A program made the translations under genes and the position numbers. This document shows, in pieces, positions 1 to 41,875 of a stretch of DNA of 41,875 bases. This DNA is from Microcaldota archaeon (GTDB taxonomy: Archaea > Micrarchaeota > Micrarchaeia > Micrarchaeales > CABMGC01), in contig DAHWIK010000048.1 in assembly GCA_027345185.1 (NCBI GenBank), forward strand, positions 1 through 41,875, given 5' to 3'. The stretch's first letter is position 1. Every line of letters begins with the position of its first letter. The notes below the pieces were generated by a model. That model searched no databases and was not told the origin of the DNA. It worked only from the letters and a program-made list of their open reading frames with translations.

Positions 1-1
1 G

Positions 2-127
2 CATGTCAAAGAACAGGTTTATTGGCCTAAAGAAAGTCAGGATTCACATATATTCCTGCCTTTTGGCAAACCTATTGGAATTCGTGATGTGACTGTTTTG
101 GATTTTGATGAGGGTGGTACTATGTAG
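2..127 (+). CDS. C-terminal end of an unknown protein, cut by the window edge
   Basis: Frame 2 is open from the first bases to a TAG stop and encodes about 41 residues, ending in VLDFDEGGTM. The composition looks like ordinary protein (hydrophobic strand FLPFGKPIGI followed by an acidic tail). I do not recognise the family. It sits immediately upstream of an 8-bp perfect hairpin that resembles the right ends of IS200/IS605 elements, so the tail of a transposon-associated protein is possible, but I see no TnpA or TnpB motif in the visible part. The start lies outside the window. Confidence 0.4.
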   Translation, partial: HVKEQVYWPKESQDSHIFLPFGKPIGIRDVTVLDFDEGGTM

Positions 128-146
128 ATGTCAACTTCCTATTCAA

Positions 147-165
147 CCCCCAACGAAGTTGGGGG
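147..165. repeat. Perfect 8-bp hairpin with GAA loop
   Basis: CCCCCAAC-GAA-GTTGGGGG, preceded by GTCAACTTCC and lying 20 bases after the stop of the partial gene. There is no T-run after it, so it is not a standard intrinsic terminator. The flanking TCAACTTCC is similar to the flanks of hairpins at 14959 and 32738 and to the right-end hairpins of archaeal IS200/IS605 elements. That link is an inference. Confidence 0.5.
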
Positions 166-395
166 AATGCTCTAGGTATTCATGTAAACTTGGTGTTGAT
201 GGGATATTTGATAAGGTACATATTATAAATCCACAAATTTTGTAGAAGGGCATTAGTGTATACTCGGATAACAAAGAGACTATATGTAAACTTTGACGCA
301 GTTCAATTTCTTTATGAGGTAAAGGGATTCCAAGATTATGGCAGGGTTTATTAAATTTTCAACGGACTACGACACCTGGTAGATACAATGCATGC

Positions 396-509
396 TTAGG
401 TGTTTGCAGTCTGCGTGCTGGACTTCTGGAATCCGAAATGCCAAAGGATGAATCCTCCGCCAACAACAAGCAGCATGACTGCCGATAGCATTGGATTCTT
501 GGAGATCAT
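396..509 (-). CDS. Possible 37-residue single-span membrane peptide
   Basis: Minus-strand ATG-to-TAA frame, too short for the ORF track. It has a short polar N-terminus (MISKNP), one hydrophobic segment at about residues 8-25 (SAVMLLVVGGGFILWHFG), then a polar tail (QKSSTQTANT), the layout of a small single-pass membrane protein. A TATA-like TACTATAAG lies 12 nt upstream of the first ATG and about 30 nt upstream of the second (Met7), so a leaderless start at Met7 (31 aa) fits promoter spacing better. The family is unknown. The rest of 176-570 shows no gene or RNA that I can support. Confidence 0.4.
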   Translation of the reverse strand: MISKNPMLSAVMLLVVGGGFILWHFGFQKSSTQTANT

Positions 510-570
510 AATATCGGGCTACTTATAGTAGGGCCCAACTAATAAAGGGATTTCTTGAGAGTCGGATTTT

Positions 571-933
571 CTATCTTAATTCTCCGCTTCTTGATATCAC
601 ATACACCCTTGCCCCCTTACCTTTAAGGGCATTTCTCAGCTTCGTGTCGTTCGTGCAGAAATTTTCGTGTTCTTTTGCAATTGAAAGGATCCAGTCATCC
701 ACATACTTGCTGTCCGGATCGGTCTTTATATGGTATTTCTCTATGAGCTGGAGTGCGACCTTTGCATACTTGCCGTTTGCCTTTGAGCCGCTGGATATCT
801 TCTTAAGCTCATTGACTACTCCTTTTGATATGACCGGCTCAAAATTCAGCTCCTCTTTTATGGCATTAAATATGTCAACCTTGCTTGATAGTGCGAAAAG
901 GATCGAGCTGGTATCTACAATTATGCTGTCCAA
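571..933 (-). CDS. PIN-domain protein, Fcf1/Utp24-like (COG1412 type)
   Basis: A 120-residue single-domain PIN protein. The N-terminal IIVDTSSILFAL carries the first metal-binding Asp; Glu in the VVNELKK helix, Asp-Asp in YVDDWI and Asp in CTNDTKLR complete the usual acidic set. The order (VDIF..., conserved VVNELKKIS, KYAKVALQLIEK, CTNDTKLRNALKGKGARVYVI) matches the archaeal Fcf1/Utp24-like group, whose eukaryotic relatives cleave pre-rRNA, rather than a VapC toxin; no antitoxin gene is adjacent. No ATG exists at the N-terminus, so the start is TTG at 933. The gene diverges from the radical SAM gene, and a symmetric TTTATATA box at about 949-957 probably serves both. A ribosome-processing role is inferred from the family. 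Confidence 0.8.
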   Translation of the reverse strand: MDSIIVDTSSILFALSSKVDIFNAIKEELNFEPVISKGVVNELKKISSGSKANGKYAKVALQLIEKYHIKTDPDSKYVDDWILSIAKEHENFCTNDTKLRNALKGKGARVYVISRSGELR

Positions 934-996
934 ATGATCACTTTTATATATGACTTAATGCAAGGTATATTTAGCTCTTTGTATACGGTAATCACA

Positions 997-2052
997 ATGA
1001 AAAAGGAAGCAATACTTGGCAGGCAGACAGAAGGCAACAGGGTTGAATGCTACGCTTGCGCAAGGAGGTGCAGGATACCTGAAGGATCGCATGGATTCTG
1101 TTATGTGAGGCAGAACATTGGCGGAAAACTCCATCTTGTCAACTATGGAGTGGTTTCTGCGATGCAGGTTGATCCGATAGAAAAAAAGCCGTTCAACCAT
1201 TTTATGCCAGGTTCATACGTATTCGGAATAGGCACCTCGTCATGCAACTGGGGATGCCAGTTCTGCCAGAACCACAACATATCCAAGGGCAAGGAAATCG
1301 AGGGCGAGTATATCTCTCCGGCAGAGATGGTTCAGAAGGCGATAGACAGTGACACGCAGGGAATTGCGTTCACTTACAACGAACCCACCATATTCATAGA
1401 GTATGCGCTTGATGTTGCAAGGCAGGCCCATAAGAAAGGGCTTTTCACGGTCTTTGTGACAAATGGATACATGACAACTGAGACAGTTCAGGAAATGAAG
1501 GGATTGATAGACGCAGCGGTAGTCAACCTGAAAGGAAATGGGGAGGAGAAGTTCGCCAGTAAGTTCGAGACAGTACGCTCAAACGAACCGATAAAGGATG
1601 CGCTTATTTCAATGAAGGAGGCAGGAATTCACGTAGAGGTCACTGACTTGATAATACCGCGGGTGGGCGAATCGCTTGACGCATGTGGTTCCTTCACGCG
1701 TTGGGTGTCACAGGCCTTGGGTAAGGATACTCCAGTTCATTTCACTAGGTTCCACCCTGATTACAAGATGCTCGATTATCCCAACACCCCTTATGATACG
1801 CTCAAGGATCATTACGACATTGCAAAGAAGAATGGACTTGAATATGTATACATAGGGAACGTTCCTGGGAGCAAGTATGAGAATACATACTGTCCGGGAT
1901 GCGGAACACTTGCAATAGAAAGGAACGGATTGTACCTTTCCAAATGGAACATTGACAAGCATAACAGGTGCAAACGATGTTCAAATACAATACTTATGGT
2001 GGGAAATGGCCCAGACAGGATATTCCGCAGGGACATAATATCTGTATATTAA
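997..2052 (+). CDS. amrS: AmmeMemoRadiSam-type radical SAM enzyme
   Basis: About 351 residues. The radical SAM cluster motif CNWGCQFC (CxxxCxxC) follows the family-typical N-terminal CYACARRCRIPEG cysteines, and the AmrS-like run NYGVVSAMQVDPIEKKPF is present. The barrel continues with TYNEPTIF and VTNGYMT, and the protein ends in a zinc-ribbon-like CPGCG...CKRC. This matches the AmrS/COG1180 group (pyruvate-formate-lyase-activating-like). The ORF track starts at 934, but that places 21 unrelated residues before the conserved MKKEAILGRQ; the ATG at 997 is preferred. The family is usually linked with Memo and AMMECR1 proteins, neither of which is in this window. The substrate is unknown. Confidence 0.85.
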   Translation: MKKEAILGRQTEGNRVECYACARRCRIPEGSHGFCYVRQNIGGKLHLVNYGVVSAMQVDPIEKKPFNHFMPGSYVFGIGTSSCNWGCQFCQNHNISKGKEIEGEYISPAEMVQKAIDSDTQGIAFTYNEPTIFIEYALDVARQAHKKGLFTVFVTNGYMTTETVQEMKGLIDAAVVNLKGNGEEKFASKFETVRSNEPIKDALISMKEAGIHVEVTDLIIPRVGESLDACGSFTRWVSQALGKDTPVHFTRFHPDYKMLDYPNTPYDTLKDHYDIAKKNGLEYVYIGNVPGSKYENTYCPGCGTLAIERNGLYLSKWNIDKHNRCKRCSNTILMVGNGPDRIFRRDIISVY

Positions 2053-2074
2053 TATTCTGGGCAAAGATTTCCTT

Positions 2075-2647
2075 ATGGACATAATAAGCTGGATAAATAA
2101 CTCTGCGTTTGGTGCAGTTAGCTCCGTCGCCAGCCCGCTGCTTACAACGATAATGTCGTACTGGGCGGAGAGTTTCTACGTTGTCCTCATAGTAATTCTC
2201 GCATATTTCTATTTAAAGAAGGATAAAAACTTCTTCCCGTTCGGAATAGCGCTGGTGGTGCTTCTGCTGATAGGAGAAACTCTCAAGGATATAGTCAGGG
2301 AACCTCGACCCTGCGCGAGAGGGGATCTAGCATGGGTGAGCCAGGTCGCATGCGAATCCAGCTATTCCTTCCCATCCAACCATGCAACGGTGCTTGGCGG
2401 GCTGTGGATATTCATGAAGAACTACAAATACGTGCGTGCAGGATACATAATATGGCTCGTAGTTGTACTGTTCGGAAGGGTTTACCTTGGCCAACACTAT
2501 TTCACAGACGTGATTGCTGGTACTGCCATAAGCATAGCGGGATGTTACATCATGTATAAATATGAAAACGCCATAAACAGGATCGTTGGTAAAGTGCTTG
2601 CCAGGGTGCTTGGCAAGTCCTTCAGCGGAAAACTGCCCGGTGTTTGA
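2075..2647 (+). CDS. PAP2-family membrane phosphatase
   Basis: 190 residues with about five or six membrane spans and the three PAP2 signature blocks: KDIVREPRP (about residues 70-78), FPSNHAT (PSGH-type, about residues 99-105) and GRVYLGQHYFTDV with the catalytic His and Asp. Members dephosphorylate lipid phosphates such as phosphatidate or polyprenyl diphosphates at the membrane. In an archaeon a polyprenyl (dolichyl-type) diphosphate is a reasonable substrate, but this is inference. It starts with ATG 22 bases after amrS, and its stop overlaps the start of the next gene, so the genes probably form one operon. Confidence 0.85.
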   Translation: MDIISWINNSAFGAVSSVASPLLTTIMSYWAESFYVVLIVILAYFYLKKDKNFFPFGIALVVLLLIGETLKDIVREPRPCARGDLAWVSQVACESSYSFPSNHATVLGGLWIFMKNYKYVRAGYIIWLVVVLFGRVYLGQHYFTDVIAGTAISIAGCYIMYKYENAINRIVGKVLARVLGKSFSGKLPGV

Positions 2648-3050
2648 CTTGGAGATATCTGATATTCTGAAAGAATACAGGAGGATAGCAGTAGTCGGTC
2701 TGTCGCGTGACGAATCGAAATACAGCTACAAGGTCTCAAAGTTCATGCAAGACTCTGGATACAAGATAATACCAGTAAATCCTGCAGCCGATATGCTTCT
2801 TGGAGAGAAAGTGTACAGGAGTATAGACCTTGTAGGCGTTGAGTTTGATATAGCTGACGTGTTCAGGCCGGGAGATGAGGCGCTAGAGATAACCAAGAAA
2901 GCTATAGATAATGGAGCAAAAGCAGTCTGGCTGCAGGAGGGAATAATGAACGACGAGGCAAAGGCCTACGCCGAAGCAAAGGGCATAGCATTCGTGCAGA
3001 ACAGATGCATAATGAAGGAGTACGTGAAGCTTTTCGGTGGTGCACAATGA
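2640..3050 (+). CDS. CoA-binding (Rossmann) domain protein, COG1832 type
   Basis: About 136 residues. RIAVVGLSRDESKYSYKVSKFMQDSGYKIIPVNP is the nucleotide-binding beta-alpha-beta unit of the small CoA-binding family (YccU-like), with later VYRSIDLV, DIADVFRP and KAVWLQEGI blocks; the end QNRCIMKEY also fits. Function in the cell is not established for the family. The track ORF starts at 2586 inside the PAP2 gene. The GTG at 2640, overlapping the PAP2 stop, gives VFDLEISDILKEY and normal family length; TTG at 2649 is an alternative. Its TGA stop overlaps the ATG of the following IscU-like gene (ATGA), indicating translational coupling. Confidence 0.8.
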   Translation: MFDLEISDILKEYRRIAVVGLSRDESKYSYKVSKFMQDSGYKIIPVNPAADMLLGEKVYRSIDLVGVEFDIADVFRPGDEALEITKKAIDNGAKAVWLQEGIMNDEAKAYAEAKGIAFVQNRCIMKEYVKLFGGAQ

Positions 3051-3457
3051 CTGATGAGCTGGGAATGTATGCAGAGGAGCTGATATACAACTACGAGCAT
3101 CCGAAGAACAAGGGCGTTATGGACAATCCAGATACCCGGATGCATGAGGAGAATATATCCTGCGGAGACAAGATAACTGTTTACCTAAAGATAGATGGGG
3201 ACAAGATTGCTGAAGCCAGGTTTGATGGCACGGGGTGCGTAATATCAATGGGAACTGCTAGCATACTCACTGACTTCCTCAAAGGCAAGACCGTTGCGGA
3301 GGTCGAGGCTTTTGGGAAGGACAGCCTGCTTGAGCTGATAAACATAGACCCTGGGCCCGTGAGGATTCATTGCGCTACGCTGTCCCTTAGGGCAATAAGG
3401 AAGGCGGTGTTCATTAAGGAAGGAAAGAAGATAGACAGGGACACAAAAGACCTTTAG
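3047..3457 (+). CDS. IscU/SufU-type iron-sulfur scaffold protein
   Basis: 136 residues with the scaffold signature: YNYEHPKNKGVM near the N-terminus, then cysteines in ISCGD, TGCVIS and HCATLS, and the aspartate of CGD. These bind a nascent Fe-S cluster for transfer to apoproteins. This is the single-domain U-type scaffold of the NifU-N family. The ATG at 3047 overlaps the previous stop (ATGA); the track start at 3005 is too early. No cysteine desulfurase (IscS/SufS) is in the window, so the sulfur donor must be elsewhere. Many enzymes here need Fe-S clusters, for example the radical SAM protein. Confidence 0.88.
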   Translation: MTDELGMYAEELIYNYEHPKNKGVMDNPDTRMHEENISCGDKITVYLKIDGDKIAEARFDGTGCVISMGTASILTDFLKGKTVAEVEAFGKDSLLELINIDPGPVRIHCATLSLRAIRKAVFIKEGKKIDRDTKDL

Positions 3458-3473
3458 ACAAAACGGCTTGCAC

Positions 3474-4427
3474 TTATGCTTGCTTCATGGACTTCTTAAG
3501 CTTCTCTATCAGAGATATGTCGGTTGGATCCACGTCCCTTAGCAGGCCAAGGTGGTATGTAACATAGTCACCATAATGGAGCAGGTAGAAGAGCTTGGAC
3601 ACGGCGCTGTGTCCTTTTGGTGATATTATATTGAATTTGGAGTCAGTTATCTTGGCGGTTACGTCTATCCTCTTGGCTATCTTTTTGCTCTGAGATCCGA
3701 ACACAAGGAAATAGAAGCTGCCCTTCCTGTACGTCTTTGCAAGGGCCATTGTGTCGTTGTGGTTCAGTTCTGGGAAGCTGTTCGAATATGCCAGCGTCTT
3801 CGCGTTCTCGTTGAATTGCGTCTTCCACCTGTAGGCTATGCTCTTGAACGGGCTTGCGCCGTATATCACCGGTATGTGCTCACCCTTCTCAATGGCCTTG
3901 GCGTGCGACCTGCATTCTGTATTGTCCTTATCAAGCGCTTCCACAAGTCCGTACGCCTCCTTGACCTCATTGTAGTTTGTGGCATTAAATCCGTAAAGTA
4001 GAGGCAGAAGCATCCACCCGGTCGCAGACCTTGGCTGAATATCGCTCCTGGGGATCCTGATGTGCTGGTCTCCGTGGTCGGCAAGCTCACCTCCTGAGCT
4101 GATGGTAACCGTATGCGCGTTGAGCTTCACTGCATCTCTCACCATAGAAAGCGTTTCCTCTGTATTTCCAGAATAGCTTATCGCAACCACGAGCGTCGAC
4201 TTTGATACGAAATCAGGCAGATAGTAGTCGTCTGCAAGGCAGACAGGCTTCCTTGAATAGAGTTCGCTGAATATCTTCCCAGCTATGCCAGAGCCCCCCA
4301 TGCCGGCTATGACTATGTTCTCAATGCCAGTCGGAACCTCCACCTTCTCTCTGAACCTCAGCTGGTCCTTAAGCATGTTCAGTTCATCAATAAATTCCGT
4401 TAAATCGCCTTGGCTCAGAGTTAACAT
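3474..4427 (-). CDS. Bifunctional phosphoglucose/phosphomannose isomerase
   Basis: About 317 residues with two SIS-type sugar-phosphate isomerase domains. Seen: IVIAGMGGSGIAGKI (first SIS loop), VVAISYSGNTEET (phosphate-binding Ser/Thr run), FNENAKTLAYSNSFPELNHND (catalytic Glu and His region) and a C-terminal EKLKK helix. This is the archaeal PGI/PMI family that interconverts fructose-6-P with glucose-6-P and mannose-6-P, linking glycolysis and glycan precursor synthesis. The track start is a GTG; the ATG two codons later (4427) is preferred. A TATA-like TTTTATATAA on the minus strand at 4471-4480 puts transcription start about 20 nt upstream of it. It is convergent with the IscU operon. Confidence 0.88.
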   Translation of the reverse strand: MLTLSQGDLTEFIDELNMLKDQLRFREKVEVPTGIENIVIAGMGGSGIAGKIFSELYSRKPVCLADDYYLPDFVSKSTLVVAISYSGNTEETLSMVRDAVKLNAHTVTISSGGELADHGDQHIRIPRSDIQPRSATGWMLLPLLYGFNATNYNEVKEAYGLVEALDKDNTECRSHAKAIEKGEHIPVIYGASPFKSIAYRWKTQFNENAKTLAYSNSFPELNHNDTMALAKTYRKGSFYFLVFGSQSKKIAKRIDVTAKITDSKFNIISPKGHSAVSKLFYLLHYGDYVTYHLGLLRDVDPTDISLIEKLKKSMKQA

Positions 4428-4600
4428 CGTCACTGGAATGTAACCTCTTACACGTAATTATTAGTGCCGATTATATAAAACGCATAGCTATGGCCTTTGT
4501 ATCGTTTGTTTTGTGTTGGAATGCACCTTGCAGCTGGTTTGCCTGGCTTTGTCATGGCTTTCTTGCTTCCTGCAACGATGTTGCACGGGAAGATTGCTGC
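4428..4600. other. Promoter side of the isomerase gene, otherwise unassigned
   Basis: Contains the minus-strand TATA box for the isomerase at 4471-4480. The remaining sequence up to the orphan gene's stop at 4601 has only a 29-codon plus-strand frame (4521-4610) that I do not consider convincing. Confidence 0.4.
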
Positions 4601-4921
4601 TTATTCGTAGTGAAGGTAGCCTAGGATATTTCCGTATTTGCTGCCGTAGATGGCGACTACGTCTTCGTAGATTATGGAATTGCGTAGTACCACAGCATCC
4701 CTGGCAACGTACACTTCTGACTTTATGTGCACGCCTTCCTCTTTCCATCTCAATCCATTTTCATGCCTGGAGAATTTCCTTACATCTCCGCGGTAGGTAA
4801 GTGTGAATTCCTTTTTGGAAAGGTCTAGGCCTCTTAGCTTTTCTGCTATCACGGTGTGTTCGGTATCTCTCCTCCTAAGCGAATGAAGATGATTAAACAT
4901 TGCTTCTTTTTGTACGGGCAT
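4601..4921 (-). CDS. Hypothetical protein, about 106 residues
   Basis: Unrecognised. Soluble, rich in charged residues, with a helical N-terminal part (HLHSLRRRDTEHTVIAEKLRGLDL) and a beta-rich C-terminal half (EFTLTYRGDV, GVHIKSEVYVARDAVVLRNSIIYEDVVAIYG). The track start is a GTG at 4930; the ATG at 4921 is preferred because a minus-strand AATTATAT box lies about 32 nt upstream, consistent with a very short leader. It lies just downstream of the terminator of the agmatine operon, so it has its own promoter. No function can be given. Confidence 0.55.
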   Translation of the reverse strand: MPVQKEAMFNHLHSLRRRDTEHTVIAEKLRGLDLSKKEFTLTYRGDVRKFSRHENGLRWKEEGVHIKSEVYVARDAVVLRNSIIYEDVVAIYGSKYGNILGYLHYE

Positions 4922-4956
4922 GTAATACACTCAATAAACGAGCCGTAGATATAATT

Positions 4957-4979
4957 AAAAAGGCGAAGCAGTATTCGCC
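4957..4979 (-). terminator. Intrinsic terminator of the agmatine operon
   Basis: On the minus strand GGCGAA-TACTGC-TTCGCC is followed directly by TTTTTAATT, a perfect 6-bp GC-rich stem plus T-run. It starts 15 bases after the stop of agmatine deiminase, the last gene of its operon. Confidence 0.75.
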
Positions 4980-4994
4980 AAATGCCGAAATAGT

Positions 4995-6059
4995 TTAGGG
5001 ATGTTGCGTGGTGCTGGGCTGCTGCTGCGTGGCGCAGTGTATGGCTCCGAAGCCGTATACAAGCGACCTGCAGTTTATGCCAATGACCTCTCTTTCAGGA
5101 AAGAGTTTCCTTATTATGCCAAGCGCCTCGTTGTCATTTGGATCGTTGAAGATCGGTACTAGGACTGCCCTGTTTGCTATGTAGAAGTTTGAATAGCTTG
5201 CTGGCAGCCTGATTCCCTCGTATACCACGGCTTTTGGCATTGGCAACGTGGCTATGTTTAGCTTGTTGCCTCCCTGGTCTTTTGCATCATTAAGAAGATC
5301 GAAGTTCTCTTTAAGAGCTTTGTAATTGGAGTCGTTTTTATCCTTTTCCAGTGCGCATAGGACAGTGTTATTGTTCACAAATCTTGCAATATCGTCCACA
5401 TGTCCGTCCGTGTCATCGCCATCTATTCCGCTCTTGAGCCATATGGTGTTTGTTGCACCCAGATAGTCCTTTAGGTACTTCTCTATCTCAATCTTATTTA
5501 GATTAGGGTTGCGGTTCTTGTTTAGAAGGCACTGTTCTGTAGTGAGGAATGTGCCAAGGCCGTTTGTGTCTATTGAGCCGCCTTCCAATACGATTGGAAC
5601 CTTGAATATGCTGGTATTTTTAACCAGTATTTTATCAGGTATGCCGGCATCCTGCTTGAGGTCGTCGTACTTGTTGCCCCACGCATTGAATATCCAGTGC
5701 GTGCATGCCATCTCCTTTCCGGTTGGGCTTTTCCTGACTATGAAGATCGGGCCATAGTCCCTAAACCAGACATCGGCTGTTTCTATCTTGTGGAAGATTA
5801 TGTTGCCTTTTTCTATGTTGTTTGATTCGAGAAGCTTCTGCACTCTTTTTTCCGATTCTTCGTCATCTACAAGAAGATTGACCTTCTCGCTCTTTCGCAA
5901 CGCGCTAATCATCTCTATATATGTCCTTTCGACATCTGGAAGGATCTCTTCTGGAAAGGAATCCTGATTCTTCGGCCAGGATATCCAGGTGGCTTCGTGC
6001 GGTTCCCACTCTGCAGGCATTATGTATCCAAGCTGCGAAGGTACCTTGTTTTTGGACAT
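4995..6059 (-). CDS. aguA: Agmatine deiminase
   Basis: 354 residues of the peptidyl-arginine-deiminase/agmatine deiminase fold. Seen motifs: MPAEWEPHEATWISWPKN at the N-terminus, WFRDYGPIF, VLEGGSIDTNG (catalytic Glu), GDDTDGHVDDIARF (catalytic His and Asp), and the catalytic cysteine in FGAIHCATQQQP at the C-terminus. The enzyme hydrolyses agmatine to N-carbamoylputrescine and ammonia. It starts with ATG 21 bases after the N-carbamoylputrescine amidase gene, so substrate and product fit the operon. The last residues (STTQHP) are a short family-atypical tail. The gene is of a type common in bacteria and plants, so transfer into this lineage is plausible. Confidence 0.93.
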   Translation of the reverse strand: MSKNKVPSQLGYIMPAEWEPHEATWISWPKNQDSFPEEILPDVERTYIEMISALRKSEKVNLLVDDEESEKRVQKLLESNNIEKGNIIFHKIETADVWFRDYGPIFIVRKSPTGKEMACTHWIFNAWGNKYDDLKQDAGIPDKILVKNTSIFKVPIVLEGGSIDTNGLGTFLTTEQCLLNKNRNPNLNKIEIEKYLKDYLGATNTIWLKSGIDGDDTDGHVDDIARFVNNNTVLCALEKDKNDSNYKALKENFDLLNDAKDQGGNKLNIATLPMPKAVVYEGIRLPASYSNFYIANRAVLVPIFNDPNDNEALGIIRKLFPEREVIGINCRSLVYGFGAIHCATQQQPSTTQHP

Positions 6060-6080
6060 GGAGACACCAGTATGATATGC

Positions 6081-6977
6081 CTAGCCTAAGAACCTCGAAG
6101 TTATGCCCTTGTACGCATCGATTCTTCTGTCTCTTAGGAATGGCCATCCGTGCCTTGTCGTGTCTATGCTGCTGAGGTCGCATTTGACTATTAGCGTCTC
6201 CTCATTGTCAGGGCTTGCCTTTGCTAGCATCTCCCCGAAAGGACCTGAGACGAAAGAAGAGCCCCAGAAATTTATGTTTCCCTCCCTTCCAACACGATTT
6301 ACTGCTGCAACAAATACCCCGTTGGCTATTCCGTGCGCGCGCTGTATCGTCTCCCACGCTGACTGCATCTCCTTAGCCGATTCCTCCTCCTCTGGGAACC
6401 AACCTATTGCCGTAGGATAAAAAAGTATCTGTGCGCCAAGAAGCGAGGTGAGCCTTGCAGCCTCCGGATACCATTGATCCCAGCATATCAGGGTTCCGAG
6501 CTTACCGTGTTCGGTTTCAAATGCCTTGAAACCCAGGTCGCCAGGAGCAAAATAGAACTTCTCGTAGTAGTGGGGATCGTCAGGTATGTGCATCTTGCGG
6601 TATACTCCGACTAATTTTCCTGATGAATCTATCACTGCGGCAGAGTTGTGATACAGCCCACGCGCTCTCTTCTCGAAAATTCCGGCTATTACCGCGGTGT
6701 TGCCTTTCTTTGCTGCAATCGATATTGCATCTGTTGTGCTACCGGGAATGGTTTCAGCAAGCTTAAAGTTTTCCGAATCCTCTTCCTGACAGAAGTACTG
6801 GGACTTGAATAGCTCTGGAAGGCATATCACTTGCGCGCCTCTGCTTGCAGCGTCACCTATCTTTTTAATGGCCTTTTCCAGATTTGACTTCGGGTCTACG
6901 CCCATACTCATCTGGACGAGGCCTATCGTGACTTCGTCTTTTTGTGGGAAATTTGCCTTGTGCATAAGATCGGTCAT
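6081..6977 (-). CDS. aguB: N-carbamoylputrescine amidase (nitrilase family)
   Basis: 298 residues of the nitrilase superfamily with the full triad: Glu in ICLPELF, Lys in GVYRKMHIPDD, Cys in TLICWDQWYPEAAR. The extended match (KSQYFCQEED, HYYEKFYFAPGD, RRIDAY) fits the N-carbamoylputrescine amidase subgroup, which releases putrescine, CO2 and ammonia. The track ORF begins at 7121, but the first 48 residues run through the upstream gene; the ATG at 6977 overlaps the upstream TGA (ATGA) and gives the usual family length. Together with agmatine deiminase it completes the two-step conversion of agmatine to putrescine. Confidence 0.92.
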   Translation of the reverse strand: MTDLMHKANFPQKDEVTIGLVQMSMGVDPKSNLEKAIKKIGDAASRGAQVICLPELFKSQYFCQEEDSENFKLAETIPGSTTDAISIAAKKGNTAVIAGIFEKRARGLYHNSAAVIDSSGKLVGVYRKMHIPDDPHYYEKFYFAPGDLGFKAFETEHGKLGTLICWDQWYPEAARLTSLLGAQILFYPTAIGWFPEEEESAKEMQSAWETIQRAHGIANGVFVAAVNRVGREGNINFWGSSFVSGPFGEMLAKASPDNEETLIVKCDLSSIDTTRHGWPFLRDRRIDAYKGITSRFLG

Positions 6978-7996
6978 ATTTTCTCCAACATTGCATTGTA
7001 GTTCTTTGGCTTCCTGTTCCTCCATCCTCCTTTCTGATATACGTATGAAGCCAGTATCGGAAGTGCTATTGTAGCCTCTGAATATACCATCTGCGAGTAG
7101 GAGGTATCTACCTTCCCCCACGAGTGCGCCTCCTTTAGGGTAGAACCTGACAGTGCCCCGTCCCTCTCGTCTGCCACTGTTATCTGTATTGCGTATTTGT
7201 GCATTGGTACCCGCTTGTTAAGCATGTCTGCAGCAACTACTGTGTCCTGTGCGAAGTTCTTTGGAACTCCTCCTCCAATCATCAGCAGTCCGCTCTGCTT
7301 TGAGTCTATCTTTATCTTGGTAAGCTCAAGGAAATCCTTTGCAGAGTCTATTGAGACGTGGCTCTTTGGATTATCCCATTGGTGCTGGACGAGCCCGAAC
7401 CCCGCACTGCAGTCTGAAAACGCCGGAACGAATATCGGCATGCCCTTCTTGTATGCCTCAAGCACTACGGAATCATCCTTCTTGCCGTGCTTTGAGAGGT
7501 ATCTTCCCATCTCTTCTATGAACTCTCTAGATGAATATGGCTTGTGCTCAAGAGAGTTTGCTATCTCGCCTATGGTCCTGTCGCATACCCTTAACTCATC
7601 TTCACTTATATACGTGTCGTATATCCTGTCTACGGCATTTTTCCTTAGATCCTCATCATCGACCAGAGGCGTGCCTATGTAGTGGTCGAAACCTAATGCC
7701 TCAAAGAAATCCTGGTCGACAATTATTGCGCCGGTAGAGACTATCGCATCAACCATGTTGTTTGAAACCATCTGGTATACGAGCCTCTTGAGACCCGCGC
7801 TGAAAAGGGATCCTGCAAGGCATAGGATTATTGTGCAGTCCTTGTCGTTAACCATCTTGTTATATATCTTTGCCGCGTTTGCGAGGTTCCTGGATTGGAA
7901 GGCCATTGACGAGAATGAATCCACAAGGTCAACTACGTTGTCCGTCTCTATGTCGATATGGTTTATCTTTGATTTCAAGTACTTTCCAGATTTCAA
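6974..7996 (-). CDS. Deoxyhypusine synthase family protein
   Basis: 340 residues of the deoxyhypusine synthase fold. Seen: the NAD-binding region (LCLAGSLFSAGLKRLV, VSTGAIIVDQD), PIFVPAFSDCSAGFGL, IGGGVPKNF, and EAHSWGKV holding the active-site lysine of the family. The enzyme transfers an aminobutyl group from spermidine, in eukaryotes to a lysine of eIF5A. The C-terminal part (QMVYSEATIALPILASYVYQKGGWRNR) looks to me like a clade of bacterial DHS-like proteins, some of which make homospermidine from polyamines. So it may act on aIF5A, on putrescine, or both. The start is TTG at 7996, with a minus-strand TATA box at 8034-8042. It is the first gene of the operon with aguB and aguA. Confidence 0.88.
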   Translation of the reverse strand: MKSGKYLKSKINHIDIETDNVVDLVDSFSSMAFQSRNLANAAKIYNKMVNDKDCTIILCLAGSLFSAGLKRLVYQMVSNNMVDAIVSTGAIIVDQDFFEALGFDHYIGTPLVDDEDLRKNAVDRIYDTYISEDELRVCDRTIGEIANSLEHKPYSSREFIEEMGRYLSKHGKKDDSVVLEAYKKGMPIFVPAFSDCSAGFGLVQHQWDNPKSHVSIDSAKDFLELTKIKIDSKQSGLLMIGGGVPKNFAQDTVVAADMLNKRVPMHKYAIQITVADERDGALSGSTLKEAHSWGKVDTSYSQMVYSEATIALPILASYVYQKGGWRNRKPKNYNAMLEKI

Positions 7997-8033
7997 CTAA
8001 TCTACCACGATAAAGGATTTGCTCTTCTCAGCC

Positions 8034-8042
8034 TTTTATATT
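8034..8042 (-). promoter_or_regulatory. TATA box of the agmatine/DHS operon
   Basis: Minus-strand AATATAAAA. Its centre is about 42 nt before the TTG start at 7996, leaving a leader of roughly 15 nt. Confidence 0.55.
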
Positions 8043-8073
8043 TTTCTACTTTCCATGTCATGGTTTTCTGGCT

Positions 8074-8646
8074 TTAATCCCTTAAAGCAGACATTGAGTG
8101 CACGAACTTTTCAGCAAATAATACCTCTTCTGCGAATACGCTTCCACTAAGGCCAATCTGGTCAAAGCATGCTCTAGCCCTGTCTAGGTCATGTTTATGC
8201 TCACTTGAGGACAGATAATCTCCGGTTCTTGAATGAACGGCTTTATGGCATGCTGATGCGTTAAGGTAGTTCCTTCCTGCGGCGTAAAGTTCATCAACGA
8301 ACTTGGTTTGCACGGGATTGGACTTCGATATATTTACGAGTATGTCACTTGATCTTTCAAAGGATCTTGCTGCTTTCCAATGCGCTTCGGACTTCAGGAA
8401 GTTTACTGCGGCCGCATCATATAGCTTTGCCGCTTCTGCTAGGAGACCCTGGGTCCCAGCCCCAGTTTGGCAGGAAAGCCTCCCTCTCAACGTCCACTTG
8501 CCTTTGGCTCTAGCCTCCAGAGCAGCGGCGTTTTTAAATAGGGATAGCGACTTCTTTTGTGCAGGCAGCTCCCTGAATACGCTTGCCATGTCATGAATCC
8601 TTGCTCTTGCCTGTTGCGACGCTCTACTCAATACGTTGGTTTCCAT
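8074..8646 (-). CDS. Alpha-helical (TPR/SNAP-like) hypothetical protein
   Basis: 190 residues, almost wholly predicted helix, rich in Ala, Ser, Lys and Glu. Repeating helix pairs such as LAEAAKLYDAAAVNFLKSEAHWKAARSFERSSDI and VDELYAAGRNYLNASACHKAV recall TPR or SNAP-type solenoids, which bind other proteins. No catalytic motif is seen. It begins 8 bases after NAD kinase and is the last gene of the pyruvate dehydrogenase operon, so it may be a partner or regulator of that complex; this is inference from position only. Three Cys are scattered without metal-site spacing. Confidence 0.65.
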   Translation of the reverse strand: METNVLSRASQQARARIHDMASVFRELPAQKKSLSLFKNAAALEARAKGKWTLRGRLSCQTGAGTQGLLAEAAKLYDAAAVNFLKSEAHWKAARSFERSSDILVNISKSNPVQTKFVDELYAAGRNYLNASACHKAVHSRTGDYLSSSEHKHDLDRARACFDQIGLSGSVFAEEVLFAEKFVHSMSALRD

Positions 8647-8654
8647 GTTTTCGC

Positions 8655-9416
8655 TTATATAGTCATTCTGCTCCGCACTATCCTGTCAAGTTTTCTTGCT
8701 AGGTCTTCTATTTTACTCTTTACACGAACTATCTTAAGCTCTTTCTCCGAAACCCTTACCCTGAATGAGTCGCCTGGTTTTAGCTCTGCTATTTCGGTAC
8801 CATCGTACCTGAGTAGACCATTGTACTTGACTATCTCTATCTCTATTATCTTAGATGAGTCTACAACTATTGGATTGCGATACGGACCATCTACGTTGAG
8901 GAAGGTTAGGCACATCACGTTTGGTATGAGCAGTATGGGTCCGCCTGCGGATTTGTTGTAGGCAGTTGATCCTATAGAGCTTGTTATAAGTATGCCGTCC
9001 CCGCTCATGACATATGGGTATATCTCATACCTCTTGCCTTTCTTTATCTCGTATATCTTGAAGCTTACCTCTTCGAGCACATTATGGAGCAGAGCCTCAT
9101 TCACTGCATAATATCTCTTCCCTTTGTGAGATATCTCCATCTTGTTCTCAAGTTTCTCTACGTAGTAATCGTTGTTCTTAAGCGACTTGATCACGAGGTC
9201 GATGTCATCAAGGTTTACGTCCGAATAGTAGCCTATGCTCCCCCTCTCTTCGCTGCGTATCGGGAGTATGGGCCCGGAATATTCTTTTGCAGCCTTTACG
9301 AATGTTCCATCTCCGCCAACTGCAATGCATATGTCACCGTTGTTTGATAACTTGAATGCCTTGTACAGCGGCTTTAGCTGTCTGTATTCCTTGTTCTTGA
9401 CTATCTTTATCAGCAT
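8655..9416 (-). CDS. NAD kinase
   Basis: 253 residues. The signature GGDGT (in ICIAVGGDGTFVKA) near residue 30 and the later NEALLHN block are the diacylglycerol/NAD-kinase-type motifs, followed by GDGILITSSIGSTAYNKSAGGPI, which is the conserved ATP-NAD kinase segment. The enzyme phosphorylates NAD to NADP. The track start at 9458 runs into lpdA; the ATG at 9416, 4 bases after the lpdA stop, is preferred. It is embedded in the PDH operon between E3 and a helical orphan, which suggests that NADP supply is set together with pyruvate oxidation. Confidence 0.9.
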   Translation of the reverse strand: MLIKIVKNKEYRQLKPLYKAFKLSNNGDICIAVGGDGTFVKAAKEYSGPILPIRSEERGSIGYYSDVNLDDIDLVIKSLKNNDYYVEKLENKMEISHKGKRYYAVNEALLHNVLEEVSFKIYEIKKGKRYEIYPYVMSGDGILITSSIGSTAYNKSAGGPILLIPNVMCLTFLNVDGPYRNPIVVDSSKIIEIEIVKYNGLLRYDGTEIAELKPGDSFRVRVSEKELKIVRVKSKIEDLARKLDRIVRSRMTI

Positions 9417-9420
9417 GAAA

Positions 9421-10785
9421 TCATTTTTTCCCGTAATAGAAGTGTATGGGTCTGTCAAGTGCTGCTTCTGCGACCTCCTGCATGAGCTCCGAGAATGTTG
9501 GATGCGGATGTATCGTGTCTGCTATGTCCTCCAGAGTTGCTCCCATCTCTATTGCAAGTACGGCCTCAGATATCATTGCGTTTGCATCTTGAGATACAAT
9601 CTCCACACCCCTGACCAGACCATTTGAATCGTAGGCAATCTTTATGAAACCGTTCGTATTATTAAGTGCTATGGCGCGTCCAAGCGCAGTAAGGGGAAAC
9701 TTCTTTATGCTTACTTCTTCACCATCAAGCCTGCCTGCAATTGCAATCTCTGGGTCTGAAAATATCACTGCTGGGATTACGGCGTTCTCAAAGGCGTCGT
9801 TCTTTCCTGCCGCTACCTCTGCTGCAATCTCTCCCTGCCTTATCGCCTTGTGGGCAAGAAGGGGCTCGCCTATCACGTCACCTATCGCAAGTATGTTGGG
9901 ATCTGTTGTCCGCAGGGACGAATCTGTCTTTATAAATCCGTTTTCGTCAAGCGTGACCTTGGTGTTCTGAAGGCCCAGCCCATTGGTATAAGGTACCAGG
10001 CCAACGGCAGACACTATTACATCTGCTGTTATTGAATCCCCACTGCTCAGGCTCACGTCTTTTCCTTGGTGTGATTGCGGCGTGGTGTCGGTATGGACAG
10101 TCACGCCTAATTCCTGCATCCTCCTCTTCACAAGGGATACTGCCTCTTTGTCGAATTTTGAAAGAACGTCTGAATGCGCTATGATGTCCACTTTGGTGCC
10201 TAATTTAGCGTATAATGTGCCTATCTCAACTGCAACGTATCCTGCCCCGATTATTACCATGCTCTTTGGTATGGTCTGGAGCATCAACGCCTCCTTATAA
10301 TCTATTATATCGTCATTGAAGTCGAATCCTGGAAGCGCTTTTGATTCAGAGCCCGTGGCTATTATAGCCTTCTTGAAATCCAACTCCTCTCCGTTAGTGA
10401 GCTGCACTGCGCTTGAAGAGAGGAATGTTCCCTGGTCCTTTACGACCTCTATGTTGTTTGATTTGCAAAGGTATTCTACGCCCAGCTCAAGCTTCTTTGA
10501 TACATCCATCCTCCACTGGTACATCTTTTCCGCGTCTATGCTTACCTCGCTCGCCTTTATCCCGAACTTCTCCGAATGGGTCATTTCATAGAACAGGTCA
10601 GCTATGTGTATGAGCGTCTTGGAGGGTATGCATGCATAGTTCAGGCAGTGGCCGCCCATCTTGTTCTTCTCCACTATCACCGTGTTCATCCCGAGCTGGG
10701 ATGCCCTTATTGCAGATACATATCCGCCTACGCCTCCGCCTATCACTGCAAGGTCGACATTTTCAGGAAGGGAGCCCATAACCAT
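9421..10785 (-). CDS. lpdA: Dihydrolipoamide dehydrogenase (E3)
   Basis: About 454 residues of the FAD-dependent disulfide reductase family. VIGGGVGGYVSAIRA is the FAD loop, GGHCLNYACIPSK holds the redox-active cysteine pair (CLNYAC where most members have CLNxGC), VIIGAGYVAVEIG is the NAD loop, and HPHPTFSEL near the C-terminus carries the catalytic His-Pro-Glu region. It reoxidises the lipoyl arm of E2 and makes NADH. The track start is TTG at 10797, overlapping the E2 stop; the ATG at 10785, four bases after that stop, is preferred. Confidence 0.93.
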   Translation of the reverse strand: MVMGSLPENVDLAVIGGGVGGYVSAIRASQLGMNTVIVEKNKMGGHCLNYACIPSKTLIHIADLFYEMTHSEKFGIKASEVSIDAEKMYQWRMDVSKKLELGVEYLCKSNNIEVVKDQGTFLSSSAVQLTNGEELDFKKAIIATGSESKALPGFDFNDDIIDYKEALMLQTIPKSMVIIGAGYVAVEIGTLYAKLGTKVDIIAHSDVLSKFDKEAVSLVKRRMQELGVTVHTDTTPQSHQGKDVSLSSGDSITADVIVSAVGLVPYTNGLGLQNTKVTLDENGFIKTDSSLRTTDPNILAIGDVIGEPLLAHKAIRQGEIAAEVAAGKNDAFENAVIPAVIFSDPEIAIAGRLDGEEVSIKKFPLTALGRAIALNNTNGFIKIAYDSNGLVRGVEIVSQDANAMISEAVLAIEMGATLEDIADTIHPHPTFSELMQEVAEAALDRPIHFYYGKK

Positions 10786-10789
10786 GATT

Positions 10790-12031
10790 TCATCCAAGAA
10801 TTTCGAGGAATTCCGGATCCTCCAGGTATTTTATCAGTGCATTTCCGAACTTCACCGCTTCGGCCCCGTCTACAACCCTGTGATCAAATACGAGTGAGAA
10901 AGGCAGTATCTTTGCTGGCTTTATCTCTCCGTTTTCGACTATTGGCATGTCCTTTATCATGCCAGCGCCGAGTATACCGACATCCGGGTGGTTTATTATC
11001 GGCACGGAGAGGAATCCGCCGCCGAGGCTGCCTATGTTTGTTATAGTGAATGTCGTGTCGCGCATCTCATCTATAGTTATCGTCTGCTTGCTTATCTTTT
11101 CATGCAGTTCCTGTATCTCTTTTGCAATCTCCACGATATTTTTCTTGTCTGCATTTTTTATTACGACTACTTTCAATCCGTCAGGGGCCTCTGCTGCAAG
11201 GCCTATGTTGTAGTATTTCTTTACTATTATCTCCTGTTTGTCCCTGTCGTAGCTCGAGTTCGCCATCGGATTCTCCTTCAGCGCCTCTACTGTTGATTTT
11301 ATTATGAATGGCAGGAAGGTAAGCTTAACCCCCAATTTCTCCACATTAGGCTTCTCCCTCTTAACTATGTTGTATAGATTTGTCGCGTTGATCAGATCCA
11401 TATGCGTGAATGTTGGTATTGACAGGGAAAGCTCTACATTCTTTGCTATTGCCTTCCTAGTCTGCGACATTGGAACACGCTCTATCTCGCCTGCATGATT
11501 GCCTTCAATCACTTCTGGAGATTTTGCTACCTGCTGCTGCGGGCCGGACGCCTTGCTTGCGAAGTTCTTAATGTCGTTCTCAAGAATCCTTCCTCCAGGG
11601 CCTGTCCCTGCTACCTTTGATATGTCTATGTTATTGTCCCTTGCGAGCTTCCTTACGTTGGGTGTTGCAATCACCTCCTGCGGATGAGGCTGCTGTGGAG
11701 TATTATTCTCTACTCTCTGTGCCTCTGGCTGCATGTTGGATTTGGCTGGTTGCGTGGCAGGTGACCGCTGTGGTACGTGACCTATGTTGTTCAGTTCAGA
11801 TTCCTCGCCTATGTATGCTAGGGTGTCTCCAACGTGGACTATGGAATCGTTGGGCACGTTTATCTTTATCTTCCCTGATATTGGGGATGGCGCATTGACC
11901 ACTGCCTTGTCAGTCTCCACCTGCACAACTGGTTCGTCTTCCCTAACCGTGTCGCCGTCATTGACAAGCCACTTCTGCACGTGGCCCTCCGTTATTCCCT
12001 CTCCTACATCAACAAATTTAATCTCTTTCAA
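10790..12031 (-). CDS. pdhC: 2-oxoacid dehydrogenase E2 (lipoamide acyltransferase)
   Basis: 413 residues in the classical order: one N-terminal lipoyl domain with the lipoylated lysine in ETDKAVVNAP (about residue 43), a Pro/Gln/Asn-rich linker, an E1/E3-binding domain (ATPNVRKLARDNNIDISKV, about residues 122-158), and the catalytic core ending in FDHRVVDGAEA with the active His and Asp. It transfers the acyl group from lipoamide to CoA. It starts with TTG at 12031, four bases after the E1beta stop. Lipoate must be attached by a ligase that is not in this window. Confidence 0.93.
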   Translation of the reverse strand: MKEIKFVDVGEGITEGHVQKWLVNDGDTVREDEPVVQVETDKAVVNAPSPISGKIKINVPNDSIVHVGDTLAYIGEESELNNIGHVPQRSPATQPAKSNMQPEAQRVENNTPQQPHPQEVIATPNVRKLARDNNIDISKVAGTGPGGRILENDIKNFASKASGPQQQVAKSPEVIEGNHAGEIERVPMSQTRKAIAKNVELSLSIPTFTHMDLINATNLYNIVKREKPNVEKLGVKLTFLPFIIKSTVEALKENPMANSSYDRDKQEIIVKKYYNIGLAAEAPDGLKVVVIKNADKKNIVEIAKEIQELHEKISKQTITIDEMRDTTFTITNIGSLGGGFLSVPIINHPDVGILGAGMIKDMPIVENGEIKPAKILPFSLVFDHRVVDGAEAVKFGNALIKYLEDPEFLEILG

Positions 12032-12035
12032 AAAA

Positions 12036-13001
12036 TCACACCGACATTATCTTGTCTATCGAATTTGATATCTTCCTATCGTTTGGTATATAGAACTTCT
12101 CGTATCCTGGGAACGGATATGGTAGGCTGTCTGAAGCCACTCTGAGTATTGGCGCCTTCAGCTCGAACATACCCTTCTCTGCTATCCTTGCGGATATCTC
12201 TGCGCCAACACCGAAGCTAAGAGGCGCTTCGTGAACTATGATCACCCGTCCTGTCTTCTTCGCGCTGTTTAGTATTGTCTCCTCGTCTAATGGATTTATT
12301 GTCCTTAGGTCTATTATCTCTGCGTCAACCTTCTTTTTGTCCACAACATTTTTTACAACGTTGACCATGGTTCCATATGTGATTATTGATAGGTCATTGC
12401 CCGCTTTTATCACGTTTGACTTTCCTATCGGAACTTCGTATGCTTCATCAGGAATCTCCTGCTTGAAGAGGCGGTATAGCCTTGTTGGTTCAAGGAATAA
12501 TACTGGGTCTTCCATCCTTGCGGCCTTAATAAGGAGGCCCTTTGCATCGTATGGCGTTGAAGGCTCCACCACGATCAGGCCACCTATGTGTGAATAAAGC
12601 GCTTCTGGGCTCTCAGAGTGGTGCTCCAGCGTCCTTACCCCTCCGCTTACAGGAGTGCGGATTGTCATGGGTACCTTAAATGTGGACCTTGACCTTGACC
12701 TATATCTTGCGGCGTGGTTGACTATCTGGCTGAATGAGAGGTACATAAAGCCTGCAAACTGGACCTCCGGTATCGGATGCATTCCTGAAAGTGCCATGCC
12801 TATCGAAGTGCCGATTATCCCAGATTCCGCAAGAGGGGTGTCTATTACCCTCCCCTCCCCGAACTTGTCTATAAGGCCTTCTGTTACCCTGAATACTCCG
12901 CCGTCCCTTCCGACGTCCTCCCCTAGCAGCACGATATCGTTGTTCTCCTTCATGCTGAGCTCAAGGGCATTGTTTATTGCTGATACCATGTTCACTAGCA
13001 T
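12036..13001 (-). CDS. pdhB: 2-oxoacid dehydrogenase E1 beta subunit
   Basis: 321 residues, the usual length. Seen: ENNDIVLLGEDVGRDGGVFRVT (Glu that activates thiamine diphosphate), RVIDTPLAESGIIG, EVQFAGFMY, GGLIVVEPSTPYDAKGLL and IVHEAPLSFGVGAEI. It forms the alpha2beta2 thiamine-dependent E1 with the gene just upstream and decarboxylates the 2-oxoacid. Its ATG directly follows the TGA of E1alpha with no gap, which suggests coupled translation and equal dosage. Confidence 0.93.
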   Translation of the reverse strand: MLVNMVSAINNALELSMKENNDIVLLGEDVGRDGGVFRVTEGLIDKFGEGRVIDTPLAESGIIGTSIGMALSGMHPIPEVQFAGFMYLSFSQIVNHAARYRSRSRSTFKVPMTIRTPVSGGVRTLEHHSESPEALYSHIGGLIVVEPSTPYDAKGLLIKAARMEDPVLFLEPTRLYRLFKQEIPDEAYEVPIGKSNVIKAGNDLSIITYGTMVNVVKNVVDKKKVDAEIIDLRTINPLDEETILNSAKKTGRVIIVHEAPLSFGVGAEISARIAEKGMFELKAPILRVASDSLPYPFPGYEKFYIPNDRKISNSIDKIMSV

Positions 13002-14075
13002 TCATTCACCCTGCCAGAAGTTGTTGGCTTCAGAGTCCTTTAATTCATAGTCCAGAGTCTCTGGAACGAAGCTGTAAAGATTCTGGAACATCGACTTGGG
13101 GTCTGGCTTGAAACCTTCGGCTATTTCAACTTCAGCATCTATGAGCTTCTTCTGCTCCTCGACCGCCTGGGCCTCTATCTGGTCGCTCCACAGGCCCTTC
13201 TTTGTAAGGTAAAGCTTCATCCTAAGTATAGGATCCTTCTTCGCCCACTCTTCGACTTCCGCTGCATTCCTGTACTTGTTCGGATCGTCAGATGTGGTGT
13301 GCATACCGGCCCGGTATGTTATGCATTCTATTACGGTAGGACCATTTGCAGCATTCTTCAATGCCTCTGCAGTAGCCTTGTACACTGCAACGGCGTCATT
13401 TCCGTCTACCTGCATTCCTGGTATGCCTGCTGCTAATGCCTTTTGTGCAAGGGTCTCTGCAGCCGTCTGCTTTGACCTTGGTATTGATATGGCCCACTGG
13501 TTGTTCTGTATGATTATTACTAATGGCGCTCGCCACACACCTGCAAAATTTATGGCCTCATAAAAGTCACCTTCAGACGTTCCTCCATCTCCTACATACG
13601 CTATCACTGCGTTTCCTGTCTTCTTGTACTTTTGTGCGAAAGCCATTCCAACAGAGTGGGGCATCTGGGTGCCCACTGGGACTGACATTGGAAATCCGCG
13701 AACTTCTGGGGGTATCATGTTTCCCTCTTCAAAGCCCATCCAGTACATGTAGAAAAGGTGAAGTGGCAGTCCTCTTGCAAAATAGACTCCGTGCTGCCTG
13801 AATGCAGGAACGAATATGTCATTTTTTCTCATTGCGGCAGCCGTCCCTATATTGACTGCTTCCTCTCCTAGGCTTGGAGCATATGTGGCAGATCTGCCCT
13901 GCCTTTGCAGGCTGACGGCCTTCTGGTCGGCGTTTCTGGTCAACAGCATCAGCTTTAGCATCTCTACTAATTTATCATCGGTTAGCTCTGCCGGAAAGAG
14001 GCCAGAATCAACATTCCCAAGCTCGTCCATTATTTGAAGGTACTGTATTTTTCCTTCGAATGCGTCTCTTATCAA
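13002..14075 (-). CDS. pdhA: 2-oxoacid (pyruvate) dehydrogenase E1 alpha subunit
   Basis: About 357 residues. The thiamine diphosphate motif is GDGGTSEGDFYEAINFAGVWRAP...NNQWAIS (GDG...NN). The regions FVPAFRQHGVYF, the Ser-containing loop region AGMHTTSDDPNKYR and LQRQGRSATYAPSLGEEA resemble Bacillus-type pyruvate dehydrogenase E1 alpha. Family similarity begins at YLQIMDELGNV, upstream of the first good ATG (14030), so the TTG at 14075 is chosen; a minus-strand TTATATC box lies just upstream. The track start at 14198 adds unrelated residues. Pyruvate is the most likely substrate, but branched-chain 2-oxoacids cannot be excluded. Confidence 0.9.
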   Translation of the reverse strand: MIRDAFEGKIQYLQIMDELGNVDSGLFPAELTDDKLVEMLKLMLLTRNADQKAVSLQRQGRSATYAPSLGEEAVNIGTAAAMRKNDIFVPAFRQHGVYFARGLPLHLFYMYWMGFEEGNMIPPEVRGFPMSVPVGTQMPHSVGMAFAQKYKKTGNAVIAYVGDGGTSEGDFYEAINFAGVWRAPLVIIIQNNQWAISIPRSKQTAAETLAQKALAAGIPGMQVDGNDAVAVYKATAEALKNAANGPTVIECITYRAGMHTTSDDPNKYRNAAEVEEWAKKDPILRMKLYLTKKGLWSDQIEAQAVEEQKKLIDAEVEIAEGFKPDPKSMFQNLYSFVPETLDYELKDSEANNFWQGE

Positions 14076-14215
14076 GGATACCGCCAATAAGATATAACTG
14101 AATAGGCATTTATTGTTTGCGTAGGTTAGTTTGTATCTCCATCTCCGAAAACTCGCTACAAATAAGCTTAAATCTGTTTTGGACGCATCTTTATTCATTT
14201 AAAGAGTACGATTAT

Positions 14216-14953
14216 TTGGATGCTTTGATATTGTGCGGCGGATTTGCAACCAGGTTAGAGCCGATAACGTTTTTTGTTCCGAAGCCTTTGCTCCCCATAG
14301 GGGGAAGGCCAATTCTCGACCATATAGTGGACTGTGTAGCAGCGTTGGGAGTTGAAAGGATAGTGCTTTCCACAAATAGAAAATTCAACGGCCAGTTTGA
14401 GTACTGGGCAAAGAACAAGATGTCGGCAGGATTCGGTAAAAAGATAGAGATAGTTGATGAGCCGTCTATGCACCACAGGGAAAAATTCGGGGCGATCAAG
14501 GGAATAAATTACACGATAAGCCGTGCCAAATTGGCAGAAGATCTGCTGATAGTTGCAGGAGACAATTTCTTTACGTTCAGCCTTGTTAAGCTTGTAGATG
14601 AATTCAAAAAATCCAGAAAAGCCACTATAGCGGTTCATGACATCAAGTTGTCTGAGGATGCCAAGAGGTTTGGTGTGGTGATTATGAAAGGGAATAGCGT
14701 AGAGGGTTTTGAGGAGAAGCCGTGGTCACCAAAATCGTCTCTGATAAGCACAGGCATCTATCTGTTCCCTAAGGAACTGCTTGGGAAATTCAACGAATAC
14801 GTAAACGATGGAAACAACCCCGATGCTCCTGGCTATTTTCTCCAGTGGCTTATAGGCAAGGAGAAGGTGCACGGAGTAGTTTACAGGGAAGCGTGGTATG
14901 ACATAGGGACTGTAGATACATACAAAAAGGTATTCGACGCTTATCTGAACTAA
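14216..14953 (+). CDS. Sugar-phosphate nucleotidyltransferase
   Basis: 245 residues. The N-terminal ALILCGGFATRLEPIT...PKPLLPIGGRPILDHI is the nucleotide-binding loop of NDP-sugar pyrophosphorylases; VAGDNFF is the metal-binding Asp region, and EEKPWSPKSSLISTGIYLF and the AWYDIGTVDTYKK end fit the family. It makes an NDP-sugar from a sugar-1-phosphate and NTP. The track start at 14117 gives 33 unrelated residues; TTG at 14216 puts the start at the normal family N-terminus (LDALILCGG). A TTATTCATTTAAAG box about 20 nt upstream supports a leaderless TTG start. The exact sugar is unknown. Confidence 0.85.
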   Translation: MDALILCGGFATRLEPITFFVPKPLLPIGGRPILDHIVDCVAALGVERIVLSTNRKFNGQFEYWAKNKMSAGFGKKIEIVDEPSMHHREKFGAIKGINYTISRAKLAEDLLIVAGDNFFTFSLVKLVDEFKKSRKATIAVHDIKLSEDAKRFGVVIMKGNSVEGFEEKPWSPKSSLISTGIYLFPKELLGKFNEYVNDGNNPDAPGYFLQWLIGKEKVHGVVYREAWYDIGTVDTYKKVFDAYLN

Positions 14954-14958
14954 TACTT

Positions 14959-14999
14959 GACAATTCCACCCATCGCCAAGCGGCGTGGGATTCCTTGTC
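14959..14999. repeat. Long imperfect hairpin between convergent genes
   Basis: GACAA and TTGTC form the outer arms, CCCA-t-CGCC / GGCG-TGGG the inner stem, loop AAGC. It fills the 68-bp gap between two convergent genes and may end both transcripts. The flanks TTGACAATTCC...TGGGATTCC resemble the hairpin at 32738 and IS200/IS605 right ends, so a decayed element end is the alternative. Confidence 0.5.
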
Positions 15000-15021
15000 T
15001 AGATTAGATGATTATGGCCCT

Positions 15022-16131
15022 TCAGTCCGCGCGCCTTAATACAGAGGATAGGTTGCCTGCATCGATGTGGCCCCTTCTGAACTGCATAAGAGCGAAACTG
15101 TGCTGTATCGTTCCGTCTTCCGTAACTACGTTGACATGATTCTGTAGTATGTTTGCAACTTCTCCACCGAACATCGCAAATGTTGTTATGATGCCGTTTG
15201 ATACGTTTGATTCTGCAAACACAGTATGCAGTTCATGATCTATATTCCCAGAGAAGATATTTTCTATCAGCATTGCCGCAAGCACATAGGATATTTTGTT
15301 GTCCCTGTAATCTGGATGAACAACAAAATCTGTGAGTTCCACCGTATGAAGCACTCTGCCATTCGCCAATACTATCTGGCTTGTTTCTGTTAAGGCAACA
15401 CCTACAACATTATTATTTTCTCCGTAAGCCAGTGCTATGGTGTTTGAAGGCGCAGTTATGTTCCTTATTGCGCTTCCATACGAATACTCGAATGTTTTGA
15501 GCAGTTCTGCTATGTCGTTGTAATCCTGTGATGGCACAAAACTTGTTTTGTTGTCGAATAGTCTATATGTGGCCTGGGAGGTGTTTCTTATCCTGTCCAT
15601 AACCTTCTCTGCAGTTGAACTCTCTGTCCCGTAAGCCTCCTTTGACCTTGCCACGCTTATTAGAGACTCATATTGCTCTTGTGGAAGTCTTCTGCTTCCC
15701 TCATTGTAGCCCAGATAAACCAGATTATATCCGTCACCAACAGACAGGCTTCCCTCTATGCTGGCTCCAACAGCATCTCCGGTTACAGTCTCGGATAACC
15801 GGGCTAGCATCTCGTCGCTTACAACTGTTTTTATAGTCATTCTGGTCGCTCCACCTGCAGCCCTTCCAGCCCTGATGTCCTCTATGCACATTTTTACTAC
15901 TGTTGACACAAAATTGATTCCCTCTGTGTCTTCTATTGGCCTCAGCGTCCTATCTCCGGCTGGCTGTTTTATTGATTCCTCTGTCTCAACCCCTATTGTC
16001 CCCCCCAACCTCCCAGATGATCTTAATCTTATTTCATTTACGGGCCCCTGGCTTGTAGAATCGATTTTGTCAGTAATCAGCATTCTGGCTATCCTTTCAT
16101 TACCGTAGTTTCGGTTTGGCAGTGCATGCAT
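15022..16131 (-). CDS. GNAT-like acetyltransferase domain protein
   Basis: 369 residues. The C-terminal half (about residues 195-340) looks like a GNAT fold: a strand VVGVALTETSQIVL, then VELTDFVVHPDYRDNKISYVLAAMLIENI, which resembles acetyl-CoA-binding motif A, and AESNVSNGIITTFAMFGGE. This is closest, by eye, to putative beta-lysine acetyltransferases, with low certainty. The first 190 residues are unassigned (GRAAGGATRMTIKTVVSDEMLARL). It is preceded by a TATA box (16173-16182) and two TACG-N5-CGTA palindromes shared in geometry with the M20 gene, so it is probably under the same Lrp-type control. Confidence 0.6.
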   Translation of the reverse strand: MHALPNRNYGNERIARMLITDKIDSTSQGPVNEIRLRSSGRLGGTIGVETEESIKQPAGDRTLRPIEDTEGINFVSTVVKMCIEDIRAGRAAGGATRMTIKTVVSDEMLARLSETVTGDAVGASIEGSLSVGDGYNLVYLGYNEGSRRLPQEQYESLISVARSKEAYGTESSTAEKVMDRIRNTSQATYRLFDNKTSFVPSQDYNDIAELLKTFEYSYGSAIRNITAPSNTIALAYGENNNVVGVALTETSQIVLANGRVLHTVELTDFVVHPDYRDNKISYVLAAMLIENIFSGNIDHELHTVFAESNVSNGIITTFAMFGGEVANILQNHVNVVTEDGTIQHSFALMQFRRGHIDAGNLSSVLRRAD

Positions 16132-16172
16132 TGACTAAACCCTTTTATTTTGATAACGTTATGTCACCAATT

Positions 16173-16182
16173 AATATTTAAA
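16173..16182 (-). promoter_or_regulatory. TATA box of the GNAT-like gene
   Basis: Minus-strand TTTAAATATT. Its centre is about 46 nt before the ATG at 16131, giving a leader near 19 nt. The centre of the proximal palindrome lies 26-27 bp upstream of it. Confidence 0.5.
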
Positions 16183-16195
16183 CTTTGGCATAATG

Positions 16196-16212
16196 ATTAC
16201 GAATATCGTAAT
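16196..16212. promoter_or_regulatory. Lrp-type operator candidate, site 1
   Basis: Perfect palindrome ATTACG-AATAT-CGTAAT upstream of the GNAT-like gene. It shares TACG-N5-CGTA with three other sites around the lrp locus. Confidence 0.6.
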
Positions 16213-16265
16213 ATTAGATTGACGGCGCTATATTGGTATTTGGATGGAGTATATAGAGTAACTTT

Positions 16266-16280
16266 CTACGGATATCGTAA
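16266..16280. promoter_or_regulatory. Lrp-type operator candidate, site 2
   Basis: CTACG-GATAT-CGTAA, with TACG/CGTA arms. Its centre is 69 bp from the centre of site 1, just beyond the stop of the M20 gene. Confidence 0.55.
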
Positions 16281-16282
16281 AA

Positions 16283-17416
16283 CTAGAGCTTTTCTATCAT
16301 TTCGTCAAATAGTTTAGCTGTTTCGCGTAGGCTCCTCTTTGAGACCCATTCGTTTGCAGAATGCTCGTTGCCTCCTTTTGGTCCTATGGTAACTACAGGT
16401 ATTCCCAATACGGCAAGGACGTTTTCGTCTGCAACTGATAATCCATAACTCTTCGTAAGTTTGCCTGCGTGCTCCTTTGATAGTGCGATTATCTTGTTTA
16501 CGTACCTGTTTTTGTCATCAGTTATGTATGGATCAAGATATGGAGTTTCTCTCTTTTTAACGTAAACCGTTGTCTTGGTGACCGGATTTAGGACTCCGGA
16601 TCTGGCCAGACCCCTGATGTATCTTTCCACCCTGTCTCTAGCGTCTGCGCTGTTGCTTGGAGGGACCAAATGGATATCAAATTCAACATAAGCGTCCTGA
16701 GGAACAGAGAGGCTAGTCGAGACGCTCCTTATCTCACTTATGAATATGCTCTCCCTGCCAAGTTTTTTGTGATACTTTCTTTCAATCTTGTTTATATTCA
16801 ATGCTATCTTTGCAGCCTGCTCAAGGGCGCTTACTCCCTTTTCAGGCTCTGCTCCGTGCGAAGATCTGCCTTTTACTTCTACCCCAATCACGCACCTGCC
16901 CCTTCGGCCCAGAGTCACTACACCTACGCCACCATCGTTTTCATCGGTAACGCCGGCTTCTCCAGTAACAGCAACCTTTACATCATTGAACCATTTCTTG
17001 TGCCTGCGAACTGTTGTCCAGGCCCCTTTTGATATGTTCTCCTCGTCTGCGCAGAATAAGAGTTTTATGTGTTTTCCATTTGACTTTATCGCCGCATCCA
17101 ATATCACAGCCACTCCTGCTTTCATGTCGTGGGTTCCAAGGCCGTATAGTCTGTCGCCGTCTTGCGTAAGCTTTAGCGGGTTAGTCCTCCATGTGCCGTA
17201 AAGAGGTACAGTATCGATATGGCCATAAAAAAGTAGGGCTGGGCCATTCTTCCCTTTCTCTGCAAGCACATTGAATCTGCCTTTTTCCAGATAGTCTCTG
17301 CTGGTTTTAAATCCGTTCTTTTTGAGGAGCCTCTCAACGAATTCGCCTATCTTCTTCTCTTCTGGAAACGGGGAACGTATACTAACAAGATCTCTAAGCA
17401 GTTCTAACTCTGACAT
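16283..17416 (-). CDS. M20-family metallo-deacylase (ArgE/DapE/CPG2 type)
   Basis: About 377 residues of the two-zinc M20 family: GHIDTVP (first zinc His and catalytic Asp), GTHDMKAG (bridging Asp), CADEEN (catalytic Glu and ligand), a dimerisation domain with GRSSHGAEPEKG, and the C-terminal zinc His in NEHSANEWV. Members remove acyl groups from N-acyl amino acids (N-acetylornithine, N-succinyl-DAP, N-acetyl-lysine) or cleave dipeptides. The TATA box (17446-17453) would put transcription start near 17423, inside the frame of the first ATG (17437), so the second ATG at 17416 (MSELELLRDLVSI) is preferred. Predicted Lrp sites upstream suggest amino-acid control. Confidence 0.85.
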   Translation of the reverse strand: MSELELLRDLVSIRSPFPEEKKIGEFVERLLKKNGFKTSRDYLEKGRFNVLAEKGKNGPALLFYGHIDTVPLYGTWRTNPLKLTQDGDRLYGLGTHDMKAGVAVILDAAIKSNGKHIKLLFCADEENISKGAWTTVRRHKKWFNDVKVAVTGEAGVTDENDGGVGVVTLGRRGRCVIGVEVKGRSSHGAEPEKGVSALEQAAKIALNINKIERKYHKKLGRESIFISEIRSVSTSLSVPQDAYVEFDIHLVPPSNSADARDRVERYIRGLARSGVLNPVTKTTVYVKKRETPYLDPYITDDKNRYVNKIIALSKEHAGKLTKSYGLSVADENVLAVLGIPVVTIGPKGGNEHSANEWVSKRSLRETAKLFDEMIEKL

Positions 17417-17445
17417 GTGATCATATACATTTTCCATGCCTGCTT

Positions 17446-17453
17446 ATTTAAAT
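17446..17453 (-). promoter_or_regulatory. TATA box of the M20 gene
   Basis: ATTTAAAT. Its centre is about 33 nt before the ATG at 17416, which gives a nearly leaderless transcript and argues for that start over 17437. Confidence 0.55.
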
Positions 17454-17465
17454 GTTATCGAATAT

Positions 17466-17482
17466 GATACGGAAGTCGTAAT
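17466..17482. promoter_or_regulatory. Lrp-type operator candidate, site 3
   Basis: GATACG-GAAGT-CGTAAT with TACG/CGTA arms. Its centre is 24-25 bp upstream of the M20 TATA box centre, nearly the same spacing as site 1 to the GNAT gene's TATA box. Confidence 0.6.
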
Positions 17483-17533
17483 TTGTGCGTGTTGATAATA
17501 TAATCCTTAAAATCAGCGCTAATGTGGAATTTT

Positions 17534-17550
17534 ATTACGGATATCGTAAT
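17534..17550. promoter_or_regulatory. Lrp-type operator candidate, site 4
   Basis: Perfect palindrome ATTACG-GATAT-CGTAAT directly abutting the lrp stop codon. Its centre is 68 bp from that of site 3. Confidence 0.6.
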
Positions 17551-17945
17551 CACTTGAGGACAAGACTTGTAGATGTGTCGGTTACTCCCTCTATGGCCCT
17601 TATCTTTTCAACGGTTGCGTTGACGTTCTCTATTGAGCTTGACTCCACAAAGCAGATTATATCGAAGTTGCCAGATATCTCGTATGTCCTGTCAACGCCG
17701 AGCTTTCTTATGGAATCTGCAACCCTCGTAGTGGATATGGAACGTGATGTTGCCACCATTACCACTGCATTGACGTCGTCCTTGGTTTCTATGGTGAACT
17801 TCTTTATCGTGCCGTCCTTTGAGAGTCTGGCCACGCGCGCCCTTACTGCACCCTCGGTAAGGTTTATGGCCTTTGCCATGTCTACGAAAGATGACCTTCC
17901 ATTGCCCCTTAAAATGCTGAGGATACGAGCGTCTATATCATCCAT
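17550..17945 (-). CDS. Lrp/AsnC-family transcriptional regulator
   Basis: 131 residues with the typical two parts: an N-terminal helix-turn-helix (MDDIDARILSILRGNGRSSFVDMAKAINLTEGAVRARVARLSKDGTI) and a C-terminal RAM ligand/oligomer domain (IRKLGVDRTYEISGNFDIICFVES...IRAIEGVTDTSTSLVL). Such proteins bind palindromic DNA as dimers or octamers and usually respond to amino acids. The ATG at 17945 lies about 26 nt from the centre of a TATA box at 17967-17975, so the mRNA is probably leaderless. Four matching palindromes flank the two genes downstream, making them likely targets. Ligand unknown; lysine or another amino acid is possible. Confidence 0.9.
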   Translation of the reverse strand: MDDIDARILSILRGNGRSSFVDMAKAINLTEGAVRARVARLSKDGTIKKFTIETKDDVNAVVMVATSRSISTTRVADSIRKLGVDRTYEISGNFDIICFVESSSIENVNATVEKIRAIEGVTDTSTSLVLK

Positions 17946-17966
17946 AAGTAGGCTATAGAAACATTA

Positions 17967-17975
17967 AAATATATC
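17967..17975. promoter_or_regulatory. Shared divergent TATA box with flanking CTATAG repeats
   Basis: AAAATATAT lies between the divergent lrp gene and the 53-residue gene, about 26 nt from the lrp ATG and 37 nt from the other ATG. Two copies of CTATAG (17953-17958 and 17983-17988), 30 bp apart, flank it and could be an operator. Confidence 0.45.
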
Positions 17976-18007
17976 AATATGCCTATAGCTATTAATTGGT
18001 GGATTAA

Positions 18008-18169
18008 ATGTCAACAACGAAAAAGGAGCAGGCTTCTGACGAAAAGCCAGTTAAGGAAAAACCAGTAGTTACGGATGCAGAACGGGCAATGGCAAGAGCC
18101 ATGCAGAACCCTGTTGTGCGCGACTGTATAATAAGACACGACGCGAGAAAAGCGGCGATGCGTAAGTAA
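18008..18169 (+). CDS. Small basic hypothetical protein, 53 residues
   Basis: Not in the ORF track. An ATG-to-TAA frame with Lys/Glu-rich disordered N-terminus (about residues 1-25) and a helical, basic C-terminus (AERAMARAMQNPVVRDCIIRHDARKAAMRK). It has its own TATA box at the right distance (centre about 37 nt upstream) and diverges from lrp. Codon choice looks like that of the neighbours. I do not recognise it. The pattern of a disordered head and a basic helical tail would suit a nucleic-acid or ribosome-associated peptide, but that is speculation. Confidence 0.6.
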   Translation: MSTTKKEQASDEKPVKEKPVVTDAERAMARAMQNPVVRDCIIRHDARKAAMRK

Positions 18170-18273
18170 GCGCATATGAATTAAGGAAGCGCGTTTTGCG
18201 TTTGCCTATTTTTTGTAATGATTAGCTGGGAAAAGTTCCCCATCTAAAACCGATGGCAGTCTTTGCCTGCCAG

Positions 18274-19332
18274 CTACCGCAGTTTCCTGTATGCGTCCAT
18301 CACTATCCTTTCTGTTGTATCCCATCCGATGCACGCATCAGTAACTGATACGCCGTATTGCAGAGCCTTCTGGTCCTTTGGTATGTCTTGGCGACCTAGA
18401 TTGATGTTGGACTCTAGCATTATGCCCATTATGCCCTTGTTACCTTCAGATATCTGCTTGATTACATTCTCAAAAACTGCAGGCTGTAGTGTGTAGTCCT
18501 TTCCTGAGTTTCCATGACTGCAATCGATCATGACTTTTGGTGGAAGGTTATGCTTCCTTAGCATCTCCTGCACTACTTTTACGCTGGCTGTATCGTAATT
18601 TGCACCGCTCTTGCCGCCTCTGAGAACTATGTGCGTATCTGGATTTCCCCTTGCCCTTACTACTGATGGTTTTCCGGACTGGTCAAGTCCAAAAAACCAC
18701 TGCGGTTTGCTTGCTGCAATTACAGCGTCGATTGCTACTTGGACATCTCCTGTGGTCCCGTTTTTGAACCCCACAGGCATTGACAAGCCAGAAGCCATCT
18801 GTCTGTGCGTCGGAGACTGGACAGTCCTTGCCCCAATACCTGCCCAGGATATAAGATCAGCAATCCATTGCGGAGTGAATGGGTCTAGAAACTCTGTTGC
18901 TGAGGGAAGACCGATTTTGGCATTGTATGCAAGCACCTTCCTGGCAATGACAAGACCCTCGTTCACCTTCTCCTGTCCATCTAGGTGCGGCTCGTTTATT
19001 AGACCCTTCCATCCTACTGTAGTCCTGGGTTTCTCAAAATAGGTGCGTTCGGTTATTACGAATGTGCCCTCAACCTCTTTCCTCAGCGCATTTAGTCTGT
19101 CCGCATAGTCCTTGGCCACATCAATATCATGAATTGAGCATGGCCCAATGACCAGCAATGTTCTTTCATCCTTGCCGTTGAGGATGGCCTTTATCGACTC
19201 TCTGCAGCCTTCGACAGTGCCGTATGAGCCCTTGGTTAAAGGCACGGTCGACTTTAAGTCGTGTGGAAGCATCAGTGGACTGTACCCGATGACATTCCTG
19301 TCGTCTATCTGGCAGCTTTCGTGTTTGGCCAT
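18274..19332 (-). CDS. DAHP synthase, class I-alpha (AroG/AroF/AroH type)
   Basis: 352 residues, the length of the bacterial AroFGH enzymes. Seen: LLVIGPCSIHD (metal Cys), RTYFEKPRTTVGWKGLINEPHLDG, SATEFLDPFTPQW, HRQMASGLSMPVGFKNGT, LRGGKSGANYD and IDCSHGNSGKDY. It joins PEP and erythrose-4-phosphate to start the shikimate pathway. Most archaea use a class I-beta enzyme or another route to dehydroquinate, so this form suggests gain from bacteria. The family's N-terminal region, where Phe/Tyr/Trp inhibition acts in bacteria, is present. No other aro gene is nearby; it appears to be a single-gene unit, with the upstream gene ending only 60 bp away. Confidence 0.93.
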   Translation of the reverse strand: MAKHESCQIDDRNVIGYSPLMLPHDLKSTVPLTKGSYGTVEGCRESIKAILNGKDERTLLVIGPCSIHDIDVAKDYADRLNALRKEVEGTFVITERTYFEKPRTTVGWKGLINEPHLDGQEKVNEGLVIARKVLAYNAKIGLPSATEFLDPFTPQWIADLISWAGIGARTVQSPTHRQMASGLSMPVGFKNGTTGDVQVAIDAVIAASKPQWFFGLDQSGKPSVVRARGNPDTHIVLRGGKSGANYDTASVKVVQEMLRKHNLPPKVMIDCSHGNSGKDYTLQPAVFENVIKQISEGNKGIMGIMLESNINLGRQDIPKDQKALQYGVSVTDACIGWDTTERIVMDAYRKLR

Positions 19333-19392
19333 TTACACCGACCCAATATGTATGTGCGTATTGCATCACCGATACATGATACCATCGTTATT

Positions 19393-20301
19393 TCATTTGC
19401 CAATAAGGTCGTTAACCGCTTTTGAGATTGCTTGGCTTGAATTAAGCTTAGGCTTCCATCCGAGCTTCCTTATCCTTGTTGTGTCAAGCTGCATATGCTT
19501 GACATCGCCATTCCATCCTCGCCCGCCTCCACTGTCCTTGTACAGGTGCTTTGGAGAGACTCCGATCTTCTGCTCCAGGATCTTTGCAATCTCGTTTACA
19601 GATATGCTGTCCTGTGTGCCCACATTGAATACGCTGTATGAATTTGGCATCTTTCGCATTACCAGGTTTATCGCGTTTATTGTGTCGTCTATATAGAGAT
19701 AGCTCTTGCTCTGCGTGCCGTCGCCAAGCAGCTCTAGGGTGTTTGGATTGCTGCCTAGTTTCCTTGCAAGGTCAAATATCACGCCGTGGTCAGACCTTCT
19801 GCCTACGATGTTTGCAAGCCTTAACGTCGCTGACTTTATCCCATAGTTCCTTGAATAATATTTGATTATATTTTCTGCCAAGACCTTGAATTCTGCGTAG
19901 TTTGATATCGGATCTATAGACTCCAGCTCGCTTGTAGGGATCTTCTTTGCGTCACCATAAACTGCAGACGTTGAAAGGAATATGAGGAATTCGCTGTCGG
20001 CCTTCCTGGCCATCTCCATTACGTTTAGAGTGGTCTTAACGTCCCTATCGAAATGCTCATTCACGTTGAGCATTGAGTCTCTGACGCTTGGATTCGCTGC
20101 TAGGTGGAATATTCCAGAACCCTTCGGTATGCCCATCTTTGCCTTGTGCCTGAGGTCTAGCTTCATGAACTTTGACTTGGCGTTTATGTATTTGCCTGCA
20201 GAGAGATCGTCTATGACTATTGTATCGTATCGCTTGGATACCAGGCGGTCTACCAGATGCCCGCCTATGAATCCTGCGCCTCCGGTGACGATATATGGCA
20301 T
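19393..20301 (-). CDS. NAD-dependent sugar-nucleotide epimerase/dehydratase (extended SDR)
   Basis: 302 residues. VTGGAGFIGGHLVDRL is the GxxGxxG NAD loop at the extreme N-terminus, FHLAANPSV and FLSTSAVYGD follow, and the active-site YxxxK is in SNYAEFK. RLANIVGRRSDHGVI and YLYIDDTINAI fit the UDP-glucose 4-epimerase-like branch. It probably changes a UDP- or dTDP-hexose for surface glycans; the exact sugar cannot be read from the sequence. ATG start at 20301. It could work with the nucleotidyltransferase at 14216, though the genes are not adjacent. Confidence 0.85.
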   Translation of the reverse strand: MPYIVTGGAGFIGGHLVDRLVSKRYDTIVIDDLSAGKYINAKSKFMKLDLRHKAKMGIPKGSGIFHLAANPSVRDSMLNVNEHFDRDVKTTLNVMEMARKADSEFLIFLSTSAVYGDAKKIPTSELESIDPISNYAEFKVLAENIIKYYSRNYGIKSATLRLANIVGRRSDHGVIFDLARKLGSNPNTLELLGDGTQSKSYLYIDDTINAINLVMRKMPNSYSVFNVGTQDSISVNEIAKILEQKIGVSPKHLYKDSGGGRGWNGDVKHMQLDTTRIRKLGWKPKLNSSQAISKAVNDLIGK

Positions 20302-20371
20302 AAATTAGAAATAGCTTGCAAAGCTTTAAATACAGATCAACACGGCTGCGCCTGTGGATTGCGGGGTTTAT

Positions 20372-20475
20372 GATGGCCGTTTTATTACTCAGTTAAAAAT
20401 TTGTATGTGTTTTGTTGTAGCGTTCGCTTTCATCCTGCCCTGAAAGAGGCGGATTTTACCGCTATGATTTTATAA
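20372..20475 (+). repeat. Dispersed ~105-bp repeat, copy A
   Basis: About 90% identical by eye to 32811-32915 (nine substitutions and one single-base indel). Shared blocks include TTTATTACTC, GTTAAAAATTT, TTCGCTTTCATCC, CCCTGAAAGAG and GGATTTTACCGCTATGATTT. The core TTTCATCC-TGCCCTGAAAGAGGC-GGATTTTAC resembles a weakened IS200/IS605 right-end hairpin. It lies in non-coding DNA between the epimerase and HAD genes, on the strand opposite to both. Confidence 0.75.
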
Positions 20476-20492
20476 GCGAGCTGCTTTCACAG

Positions 20493-20526
20493 AGCTGAAT
20501 GCATAGGATTCAGCTTATCTTTTTTT
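20493..20526 (+). terminator. Hairpin plus T-run after repeat copy A
   Basis: AGCTGAAT-GCATAGG-ATTCAGCT is a perfect 8-bp stem, followed on the plus strand, after a short TATC, by a run of seven T. In the plus direction it would end a transcript of repeat A. On the minus strand it immediately follows the HAD stop but lacks a T-run. Confidence 0.5.
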
Positions 20527-21288
20527 CCTGGCTCTCCTTATGAAGTAGTCTCCAACTGCAGAGATGTCCTTGAATATTAGGTCAGGCCTTGCCTTTTCAA
20601 GCTGCGGCATGCTGCCCATTCCGCTCAATACGGATACTGCTATGCAGCCTGCTTCCCTGGCTGCCTGTATGTCGCTTATCGCGTCTCCGACATAGTAGGT
20701 GCGCTTTGGCCCGAAGCCCAGAGTTTCCATAGTCTTCACTATCCCCTCTCCTGACGGCTTCTTTGCCTTAACGTCCTCTTCGGATAGTATGCTTGAGAAT
20801 ATGCTTAGGTCCATGCCTGCCAGGTCCCTCCTTATTGAAGCTATTCCAGAGTTAGTAAAAATAGCAAGTGTATACCCTTTCTCCTTGAGGCGCTTCAGTG
20901 TGTCTTCTACGCCTGGAAGCAGGCTTATCAACTCTGCTGCCCTATCTGAAAGGAAGAATCCTGCAAAGGCATTTGAAACTCCGTCCGCCAGTTCGGTCTC
21001 GGCTTCGCCTATGTTCCTTTCGACAAGCGAGTCTATTACGATCTCCGCATCATCTCTGGAGAGCATCAATTTAAGGTCGGCTTTTTCACGCGACGCTGAG
21101 ATCAGTGCTTTTATGCAGTTTTTCCTCTCGTTGTATTTGCCAAGTCCGCGGAGGCGCCACATCTCATCCTGCCCAAAATTATGCTTTAGTCCTACCGCAT
21201 CTAATCCGTGCTTCATGCTTTCATATGCAGCCATTGACGAATCCCGGATAACGCCGTCTACATCGAACACTATAAGTTCATTTGCCAT
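20515..21288 (-). CDS. HAD-superfamily phosphatase
   Basis: 257 residues. IVFDVDGVIRDS is HAD motif I (nucleophile and acid Asp), IFTNSG motif II, KAKKPSGEG motif III lysine region, and YYVGDAISDIQAAREAG motif IV. A helical cap lies between residues 15 and about 125. The pattern fits phosphoglycolate-phosphatase or beta-phosphoglucomutase-like members; the substrate is not readable. The track ORF starts at 21387 inside a tRNA intron; the ATG at 21288, 17 bases after the tRNA, is used. It may be transcribed together with the tRNA. Confidence 0.85.
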   Translation of the reverse strand: MANELIVFDVDGVIRDSSMAAYESMKHGLDAVGLKHNFGQDEMWRLRGLGKYNERKNCIKALISASREKADLKLMLSRDDAEIVIDSLVERNIGEAETELADGVSNAFAGFFLSDRAAELISLLPGVEDTLKRLKEKGYTLAIFTNSGIASIRRDLAGMDLSIFSSILSEEDVKAKKPSGEGIVKTMETLGFGPKRTYYVGDAISDIQAAREAGCIAVSVLSGMGSMPQLEKARPDLIFKDISAVGDYFIRRARKKR

Positions 21289-21304
21289 TGCATCAGCATA
21301 GTTT

Positions 21305-21425
21305 TGGCGAGGGGGAGATTTGAACACCCGATCTCTAGATTTCTTAGCAATCATCGCAAAATGCTCATTACTCATAAAGCTTGGCATATGAGTCTAGCGC
21401 TCTAACCAGGCTGAGCTACCCCGCC
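21305..21425 (-). tRNA. tRNA with CAU anticodon (Met elongator or Ile2), 46-nt intron
   Basis: The minus strand folds as GGCGGGG/CCTCGCC acceptor with A73, D-arm GCTC/GAGC, anticodon stem CTAGA/TCTAG with loop CTCATA+A, and T-arm GGGTG-TTCAAAT-CTCCC (one T-T mismatch). A 46-nt intron (21341-21386) sits after base 37, the canonical place; the intron carries ATGAG, which can pair with the anticodon-loop CTCAT as expected for a bulge-helix-bulge. Anticodon CAU could be elongator Met or Ile2 (agmatidine-modified); the D-arm looks somewhat Ile2-like, but this is not decisive. It is not the initiator, by its acceptor sequence. Confidence 0.88.
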
Positions 21426-21496
21426 AACAGGTATCTATTATTTGAACTGGTTTTTATTAGTTTCTGAAGGAGTTGCACCGATAAGATGAGTTCTTT

Positions 21497-22819
21497 TCAA
21501 TCCTTCAAAAATGCAAATGGGTTCTTTCCCTTGCCTGCAAGGTATGCAGCTATGTACAGCCCTGCATTCCATGACTGTGCATCCTGCCCCATTGGTTCAC
21601 CGGTCTGGCCGTGCATCCATTCATTGAAGCCGCTCTCGCTTGGCTTCCTCTTAAGCGCATTTGCCTTTGCGAGGTTTTCTAGTTCCTGATCAAAGGCCGA
21701 ATCGCCAATCTTGTTCAAGGCAAGTACGTAGAATCCGCCAACAAACGGCCATACGGATCCGTTGTGGTAGCAGTCCTGGTCATTTCGCCAGTAGCCAGGC
21801 TTGCCTTTGGTGTATGCCTTGTCATAGAATGGATCATCATCGCTGTAGTTGGGATACATGACCTTTATCGGATACGGAGACGCAATACTGTTGTCCCTTA
21901 TGTACGACATTATGCTTTGGGACATTTCCGCGGAACTCAAGCCAAAGATAACGGACATTATATTAGATAGCGAATCGAAGTGCATGTCGACATAGTTCAT
22001 CGTTATGAACTGCGGATGGTAAAGTAGCTTGCCTACTGGAAGGTTAGAGAAGACGTCCCTATCGAAGTCGTGCAAGTTCGGCCAGTCCCCTCCGTGTATT
22101 GCCTCATCTGTTGGAGAAAACACCGCATTAAATTTTTCTACGAGTCGGCCATAGTCTAGGCGTATCCCTTCCTCCAGGCTCTTGCCAGCCTCATCGCATA
22201 GCCCGTTTATGCATTTCGTTGCCATGACGAAGAGAATGTTGTTGTAAAGCACTTTTCCCTGCCTCTTTACAGAAGAATCCATCCAGTCTGAGCCAGGCAT
22301 GCTATCTATCAGCACGGCGTTGTTAGTGTCCTGGTATCTCAGCCACTTGTAGGCGCCCATAGCGTAGTCCAGCACCTCTCCGAGCAGCACCTTCTTGAAC
22401 TCTTCCTTGAGAGATCCATATTTGATGTCATCGAGGTTTTTGACTGTGTAGTACAGGTTTGCGAGGCCGATTATGTACCATGAATTGGCATCCACTGCAC
22501 CGGCATGGAAGAAACGAGGGACCTGCCTGTCCAAATCGAAATTTACGGGTATAATTCCTAGTGGCGAATGCGCCCTCCCCAGAGTAAGCAGAGAGTTCTT
22601 TACACCTTCAAGCAGTACCGGGTCTTCAAGCATGTTTGCCCCGAGTGCGGTTATGAATGTGTCCCGACTCCAGACCTGATTGTAAACCGTTGCGGCTGCC
22701 TTTATGCCATCCTTGCTTGAATTTGCCTTTAGTACCTCCACGGCGCGGTGAAACATCTCTTCCCTGATATCCGTGGAATGGCCTTGGGCAGATTTGGTGC
22801 TATGTTGCTTGAATGTCAT
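21497..22819 (-). CDS. Alpha/alpha-barrel glycoside hydrolase (GH100/GH63/amylo-glucosidase-like)
   Basis: 440 residues, mainly helical with the aromatic, acidic patches of (alpha/alpha)6 glycosidases. YNQVWSRDTFITALGANML near residue 46, HGGDWPNLHDFDRDVF, PGYWRNDQDCYHNGSVWPFVGGFY and the end GFNEWMHGQTGEPMGQDAQSWNAGLYIAAY resemble neutral invertases (GH100) and GH63 or glycogen-debranching-type enzymes; the Asp of WSRD and the Glu of NEWM are candidate catalytic acids. No signal peptide is seen, so it is cytoplasmic. Candidate substrates are sucrose-like or alpha-glucan oligosaccharides, or mannosyl/glucosylglycerate. ATG start at 22819. Confidence 0.75.
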   Translation of the reverse strand: MTFKQHSTKSAQGHSTDIREEMFHRAVEVLKANSSKDGIKAAATVYNQVWSRDTFITALGANMLEDPVLLEGVKNSLLTLGRAHSPLGIIPVNFDLDRQVPRFFHAGAVDANSWYIIGLANLYYTVKNLDDIKYGSLKEEFKKVLLGEVLDYAMGAYKWLRYQDTNNAVLIDSMPGSDWMDSSVKRQGKVLYNNILFVMATKCINGLCDEAGKSLEEGIRLDYGRLVEKFNAVFSPTDEAIHGGDWPNLHDFDRDVFSNLPVGKLLYHPQFITMNYVDMHFDSLSNIMSVIFGLSSAEMSQSIMSYIRDNSIASPYPIKVMYPNYSDDDPFYDKAYTKGKPGYWRNDQDCYHNGSVWPFVGGFYVLALNKIGDSAFDQELENLAKANALKRKPSESGFNEWMHGQTGEPMGQDAQSWNAGLYIAAYLAGKGKNPFAFLKD

Positions 22820-22868
22820 ATTGCATCAGCACTTTATCGATTTAATTGATATTTAATTGTTTCTGGAG

Positions 22869-23723
22869 CTAGAATATGCTCACCAATACTGCACCTGCCA
22901 CCATTATCACAAATCCGAACAACTGCAGCTTTGTGAACCTCTCCTTGTAGTATCTGTATCCTATTATCGCGGCGACTACCGGGGTTATTGCATTCATTAC
23001 TCCGGTAAGCCCGACTGCAGCCAGGGCTGTCACAAATCCAAAGGCCGCAGTACCTGTTCCGTCCAGTAGGCCTGTAGCGACAATTCCTTTGGCGTGGAGT
23101 CGCAATTTTTCCCTTGCTTTCCTAAATCCCATGAACCTTGCAATTACGATGAATGAGACCAGCGCAGTTATCTTTGCTATTATAAGCGGCGTGGCGAATG
23201 TGCTAGATGCTTTTATAGAATATGCGAAGATTATGAATCCTACGGACCACAGAATAAACGCCATAATTGCCGGTATGAGCCTTTTGTTAAGCCTCCTGTC
23301 CTCAGTTACAGCAACAAGGCTTGCTCCAATGAATACTATCACAATGCCGATGATCCCAATAATGCCTATTGATTCGCCAAAGACCAGAAAACCGAATATT
23401 ACGAACACGGCTGCGGCGAGCTCTGAAAAGGCTATTGAATTTGATATCTGCTCGGTTTCCATGGCCTTGTAAAATAGCATGTAGCCAAAGGATATCGCCA
23501 GGCCGGTGGCTACGGCAAGTACAATTGAATAAAATGACACAGCGTTGAATCCGACAAATGCTGCAGCCAATATGGCAGGGACAAGGCCAACAGCAAGCAT
23601 AACGGCACCTAGCCTGTATGCGCCAACCTTTGACACCATCCTCTTGCTGAGTGAGTCTGATAATACGAAAGGAATGGCATACATCAACGCAGCAATTAGT
23701 GCATAATTGGGCATCCAATCCAT
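22869..23723 (-). CDS. EamA/DMT-family membrane transporter
   Basis: 284 residues with about ten membrane spans in two repeated halves (for example VMLAVGLVPAILAAAFVGF, IIGIIGIVIVFIGASLVAV, LQLFGFVIMVAGAVLVSIF), the layout of the drug/metabolite transporter superfamily. The EamA-like inner repeat ends GESIGIIG...GASLV and YKERFTKLQLFG...AGAVLV. The substrate is unknown; family members export amino acids, sugars or metabolites. The start is ATG at 23723, with a minus-strand AAATTTAAAC box upstream. Confidence 0.85.
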   Translation of the reverse strand: MDWMPNYALIAALMYAIPFVLSDSLSKRMVSKVGAYRLGAVMLAVGLVPAILAAAFVGFNAVSFYSIVLAVATGLAISFGYMLFYKAMETEQISNSIAFSELAAAVFVIFGFLVFGESIGIIGIIGIVIVFIGASLVAVTEDRRLNKRLIPAIMAFILWSVGFIIFAYSIKASSTFATPLIIAKITALVSFIVIARFMGFRKAREKLRLHAKGIVATGLLDGTGTAAFGFVTALAAVGLTGVMNAITPVVAAIIGYRYYKERFTKLQLFGFVIMVAGAVLVSIF

Positions 23724-23837
23724 GATTAGTGAGTAGGGCCAGTTTAAATTTGTTGTGTGTAGGTTTTGCTTTGCGATTTGCTAGAAGACTGGTGTAGGGT
23801 ATTTAAATCGGCTTTGATATATAGATACTGCTTTGGC

Positions 23838-23910
23838 GGCCTTGGTAGTGTAACGGCTCGCATAGGAGACTGTGGATCTCTTGGACCGGGTTCGACTCCC
23901 GGCCTAGGCC
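23838..23910 (+). tRNA. tRNA-His (GUG)
   Basis: Begins with the extra G-1, encoded in DNA, opposite C73, the tRNA-His hallmark. GCCTTGG/CCTAGGC acceptor (one T-T mismatch), D-arm GTGT/GCAT, anticodon stem GGAGA/TCTCT with loop CTGTGGA giving GUG, and T-arm CCGGG-TTCGACT-CCCGG. No intron and no encoded CCA. A TATTTAAAT box lies about 35 nt upstream. Confidence 0.93.
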
Positions 23911-23927
23911 CATTTTAGGTGTGTTGC

Positions 23928-25193
23928 GTGGAATTGGCAGGTCATTTCAAATCAGTGAAAGGAGACCTCCTGATGGACGGGGCAAGCCTGTTGGGTATGG
24001 CTAAAAAATACGGAACTCCGCTTCTAGTAACATCGGAAAAGCGAATCGTGGAGAATTGCAGAATACTCCGTTCGGAGTTCATCAAATACTATGATAACAC
24101 ATCATTCAAATACGCAGTGAAGACCAACTCCAATCCTAAACTGATCTCCGTAATTGCAAACGAGGGATTCGGTGCGGACGCCTCTTCTGTTGCGGAGATA
24201 TCCTTTGCCCGTTACGCTGGAGTAAAGAATTCAAATATTCTTTTCTCTCCCAACTATGCATCAGTCAGTGAACTAAAATACGCATTGGATAGGAATATTG
24301 CAATAAACTTTGACGACATTGGCCAGTTCCAATCACTATCGAAATACGGAATGCCTGACGTTGTCTCGTTCAGGCTGAACCCAGGTTTCGGCAGAGGGGA
24401 ATTTCCAGGCATAGTCACGGCTGGACCTGGAGCAAAGTTTGGCATGCCTTCTGATAAGATGTCGCGAGCATACAAAATGGCAAAGGACGGAGGAGTGAAG
24501 AGGTTTGGTATGCATATGATGGCTGGATCTAATGTATTGGATCCGGAATACTTTGCTGCAATAACGGCAAGAATACTTGATGCTGCAGGGAAGATATCGA
24601 AATCGATTGGCATAGACTTTGAGTTCATAGACATAGGAGGTGGATTAGGAGTGCCATACAGGCCAAACGAAAAGCCGCTTGACATTGAAAGGACGGCAAG
24701 GCTGGTGACTAAGGTATTCAAGGAAAAATGCGGCGAGTACGGGCTTGGGGAGCCGGCCCTTATGATGGAGCCGGGCAGATACATTATTGCGGACACCACA
24801 GTGCTTCTTGGGACGGTAAACCACGTAAAGAGGTATTCAAGGACATTCATTGGAACCGACGTGGGGATGAACATACTTTTGAGGCCTGCGCTGTACAATG
24901 CGTACCACGAAGTCGCCATCGCAAATAGGATGGACAGCAAGAATCTCGAGAAGGCAAGCGTGACAGGGGAGATATGCGAAAACACAGACATGATAGCGAA
25001 GGACAGAATGCTGCCCAGGGCTGAGGGTGGAGACATTATTGCTGTATTCAACTCCGGAGCGTACGTCTATGGGATGAGCAGCCAGTACAACTCGAGGCCG
25101 CGTCCTGCAGAGGTCCTGATAAGAAGCTGCGGGAAGGACAAACTGATAAGAAGAAGGGAGACGACTTTGGACCTTTTTTCCACAATAGTCTGA
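23928..25193 (+). CDS. lysA: Diaminopimelate decarboxylase-like fold-III PLP enzyme
   Basis: 421 residues. YAVKTNSNP holds the PLP lysine, MHMMAGS replaces the usual HCHIGS, IDIGGGLGVPY and EPGRYIIAD bind the cofactor phosphate, GEICENTDMIAKDR carries the active-site Cys-Glu, and GAYVYGMSSQYNSRPRPAEVL is the diaminopimelate-decarboxylase ending. It should turn meso-DAP into lysine. Related fold-III enzymes act on ornithine, arginine or carboxyspermidine, and the variant His motif leaves some doubt. GTG at 23928 is chosen because AGGTG lies six bases before it and similarity begins at HFKSVKGDLLMDG; GTG at 23919 is possible. It follows tRNA-His by 17 bp. Confidence 0.83.
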   Translation: MELAGHFKSVKGDLLMDGASLLGMAKKYGTPLLVTSEKRIVENCRILRSEFIKYYDNTSFKYAVKTNSNPKLISVIANEGFGADASSVAEISFARYAGVKNSNILFSPNYASVSELKYALDRNIAINFDDIGQFQSLSKYGMPDVVSFRLNPGFGRGEFPGIVTAGPGAKFGMPSDKMSRAYKMAKDGGVKRFGMHMMAGSNVLDPEYFAAITARILDAAGKISKSIGIDFEFIDIGGGLGVPYRPNEKPLDIERTARLVTKVFKEKCGEYGLGEPALMMEPGRYIIADTTVLLGTVNHVKRYSRTFIGTDVGMNILLRPALYNAYHEVAIANRMDSKNLEKASVTGEICENTDMIAKDRMLPRAEGGDIIAVFNSGAYVYGMSSQYNSRPRPAEVLIRSCGKDKLIRRRETTLDLFSTIV

Positions 25194-25273
25194 TTCGCTC
25201 AGAGCTGTACAATACATTTAAAAACGCTTTTGGAGTTTTGAGTGGAGGCACGGCAACCCGAATTGGATAACCC

Positions 25274-25282
25274 ATTTAAATA
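25274..25282 (+). promoter_or_regulatory. TATA box of nrdJ
   Basis: ATTTAAATA. Transcription would start near 25303-25306, inside the first NrdR-like box, leaving a leader of about 45-50 nt that contains the second box. Confidence 0.6.
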
Positions 25283-25289
25283 CCTTGGC

Positions 25290-25305
25290 ATACTACACTT
25301 GGTAT
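25290..25305 (+). promoter_or_regulatory. NrdR box candidate, upstream copy
   Basis: ATACTACACTTGGTAT has ATAC/GTAT arms and about 10 of 16 matches to the bacterial NrdR box acaCwAtATaTwGtgt. Its centre is 32 bp from the centre of the second box, about three helical turns, the arrangement expected for NrdR. Confidence 0.6.
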
Positions 25306-25321
25306 TAGGAGACCAGTTGAT

Positions 25322-25337
25322 ATACAACATGTTGTGT
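25322..25337 (+). promoter_or_regulatory. NrdR box candidate, downstream copy
   Basis: ATACAACATGTTGTGT has 13 of 16 matches to the NrdR box consensus and holds a perfect 12-bp palindrome ACAACATGTTGT. It lies 14 bases upstream of the nrdJ ATG. Confidence 0.68.
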
Positions 25338-25350
25338 CGAGGCGATTTAT

Positions 25351-27732
25351 ATGGAAGATAATAAAAAGGAGGCAAAAGTTGTTGAAAAAACAGAGGCTGC
25401 TAATCAGACCGAACTAGTCACACTGCCAAAGGAGACCCTCGACTTCTTTAAGGGAGACGAGATAAGGGCGCGGGTGTTCTTTGAAAAATATGCGCTTAAG
25501 GACGAATCAGGAAAGATAGCCGAAGTGCTACCACCCGAAATGTGGGATAGGGTGGCACGCGAGATATCAAGCGTTGAGACTACAGATGAGAAGAAGGCGG
25601 AGTGGAACGAGAAGTTCAGGTGGCTTCTTGGTGATTTCAGGTTCCTTCCTGGAGGGAGAATACTCTTCGGCGCTGGTCAGGCACGGAAGGCTACACTTCT
25701 TAACTGCTATGTTTTGCCGATAAAGGATGACACCCTTGAAGCCATATTTGACTGGTGCAAGGAGGCAGGCAGAACCTACAGCTATGGGGGCGGAGTTGGA
25801 ACGGACATAAGCGTGCTGAGGCCTGCAAAGGCTCCAGTAAACAACTCAGCAATAGTGTCAAGCGGGGCAGTTTCATTCATGAACCTATTCAGCGAAACAA
25901 CCCACACCATAGGACAAAACGGAAGGCGCGGGGCGTTGATGATAACGATGGGCGTAGACCACCCAGATATACTGTCATTCATAACAGTCAAGAGGAACAT
26001 TGCAAATGTGCGGTATGCAAACATAAGCGTAAGGATAACCGACGAGTTCATGCAGGCGGTAAAGGATGACAAGGAGTTCACGCTCAAGTTCGAGAACAAG
26101 GTCGTCGGAAAAATTGAGAGGAAGGTGATGGCAAAGGAGATCTGGGGCGAGCTGGTGAAGTCGGCAAGGGACTGGGCCGAACCTGGATTGATATTCTGGG
26201 ACACCGTCAAGAAATATTCGCCTAGTGAGTACAATGGAATGGAGGTGCTTAGCACGAATCCGTGCTCCGAGCAGCCCCTCGACGCATATAATGCGTGTGA
26301 CCTTGGCAACGTGAATCTTTCTGCATTCGTACTTAACCAGTTCAGTGACAGCGCATCTGTAGATTGGCCGAATCTTGAGAAGGCCATAAGATACTCTGTC
26401 AGGTTCCTTGATAATGTACTGGATTACAATAAGGACAAGCACCCTCTGCGTCAACAGTCCGAAACCTCGCTGAAGAGCAGGAGGATAGGGGTTGGAATAA
26501 CAGGGCTTGGGGACATGCTGGTAAAGCTGAAGATAAAGTATGATAGCGAGAAGGGCCTTGAGACCGTTGATGATGTATTCAACAGGATGAAACTTATAGC
26601 ATATGATGAGAGCGTGGAGATTTCGAAGGAGAAGGGCTCGTTCCCGATGTTCGACGCCCAGAAGCACCTCTCCAGACCATTTATTTTGACTTTGCCCGAT
26701 GACTTACAAGCAAAGATATCGAAATATGGATTGAGGAACGTATGCATACTGACAGTCCCGCCAACAGGCAGTGTTTCGGTGCTGGCAGGAACCTCAAGCG
26801 GCATAGAGCCGATATTCGCTTTTAGTTATACGAGGAGGTCGGAGTCGCTGAGCCAGGAATACTTCAAAGTGTACCATCCGCTTGCGCTGGAGTACATGAA
26901 GCTGTTCAACGTGGCAGATGAGCATGAACTTCCTGACTTCTTCGTTCCGGCACACAGGATAAAGCCTGATTTCAGGGTAAGGCTGCAGGCGGCAATACAA
27001 AGGCACATAGATAGCGCCATATCATCTACGGTGAATTTGCCTAGGGAAGCTACGGTTGAAGAGGTGGGCAGAATCTACTTCCAGGCGTGGGAATCTGGAT
27101 GCAAGGGCATAACGGTTTACCGTGAAGGTTCAAGGGAGGGAATACTCATAACAGATGAAGAGCAGGAAAGGAGGCTCAAGACCCCAGAAGCAGAAACACC
27201 GGAGCACCCGGAGTGGCAAAGGGACAGGCTGCTCACAGGCCAGACTATGAAGGTCAAGATGCCTGAAGGCGCGCTTTACGTTACAGCAAACTTCGATGCA
27301 GTGTCCATAAAGGAGGTCTTCATAAACCTCGGCAAGAGCGGTAACGAGGAGAAGAGCTACACAGAGGCGATAGGTCGACTAATAAGCAAGTATCTGCAGC
27401 AGGGAGGAAGCGTTGGGGAAGTTGTTGCAAGCCTAAAAGGGATAAAATCGAGCTCGTCGATAGTCTGGGACAGGGGAATGAAAGTATACAGCGTGCCTGA
27501 CGGGATAGGAAAGGCGCTTGAGATAATGGCAGGTTTGGTGGCACCTTCAACCGCTGCGGCGCTTCTAAAGTCCAATCCTGCAAGCGTTGGAAAGCAGATG
27601 CCAATCCCTCCAACTGTGCACGAAGGGAGCTACATACATCCTGAAAGATGCCCTGCATGCAAGGAAAACGCTCTGATAAACGAGAACGGATGCTTCATAT
27701 GCAAGGAGTGCGGCTTCACAAAGTGCGAATAA
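25351..27732 (+). CDS. nrdJ: Class II (B12-dependent) ribonucleotide reductase
   Basis: 793 residues. LLNCYVLPI has the first redox Cys, SYGGGVGTDISVLRP follows, STNPCSEQPL carries the thiyl Cys with Asn and Glu, GNVNLSAF and VPPTGSVSVLAGTSSGIEP are the substrate-site blocks, and the C-terminal part has a TSCPD-type domain (about residues 630-730) and a CPAC...CKEC...C ribbon that supplies the reducing thiols. This is the adenosylcobalamin-dependent NrdJ; no radical-generating small subunit is needed. There is no obvious N-terminal ATP-cone, so allosteric control of activity is probably absent here and may be left to NrdR. ATG start. Confidence 0.93.
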   Translation: MEDNKKEAKVVEKTEAANQTELVTLPKETLDFFKGDEIRARVFFEKYALKDESGKIAEVLPPEMWDRVAREISSVETTDEKKAEWNEKFRWLLGDFRFLPGGRILFGAGQARKATLLNCYVLPIKDDTLEAIFDWCKEAGRTYSYGGGVGTDISVLRPAKAPVNNSAIVSSGAVSFMNLFSETTHTIGQNGRRGALMITMGVDHPDILSFITVKRNIANVRYANISVRITDEFMQAVKDDKEFTLKFENKVVGKIERKVMAKEIWGELVKSARDWAEPGLIFWDTVKKYSPSEYNGMEVLSTNPCSEQPLDAYNACDLGNVNLSAFVLNQFSDSASVDWPNLEKAIRYSVRFLDNVLDYNKDKHPLRQQSETSLKSRRIGVGITGLGDMLVKLKIKYDSEKGLETVDDVFNRMKLIAYDESVEISKEKGSFPMFDAQKHLSRPFILTLPDDLQAKISKYGLRNVCILTVPPTGSVSVLAGTSSGIEPIFAFSYTRRSESLSQEYFKVYHPLALEYMKLFNVADEHELPDFFVPAHRIKPDFRVRLQAAIQRHIDSAISSTVNLPREATVEEVGRIYFQAWESGCKGITVYREGSREGILITDEEQERRLKTPEAETPEHPEWQRDRLLTGQTMKVKMPEGALYVTANFDAVSIKEVFINLGKSGNEEKSYTEAIGRLISKYLQQGGSVGEVVASLKGIKSSSSIVWDRGMKVYSVPDGIGKALEIMAGLVAPSTAAALLKSNPASVGKQMPIPPTVHEGSYIHPERCPACKENALINENGCFICKECGFTKCE

Positions 27733-27813
27733 ACCTAGAAACTGAAGAATGCAGCAATTATTCATGGTAGTACAAATCTTGCAATGGCTACGGGGAATTA
27801 TGCCGCGGAAGTT

Positions 27814-28215
27814 TTACATGCCTCCTAGCAGGTTCCCCACATTTGTAACTTTTATGTAGTCTTTGACTTTCTTCTCTAGCCTTTCGTCTTCTGTAACAAG
27901 TATCAGATTTGCGGCTTTTGCATACTGCACATATGCAGCATCATAGAAAGAAAGTTTTAGGTTCGTTGCCGTTTTGAGCACATCCTTTCCGTGAATTATT
28001 GGGACAGTGTCGATATTGTCCATGATGTCGTACAGGAATTCTATAAGTTGCTGGGCCTTTGCCTCATCGATACGCTTGTGTATAAGGCAGTCTTTAAGTA
28101 CGGCATTGCCAAGCTCGTATCTTGCCAGGTCAATGGTTATTGAGTCCATAGCTAGGTCAAGCTTGTTAACATCCGCAAGTTTGTAGATTGAAGACGCATC
28201 CAAAACATACTTCAT
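27814..28215 (-). CDS. vapC: VapC-type PIN ribonuclease toxin
   Basis: 133 residues. YVLDASSIYKL holds the first Asp, ARYELGNAVLKDCL the Glu, KLSFYDAAYVQYAKAANLILVTEDERL the last acidic pair: the classical VapC set. The start ATG at 28215 overlaps the antitoxin stop by four bases. VapC toxins cleave tRNA or rRNA when freed from VapB. The protein resembles the archaeal pattern; the target is unknown. Confidence 0.88.
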   Translation of the reverse strand: MKYVLDASSIYKLADVNKLDLAMDSITIDLARYELGNAVLKDCLIHKRIDEAKAQQLIEFLYDIMDNIDTVPIIHGKDVLKTATNLKLSFYDAAYVQYAKAANLILVTEDERLEKKVKDYIKVTNVGNLLGGM

Positions 28216-28442
28216 CTGGAATCCCTCTCTTCCCTTATGCTCGTAGTTACATCTGCGGTCTTCAGTTTCTGGAATATTGCATCCATCTTGCTTCTGGTTA
28301 GCTTTAGCTGTTTTATGCGCGCTTCCCTAAGCATTAGTTTAATTGCGCTCCTGATCAGCTTGGACGGACTAAGTTTTAGCCTCCTTATCTCCTCCCGCTC
28401 ATTGACAGGTATCTTGACCGAGACTGTAGTATACCTCTGCAT
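28212..28442 (-). CDS. vapB: VapB-type ribbon-helix-helix antitoxin
   Basis: 76 residues. TTVSVKIPVNEREEIRRLKLSPSKLIRSAIKLMLREARI is a ribbon-helix-helix DNA-binding/dimer domain; the C-terminal rest is charged and flexible, as expected for a toxin-neutralising tail. It overlaps vapC by ATGA. A TATA-like AATATTTATAT region at 28477-28487 and an inverted repeat beside it (28484-28498) suggest self-regulation. Confidence 0.85.
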   Translation of the reverse strand: MQRYTTVSVKIPVNEREEIRRLKLSPSKLIRSAIKLMLREARIKQLKLTRSKMDAIFQKLKTADVTTSIREERDSR

Positions 28443-28483
28443 ATGACCTCACATTTTATATTACCATAAATAAGCATATAAAT

Positions 28484-28498
28484 ATTACTTTTTGTAAT
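28484..28498. promoter_or_regulatory. Inverted repeat upstream of vapBC, operator candidate
   Basis: ATTAC-TTTTT-GTAAT, overlapping the upstream edge of the probable vapB TATA box, where VapBC could repress. It differs from the Lrp-type sites (N5 here, N7 between the same ATTAC/GTAAT arms there). Confidence 0.4.
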
Positions 28499-28501
28499 AC
28501 G

Positions 28502-28975
28502 TTAGTTGCGTGATCTCTTTTTTGTGCCCTTTCTCAGCATGAGCACGTACTTTCTGAACTCTTCTGGGGAGTCGAAGTTGTTGTATACGCTTGCGAACCT
28601 TATGTAGGCCACTGGATCTGTATTGAACAGCTCCTTCACCACCATGTCTCCTATCTTCCTGCTCTGTATCTCCTTATTGCCGCTTGTGCGCAGCCTTGCC
28701 TCTATCTTGTCGACTATTGACTCCATCTTATCCCTGCTTATGCTTCTCTTCTGCCCGGCTATCATTATCCCGCCGAGTATCTTGTTCCTGTCAAATGGCT
28801 CCCTTGTATTGTCCTTTTTGATCACAGTTATGTCTGCAAGATCTGCCTTCTCGTACGTTGTGAATCGCTTACCGCAGGATTCGCACTGCCTGCGCCTCCT
28901 TATGCTCTCCCCGTTCATGACCTCTCTTGAATCGACAACTTCTGTGTTGCTGCTTTTACAGAATGGGCATCTCAC
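28502..28975 (-). CDS. nrdR: NrdR transcriptional repressor
   Basis: 157 residues, the usual length. N-terminal zinc ribbon CPFC...CESCGKRFTTYE, then an ATP-cone domain (ITVIKKDNTREPFDRNKILGGIMIAGQKRSIS...GDMVVKELFNTDPVAYIRFASVYNNFD). NrdR binds (d)ATP and represses ribonucleotide reductase genes. The start is GTG at 28975, six bases after the pilin stop, so it may be co-transcribed with the pilin genes. NrdR is chiefly bacterial and only scattered in archaea. Two matching boxes lie before nrdJ about 3 kb away. Confidence 0.93.
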   Translation of the reverse strand: MRCPFCKSSNTEVVDSREVMNGESIRRRRQCESCGKRFTTYEKADLADITVIKKDNTREPFDRNKILGGIMIAGQKRSISRDKMESIVDKIEARLRTSGNKEIQSRKIGDMVVKELFNTDPVAYIRFASVYNNFDSPEEFRKYVLMLRKGTKKRSRN

Positions 28976-28981
28976 TGTTTA

Positions 28982-29476
28982 TTACCCCGAGGAGACTTGA
29001 ACGCGCACACTTCCATATGCGGTATTCGGGAAGCCGGTGTATGCATTTGTATAGTTTATTATCAGATATCCGGAATATGTAGACTTTATGGGCCCATAAA
29101 AGGCTGTTCCGTTTGAATAGCACTGGAGGTTGAATGTCTGGTTTGAGCCTATTGGCATGTCTAGGGCAGTGTTTGGTGGTATTACATTTATCTGGTTTAC
29201 TGGAATCATGTGGTTAAGAGATTCTGGGGTGACGCAGCCAAGTGCAGTTATTGCTATTGGATACTGGGTGGACTGAACCAGATTTATGATTATGTTGTCT
29301 GAGACGCCATTAGTAGACATGTAAAAGGATGGGCATGAAAAACCTGCAGGAAGTATGCACGTCTGTATCGGAGGAACACTGGAGATTATTTCATATAATG
29401 CCACTATGACTATAGAGATTATGAGTATCGCCCATCCGTAGGTCATCAGATACTCCATTGCGCTCTGCAGTTTCAT
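28982..29476 (-). CDS. Archaeal type IV pilin-like protein
   Basis: 164 residues. MKLQ-SAMEYLMTYGWAILIISIVIVAL is a class III signal peptide with cleavage expected after MKLQ, followed by the hydrophobic helix that packs in the pilus core. The rest is beta-rich and contains four Cys and several Asn-X-Ser/Thr sites (SNQTF, INYTN), typical of surface pilins. It starts 49 bases after the preceding LamG-pilin, whose first 20 codons are identical at DNA level. Likely a pilus or adhesive filament subunit. Confidence 0.85.
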   Translation of the reverse strand: MKLQSAMEYLMTYGWAILIISIVIVALYEIISSVPPIQTCILPAGFSCPSFYMSTNGVSDNIIINLVQSTQYPIAITALGCVTPESLNHMIPVNQINVIPPNTALDMPIGSNQTFNLQCYSNGTAFYGPIKSTYSGYLIINYTNAYTGFPNTAYGSVRVQVSSG

Positions 29477-29525
29477 ACTAATATCTTGTTGATGAAACTA
29501 TATAAAAATGCGTGATGTGATGAAA

Positions 29526-30389
29526 TCAGGGCTGCACGTAGTTGCTGTACCAGTTTGAGATGTATATGACGTTCGTGGCGGCTCCGTTATTTCCATTTCC
29601 TGAGTAGTCCTGCGCATTGCCGTTCAGAGGCCACCATCCTACTAGATTCCGCAGGTTTATTGGCACTCCGCCGATGCCCTCCTGATACAATGCCTGGATC
29701 TCAGGCTGGGAGAGTGAGGTGTTGTAGATCTGTATGTTGGAAAGGTATCCGCCGTCTTCACCGCCGTTACCACTGTCCCATGTGCTTGTTGGGCTGCCAA
29801 TGTAGAGTGGTGTATTTGTTATAAGATCGCCGTTGCTGGTCCTGTTGCAGCTGCCAGCACCATTAACCCATATAGTCTGCAATTTTGTATTGCTATTCCA
29901 GCTTGCACCAAATTGATACCATTTGCCAGCAACAGGGCCAGTGCTGCAACTTAAATCGTCTGCGAAGAAGTTTAAGTACCAGGAGTCGGACCTAGAGAAT
30001 ATTCCGAAACCATTATCAGTGGACGGTGGCCCACTCCATGCATAACCAATATCACGATAAGGACCAGAAGCAAGATTTGTGCCAGGAGGCCAATATACCC
30101 AAGCAAGAATTGTAAAGCTATCTCCCTGGAAAAATTCATAGTTGACTATTATTTGGTCGGATGTTGAAGGTCCAATATCAGCAACGAACTGCGGAGGCAA
30201 GGAGGTGCACGCGCCTGAGAATTCTGCGCCTCCGTACACATTTCTCGTTATGCTGCAAGAGCCTGGAGCTTGTGTTGCTATATGCGGTGAAAAGACGCCA
30301 AGGGAAACAAGCGCTACTAGCACAATAGCGATTATGAGTATCGCCCATCCGTAGGTCATCAGATACTCCATTGCGCTCTGCAGTTTCAT
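29526..30389 (-). CDS. Pilin with LamG-like lectin domain
   Basis: 287 residues. It begins with the same MKLQSAMEYLMTYGWAILII signal/helix, then after about residue 75 has a concanavalin/LamG-type jelly roll: NYEFFQGDSFTILAWVYWPP, WYQFGASWNSNTKLQTIWVNG, GYLSNIQIYNTSLSQPEIQALYQEG, and LVGWWPLNGNAQDYSGNGNNG at the C-terminus. LamG-like domains usually bind sugars or proteins, so this may be a minor, adhesive pilin. The track start adds five residues; ATG at 30389 aligns with the neighbouring pilin. Confidence 0.8.
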   Translation of the reverse strand: MKLQSAMEYLMTYGWAILIIAIVLVALVSLGVFSPHIATQAPGSCSITRNVYGGAEFSGACTSLPPQFVADIGPSTSDQIIVNYEFFQGDSFTILAWVYWPPGTNLASGPYRDIGYAWSGPPSTDNGFGIFSRSDSWYLNFFADDLSCSTGPVAGKWYQFGASWNSNTKLQTIWVNGAGSCNRTSNGDLITNTPLYIGSPTSTWDSGNGGEDGGYLSNIQIYNTSLSQPEIQALYQEGIGGVPINLRNLVGWWPLNGNAQDYSGNGNNGAATNVIYISNWYSNYVQP

Positions 30390-30514
30390 GATATTTATTT
30401 GCAACCAGTAAAAATAAATACGTAGACCCGGACCGGCATGCGGTTGAAATGCTCAAGTGTCGGTTATTAATACTTTATGCATTGAGAATAATACGACCAT
30501 TGTTGGTGTTTTAT

Positions 30515-30739
30515 ATGACGCAGGAAAGGCCTTTTGACCTGATAAACAAATCGATAGGGCAGCAGGTGCTCATAAGATTGAAGAACGGAACCGACATACG
30601 CGGAAAGGTGGTGTCGTTTGATGCTCACATGAATATAGTGATAGATGGCGCTGAAGAGCTTGATGAGGGAAACCTGAAGTCAAAGCTTGGCACGATACTA
30701 CTTCGCGGTGGGAACATACTTTTTTTATCTCCTGTCTGA
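30515..30739 (+). CDS. LSm (Sm-like archaeal) RNA-binding protein
   Basis: 74 residues: PFDLINKSIGQQVLIRLKNGTDIRGKVVSFDAHMNIVIDGAEEL (Sm1) and LGTILLRGGNILFLSPV (Sm2). The ring-forming family binds U-rich RNA and has roles in RNA processing. The track start at 30449 is too early; the ATG at 30515 gives normal length. It is followed by tRNA-Ala only five bases after the stop. Confidence 0.93.
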   Translation: MTQERPFDLINKSIGQQVLIRLKNGTDIRGKVVSFDAHMNIVIDGAEELDEGNLKSKLGTILLRGGNILFLSPV

Positions 30740-30744
30740 AAGGT

Positions 30745-30836
30745 GGGCTCCTGGCGCAACGGTAGCGCGCCTGCATGGCATGCAGGAGGTTGCGGGTTCG
30801 AAAAAACTTCATGTTCCGAAAATCCCGCGGAGTCCA
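30745..30836 (+). tRNA. tRNA-Ala (GGC) with a 20-nt insert in the T-loop
   Basis: GGGCTCC/GGAGTCC acceptor with A73 and the G3-U70 pair that marks alanine, D-arm GCGC/GCGC, anticodon stem CCTGC/GCAGG with GGC anticodon, T-stem GCGGG/CCCGC. Between the T-stem halves are 27 nt, TTCGAAAAAACTTC...CGAAAAT, where seven (TTCGAAT) are normal, so about 20 nt must be removed. Exact splice points slide because of the A runs. This is a non-canonical intron near position 58-60. Confidence 0.88.
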
Positions 30837-30920
30837 CTGTTATTTTTCCTTGAATGCATAGGTCACTGCATGGCTTCTTCAGTTTCATTGTGCCTGGAGT
30901 TGCGCACCGCATTGTTAGGG

Positions 30921-30930
30921 TATAAATATG
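30921..30930 (+). promoter_or_regulatory. TATA box before the nuclease-like gene
   Basis: TATAAATATG. Its centre is about 34 nt upstream of the GTG at 30960, so the leader is short. AGGGG lies seven bases before the GTG. Confidence 0.6.
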
Positions 30931-30959
30931 AGTTATTGCTTATTTGATTAGGGGCAAAC

Positions 30960-31565
30960 GTGCGAAAAAAGAGGAATGGCGGCAACTATTGCGCTTTGAA
31001 CGAGGTTGTGCACAGGGGGGACACTGTAACACTTAGGGATAAGGACATCCTTAGGGGCACAACCAAAACACAGGGGCAATATGAACACGCCATGAAGGAA
31101 CTGCTTCTTGAATTGAAGCTGCTTGTTTGGTATGAAGGTATAAAATTCGAAATAAGCAAGACAGACACATATCCTCCTGATTTCGTAACTTCTCTTTTTG
31201 TGGGAGGCAAACAAGTCATAATAGAACTGCATGGAGCAGATGACCATTATTTCCAACGCATGGGCAGATGGAGGCAATTGCACGGGAACAGATTCTACTA
31301 CATACTTGTAAAGAGCTGCCTGGATGACGTTTCTGAAACATCGATTGAAGTTGGCAAAAATGGATCGCATGGAGAGCATGTGGACGAATTTTGGACTATG
31401 CCCAGAATCTGGAAACGGGGCAGAAACACGTACAATGAGAAGGAGATAGAACTTTGGAAGACCAAGATGAAAAAAGCACTCATTGGATTGATAGAGGAGA
31501 GGGCAGACAGGTGCGATGACTGGGAAGCAGTAGCCGCCCTTAAAAACATCAAAAGAGAGCAATGA
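30960..31565 (+). CDS. Possible PD-(D/E)xK-fold nuclease
   Basis: 201 residues with GTG start. The middle part YPPDFVTSLFVGGKQVIIELHGADDHYFQRMGRWRQLHGNRFYYILVKSCL (about residues 71-120) has the pattern PDF...IIELHG...R...L....YYILV seen in Vsr/DUF559-like and other PD-(D/E)xK nucleases: Asp, then Glu-x-His on the next strand, then a helix. The flanks are basic and helical. There is no partner methyltransferase nearby, and a role in DNA repair or defence is only inference. It has its own TATA box, and TatD follows 13 bases after the stop. Confidence 0.55.
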   Translation: MRKKRNGGNYCALNEVVHRGDTVTLRDKDILRGTTKTQGQYEHAMKELLLELKLLVWYEGIKFEISKTDTYPPDFVTSLFVGGKQVIIELHGADDHYFQRMGRWRQLHGNRFYYILVKSCLDDVSETSIEVGKNGSHGEHVDEFWTMPRIWKRGRNTYNEKEIELWKTKMKKALIGLIEERADRCDDWEAVAALKNIKREQ

Positions 31566-31578
31566 ACCGGGTTTTTGG

Positions 31579-32334
31579 ATGCTCAGTCAGCTTGTAAAGG
31601 ATAGAGAATCAGTACTGGTAGGGAATGAGCTGGTTGACGCGCACTGCCATCTGGACCTCTTCGCAGAACCGCAAGTAGCAGCAAAGGACGCTAGGTTTGG
31701 AGGCGTGAACTTGATAATAACTGCAGGTGGAAGCAAATCATCCAGCCTTGCAGCAATACGCATAGCTGACGGTGAGCTAGTCTTCGCGGTTATAGGAGTA
31801 GACCCGGAGTGGGCTGGAAGTGATTACAGTTTCATTGGTGAGATATCATCGTTGATAAAATCGCACAAGAAGATTGTAGGTATAGGGGAAATTGGGCTTG
31901 ATTACAAAGTAGGCACTGACCGCAGAAATCAGACAGAAGTATTTGAAATGCAGATAGATATCGCAAAATCACTTGATGTGCCTATAGTAATACATTCCAG
32001 AGGTGCCATAGAGGATGTGATCGAAATGGTCAAGGAGAAGGAGGTTAAGAAGGCCATATTCCACTTTTTTGAGGGGGATGATGAGCAGGCCGTGGAACTC
32101 TCCAGGCTTGGATATCTTATCTCGATACCACCGATAGAATCTTCGAGGAGGAGAAGGATTATAAATGAGCTAGGCATAGATAGTATAGCGGTTGAAACGG
32201 ACTCCCCGGTTGTCGGAAAGAGCCCTCTTGACGTCATAAGAACAGTTGAATGGATAGCAGAAATAAAGGGAATTTCATTCAACGAAGCGTCGATGAGGAT
32301 AACGCAAAACGTTAAAAAGCTCTTTTCCCTATGA
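31579..32334 (+). CDS. tatD: TatD-family metal-dependent deoxyribonuclease
   Basis: 251 residues of the TIM-barrel amidohydrolase family: VDAHCHLD (first two His), GIGEIGLDY (metal Glu), IVIHSRGA, FHFFEGD and AVETDSP (last Asp). TatD enzymes are magnesium-dependent 3'-5' nucleases linked to DNA repair or degradation. A 14-residue N-terminal extension precedes the barrel. ATG start 13 bases after the upstream gene, so both may be one operon; the pairing of two DNA-acting proteins is consistent. Confidence 0.85.
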   Translation: MLSQLVKDRESVLVGNELVDAHCHLDLFAEPQVAAKDARFGGVNLIITAGGSKSSSLAAIRIADGELVFAVIGVDPEWAGSDYSFIGEISSLIKSHKKIVGIGEIGLDYKVGTDRRNQTEVFEMQIDIAKSLDVPIVIHSRGAIEDVIEMVKEKEVKKAIFHFFEGDDEQAVELSRLGYLISIPPIESSRRRRIINELGIDSIAVETDSPVVGKSPLDVIRTVEWIAEIKGISFNEASMRITQNVKKLFSL

Positions 32335-32344
32335 GTATCCGGGT

Positions 32345-32432
32345 GGGCCCGTAGCTCAGCTTGGATAGAGCAGCACCCTTCTAAAATTATGAGGAAAGGT
32401 GATGGTCGCGGGTTCAAATCCCGTTGGGCCCG
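32345..32432 (+). tRNA. tRNA-Arg (UCU) with a 13-nt intron
   Basis: GGGCCCG/TGGGCCC acceptor with G73, D-arm GCTC/GAGC, anticodon stem GCACC/GGTGA (outer G-A mismatch), loop CTTCTA+A giving UCU, and T-arm GCGGG-TTCAAAT-CCCGT. A 13-nt intron (32384-32396) follows base 37, the canonical place, and carries GAGG able to pair with CTTC of the loop, as in a bulge-helix-bulge. At 13 nt it is near the short end for archaeal introns. Confidence 0.9.
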
Positions 32433-32449
32433 ATTCGCAGGTGATTGAT

Positions 32450-32719
32450 ATGGCAGCAAATCAGGAGTTTGACGCAAAGATTTTACAGATAAAGCAGCAG
32501 ATAGATATGCTGCTGAACGACAACAGCGTTCCGAGAAACGTGAAGAATGCGCTTGGAGAGGCACGGAGGGCGCTTGACCAGCCTGAATCAGGATATTCGG
32601 TGAGATCGTCTGCAGCCACTTACAAAATAGACGAGATAAGCAATGACATAAACCTGCCGCCTTATGCAAGGACAGTGATATGGAACCTGCTTAGCACGCT
32701 GGAGTCGATAAAGGAGTAA
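32450..32719 (+). CDS. UPF0147 family protein
   Basis: 89 residues. DNSVPRNVKNALGEARRAL and YKIDEISNDINLPPYARTVIWNLLSTLESI are the signature blocks of the archaeal UPF0147 (COG1698) family, a small all-helical protein of unknown function found in most archaea. The ATG at 32450 lies 17 bases after the tRNA-Arg gene; the track start at 32399 falls inside the tRNA. Confidence 0.9.
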   Translation: MAANQEFDAKILQIKQQIDMLLNDNSVPRNVKNALGEARRALDQPESGYSVRSSAATYKIDEISNDINLPPYARTVIWNLLSTLESIKE

Positions 32720-32737
32720 TTTTATTTGTGACATCTT

Positions 32738-32758
32738 CCCATCCGTGAACGGTGTGGG
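32738..32758. repeat. Short imperfect hairpin, IS200/IS605-end-like
   Basis: CCCA-t-CCG-TGAA-CGG-tg-TGGG, flanked by TGACATCTTC and GCTTCC. It is similar in layout to the hairpin at 14959. It follows UPF0147 and lies about 50 bp before repeat B; the whole intergenic stretch 32720-32958 may be a decayed mobile element. Confidence 0.4.
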
Positions 32759-32810
32759 CTTCCTTTTGACCCCTTGAAGGATATGCTCTGAATTTATATG
32801 CGCTTTTCAA

Positions 32811-32915
32811 GATGACCGTTTTTATTACTCCGTTAAAAATTTATATGTACTTTGTTGTCGCATTCGCTTTCATCCAGCCCTGAAAGAGTCGGATTTTACC
32901 GCTATGATTTTATAA
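32811..32915 (+). repeat. Dispersed ~105-bp repeat, copy B
   Basis: Second copy of the element at 20372-20475. Here the orientation is the same as the downstream PolD small subunit gene, and a TTTTATAAA at its end could be that gene's TATA box (47 nt before the ATG). In copy A the relation to nearby genes is different, so a shared promoter role is unlikely. Confidence 0.75.
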
Positions 32916-32958
32916 AGATAGCCGGCTTAATATTGTGGGGATACTGAGGTAGTGGCAT

Positions 32959-34482
32959 ATGTCGAATAACAATCTAGTTACAGAATTGGCAGGCAGGCTA
33001 GGAGGCATAGCTATTGTCAGCTCAGATATCACAGATGACGACCTAAAAGGCATAGATATAGAATCCATAATAGCGCGGATCAGAAATCATTTCGGCAGAG
33101 GGGAAGCGACTGCAATACTCACCAAGGAGCTGCTCGGAGAAATCATGAAGGAAAAGGAAGAATACCCTGAACAGAACAAGGTCGAGGTAGTGAGGTCATC
33201 TGATTTCAAGCCGGTTGCAAAGGACATTAAGGAAGATTTTGCAATAAGAAATGTGGATATAGAAAAGACTGCAGGAAGGGTGTCTGATTTTGCGGTTTTT
33301 TTCAATGACAGGCTGAAGAAGATAAAGGCAATAATATCCGAGGGCCAGAATAGCAGGGCGTCTGGGATGGTATACAACATTGAGAACATCAAGAAGTATG
33401 CGGGTGGCAGGGAAGTGGTTATCGCTGGTATGGTGTATGAGAAGAGAGTAACGCAGAATGGCAACCTGCTCGTAAAGCTCGAGGATGAAACAGGAATCGC
33501 GACGGTGATCTTCAACAAACCTTCAAAGGAGTCAAGCAATATTGACAACGAGCTTTGGTCAACAGCAAACAAGACGATAAATGATGAAGTCATCGCAGTG
33601 AGAGGCAAGATATCGGGCCCCTGGGTCATAGCGAGGGCGCTTATCTATCCGGATGTTCCCGTCCACCAGCACAAGAAGACCGAGGATGACATAGCGATAG
33701 CGTTCATGTCAGACGTGCACGTTGGGAGCAAGCTCTTCGTGCAGAAGCAGTTTGACAGGTTCCTTGAATGGATGAATGGCAAGCATGAATACATGAGGGG
33801 CCTTGCAGAAAAGACAAAGTACATTGTTGTAAGCGGAGACCTTGTAGATGGCATAGGGGTCTATCCTAATCAGGAGAAGGAGCTTGCGATAGATGACATA
33901 TACAAGCAGTACACAGAGCTGTTCAACCTTTTTTCAAAGATCCCAGAGTATGTTCATATATTTCTCCTTACTGGAAACCATGATGCGGTACAGAGGGCCG
34001 AACCGCAGCCTAGGCTTCCCGGCGAGTTCTACAAGGATTTCAAATTGAGCAACATCCACCTTGTCTCGAATCCTGGGTATGTCACTCTTAACGGAGTGCG
34101 CATACTGGGATACCATGGCACATCGCTTGACTCTGTGATACAGGGCATACCGGGATGCAGTTATTCTAAGCCGGAGGGAGCAATGCTGGAGCTGCTGAAG
34201 AGGAGGCACCTATCCCCGATATATGGAGATAACCCGATAGTGCCTTCGAAGAACGACTCGATGGTGATAGACAAGGTACCGGACATAATGCACATGGGTC
34301 ACCTGCATAAGAACGGATACACTGAATACCATGGAACGCTGATAATAAACAGCGGAACCTGGCAGGCAAGGACAGGATTCCAGGTAAGGATGGGGCATAT
34401 ACCAACCCCTGCAATGCTTCCAGTTCATGAGACAAGGCATGGAGTAATGTCGGTTGTGGATTTCAACAATGAGTTCAATTAG
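32959..34482 (+). CDS. polD1: DNA polymerase D small subunit (DP1)
   Basis: 507 residues. An N-terminal helical region and disordered linker, an OB fold (EVVIAGMVYEKRVTQNGNLLVKLEDETGIATVIF, about residues 152-186), and a calcineurin-like phosphoesterase domain: MSDVHVGSK, SGDLVDGIG, TGNHD, GYHG, MGHLHKNGY, NSGTWQ. In PolD this subunit is the Mre11-like 3'-5' proofreading exonuclease; the metal ligands are all present. Its TAG stop is eight bases before the DP2 ATG. Confidence 0.94.
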   Translation: MSNNNLVTELAGRLGGIAIVSSDITDDDLKGIDIESIIARIRNHFGRGEATAILTKELLGEIMKEKEEYPEQNKVEVVRSSDFKPVAKDIKEDFAIRNVDIEKTAGRVSDFAVFFNDRLKKIKAIISEGQNSRASGMVYNIENIKKYAGGREVVIAGMVYEKRVTQNGNLLVKLEDETGIATVIFNKPSKESSNIDNELWSTANKTINDEVIAVRGKISGPWVIARALIYPDVPVHQHKKTEDDIAIAFMSDVHVGSKLFVQKQFDRFLEWMNGKHEYMRGLAEKTKYIVVSGDLVDGIGVYPNQEKELAIDDIYKQYTELFNLFSKIPEYVHIFLLTGNHDAVQRAEPQPRLPGEFYKDFKLSNIHLVSNPGYVTLNGVRILGYHGTSLDSVIQGIPGCSYSKPEGAMLELLKRRHLSPIYGDNPIVPSKNDSMVIDKVPDIMHMGHLHKNGYTEYHGTLIINSGTWQARTGFQVRMGHIPTPAMLPVHETRHGVMSVVDFNNEFN

Positions 34483-34490
34483 TGCTTGGT

Positions 34491-37400
34491 ATGGAAATTG
34501 AGGAATACTTCAGCGAAATGTCTTCGGAGTTCGATAGGGCCTACGCTGTGGCAAAAACGGCAAGGGCCAAGGGAATTGATCCGAAGGAGACTGTTGAGAT
34601 ATTCCCTGCCCCGGATCTTCCAAGCAGGGTTGAAGGGCTAATAAATCTTGAGGGACTTGCTGGTATTATAAGGGATGTCAAGCGGCGGGCAACGCCGCCA
34701 GGAGCAAAAAGCATCTCAACCCCAAAACTCGCCTTTAATGTTGTTGAGGAGATATGCAAGAATAACAGATTCAATGGCATGGAGACAATAAAGAGGATTG
34801 AGCTTGCAGTGAGAGTAGGATCTGCAATATTGACAGATGGTGTGCTGGTTGCGCCAACAGAAGGGATAACAGGAATCAGAAGATACAAGAATCCAGACGG
34901 CACGGATTATATCTCAATCCTGTATGCAGGCCCCATAAGAGGCGCAGGGGGCACCGCTGCGGCACTGTCTGTAGCTTTGGCAGACTATGCCAGGAAGATA
35001 TTCAATATAGGCGAGTATAAGCCAGGACTGGAAGAGGTCGAGAGATATCTTGAGGAGGTGGAGCTATACCACACCAGATGCGCTAGGCTACAGTATAAGC
35101 CAAGTGACGACGACTTGCGCACAATAGTGAGCAACTGCCCAGTATGCGTTGACGGAGTGCCGTCAGAAGTAATTGAGGTCGGAGTACATGCTAACCTGAA
35201 GAGGATAGCCTATGACGGAAAGGATGTTGCGATGTCGAATAGGGTGCGCGGCGGAGTTCCGTTGGTGCTTTGCGAGGGGATAGCCCAGAAGGCAAAGAAG
35301 CTGAACAAGGAGGTAAAACCCTTTGGACTTGATTGGGAATGGTTAAACGGCATTATAAAAGTGGATATAAAGAAACCTGACACAACGCAACAGGATGGAC
35401 CTGGATTCCTTGATGAGCTTGTGGCAGGAAGACCTATCCTGGCTTATCCTAACCATGTTGGTGGATTCAGGCTCAGGTACGGAAGGAGCAGGCTAAGCGG
35501 AATAGCCGCTAAGGGATTTAGCCCTGCAACAATGATAATCGCAGGCGGATTCATAGCAGTAGGCACACAGCTCAAAATGGATTCTGCAGGAAAGGGATGC
35601 GTGGCCGTTCCTGTAGACTCGATTGAGGGGCCTTTCGTAAGGCTGAAAAGCGGAGAGGCGATGAGAATAAACGATGCGGAAACCGCAATGAAATACAAGG
35701 ATGATGTGGAAAAGATACTCTCCCTAGGCGACATTCTGATTACTTTTGGCGACTTCAGGAAATCCAATTCTCTGCTTAAGCCGACAAGCTATGTGGAGGA
35801 ACTGTGGGAAGCACAGCTGGAGAAGGCGGGGTTCACAGAAAAGGTGGAACATGGTGGCATTTGCTTCAACGACGCCTATGGCCTCTCTGTAAAGTATGGT
35901 GTTCCGATACATCCGAAGTTCCTTTTCGAGCTTCAGGCGGTTGACAAGAACAGAATAGTAGAGCTTGCACTACATATAATAAGAAACTCGGATGCGGCTG
36001 GTGCAAATATATTTGATATGGGTGACCTGTCACTGGACAAAAATGAGAGCATACGAAGGACGCTTGACCTGCTCAACGTACCTTACAAGGTCTCGCTTGA
36101 CAAGATATTTATATCAAGCGATTTCGCAAAGAGCCTCGTAGGCACACTCGGATTCATTGGAGAGGACAGGAAGACGCTTCGTGTGAACGAGCTGTCAATA
36201 GACAGGTATGATATGGCCGCACCGGACGTACTATCTATGCTCAACAAGGTATCCGTATTTGCCCTGCCGAAACGCTCAACATACATTGCAGCAAGGATAG
36301 GGAGGCCGGAAAAGGCGAAGGAGAGGCTGATGAAGCCAGCCACGAACGTCCTGTTCCCCATTGGCTCTGATGGAGGTCCATCCAGAAACATCACCTCTGC
36401 GTACTTTTTGGGATCAAAGAAGTTCAGCGGCAACATCAATATAGAGCTTGCGAGATACAAATGCCAAAACTGCAAGAGGATCATACCGTCACAGTTCTGC
36501 CACGACTGCAATGAGCGGGCTGAGATAGAAAGCATTTGCCCGAACTGCAAGGCATTGGTTGCTGGGTCGAGATGTGAAAGGTGCGGCGTTGACGCCATTG
36601 CGTTTGAACAGAGAAACGTGGATCTTACAAAATTGGTTTCTGAAGGGATGAAGGCTGTCGGTTTACCGAAGATACCACCGATTATAAAAGGGGTCAAGGG
36701 AATGATGAGCAGAGACAAGTCAATAGAGCCTATAGAGAAGGGGATGATAAGGGCTTCAAACGGGGTATACATATTCAAGGACGGTACTGCACGGTTTGAT
36801 GCTACTGATGTGCCAATAACACATTTTTATCCGGAGGAGATTGGTGTAAGCGTTGAAAAACTTAGGGAATTAGGATACACTAAGGACTACAGAGGCACAG
36901 AGTTAACTGACCCCTCCCAGCTGGTAGAGCTTAGGCACCAGGATGTAATACTCAATAGACATGGAGCGGATTATCTACTTCGTGTTTCAAAGTTTGTTGA
37001 CTTGGAGCTTGAGAAGATATATGGCATTGCGCCATTTTACAATGCATCGGACCCTGAAGATATGCTGGGTAAGCTAGTCATAACGCTATCCCCACACACC
37101 TCTTGCGGCGTGTTGAACAGGATAGTTGGTTTCACTGATGCAAGTGTGGGATTTGCGCATCCCTATACCATATCCGCAAGGCGGAGGAACTGCGATGGTG
37201 ACGAAGACACGAGCATGCTTCTGCTTGATGCGCTGATAAATTTTTCAAGGAAATATCTGCCTCAGACTGTCGGGGGGACGATGGACACTCCGTTGATATT
37301 GACTATCAATGTGAAACCGGAGGAGGTGGACGATGAAGTGCACGCAATGGAGACTGTGGAAAGGTACCCTCTTGAGTTCTATGAAAAGACCTACTCCAAT

Positions 37401-37967
37401 TCCCCCCCTTCCGAGATAAAGATAGGGTGTGTTGAGGACAGGTTGAATACTAAGACAATTTTCAGCAGCGTGCTGTTCTCGCATGTTACGTCCTCTGGAT
37501 CGGTATCGGCGTCTCCGAAGAGAAGCACGTACACTACGCTGAAGACTATGCAGGAGAAACTTGATGCAGAATTCGAGCTTATGGAGATGCTCGAGTCTGT
37601 TGAGATAAGCGATGCTGCAAGAAAGGTAATAATCAGCCATTTCATACCGGACCTGATAGGCAACCTTCATTCCTTCTCTAAACAGACGTTCAGGTGCTCA
37701 AAGTGCCCGGCAAAGTACAGGCGCATCCCGCTGTCAGGAGTGTGTACTCGCGACCAGGGCAAATTGCTTTTGACAATAAACAAGGGAGGAATAGAGAAAT
37801 ACCTGAATGTGGCGATAAACCTTGCTGAGAAATACAAGCTTGATAATTACATAAGACAGAGGCTTTACCTGATAAAGGAGGAGATAGGCGAGATATTCGC
37901 CGGCACGGAGATTGAGGCTTCTGGAACCACTGACAAGCAGCAGTTCAGCCTATTGAAATTCGTATGA
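34491..37967 (+). CDS. polD2: DNA polymerase D large subunit (DP2)
   Basis: 1158 residues, normal length and no intein seen. MEIEEYFSEMSSEFDRAYAVAKTARAKG is the typical N-terminus; AGPIRGAGGTAAALSVALADYAR, YPNHVGGFRLRYGRSR, LPKRSTYIAARIGRPEKAK and the zinc ribbons CQNC...CHDC...CPNC...CERC (about residues 650-700) follow, then RRRNCDGDEDTSMLLLDALINFSRKYLP with the catalytic aspartates. It is the replicative polymerase subunit with a two-barrel core like RNA polymerase. ATG at 34491 is preferred over the GTG at 34482. The stop abuts the map stop on the other strand. Confidence 0.95.
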   Translation: MEIEEYFSEMSSEFDRAYAVAKTARAKGIDPKETVEIFPAPDLPSRVEGLINLEGLAGIIRDVKRRATPPGAKSISTPKLAFNVVEEICKNNRFNGMETIKRIELAVRVGSAILTDGVLVAPTEGITGIRRYKNPDGTDYISILYAGPIRGAGGTAAALSVALADYARKIFNIGEYKPGLEEVERYLEEVELYHTRCARLQYKPSDDDLRTIVSNCPVCVDGVPSEVIEVGVHANLKRIAYDGKDVAMSNRVRGGVPLVLCEGIAQKAKKLNKEVKPFGLDWEWLNGIIKVDIKKPDTTQQDGPGFLDELVAGRPILAYPNHVGGFRLRYGRSRLSGIAAKGFSPATMIIAGGFIAVGTQLKMDSAGKGCVAVPVDSIEGPFVRLKSGEAMRINDAETAMKYKDDVEKILSLGDILITFGDFRKSNSLLKPTSYVEELWEAQLEKAGFTEKVEHGGICFNDAYGLSVKYGVPIHPKFLFELQAVDKNRIVELALHIIRNSDAAGANIFDMGDLSLDKNESIRRTLDLLNVPYKVSLDKIFISSDFAKSLVGTLGFIGEDRKTLRVNELSIDRYDMAAPDVLSMLNKVSVFALPKRSTYIAARIGRPEKAKERLMKPATNVLFPIGSDGGPSRNITSAYFLGSKKFSGNINIELARYKCQNCKRIIPSQFCHDCNERAEIESICPNCKALVAGSRCERCGVDAIAFEQRNVDLTKLVSEGMKAVGLPKIPPIIKGVKGMMSRDKSIEPIEKGMIRASNGVYIFKDGTARFDATDVPITHFYPEEIGVSVEKLRELGYTKDYRGTELTDPSQLVELRHQDVILNRHGADYLLRVSKFVDLELEKIYGIAPFYNASDPEDMLGKLVITLSPHTSCGVLNRIVGFTDASVGFAHPYTISARRRNCDGDEDTSMLLLDALINFSRKYLPQTVGGTMDTPLILTINVKPEEVDDEVHAMETVERYPLEFYEKTYSNSPPSEIKIGCVEDRLNTKTIFSSVLFSHVTSSGSVSASPKRSTYTTLKTMQEKLDAEFELMEMLESVEISDAARKVIISHFIPDLIGNLHSFSKQTFRCSKCPAKYRRIPLSGVCTRDQGKLLLTINKGGIEKYLNVAINLAEKYKLDNYIRQRLYLIKEEIGEIFAGTEIEASGTTDKQQFSLLKFV

Positions 37968-38861
37968 TCAGGTCACTATATCGCAGGAGTCCTTGGTTAC
38001 TATGAGCGTCTTCTCCGATTGTGCGACGGTTCCGCCGCTCTTTTCTACCAGCACTGGAAATGGCTCAAGGTCTCCTATTGTAATAAGCTCTGCTATCGCC
38101 CTTCTCGCCTTGAATTCCTGAGACCCCATCTTCTTGATCAACCAGCGCATTGCAAAGGGATACGTGCTGAATTCGCTTGTTATGTGTGACAGGGCATCCC
38201 TTGCATCTGCGGATCTTGGATTCCTGTCAGAGACGCCCTGGAATATCTGGAGAGACTCCCCTTCAACAACATGGCCTACGCCTGTTGTAAGAAAGGGTTC
38301 TATTGCTATCACAGAGTCCTCTTCAAGCTCTGTGTTGTCGCCATTTCCAAAATTAGGTATGAATATGTTGGCATGTAGCTCATATTGTTCTATTCCGTGG
38401 CCTCCCAGATTCTTTATTACGTTGAATCCTCCTGCCTTCGCTGTCCTCTCTATTTCCGCCCCTATCTCGTTTACCCTCCTTCCTGCCTTGACCATGCTTA
38501 TGGCATTCTCAAGCGCCTTCTCGCTTGCCTCAACCAATTTTGAGTACTCGCCGTCCAGGCATACGGTTCTGGCGCAGTCTGTGAGATATGTGCCATCCCT
38601 GGCCCCAAGATCGACCTTGATTACGTCCTTTTCACCTACCACCCTTTGGTCTGTGAATTCGGGTGTGTAGTGTGCGGCCTCTGCGTTTGAAGAAAGATTT
38701 ACAGGAAACGACTGCTTGCATCCCTTATCCTCTATGAATTTCTCTATCTCGTTAGCTACATCAAGCAGTTTCCTGCCTGGCTTTATTACTGATTTTGCAT
38801 ATTCAAGCGCCTCGCTTGAGACCTTGCCTGTCATTTTTAGTTTTTCGTAGTCGTATTCCAT
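37968..38861 (-). CDS. map: Methionine aminopeptidase, archaeal type
   Basis: 297 residues of the pita-bread fold: SSNAEAAHYTPE, VIKVDLGARDGTYLTDCARTV (two metal Asp), KNLGGHGIEQYELHAN (His), SVIAIEPFLTTG (Glu) and GGTVAQSEKTLIV (last Glu region). The insert between residues 195 and 245 fits type II archaeal and eukaryotic enzymes. It removes the N-terminal Met of new proteins. Its TGA abuts the DP2 TGA, forming TGATCA with no gap. Confidence 0.93.
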   Translation of the reverse strand: MEYDYEKLKMTGKVSSEALEYAKSVIKPGRKLLDVANEIEKFIEDKGCKQSFPVNLSSNAEAAHYTPEFTDQRVVGEKDVIKVDLGARDGTYLTDCARTVCLDGEYSKLVEASEKALENAISMVKAGRRVNEIGAEIERTAKAGGFNVIKNLGGHGIEQYELHANIFIPNFGNGDNTELEEDSVIAIEPFLTTGVGHVVEGESLQIFQGVSDRNPRSADARDALSHITSEFSTYPFAMRWLIKKMGSQEFKARRAIAELITIGDLEPFPVLVEKSGGTVAQSEKTLIVTKDSCDIVT

Positions 38862-38888
38862 GTATGGTCACTCATTAAGTGTTATATT

Positions 38889-41297
38889 TCAGAGTTTCTT
38901 CTGAGAACCCTCGCCCTTTAATTCCTCTTCGCTGAAGCCCAGCTCCTTTAGGATCTTGAGAGTTGCAGGAAGGACTTGATGGTTTATGTAGTATTCCGGA
39001 TCGTAGCTTTTTGCTGTATCCTCTATCTCGGCCTTCTCTGATATCGAGCTGCCGTTTTTCGTTATCACATATCCGATTGTTGCTCCATCAAGCTCATCCT
39101 TTCTTTTTATACCGTCTGCCAATGCCTTCTTTGCGGCATGGAGCTCTGGAGACTTTGAGTCGTAGCTGTCTATCTTCTTCCTTATCTGGGTATATATGAC
39201 CAGATCCTTCATGTTGACGCTGCCATCCTTGAGGTCCTGCACCACCCCTTTCACTATTGAGAGTGCCTTCTCCTTGCTTCCCTCCTTTAATATGGCTTCG
39301 AGCACCTTTCTCTGGGTTTCCCTGGATATATTGGACCAGTCCCTCCTTACAAGCTCGAATCCCTTTATTTTTATCCTTCCGGATTCGGAAAGAAGCGCGT
39401 ATTTTTTCTTGGCTCCTGATTCAGATTTGCCCTTCTTGCCTACAAAAACTCCCCGCACGTAGAAATCCTCAAGCTCAAGCTCCATTGCTCCTGGAAGCTT
39501 CTTGTTTATATCTGACATGAATCCCTGCGCCTCCTCCTTGGTCTTGCCCTGCATCAGCAGGAATACGCTGTCCGTATCCGCATATATTACCTTGAATCCT
39601 TTATCCTCTGCCTCCTTGATTGTATTGGAGATCGTCTCCCGGCCAAAGGCAGTCACGCTAGACGCGCAGTCCCTCGAATACCACCTTGACCTGGCGTATC
39701 CAAGATAGCCATAGAACGAGTTTGCAAGTATCTTTAGCGCCTGCGACCTGGCCGCAAGATATTTGTTGTCAGGATTCCTCTTGTACCTCTTCTTGACATC
39801 TGACCTTTCTGCTATCAGTATTTCAAGTACCTTTGGTACTATGCCCTGTGGCTTCTTCAGGAATTTTGACCCTTCTGGAGAAACATGGTAGTCGGTGCAG
39901 TCCTTGCATAGAGTCGAAGGATCTATGTTGTTGGCTATTATTATTGATGGATACAGCCCTCTGAAGTCGAATACGGCGATATGGTCGTATATCCCTGCCT
40001 CTGGGGTCTTCACGTATGCTCCTTCTATGGGATTGGCATTCCTGGCACGTATCTCGTCCTCGCTGGGCTTGTTTGATATGATTTCCCTGTTCCATGTGGC
40101 ATGTTTCATCAGCAGATATTCAACAAGCTGGCCTGTGGTAGATATGGCAGTCTCTGCAAGTGTCGTTCCGGTAACCTTCGAGACCTCCGCCTCGAGGGGC
40201 ATGAAGAAATGATAGAGCGCATTAAGCGAGATTGAGTCGCTTAGTGAATATTCTGCAAGCTCTTCAAGCTCTTCCCTGCCGCCGTCCCATTGCTGCCATA
40301 TGTTCTTCTTGTCTACGGTCCGCTTAGTGTCTCCAGTAATTGCCCTATAAACGTCTCCAAGGGTGAACCTGTTTATTTTCAGTAGCGTCTCAGAAGCGCC
40401 GACTATTGATACGAACCTCGCAACGTTGTACACATCAAGATTTATCCTTCCAGGAATCTTTACGGCCTTTATCAGACCATGATTCTCCTCCTTTGCCTCC
40501 TCTCCGTATCTGGTTATATCAAAGTCTATTCCCAGTTTCTTTGCCCTTTTCATCAGGTACGGAACGTCGAAGTTGGATGAGTTGTATCCGGCTATTATGT
40601 CTGGATCAACCTCTTTTATTATCTCTACAAATTTGAGTATCATGCTCTTTTCGTCGGGGCAGAAGGTTATGAATCCCTTGTCTATCTTCTTTGTTGTTAT
40701 GACCCCCCTCCTGTCATCTGTTTCATAGCTTATCATTATGCACGGATCTATCTCAGGCCTTGGAGCTATGTTCGGGTTGTATGTCTCTATATCAAAGCAT
40801 ATGTGGGTGAGGCTAGGCTCTACTGGGCTGGGCTTTATCTCGTCTATTATAAGGTTCCCGTTCTCCTGGTGCGCCGTGACTTTGGCTCCTGAGAGTGGGG
40901 ATATGCCCTTGTCTATCAGGTACCTCTTCCAGAAAAGTATGTCATATTCGTACCTTGTACCGAATTCGGAAAGGTGCTCGCTCAACTTTGGTATGCTCCT
41001 TGTATTGTTCGCCTCTATTCTTATCAGGTTTGACTCCTTGCCCTTTATGTTGCGCTGCAACTTTGTTGCTGAGTGTATGCTTACCCTTTCTCCATCGTGT
41101 ATTATGTCCATGCTGGCTATAGTAGACGGATCCAGGCCCTGGTTGAATGGATTAAGATAGAAATAGGGATAGAAACTCGGATCAAGGAGTTTGTAGACCT
41201 TGCTGTTCGACTTGAGCGCAATCCTTATTATGCTGCGGTCACCTGCCGAAGTGTAATCTATATCTACTATAATTCCCGCTAACTCTACATAATCCAT
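38889..41297 (-). CDS. polB: Family B DNA polymerase
   Basis: 802 residues. Exonuclease motifs: CFDIETYN (about residue 170), YNSSNFDVPYL (II) and YSLSDSISL (III, Tyr-x3-Asp), so proofreading appears intact. Polymerase motifs: DFRGLYPSIIIANN (A), KILANSFYGYLGYARSRWYS (B) and IYADTDSVFL (C). The end EIEDTAKSYDPEYYINHQVLPATLKILKELG is the thumb-end typical of archaeal PolB. It lies 27 bp from map in the same orientation. Together with PolD this gives both archaeal replicative polymerases within 9 kb. Confidence 0.95.
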   Translation of the reverse strand: MDYVELAGIIVDIDYTSAGDRSIIRIALKSNSKVYKLLDPSFYPYFYLNPFNQGLDPSTIASMDIIHDGERVSIHSATKLQRNIKGKESNLIRIEANNTRSIPKLSEHLSEFGTRYEYDILFWKRYLIDKGISPLSGAKVTAHQENGNLIIDEIKPSPVEPSLTHICFDIETYNPNIAPRPEIDPCIMISYETDDRRGVITTKKIDKGFITFCPDEKSMILKFVEIIKEVDPDIIAGYNSSNFDVPYLMKRAKKLGIDFDITRYGEEAKEENHGLIKAVKIPGRINLDVYNVARFVSIVGASETLLKINRFTLGDVYRAITGDTKRTVDKKNIWQQWDGGREELEELAEYSLSDSISLNALYHFFMPLEAEVSKVTGTTLAETAISTTGQLVEYLLMKHATWNREIISNKPSEDEIRARNANPIEGAYVKTPEAGIYDHIAVFDFRGLYPSIIIANNIDPSTLCKDCTDYHVSPEGSKFLKKPQGIVPKVLEILIAERSDVKKRYKRNPDNKYLAARSQALKILANSFYGYLGYARSRWYSRDCASSVTAFGRETISNTIKEAEDKGFKVIYADTDSVFLLMQGKTKEEAQGFMSDINKKLPGAMELELEDFYVRGVFVGKKGKSESGAKKKYALLSESGRIKIKGFELVRRDWSNISRETQRKVLEAILKEGSKEKALSIVKGVVQDLKDGSVNMKDLVIYTQIRKKIDSYDSKSPELHAAKKALADGIKRKDELDGATIGYVITKNGSSISEKAEIEDTAKSYDPEYYINHQVLPATLKILKELGFSEEELKGEGSQKKL

Positions 41298-41325
41298 GCG
41301 CTCTCAACTGTATGATTAGCAGGCT

Positions 41326-41757
41326 TTAGGAAACGTTGCTTGGGTTGCTTCCTTCCTGAAGCTTGGTCCTTGACATTGGTAATGGCGCTATAAAGCCCAT
41401 TGAATAGGCTATGAGCGTTCCCCTTGCACCGCACTCAAATGTTATTATGTTCAGTACGTCCTCTGCGAACTTCAGTGGAAGAGTCTTCTTCGTCTCCCAT
41501 GTCTTCTGCACCTCGTCTGCAAGGTCCTTTTCCTCTTTTGAGGTTATTCTTCCGGTTATTGTGAGTTTGCCTACCTCCTTTGAGCTTCCTTTCCCGTTTG
41601 ACTCGCCGTCATAGAATGCTGAAAACGTGAACCCTACGTGAACGTTGTCCTTGTCAACCTTGACATCATCGAATGCGATATTGAACTTCATATTTGATAT
41701 TGCGTCTTTGCTGCCCCTGCTGGCCTCTATTTTGCTAACATCTATGTTAGTTATCAT
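41326..41757 (-). CDS. Hypothetical protein, 143 residues
   Basis: Unrecognised. A beta-rich first half (NMKFNIAFDDVKVDKDNVHVGFTFSAFYDG, GKLTITGRITSKEE) and a helix with a conserved-looking FAEDVLNIITFECGARGTLIAYSMGFIAPLPM. The strand-rich half followed by a helix and a PLP-type end faintly recalls the SecB-like fold, but the match is weak and not a call. It begins with ATG and has a clear TATA box at 41788-41796. It lies 28 bp before polB in the same orientation, so both may be transcribed together. Confidence 0.6.
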   Translation of the reverse strand: MITNIDVSKIEASRGSKDAISNMKFNIAFDDVKVDKDNVHVGFTFSAFYDGESNGKGSSKEVGKLTITGRITSKEEKDLADEVQKTWETKKTLPLKFAEDVLNIITFECGARGTLIAYSMGFIAPLPMSRTKLQEGSNPSNVS

Positions 41758-41787
41758 AAAATCACTTGCTTTACTATGCGAGTGGAA

Positions 41788-41796
41788 TATTTATAA
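41788..41796 (-). promoter_or_regulatory. TATA box for the orphan/polB/map group
   Basis: Minus-strand TTATAAATA with centre 35 nt before the ATG at 41757, giving a short leader. On the plus strand the same AT-rich box could serve a gene starting near 41852, for which only about eight codons are visible. Confidence 0.55.
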
Positions 41797-41875
41797 TGCT
41801 TTTGGGGCACTGCTGTTGCAATATAGTTCTAAAGGTTGCTATCCAAATAATATGGAGGGCATGTGGCGTAATTTG

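Follow-up and report, generated by a model that had tools for sequence, protein, structure and literature searches.

T-loop introns, site 59/60 among their positions, have been documented in archaeal tRNAs (PMC4090602), and archaeal tRNA introns in the T-arm have been described as well (PMC3293823). According to Fujishima et al. (2011), as cited in PMC4033280, ARMAN-1 and ARMAN-2 carry multiple tRNA introns together with an epsilon2 splicing endonuclease. The ARMAN-2 enzyme, EndA, is represented by PDB entry 4FZ2 (PMC6379350). It cuts bulge-helix-bulge (BHB) and BHL substrates alike, its recognition is independent of the overall shape of the pre-tRNA, and it requires the residues of the ARMAN-specific loop (ASL) and of the catalytic triad (PMC12397907). 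In addition, permuted tRNAs joined at 59/60 are found in Thermofilum pendens and Cyanidioschyzon (PMC3218864). The splicing mechanism, T-loop introns and the epsilon2 enzyme are thus already known; what is new here is the presence/absence and covariation record of one tRNA intron site across an order.

The locus described below lies in a stretch of 41,875 nucleotides, the window, from the genome of a tiny, acidophilic micrarchaeon. Judging from sequence comparison, the insert in its tRNA-Ala(GGC) gene is almost certainly a 20-nt archaeal tRNA intron at site 59/60, to be cut by an endonuclease of the epsilon2 (ARMAN) type.

The interrupted tRNA-Ala(GGC) gene

The gene and its surroundings comprise the following features:

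30449..30739, + strand: Sm-like (LSm) protein gene (relatives found by tblastn; named from its sequence, not from a profile)
30745..30836, + strand: tRNA-Ala(GGC) gene with the T-loop intron inside (sequence, four-arm fold, orthologues in relatives)
30777..30779, + strand: anticodon GGC, in the 7-nt loop ATGGCAT flanked by CCTGC/GCAGG
30797..30802, + strand: 5′ T-loop exon portion TTCGAA, positions 54-59 (comparison with relatives)
30803..30822, + strand: predicted intron AAAACTTCATGTTCCGAAAA, 20 nt, site 59/60 (56 intronless orthologues and BHB register)
30823, + strand: 3′ exon start T60 (T in 78/78 copies, this T being part of the search pattern)

By direct reading, 30745-30836 consists of a 72-nt mature tRNA and a 20-nt insert. 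The acceptor stem is GGGCTCC/GGAGTCC with G3-U70, A73 is present, the D-arm reads GCGC..GCGC and the T-stem GCGGG/CCCGC. The T-loop, TTCGAAAAAACTTCATGTTCCGAAAAT (30797-30823), has 27 nt instead of the usual 7, so that the description given in the initial annotation, an enlarged T-loop with intact arms and G3-U70 pair, was confirmed. Deleting 30803-30822 leaves TTCGAAT, one of the two loop forms found among intronless orthologues. The Sm-like gene, whose conserved part starts with MTQERPFD, ends 5 nt upstream of the tRNA.

Neither ARAGORN nor Rfam at its gathering score called a tRNA-Ala(GGC) at 30745-30836, and the tRNA model gave a weak partial match of 21.5 bits over positions 8-63 only. In such genomes, essential tRNAs are missed by standard gene finders. 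The genome of the window (G000) spans 923 kb and is 83% complete; it holds one tRNA-Ala(GGC) match, and the sole other Ala gene found in it has the anticodon CGC. A second, intact tRNA-Ala(GGC), which had been named beforehand as a sign that the interrupted copy is a pseudogene, was looked for and not seen in this 83%-complete assembly.

Occurrence of the intron across the order

The tRNA-Ala(GGC) genes of the whole order were retrieved by pattern from 164 genomes, 134 of which gave a match. The analysed set contains 134 sequences from 133 genomes, with G056, whose insert is longer, left out and G014 contributing two copies; the pattern includes both flanks, TTCRAA and T60, and copies with other flanks escape it. 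An insert was found in 78 copies (77 of the 133 genomes), while the remaining 56 have a plain TTCAAAT or TTCGAAT. The inserts range from 13 to 44 nt and all lie between TTCRAA and T60, with A at both positions 58 and 59 in 78/78 intron-bearing copies, TTCRAAT being the loop of the intronless relatives. Their interiors are largely unrelated and the splice-site elements are conserved. Since the same tRNA is interrupted at the same point in 77 of 133 genomes, as the proposed check in relatives revealed, the insert is not a chance event.

Intron-bearing and intronless states both occur in each of the two families of the order. Six genera are mixed, and the genus of the window has six members with the intron and four without. 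Several intronless congeners share the locus; the Sm-like neighbour is common to intron-bearing and intronless relatives and directly precedes the tRNA in the majority of each. Beyond the order, 137 other genomes from the phylum yielded a single match to the pattern (G264, same design), a count that is a lower bound since the pattern is tuned to the order. With more than 130 species that have or lack an intron at one tRNA site, this set is suited to tests of gain and loss, as well as to testing how relaxed a splice site an epsilon2 enzyme accepts.

Splice-site structure, enzymes and alternative readings

Three elements of the putative splice site were located in the copy of the window:

30801..30803, + strand: 5′ bulge AAA, predicted cut after base 2, 30802/30803 (BHB rule applied to the fold)
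30817..30820, + strand: CGAA, intron strand of the 4-bp central helix (minimum-free-energy fold, pair-57 covariation)
30821..30823, + strand: 3′ bulge AAT, predicted cut after base 2, 30822/30823 (bulge comparison in 15 relatives)

In the precursor, exon TTCG (54-57) and intron CGAA would form a helix above the T-stem, with a short bulge on either side. A homodimeric epsilon2 endonuclease would cut each bulge after its second base, and ligation of the exons by RtcB would yield a normal T-loop, TTCGAAT. Across the predicted junction, the joined exon sequence would run through GCGGGTTCGAA and continue with TCCCGC.

The minimum-free-energy fold of the whole gene (-39.2 kcal/mol, z = -2.6) contains all four arms, and in it CGAA 30817-30820 pairs with exon TTCG 30797-30800. 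The 3′ bulge and the outer helix of a strict BHB are present. The inner helix is weak, with 0 bp directly after the bulge and a 3-bp AAC/GTT helix only past an A.C mismatch, so the copy of the window is assigned to the relaxed hBH form. Folded in isolation, its T-arm was no better than shuffled sequences (z -0.47), and the isolated T-arms of the tRNA-Pro of the same genome and of the tRNA-Ala of G032 formed the inner hairpin only, with the weak central helix open. Therefore, energy alone does not prove a BHB, and it is covariation, not folding energy, that carries the case.

In the central helix, exon TTCR (54-57) faces the four intron bases that end three bases short of the 3′ end of the T-loop; it is fully paired in 66/78 introns. 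Pair 57 is G-C in 11, A-U in 56 and G.U in 3, and it is broken in 8/78. When collapsed by genus, a step that only partly offsets the influence of relatedness on these statistics, 33/42 combinations show Watson-Crick pairing (p about 3e-5 by permutation), and C lies opposite G rather than A with a Fisher p = 2e-4. One genus, g19, holds both the G-C and the A-U form by itself. A strict BHB was taken to have a full central helix and, immediately following a 3-nt 5′ bulge, 3 bp or more of inner helix. This form was found in 35/78 introns, whereas 500 shuffles of the interiors gave 3.7 on average and never more than 11. By these sequence statistics, the tRNA-Ala introns of the order are, as a group, of the BHB type.

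The bulges also bear on the splice point, which had been considered ambiguous. The 3′ bulge AAT, present in 63 copies, allows three cut registers with an identical product. In the other 15 copies it is ATT, AGT, ACT or TAT, and only cleavage just ahead of the last T gives back the A59 of 56/56 intronless copies. Since the comparison with relatives and the BHB register together fix the splice point, the ambiguity is removed, and the junction is predicted at 59/60 with a canonical cut within each bulge.

The same comparison bears on the origin of the insert. TTCGAAAA and TTCCGAAAA resemble each other in the sequence of the window, and these flanking repeats had been read as a possible sign of a local duplication of TTCGAAAA, an explanation that concerns the origin of the insert and not its present function. 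They look repeated because exon TTCG pairs with intron CGAA and TTCGAA is its own reverse complement, so that the pairing partner of a self-complementary motif mimics a copy. Where position 57 is A (60 copies, exon TTCAAA), the intron mostly has TGAA: the pairing is kept, while the likeness between the first 8 loop bases and the 8 before T60 drops to 3/8 as its commonest value. A duplication, being unnecessary where A57 copies pair without the repeat, is very unlikely and was rejected.

Regarding the enzymes, no EndA was found in the window's own 83%-complete assembly, either by a Pfam tRNA_int_endo search or with ARMAN-2 EndA as a query. The Pfam domain was detected in 58/60 relatives (57/60 above the cut-off), all 11 congeners included, in proteins of about 390 aa, and the ARMAN-2 query matched 148/162 genomes of the order, missing from G000 and 13 others. 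As all 11 congeners have EndA, incompleteness is the likely cause of its absence from the G000 assembly. The suggested search for an epsilon2-type gene thus failed in the genome itself and succeeded in its lineage. EndA of the congener G007 aligns with 4FZ2 over 13-388, nearly its whole length (E 7e-147), and in this alignment the counterparts of ASL Y160/K161 and of the Y236/H251/K282 triad are retained (numbering from PMC6379350 and PMC12397907). An RtcB gene is present in the window's genome (G000:C36:24994-26298, E 5e-164). For the splicing pathway of this copy, we infer both cuts, the ligation and an EndA gene in the unassembled part of G000. A genus-level EndA tree, with 2/11 inner branches well supported, was too poorly resolved to tell losses from gains. 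The initial proposal, in which a T-loop intron interrupts the tRNA-Ala of an ARMAN-type archaeon whose epsilon2 enzyme has broad specificity, is supported by the introns of relatives and by the EndA of the lineage.

Some internal pairing of the insert, seen in the whole-gene fold, would fit an alternative in which the mature tRNA keeps the 27-nt T-loop as a structured expansion. However, a T-loop of 27 nt is expected to block the contact between T-loop and D-loop. Inserts of 13-44 nt with mostly unrelated interiors nevertheless conserve their splice-site elements, 56 relatives have exact 7-nt loops, strict BHBs far exceed the chance expectation, and enzymes for both cutting and joining exist in the lineage, all of which makes a retained expansion highly improbable. 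A pseudogene, that is, a dead tRNA-Ala copy carrying an insertion, would be in line with the failure of the gene finder to call the tRNA. It is extremely improbable given the intact arms and G3-U70, the status of this gene as the sole Ala(GGC) gene found in G000, the conserved locus behind the Sm-like gene, and the conservation of the interrupted form, with covariation, over two families of the order. An assembly or sequencing error, conceivable for a contig from a metagenome-assembled genome (MAG), has a negligible probability, as different inserts occur at the same point in independent MAGs of congeners.

Other tRNAs and comparison with known systems

At least three other tRNAs of G000 have T-loop introns:

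G000:C16: tRNA-Ser(GGA), 31 nt inserted at 59/60 and a further 12 nt or so in the anticodon loop
G000:C38:8962-8999: tRNA-Pro(AGG), 21 nt inserted at 59/60, inner helix capped by GAAA
G000:C36: tRNA-Leu(CAA), 15-nt insert, best placed at 58/59

The Pro and Ser tRNAs of congeners likewise carry T-loop introns. An (A)TAARC-like start is found in 15/78 Ala introns from 11 genera, compared with 0.6 expected from shuffles, and a looser form in 11/14 Pro/Ser introns. Since this pattern was noticed first and then tested on the same data, the shared start is a lead only. Site 59/60 may, though this is doubtful, be a hot spot for introns in the order, where (A)TAARC introns would have moved or been exchanged among Ala-GGC, Pro-AGG and Ser tRNAs and been repeatedly lost, as permitted by the epsilon2 enzyme and in the manner proposed for Thermoproteales. 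In two tRNA-Pro copies (L231 of G049 and L232 of G042), an apparent second insert on the 5′ side of the T-arm accompanies the T-loop intron.

The tRNA-Pro(AGG), with A34 in the 7-nt loop TTAGGGA, was present in G000 and in no fewer than 20 further genomes across several genera of its family. A34 is, to our knowledge, very rare among archaeal tRNAs. The pattern search for Pro tRNAs found AGG, TGG and CGG and no GGG. A deaminase-like ORF (PF14437, E 2e-16; G000:C1:10051-10428), present also in a few relatives, does not regularly co-occur with the Pro(AGG) tRNA and is at most a candidate tRNA A34 deaminase.

Further unusual tRNA genes were observed. Within the window, 21305-21425 (-) is a tRNA whose anticodon loop contains CAT and is interrupted by a long intron with box C/D-like motifs (GATGAT); ARAGORN with introns allowed assigns it to Ser(cga). 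The tRNA at 32345-32432 (+), with a short intron in its anticodon loop, reads as Arg(TCT) and is called Gln by ARAGORN in the same mode. Elsewhere in the genome, a long intron with box C/D-like motifs is found in tRNA-Trp(CCA) (G000:C5:5073-5136 region), and tRNA-Leu(TAA) (G000:C36:38279-38344, -) has a D-loop insert. A tRNA remnant of 46 nt (G000:C27:18020-18065), which retains the acceptor and T-arm and lacks the D and anticodon arms, lies about 50 nt downstream of a tRNA with TAT in the anticodon loop.

Compared with known systems, the predicted tRNA-Ala intron resembles the described 59/60 introns (PMC4090602) in position, small size and BHB-type splice sites. Those introns are known mainly from Crenarchaeota and Nanoarchaeota, whereas here the site is used in Micrarchaeota, in one tRNA over much of an order. 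Permuted tRNAs share the same T-loop junction and BHB processing there, while the exons of the window are in normal order. With the introns of ARMAN-1 and ARMAN-2, the lineage is shared and so, judging from the congeners of G000, is the enzyme type (PMC4033280; PMC6379350; PMC12397907). G031, from its second family, was taken as ARMAN-2 (Ca. Micrarchaeum acidiphilum) since its EndA stretch is 100% identical to 4FZ2, and its tRNA-Ala(GGC) has an intron at the same place as that of the window. ARMAN-2 and the window thus have the same tRNA-Ala(GGC) site in common and differ in species and in intron sequence.
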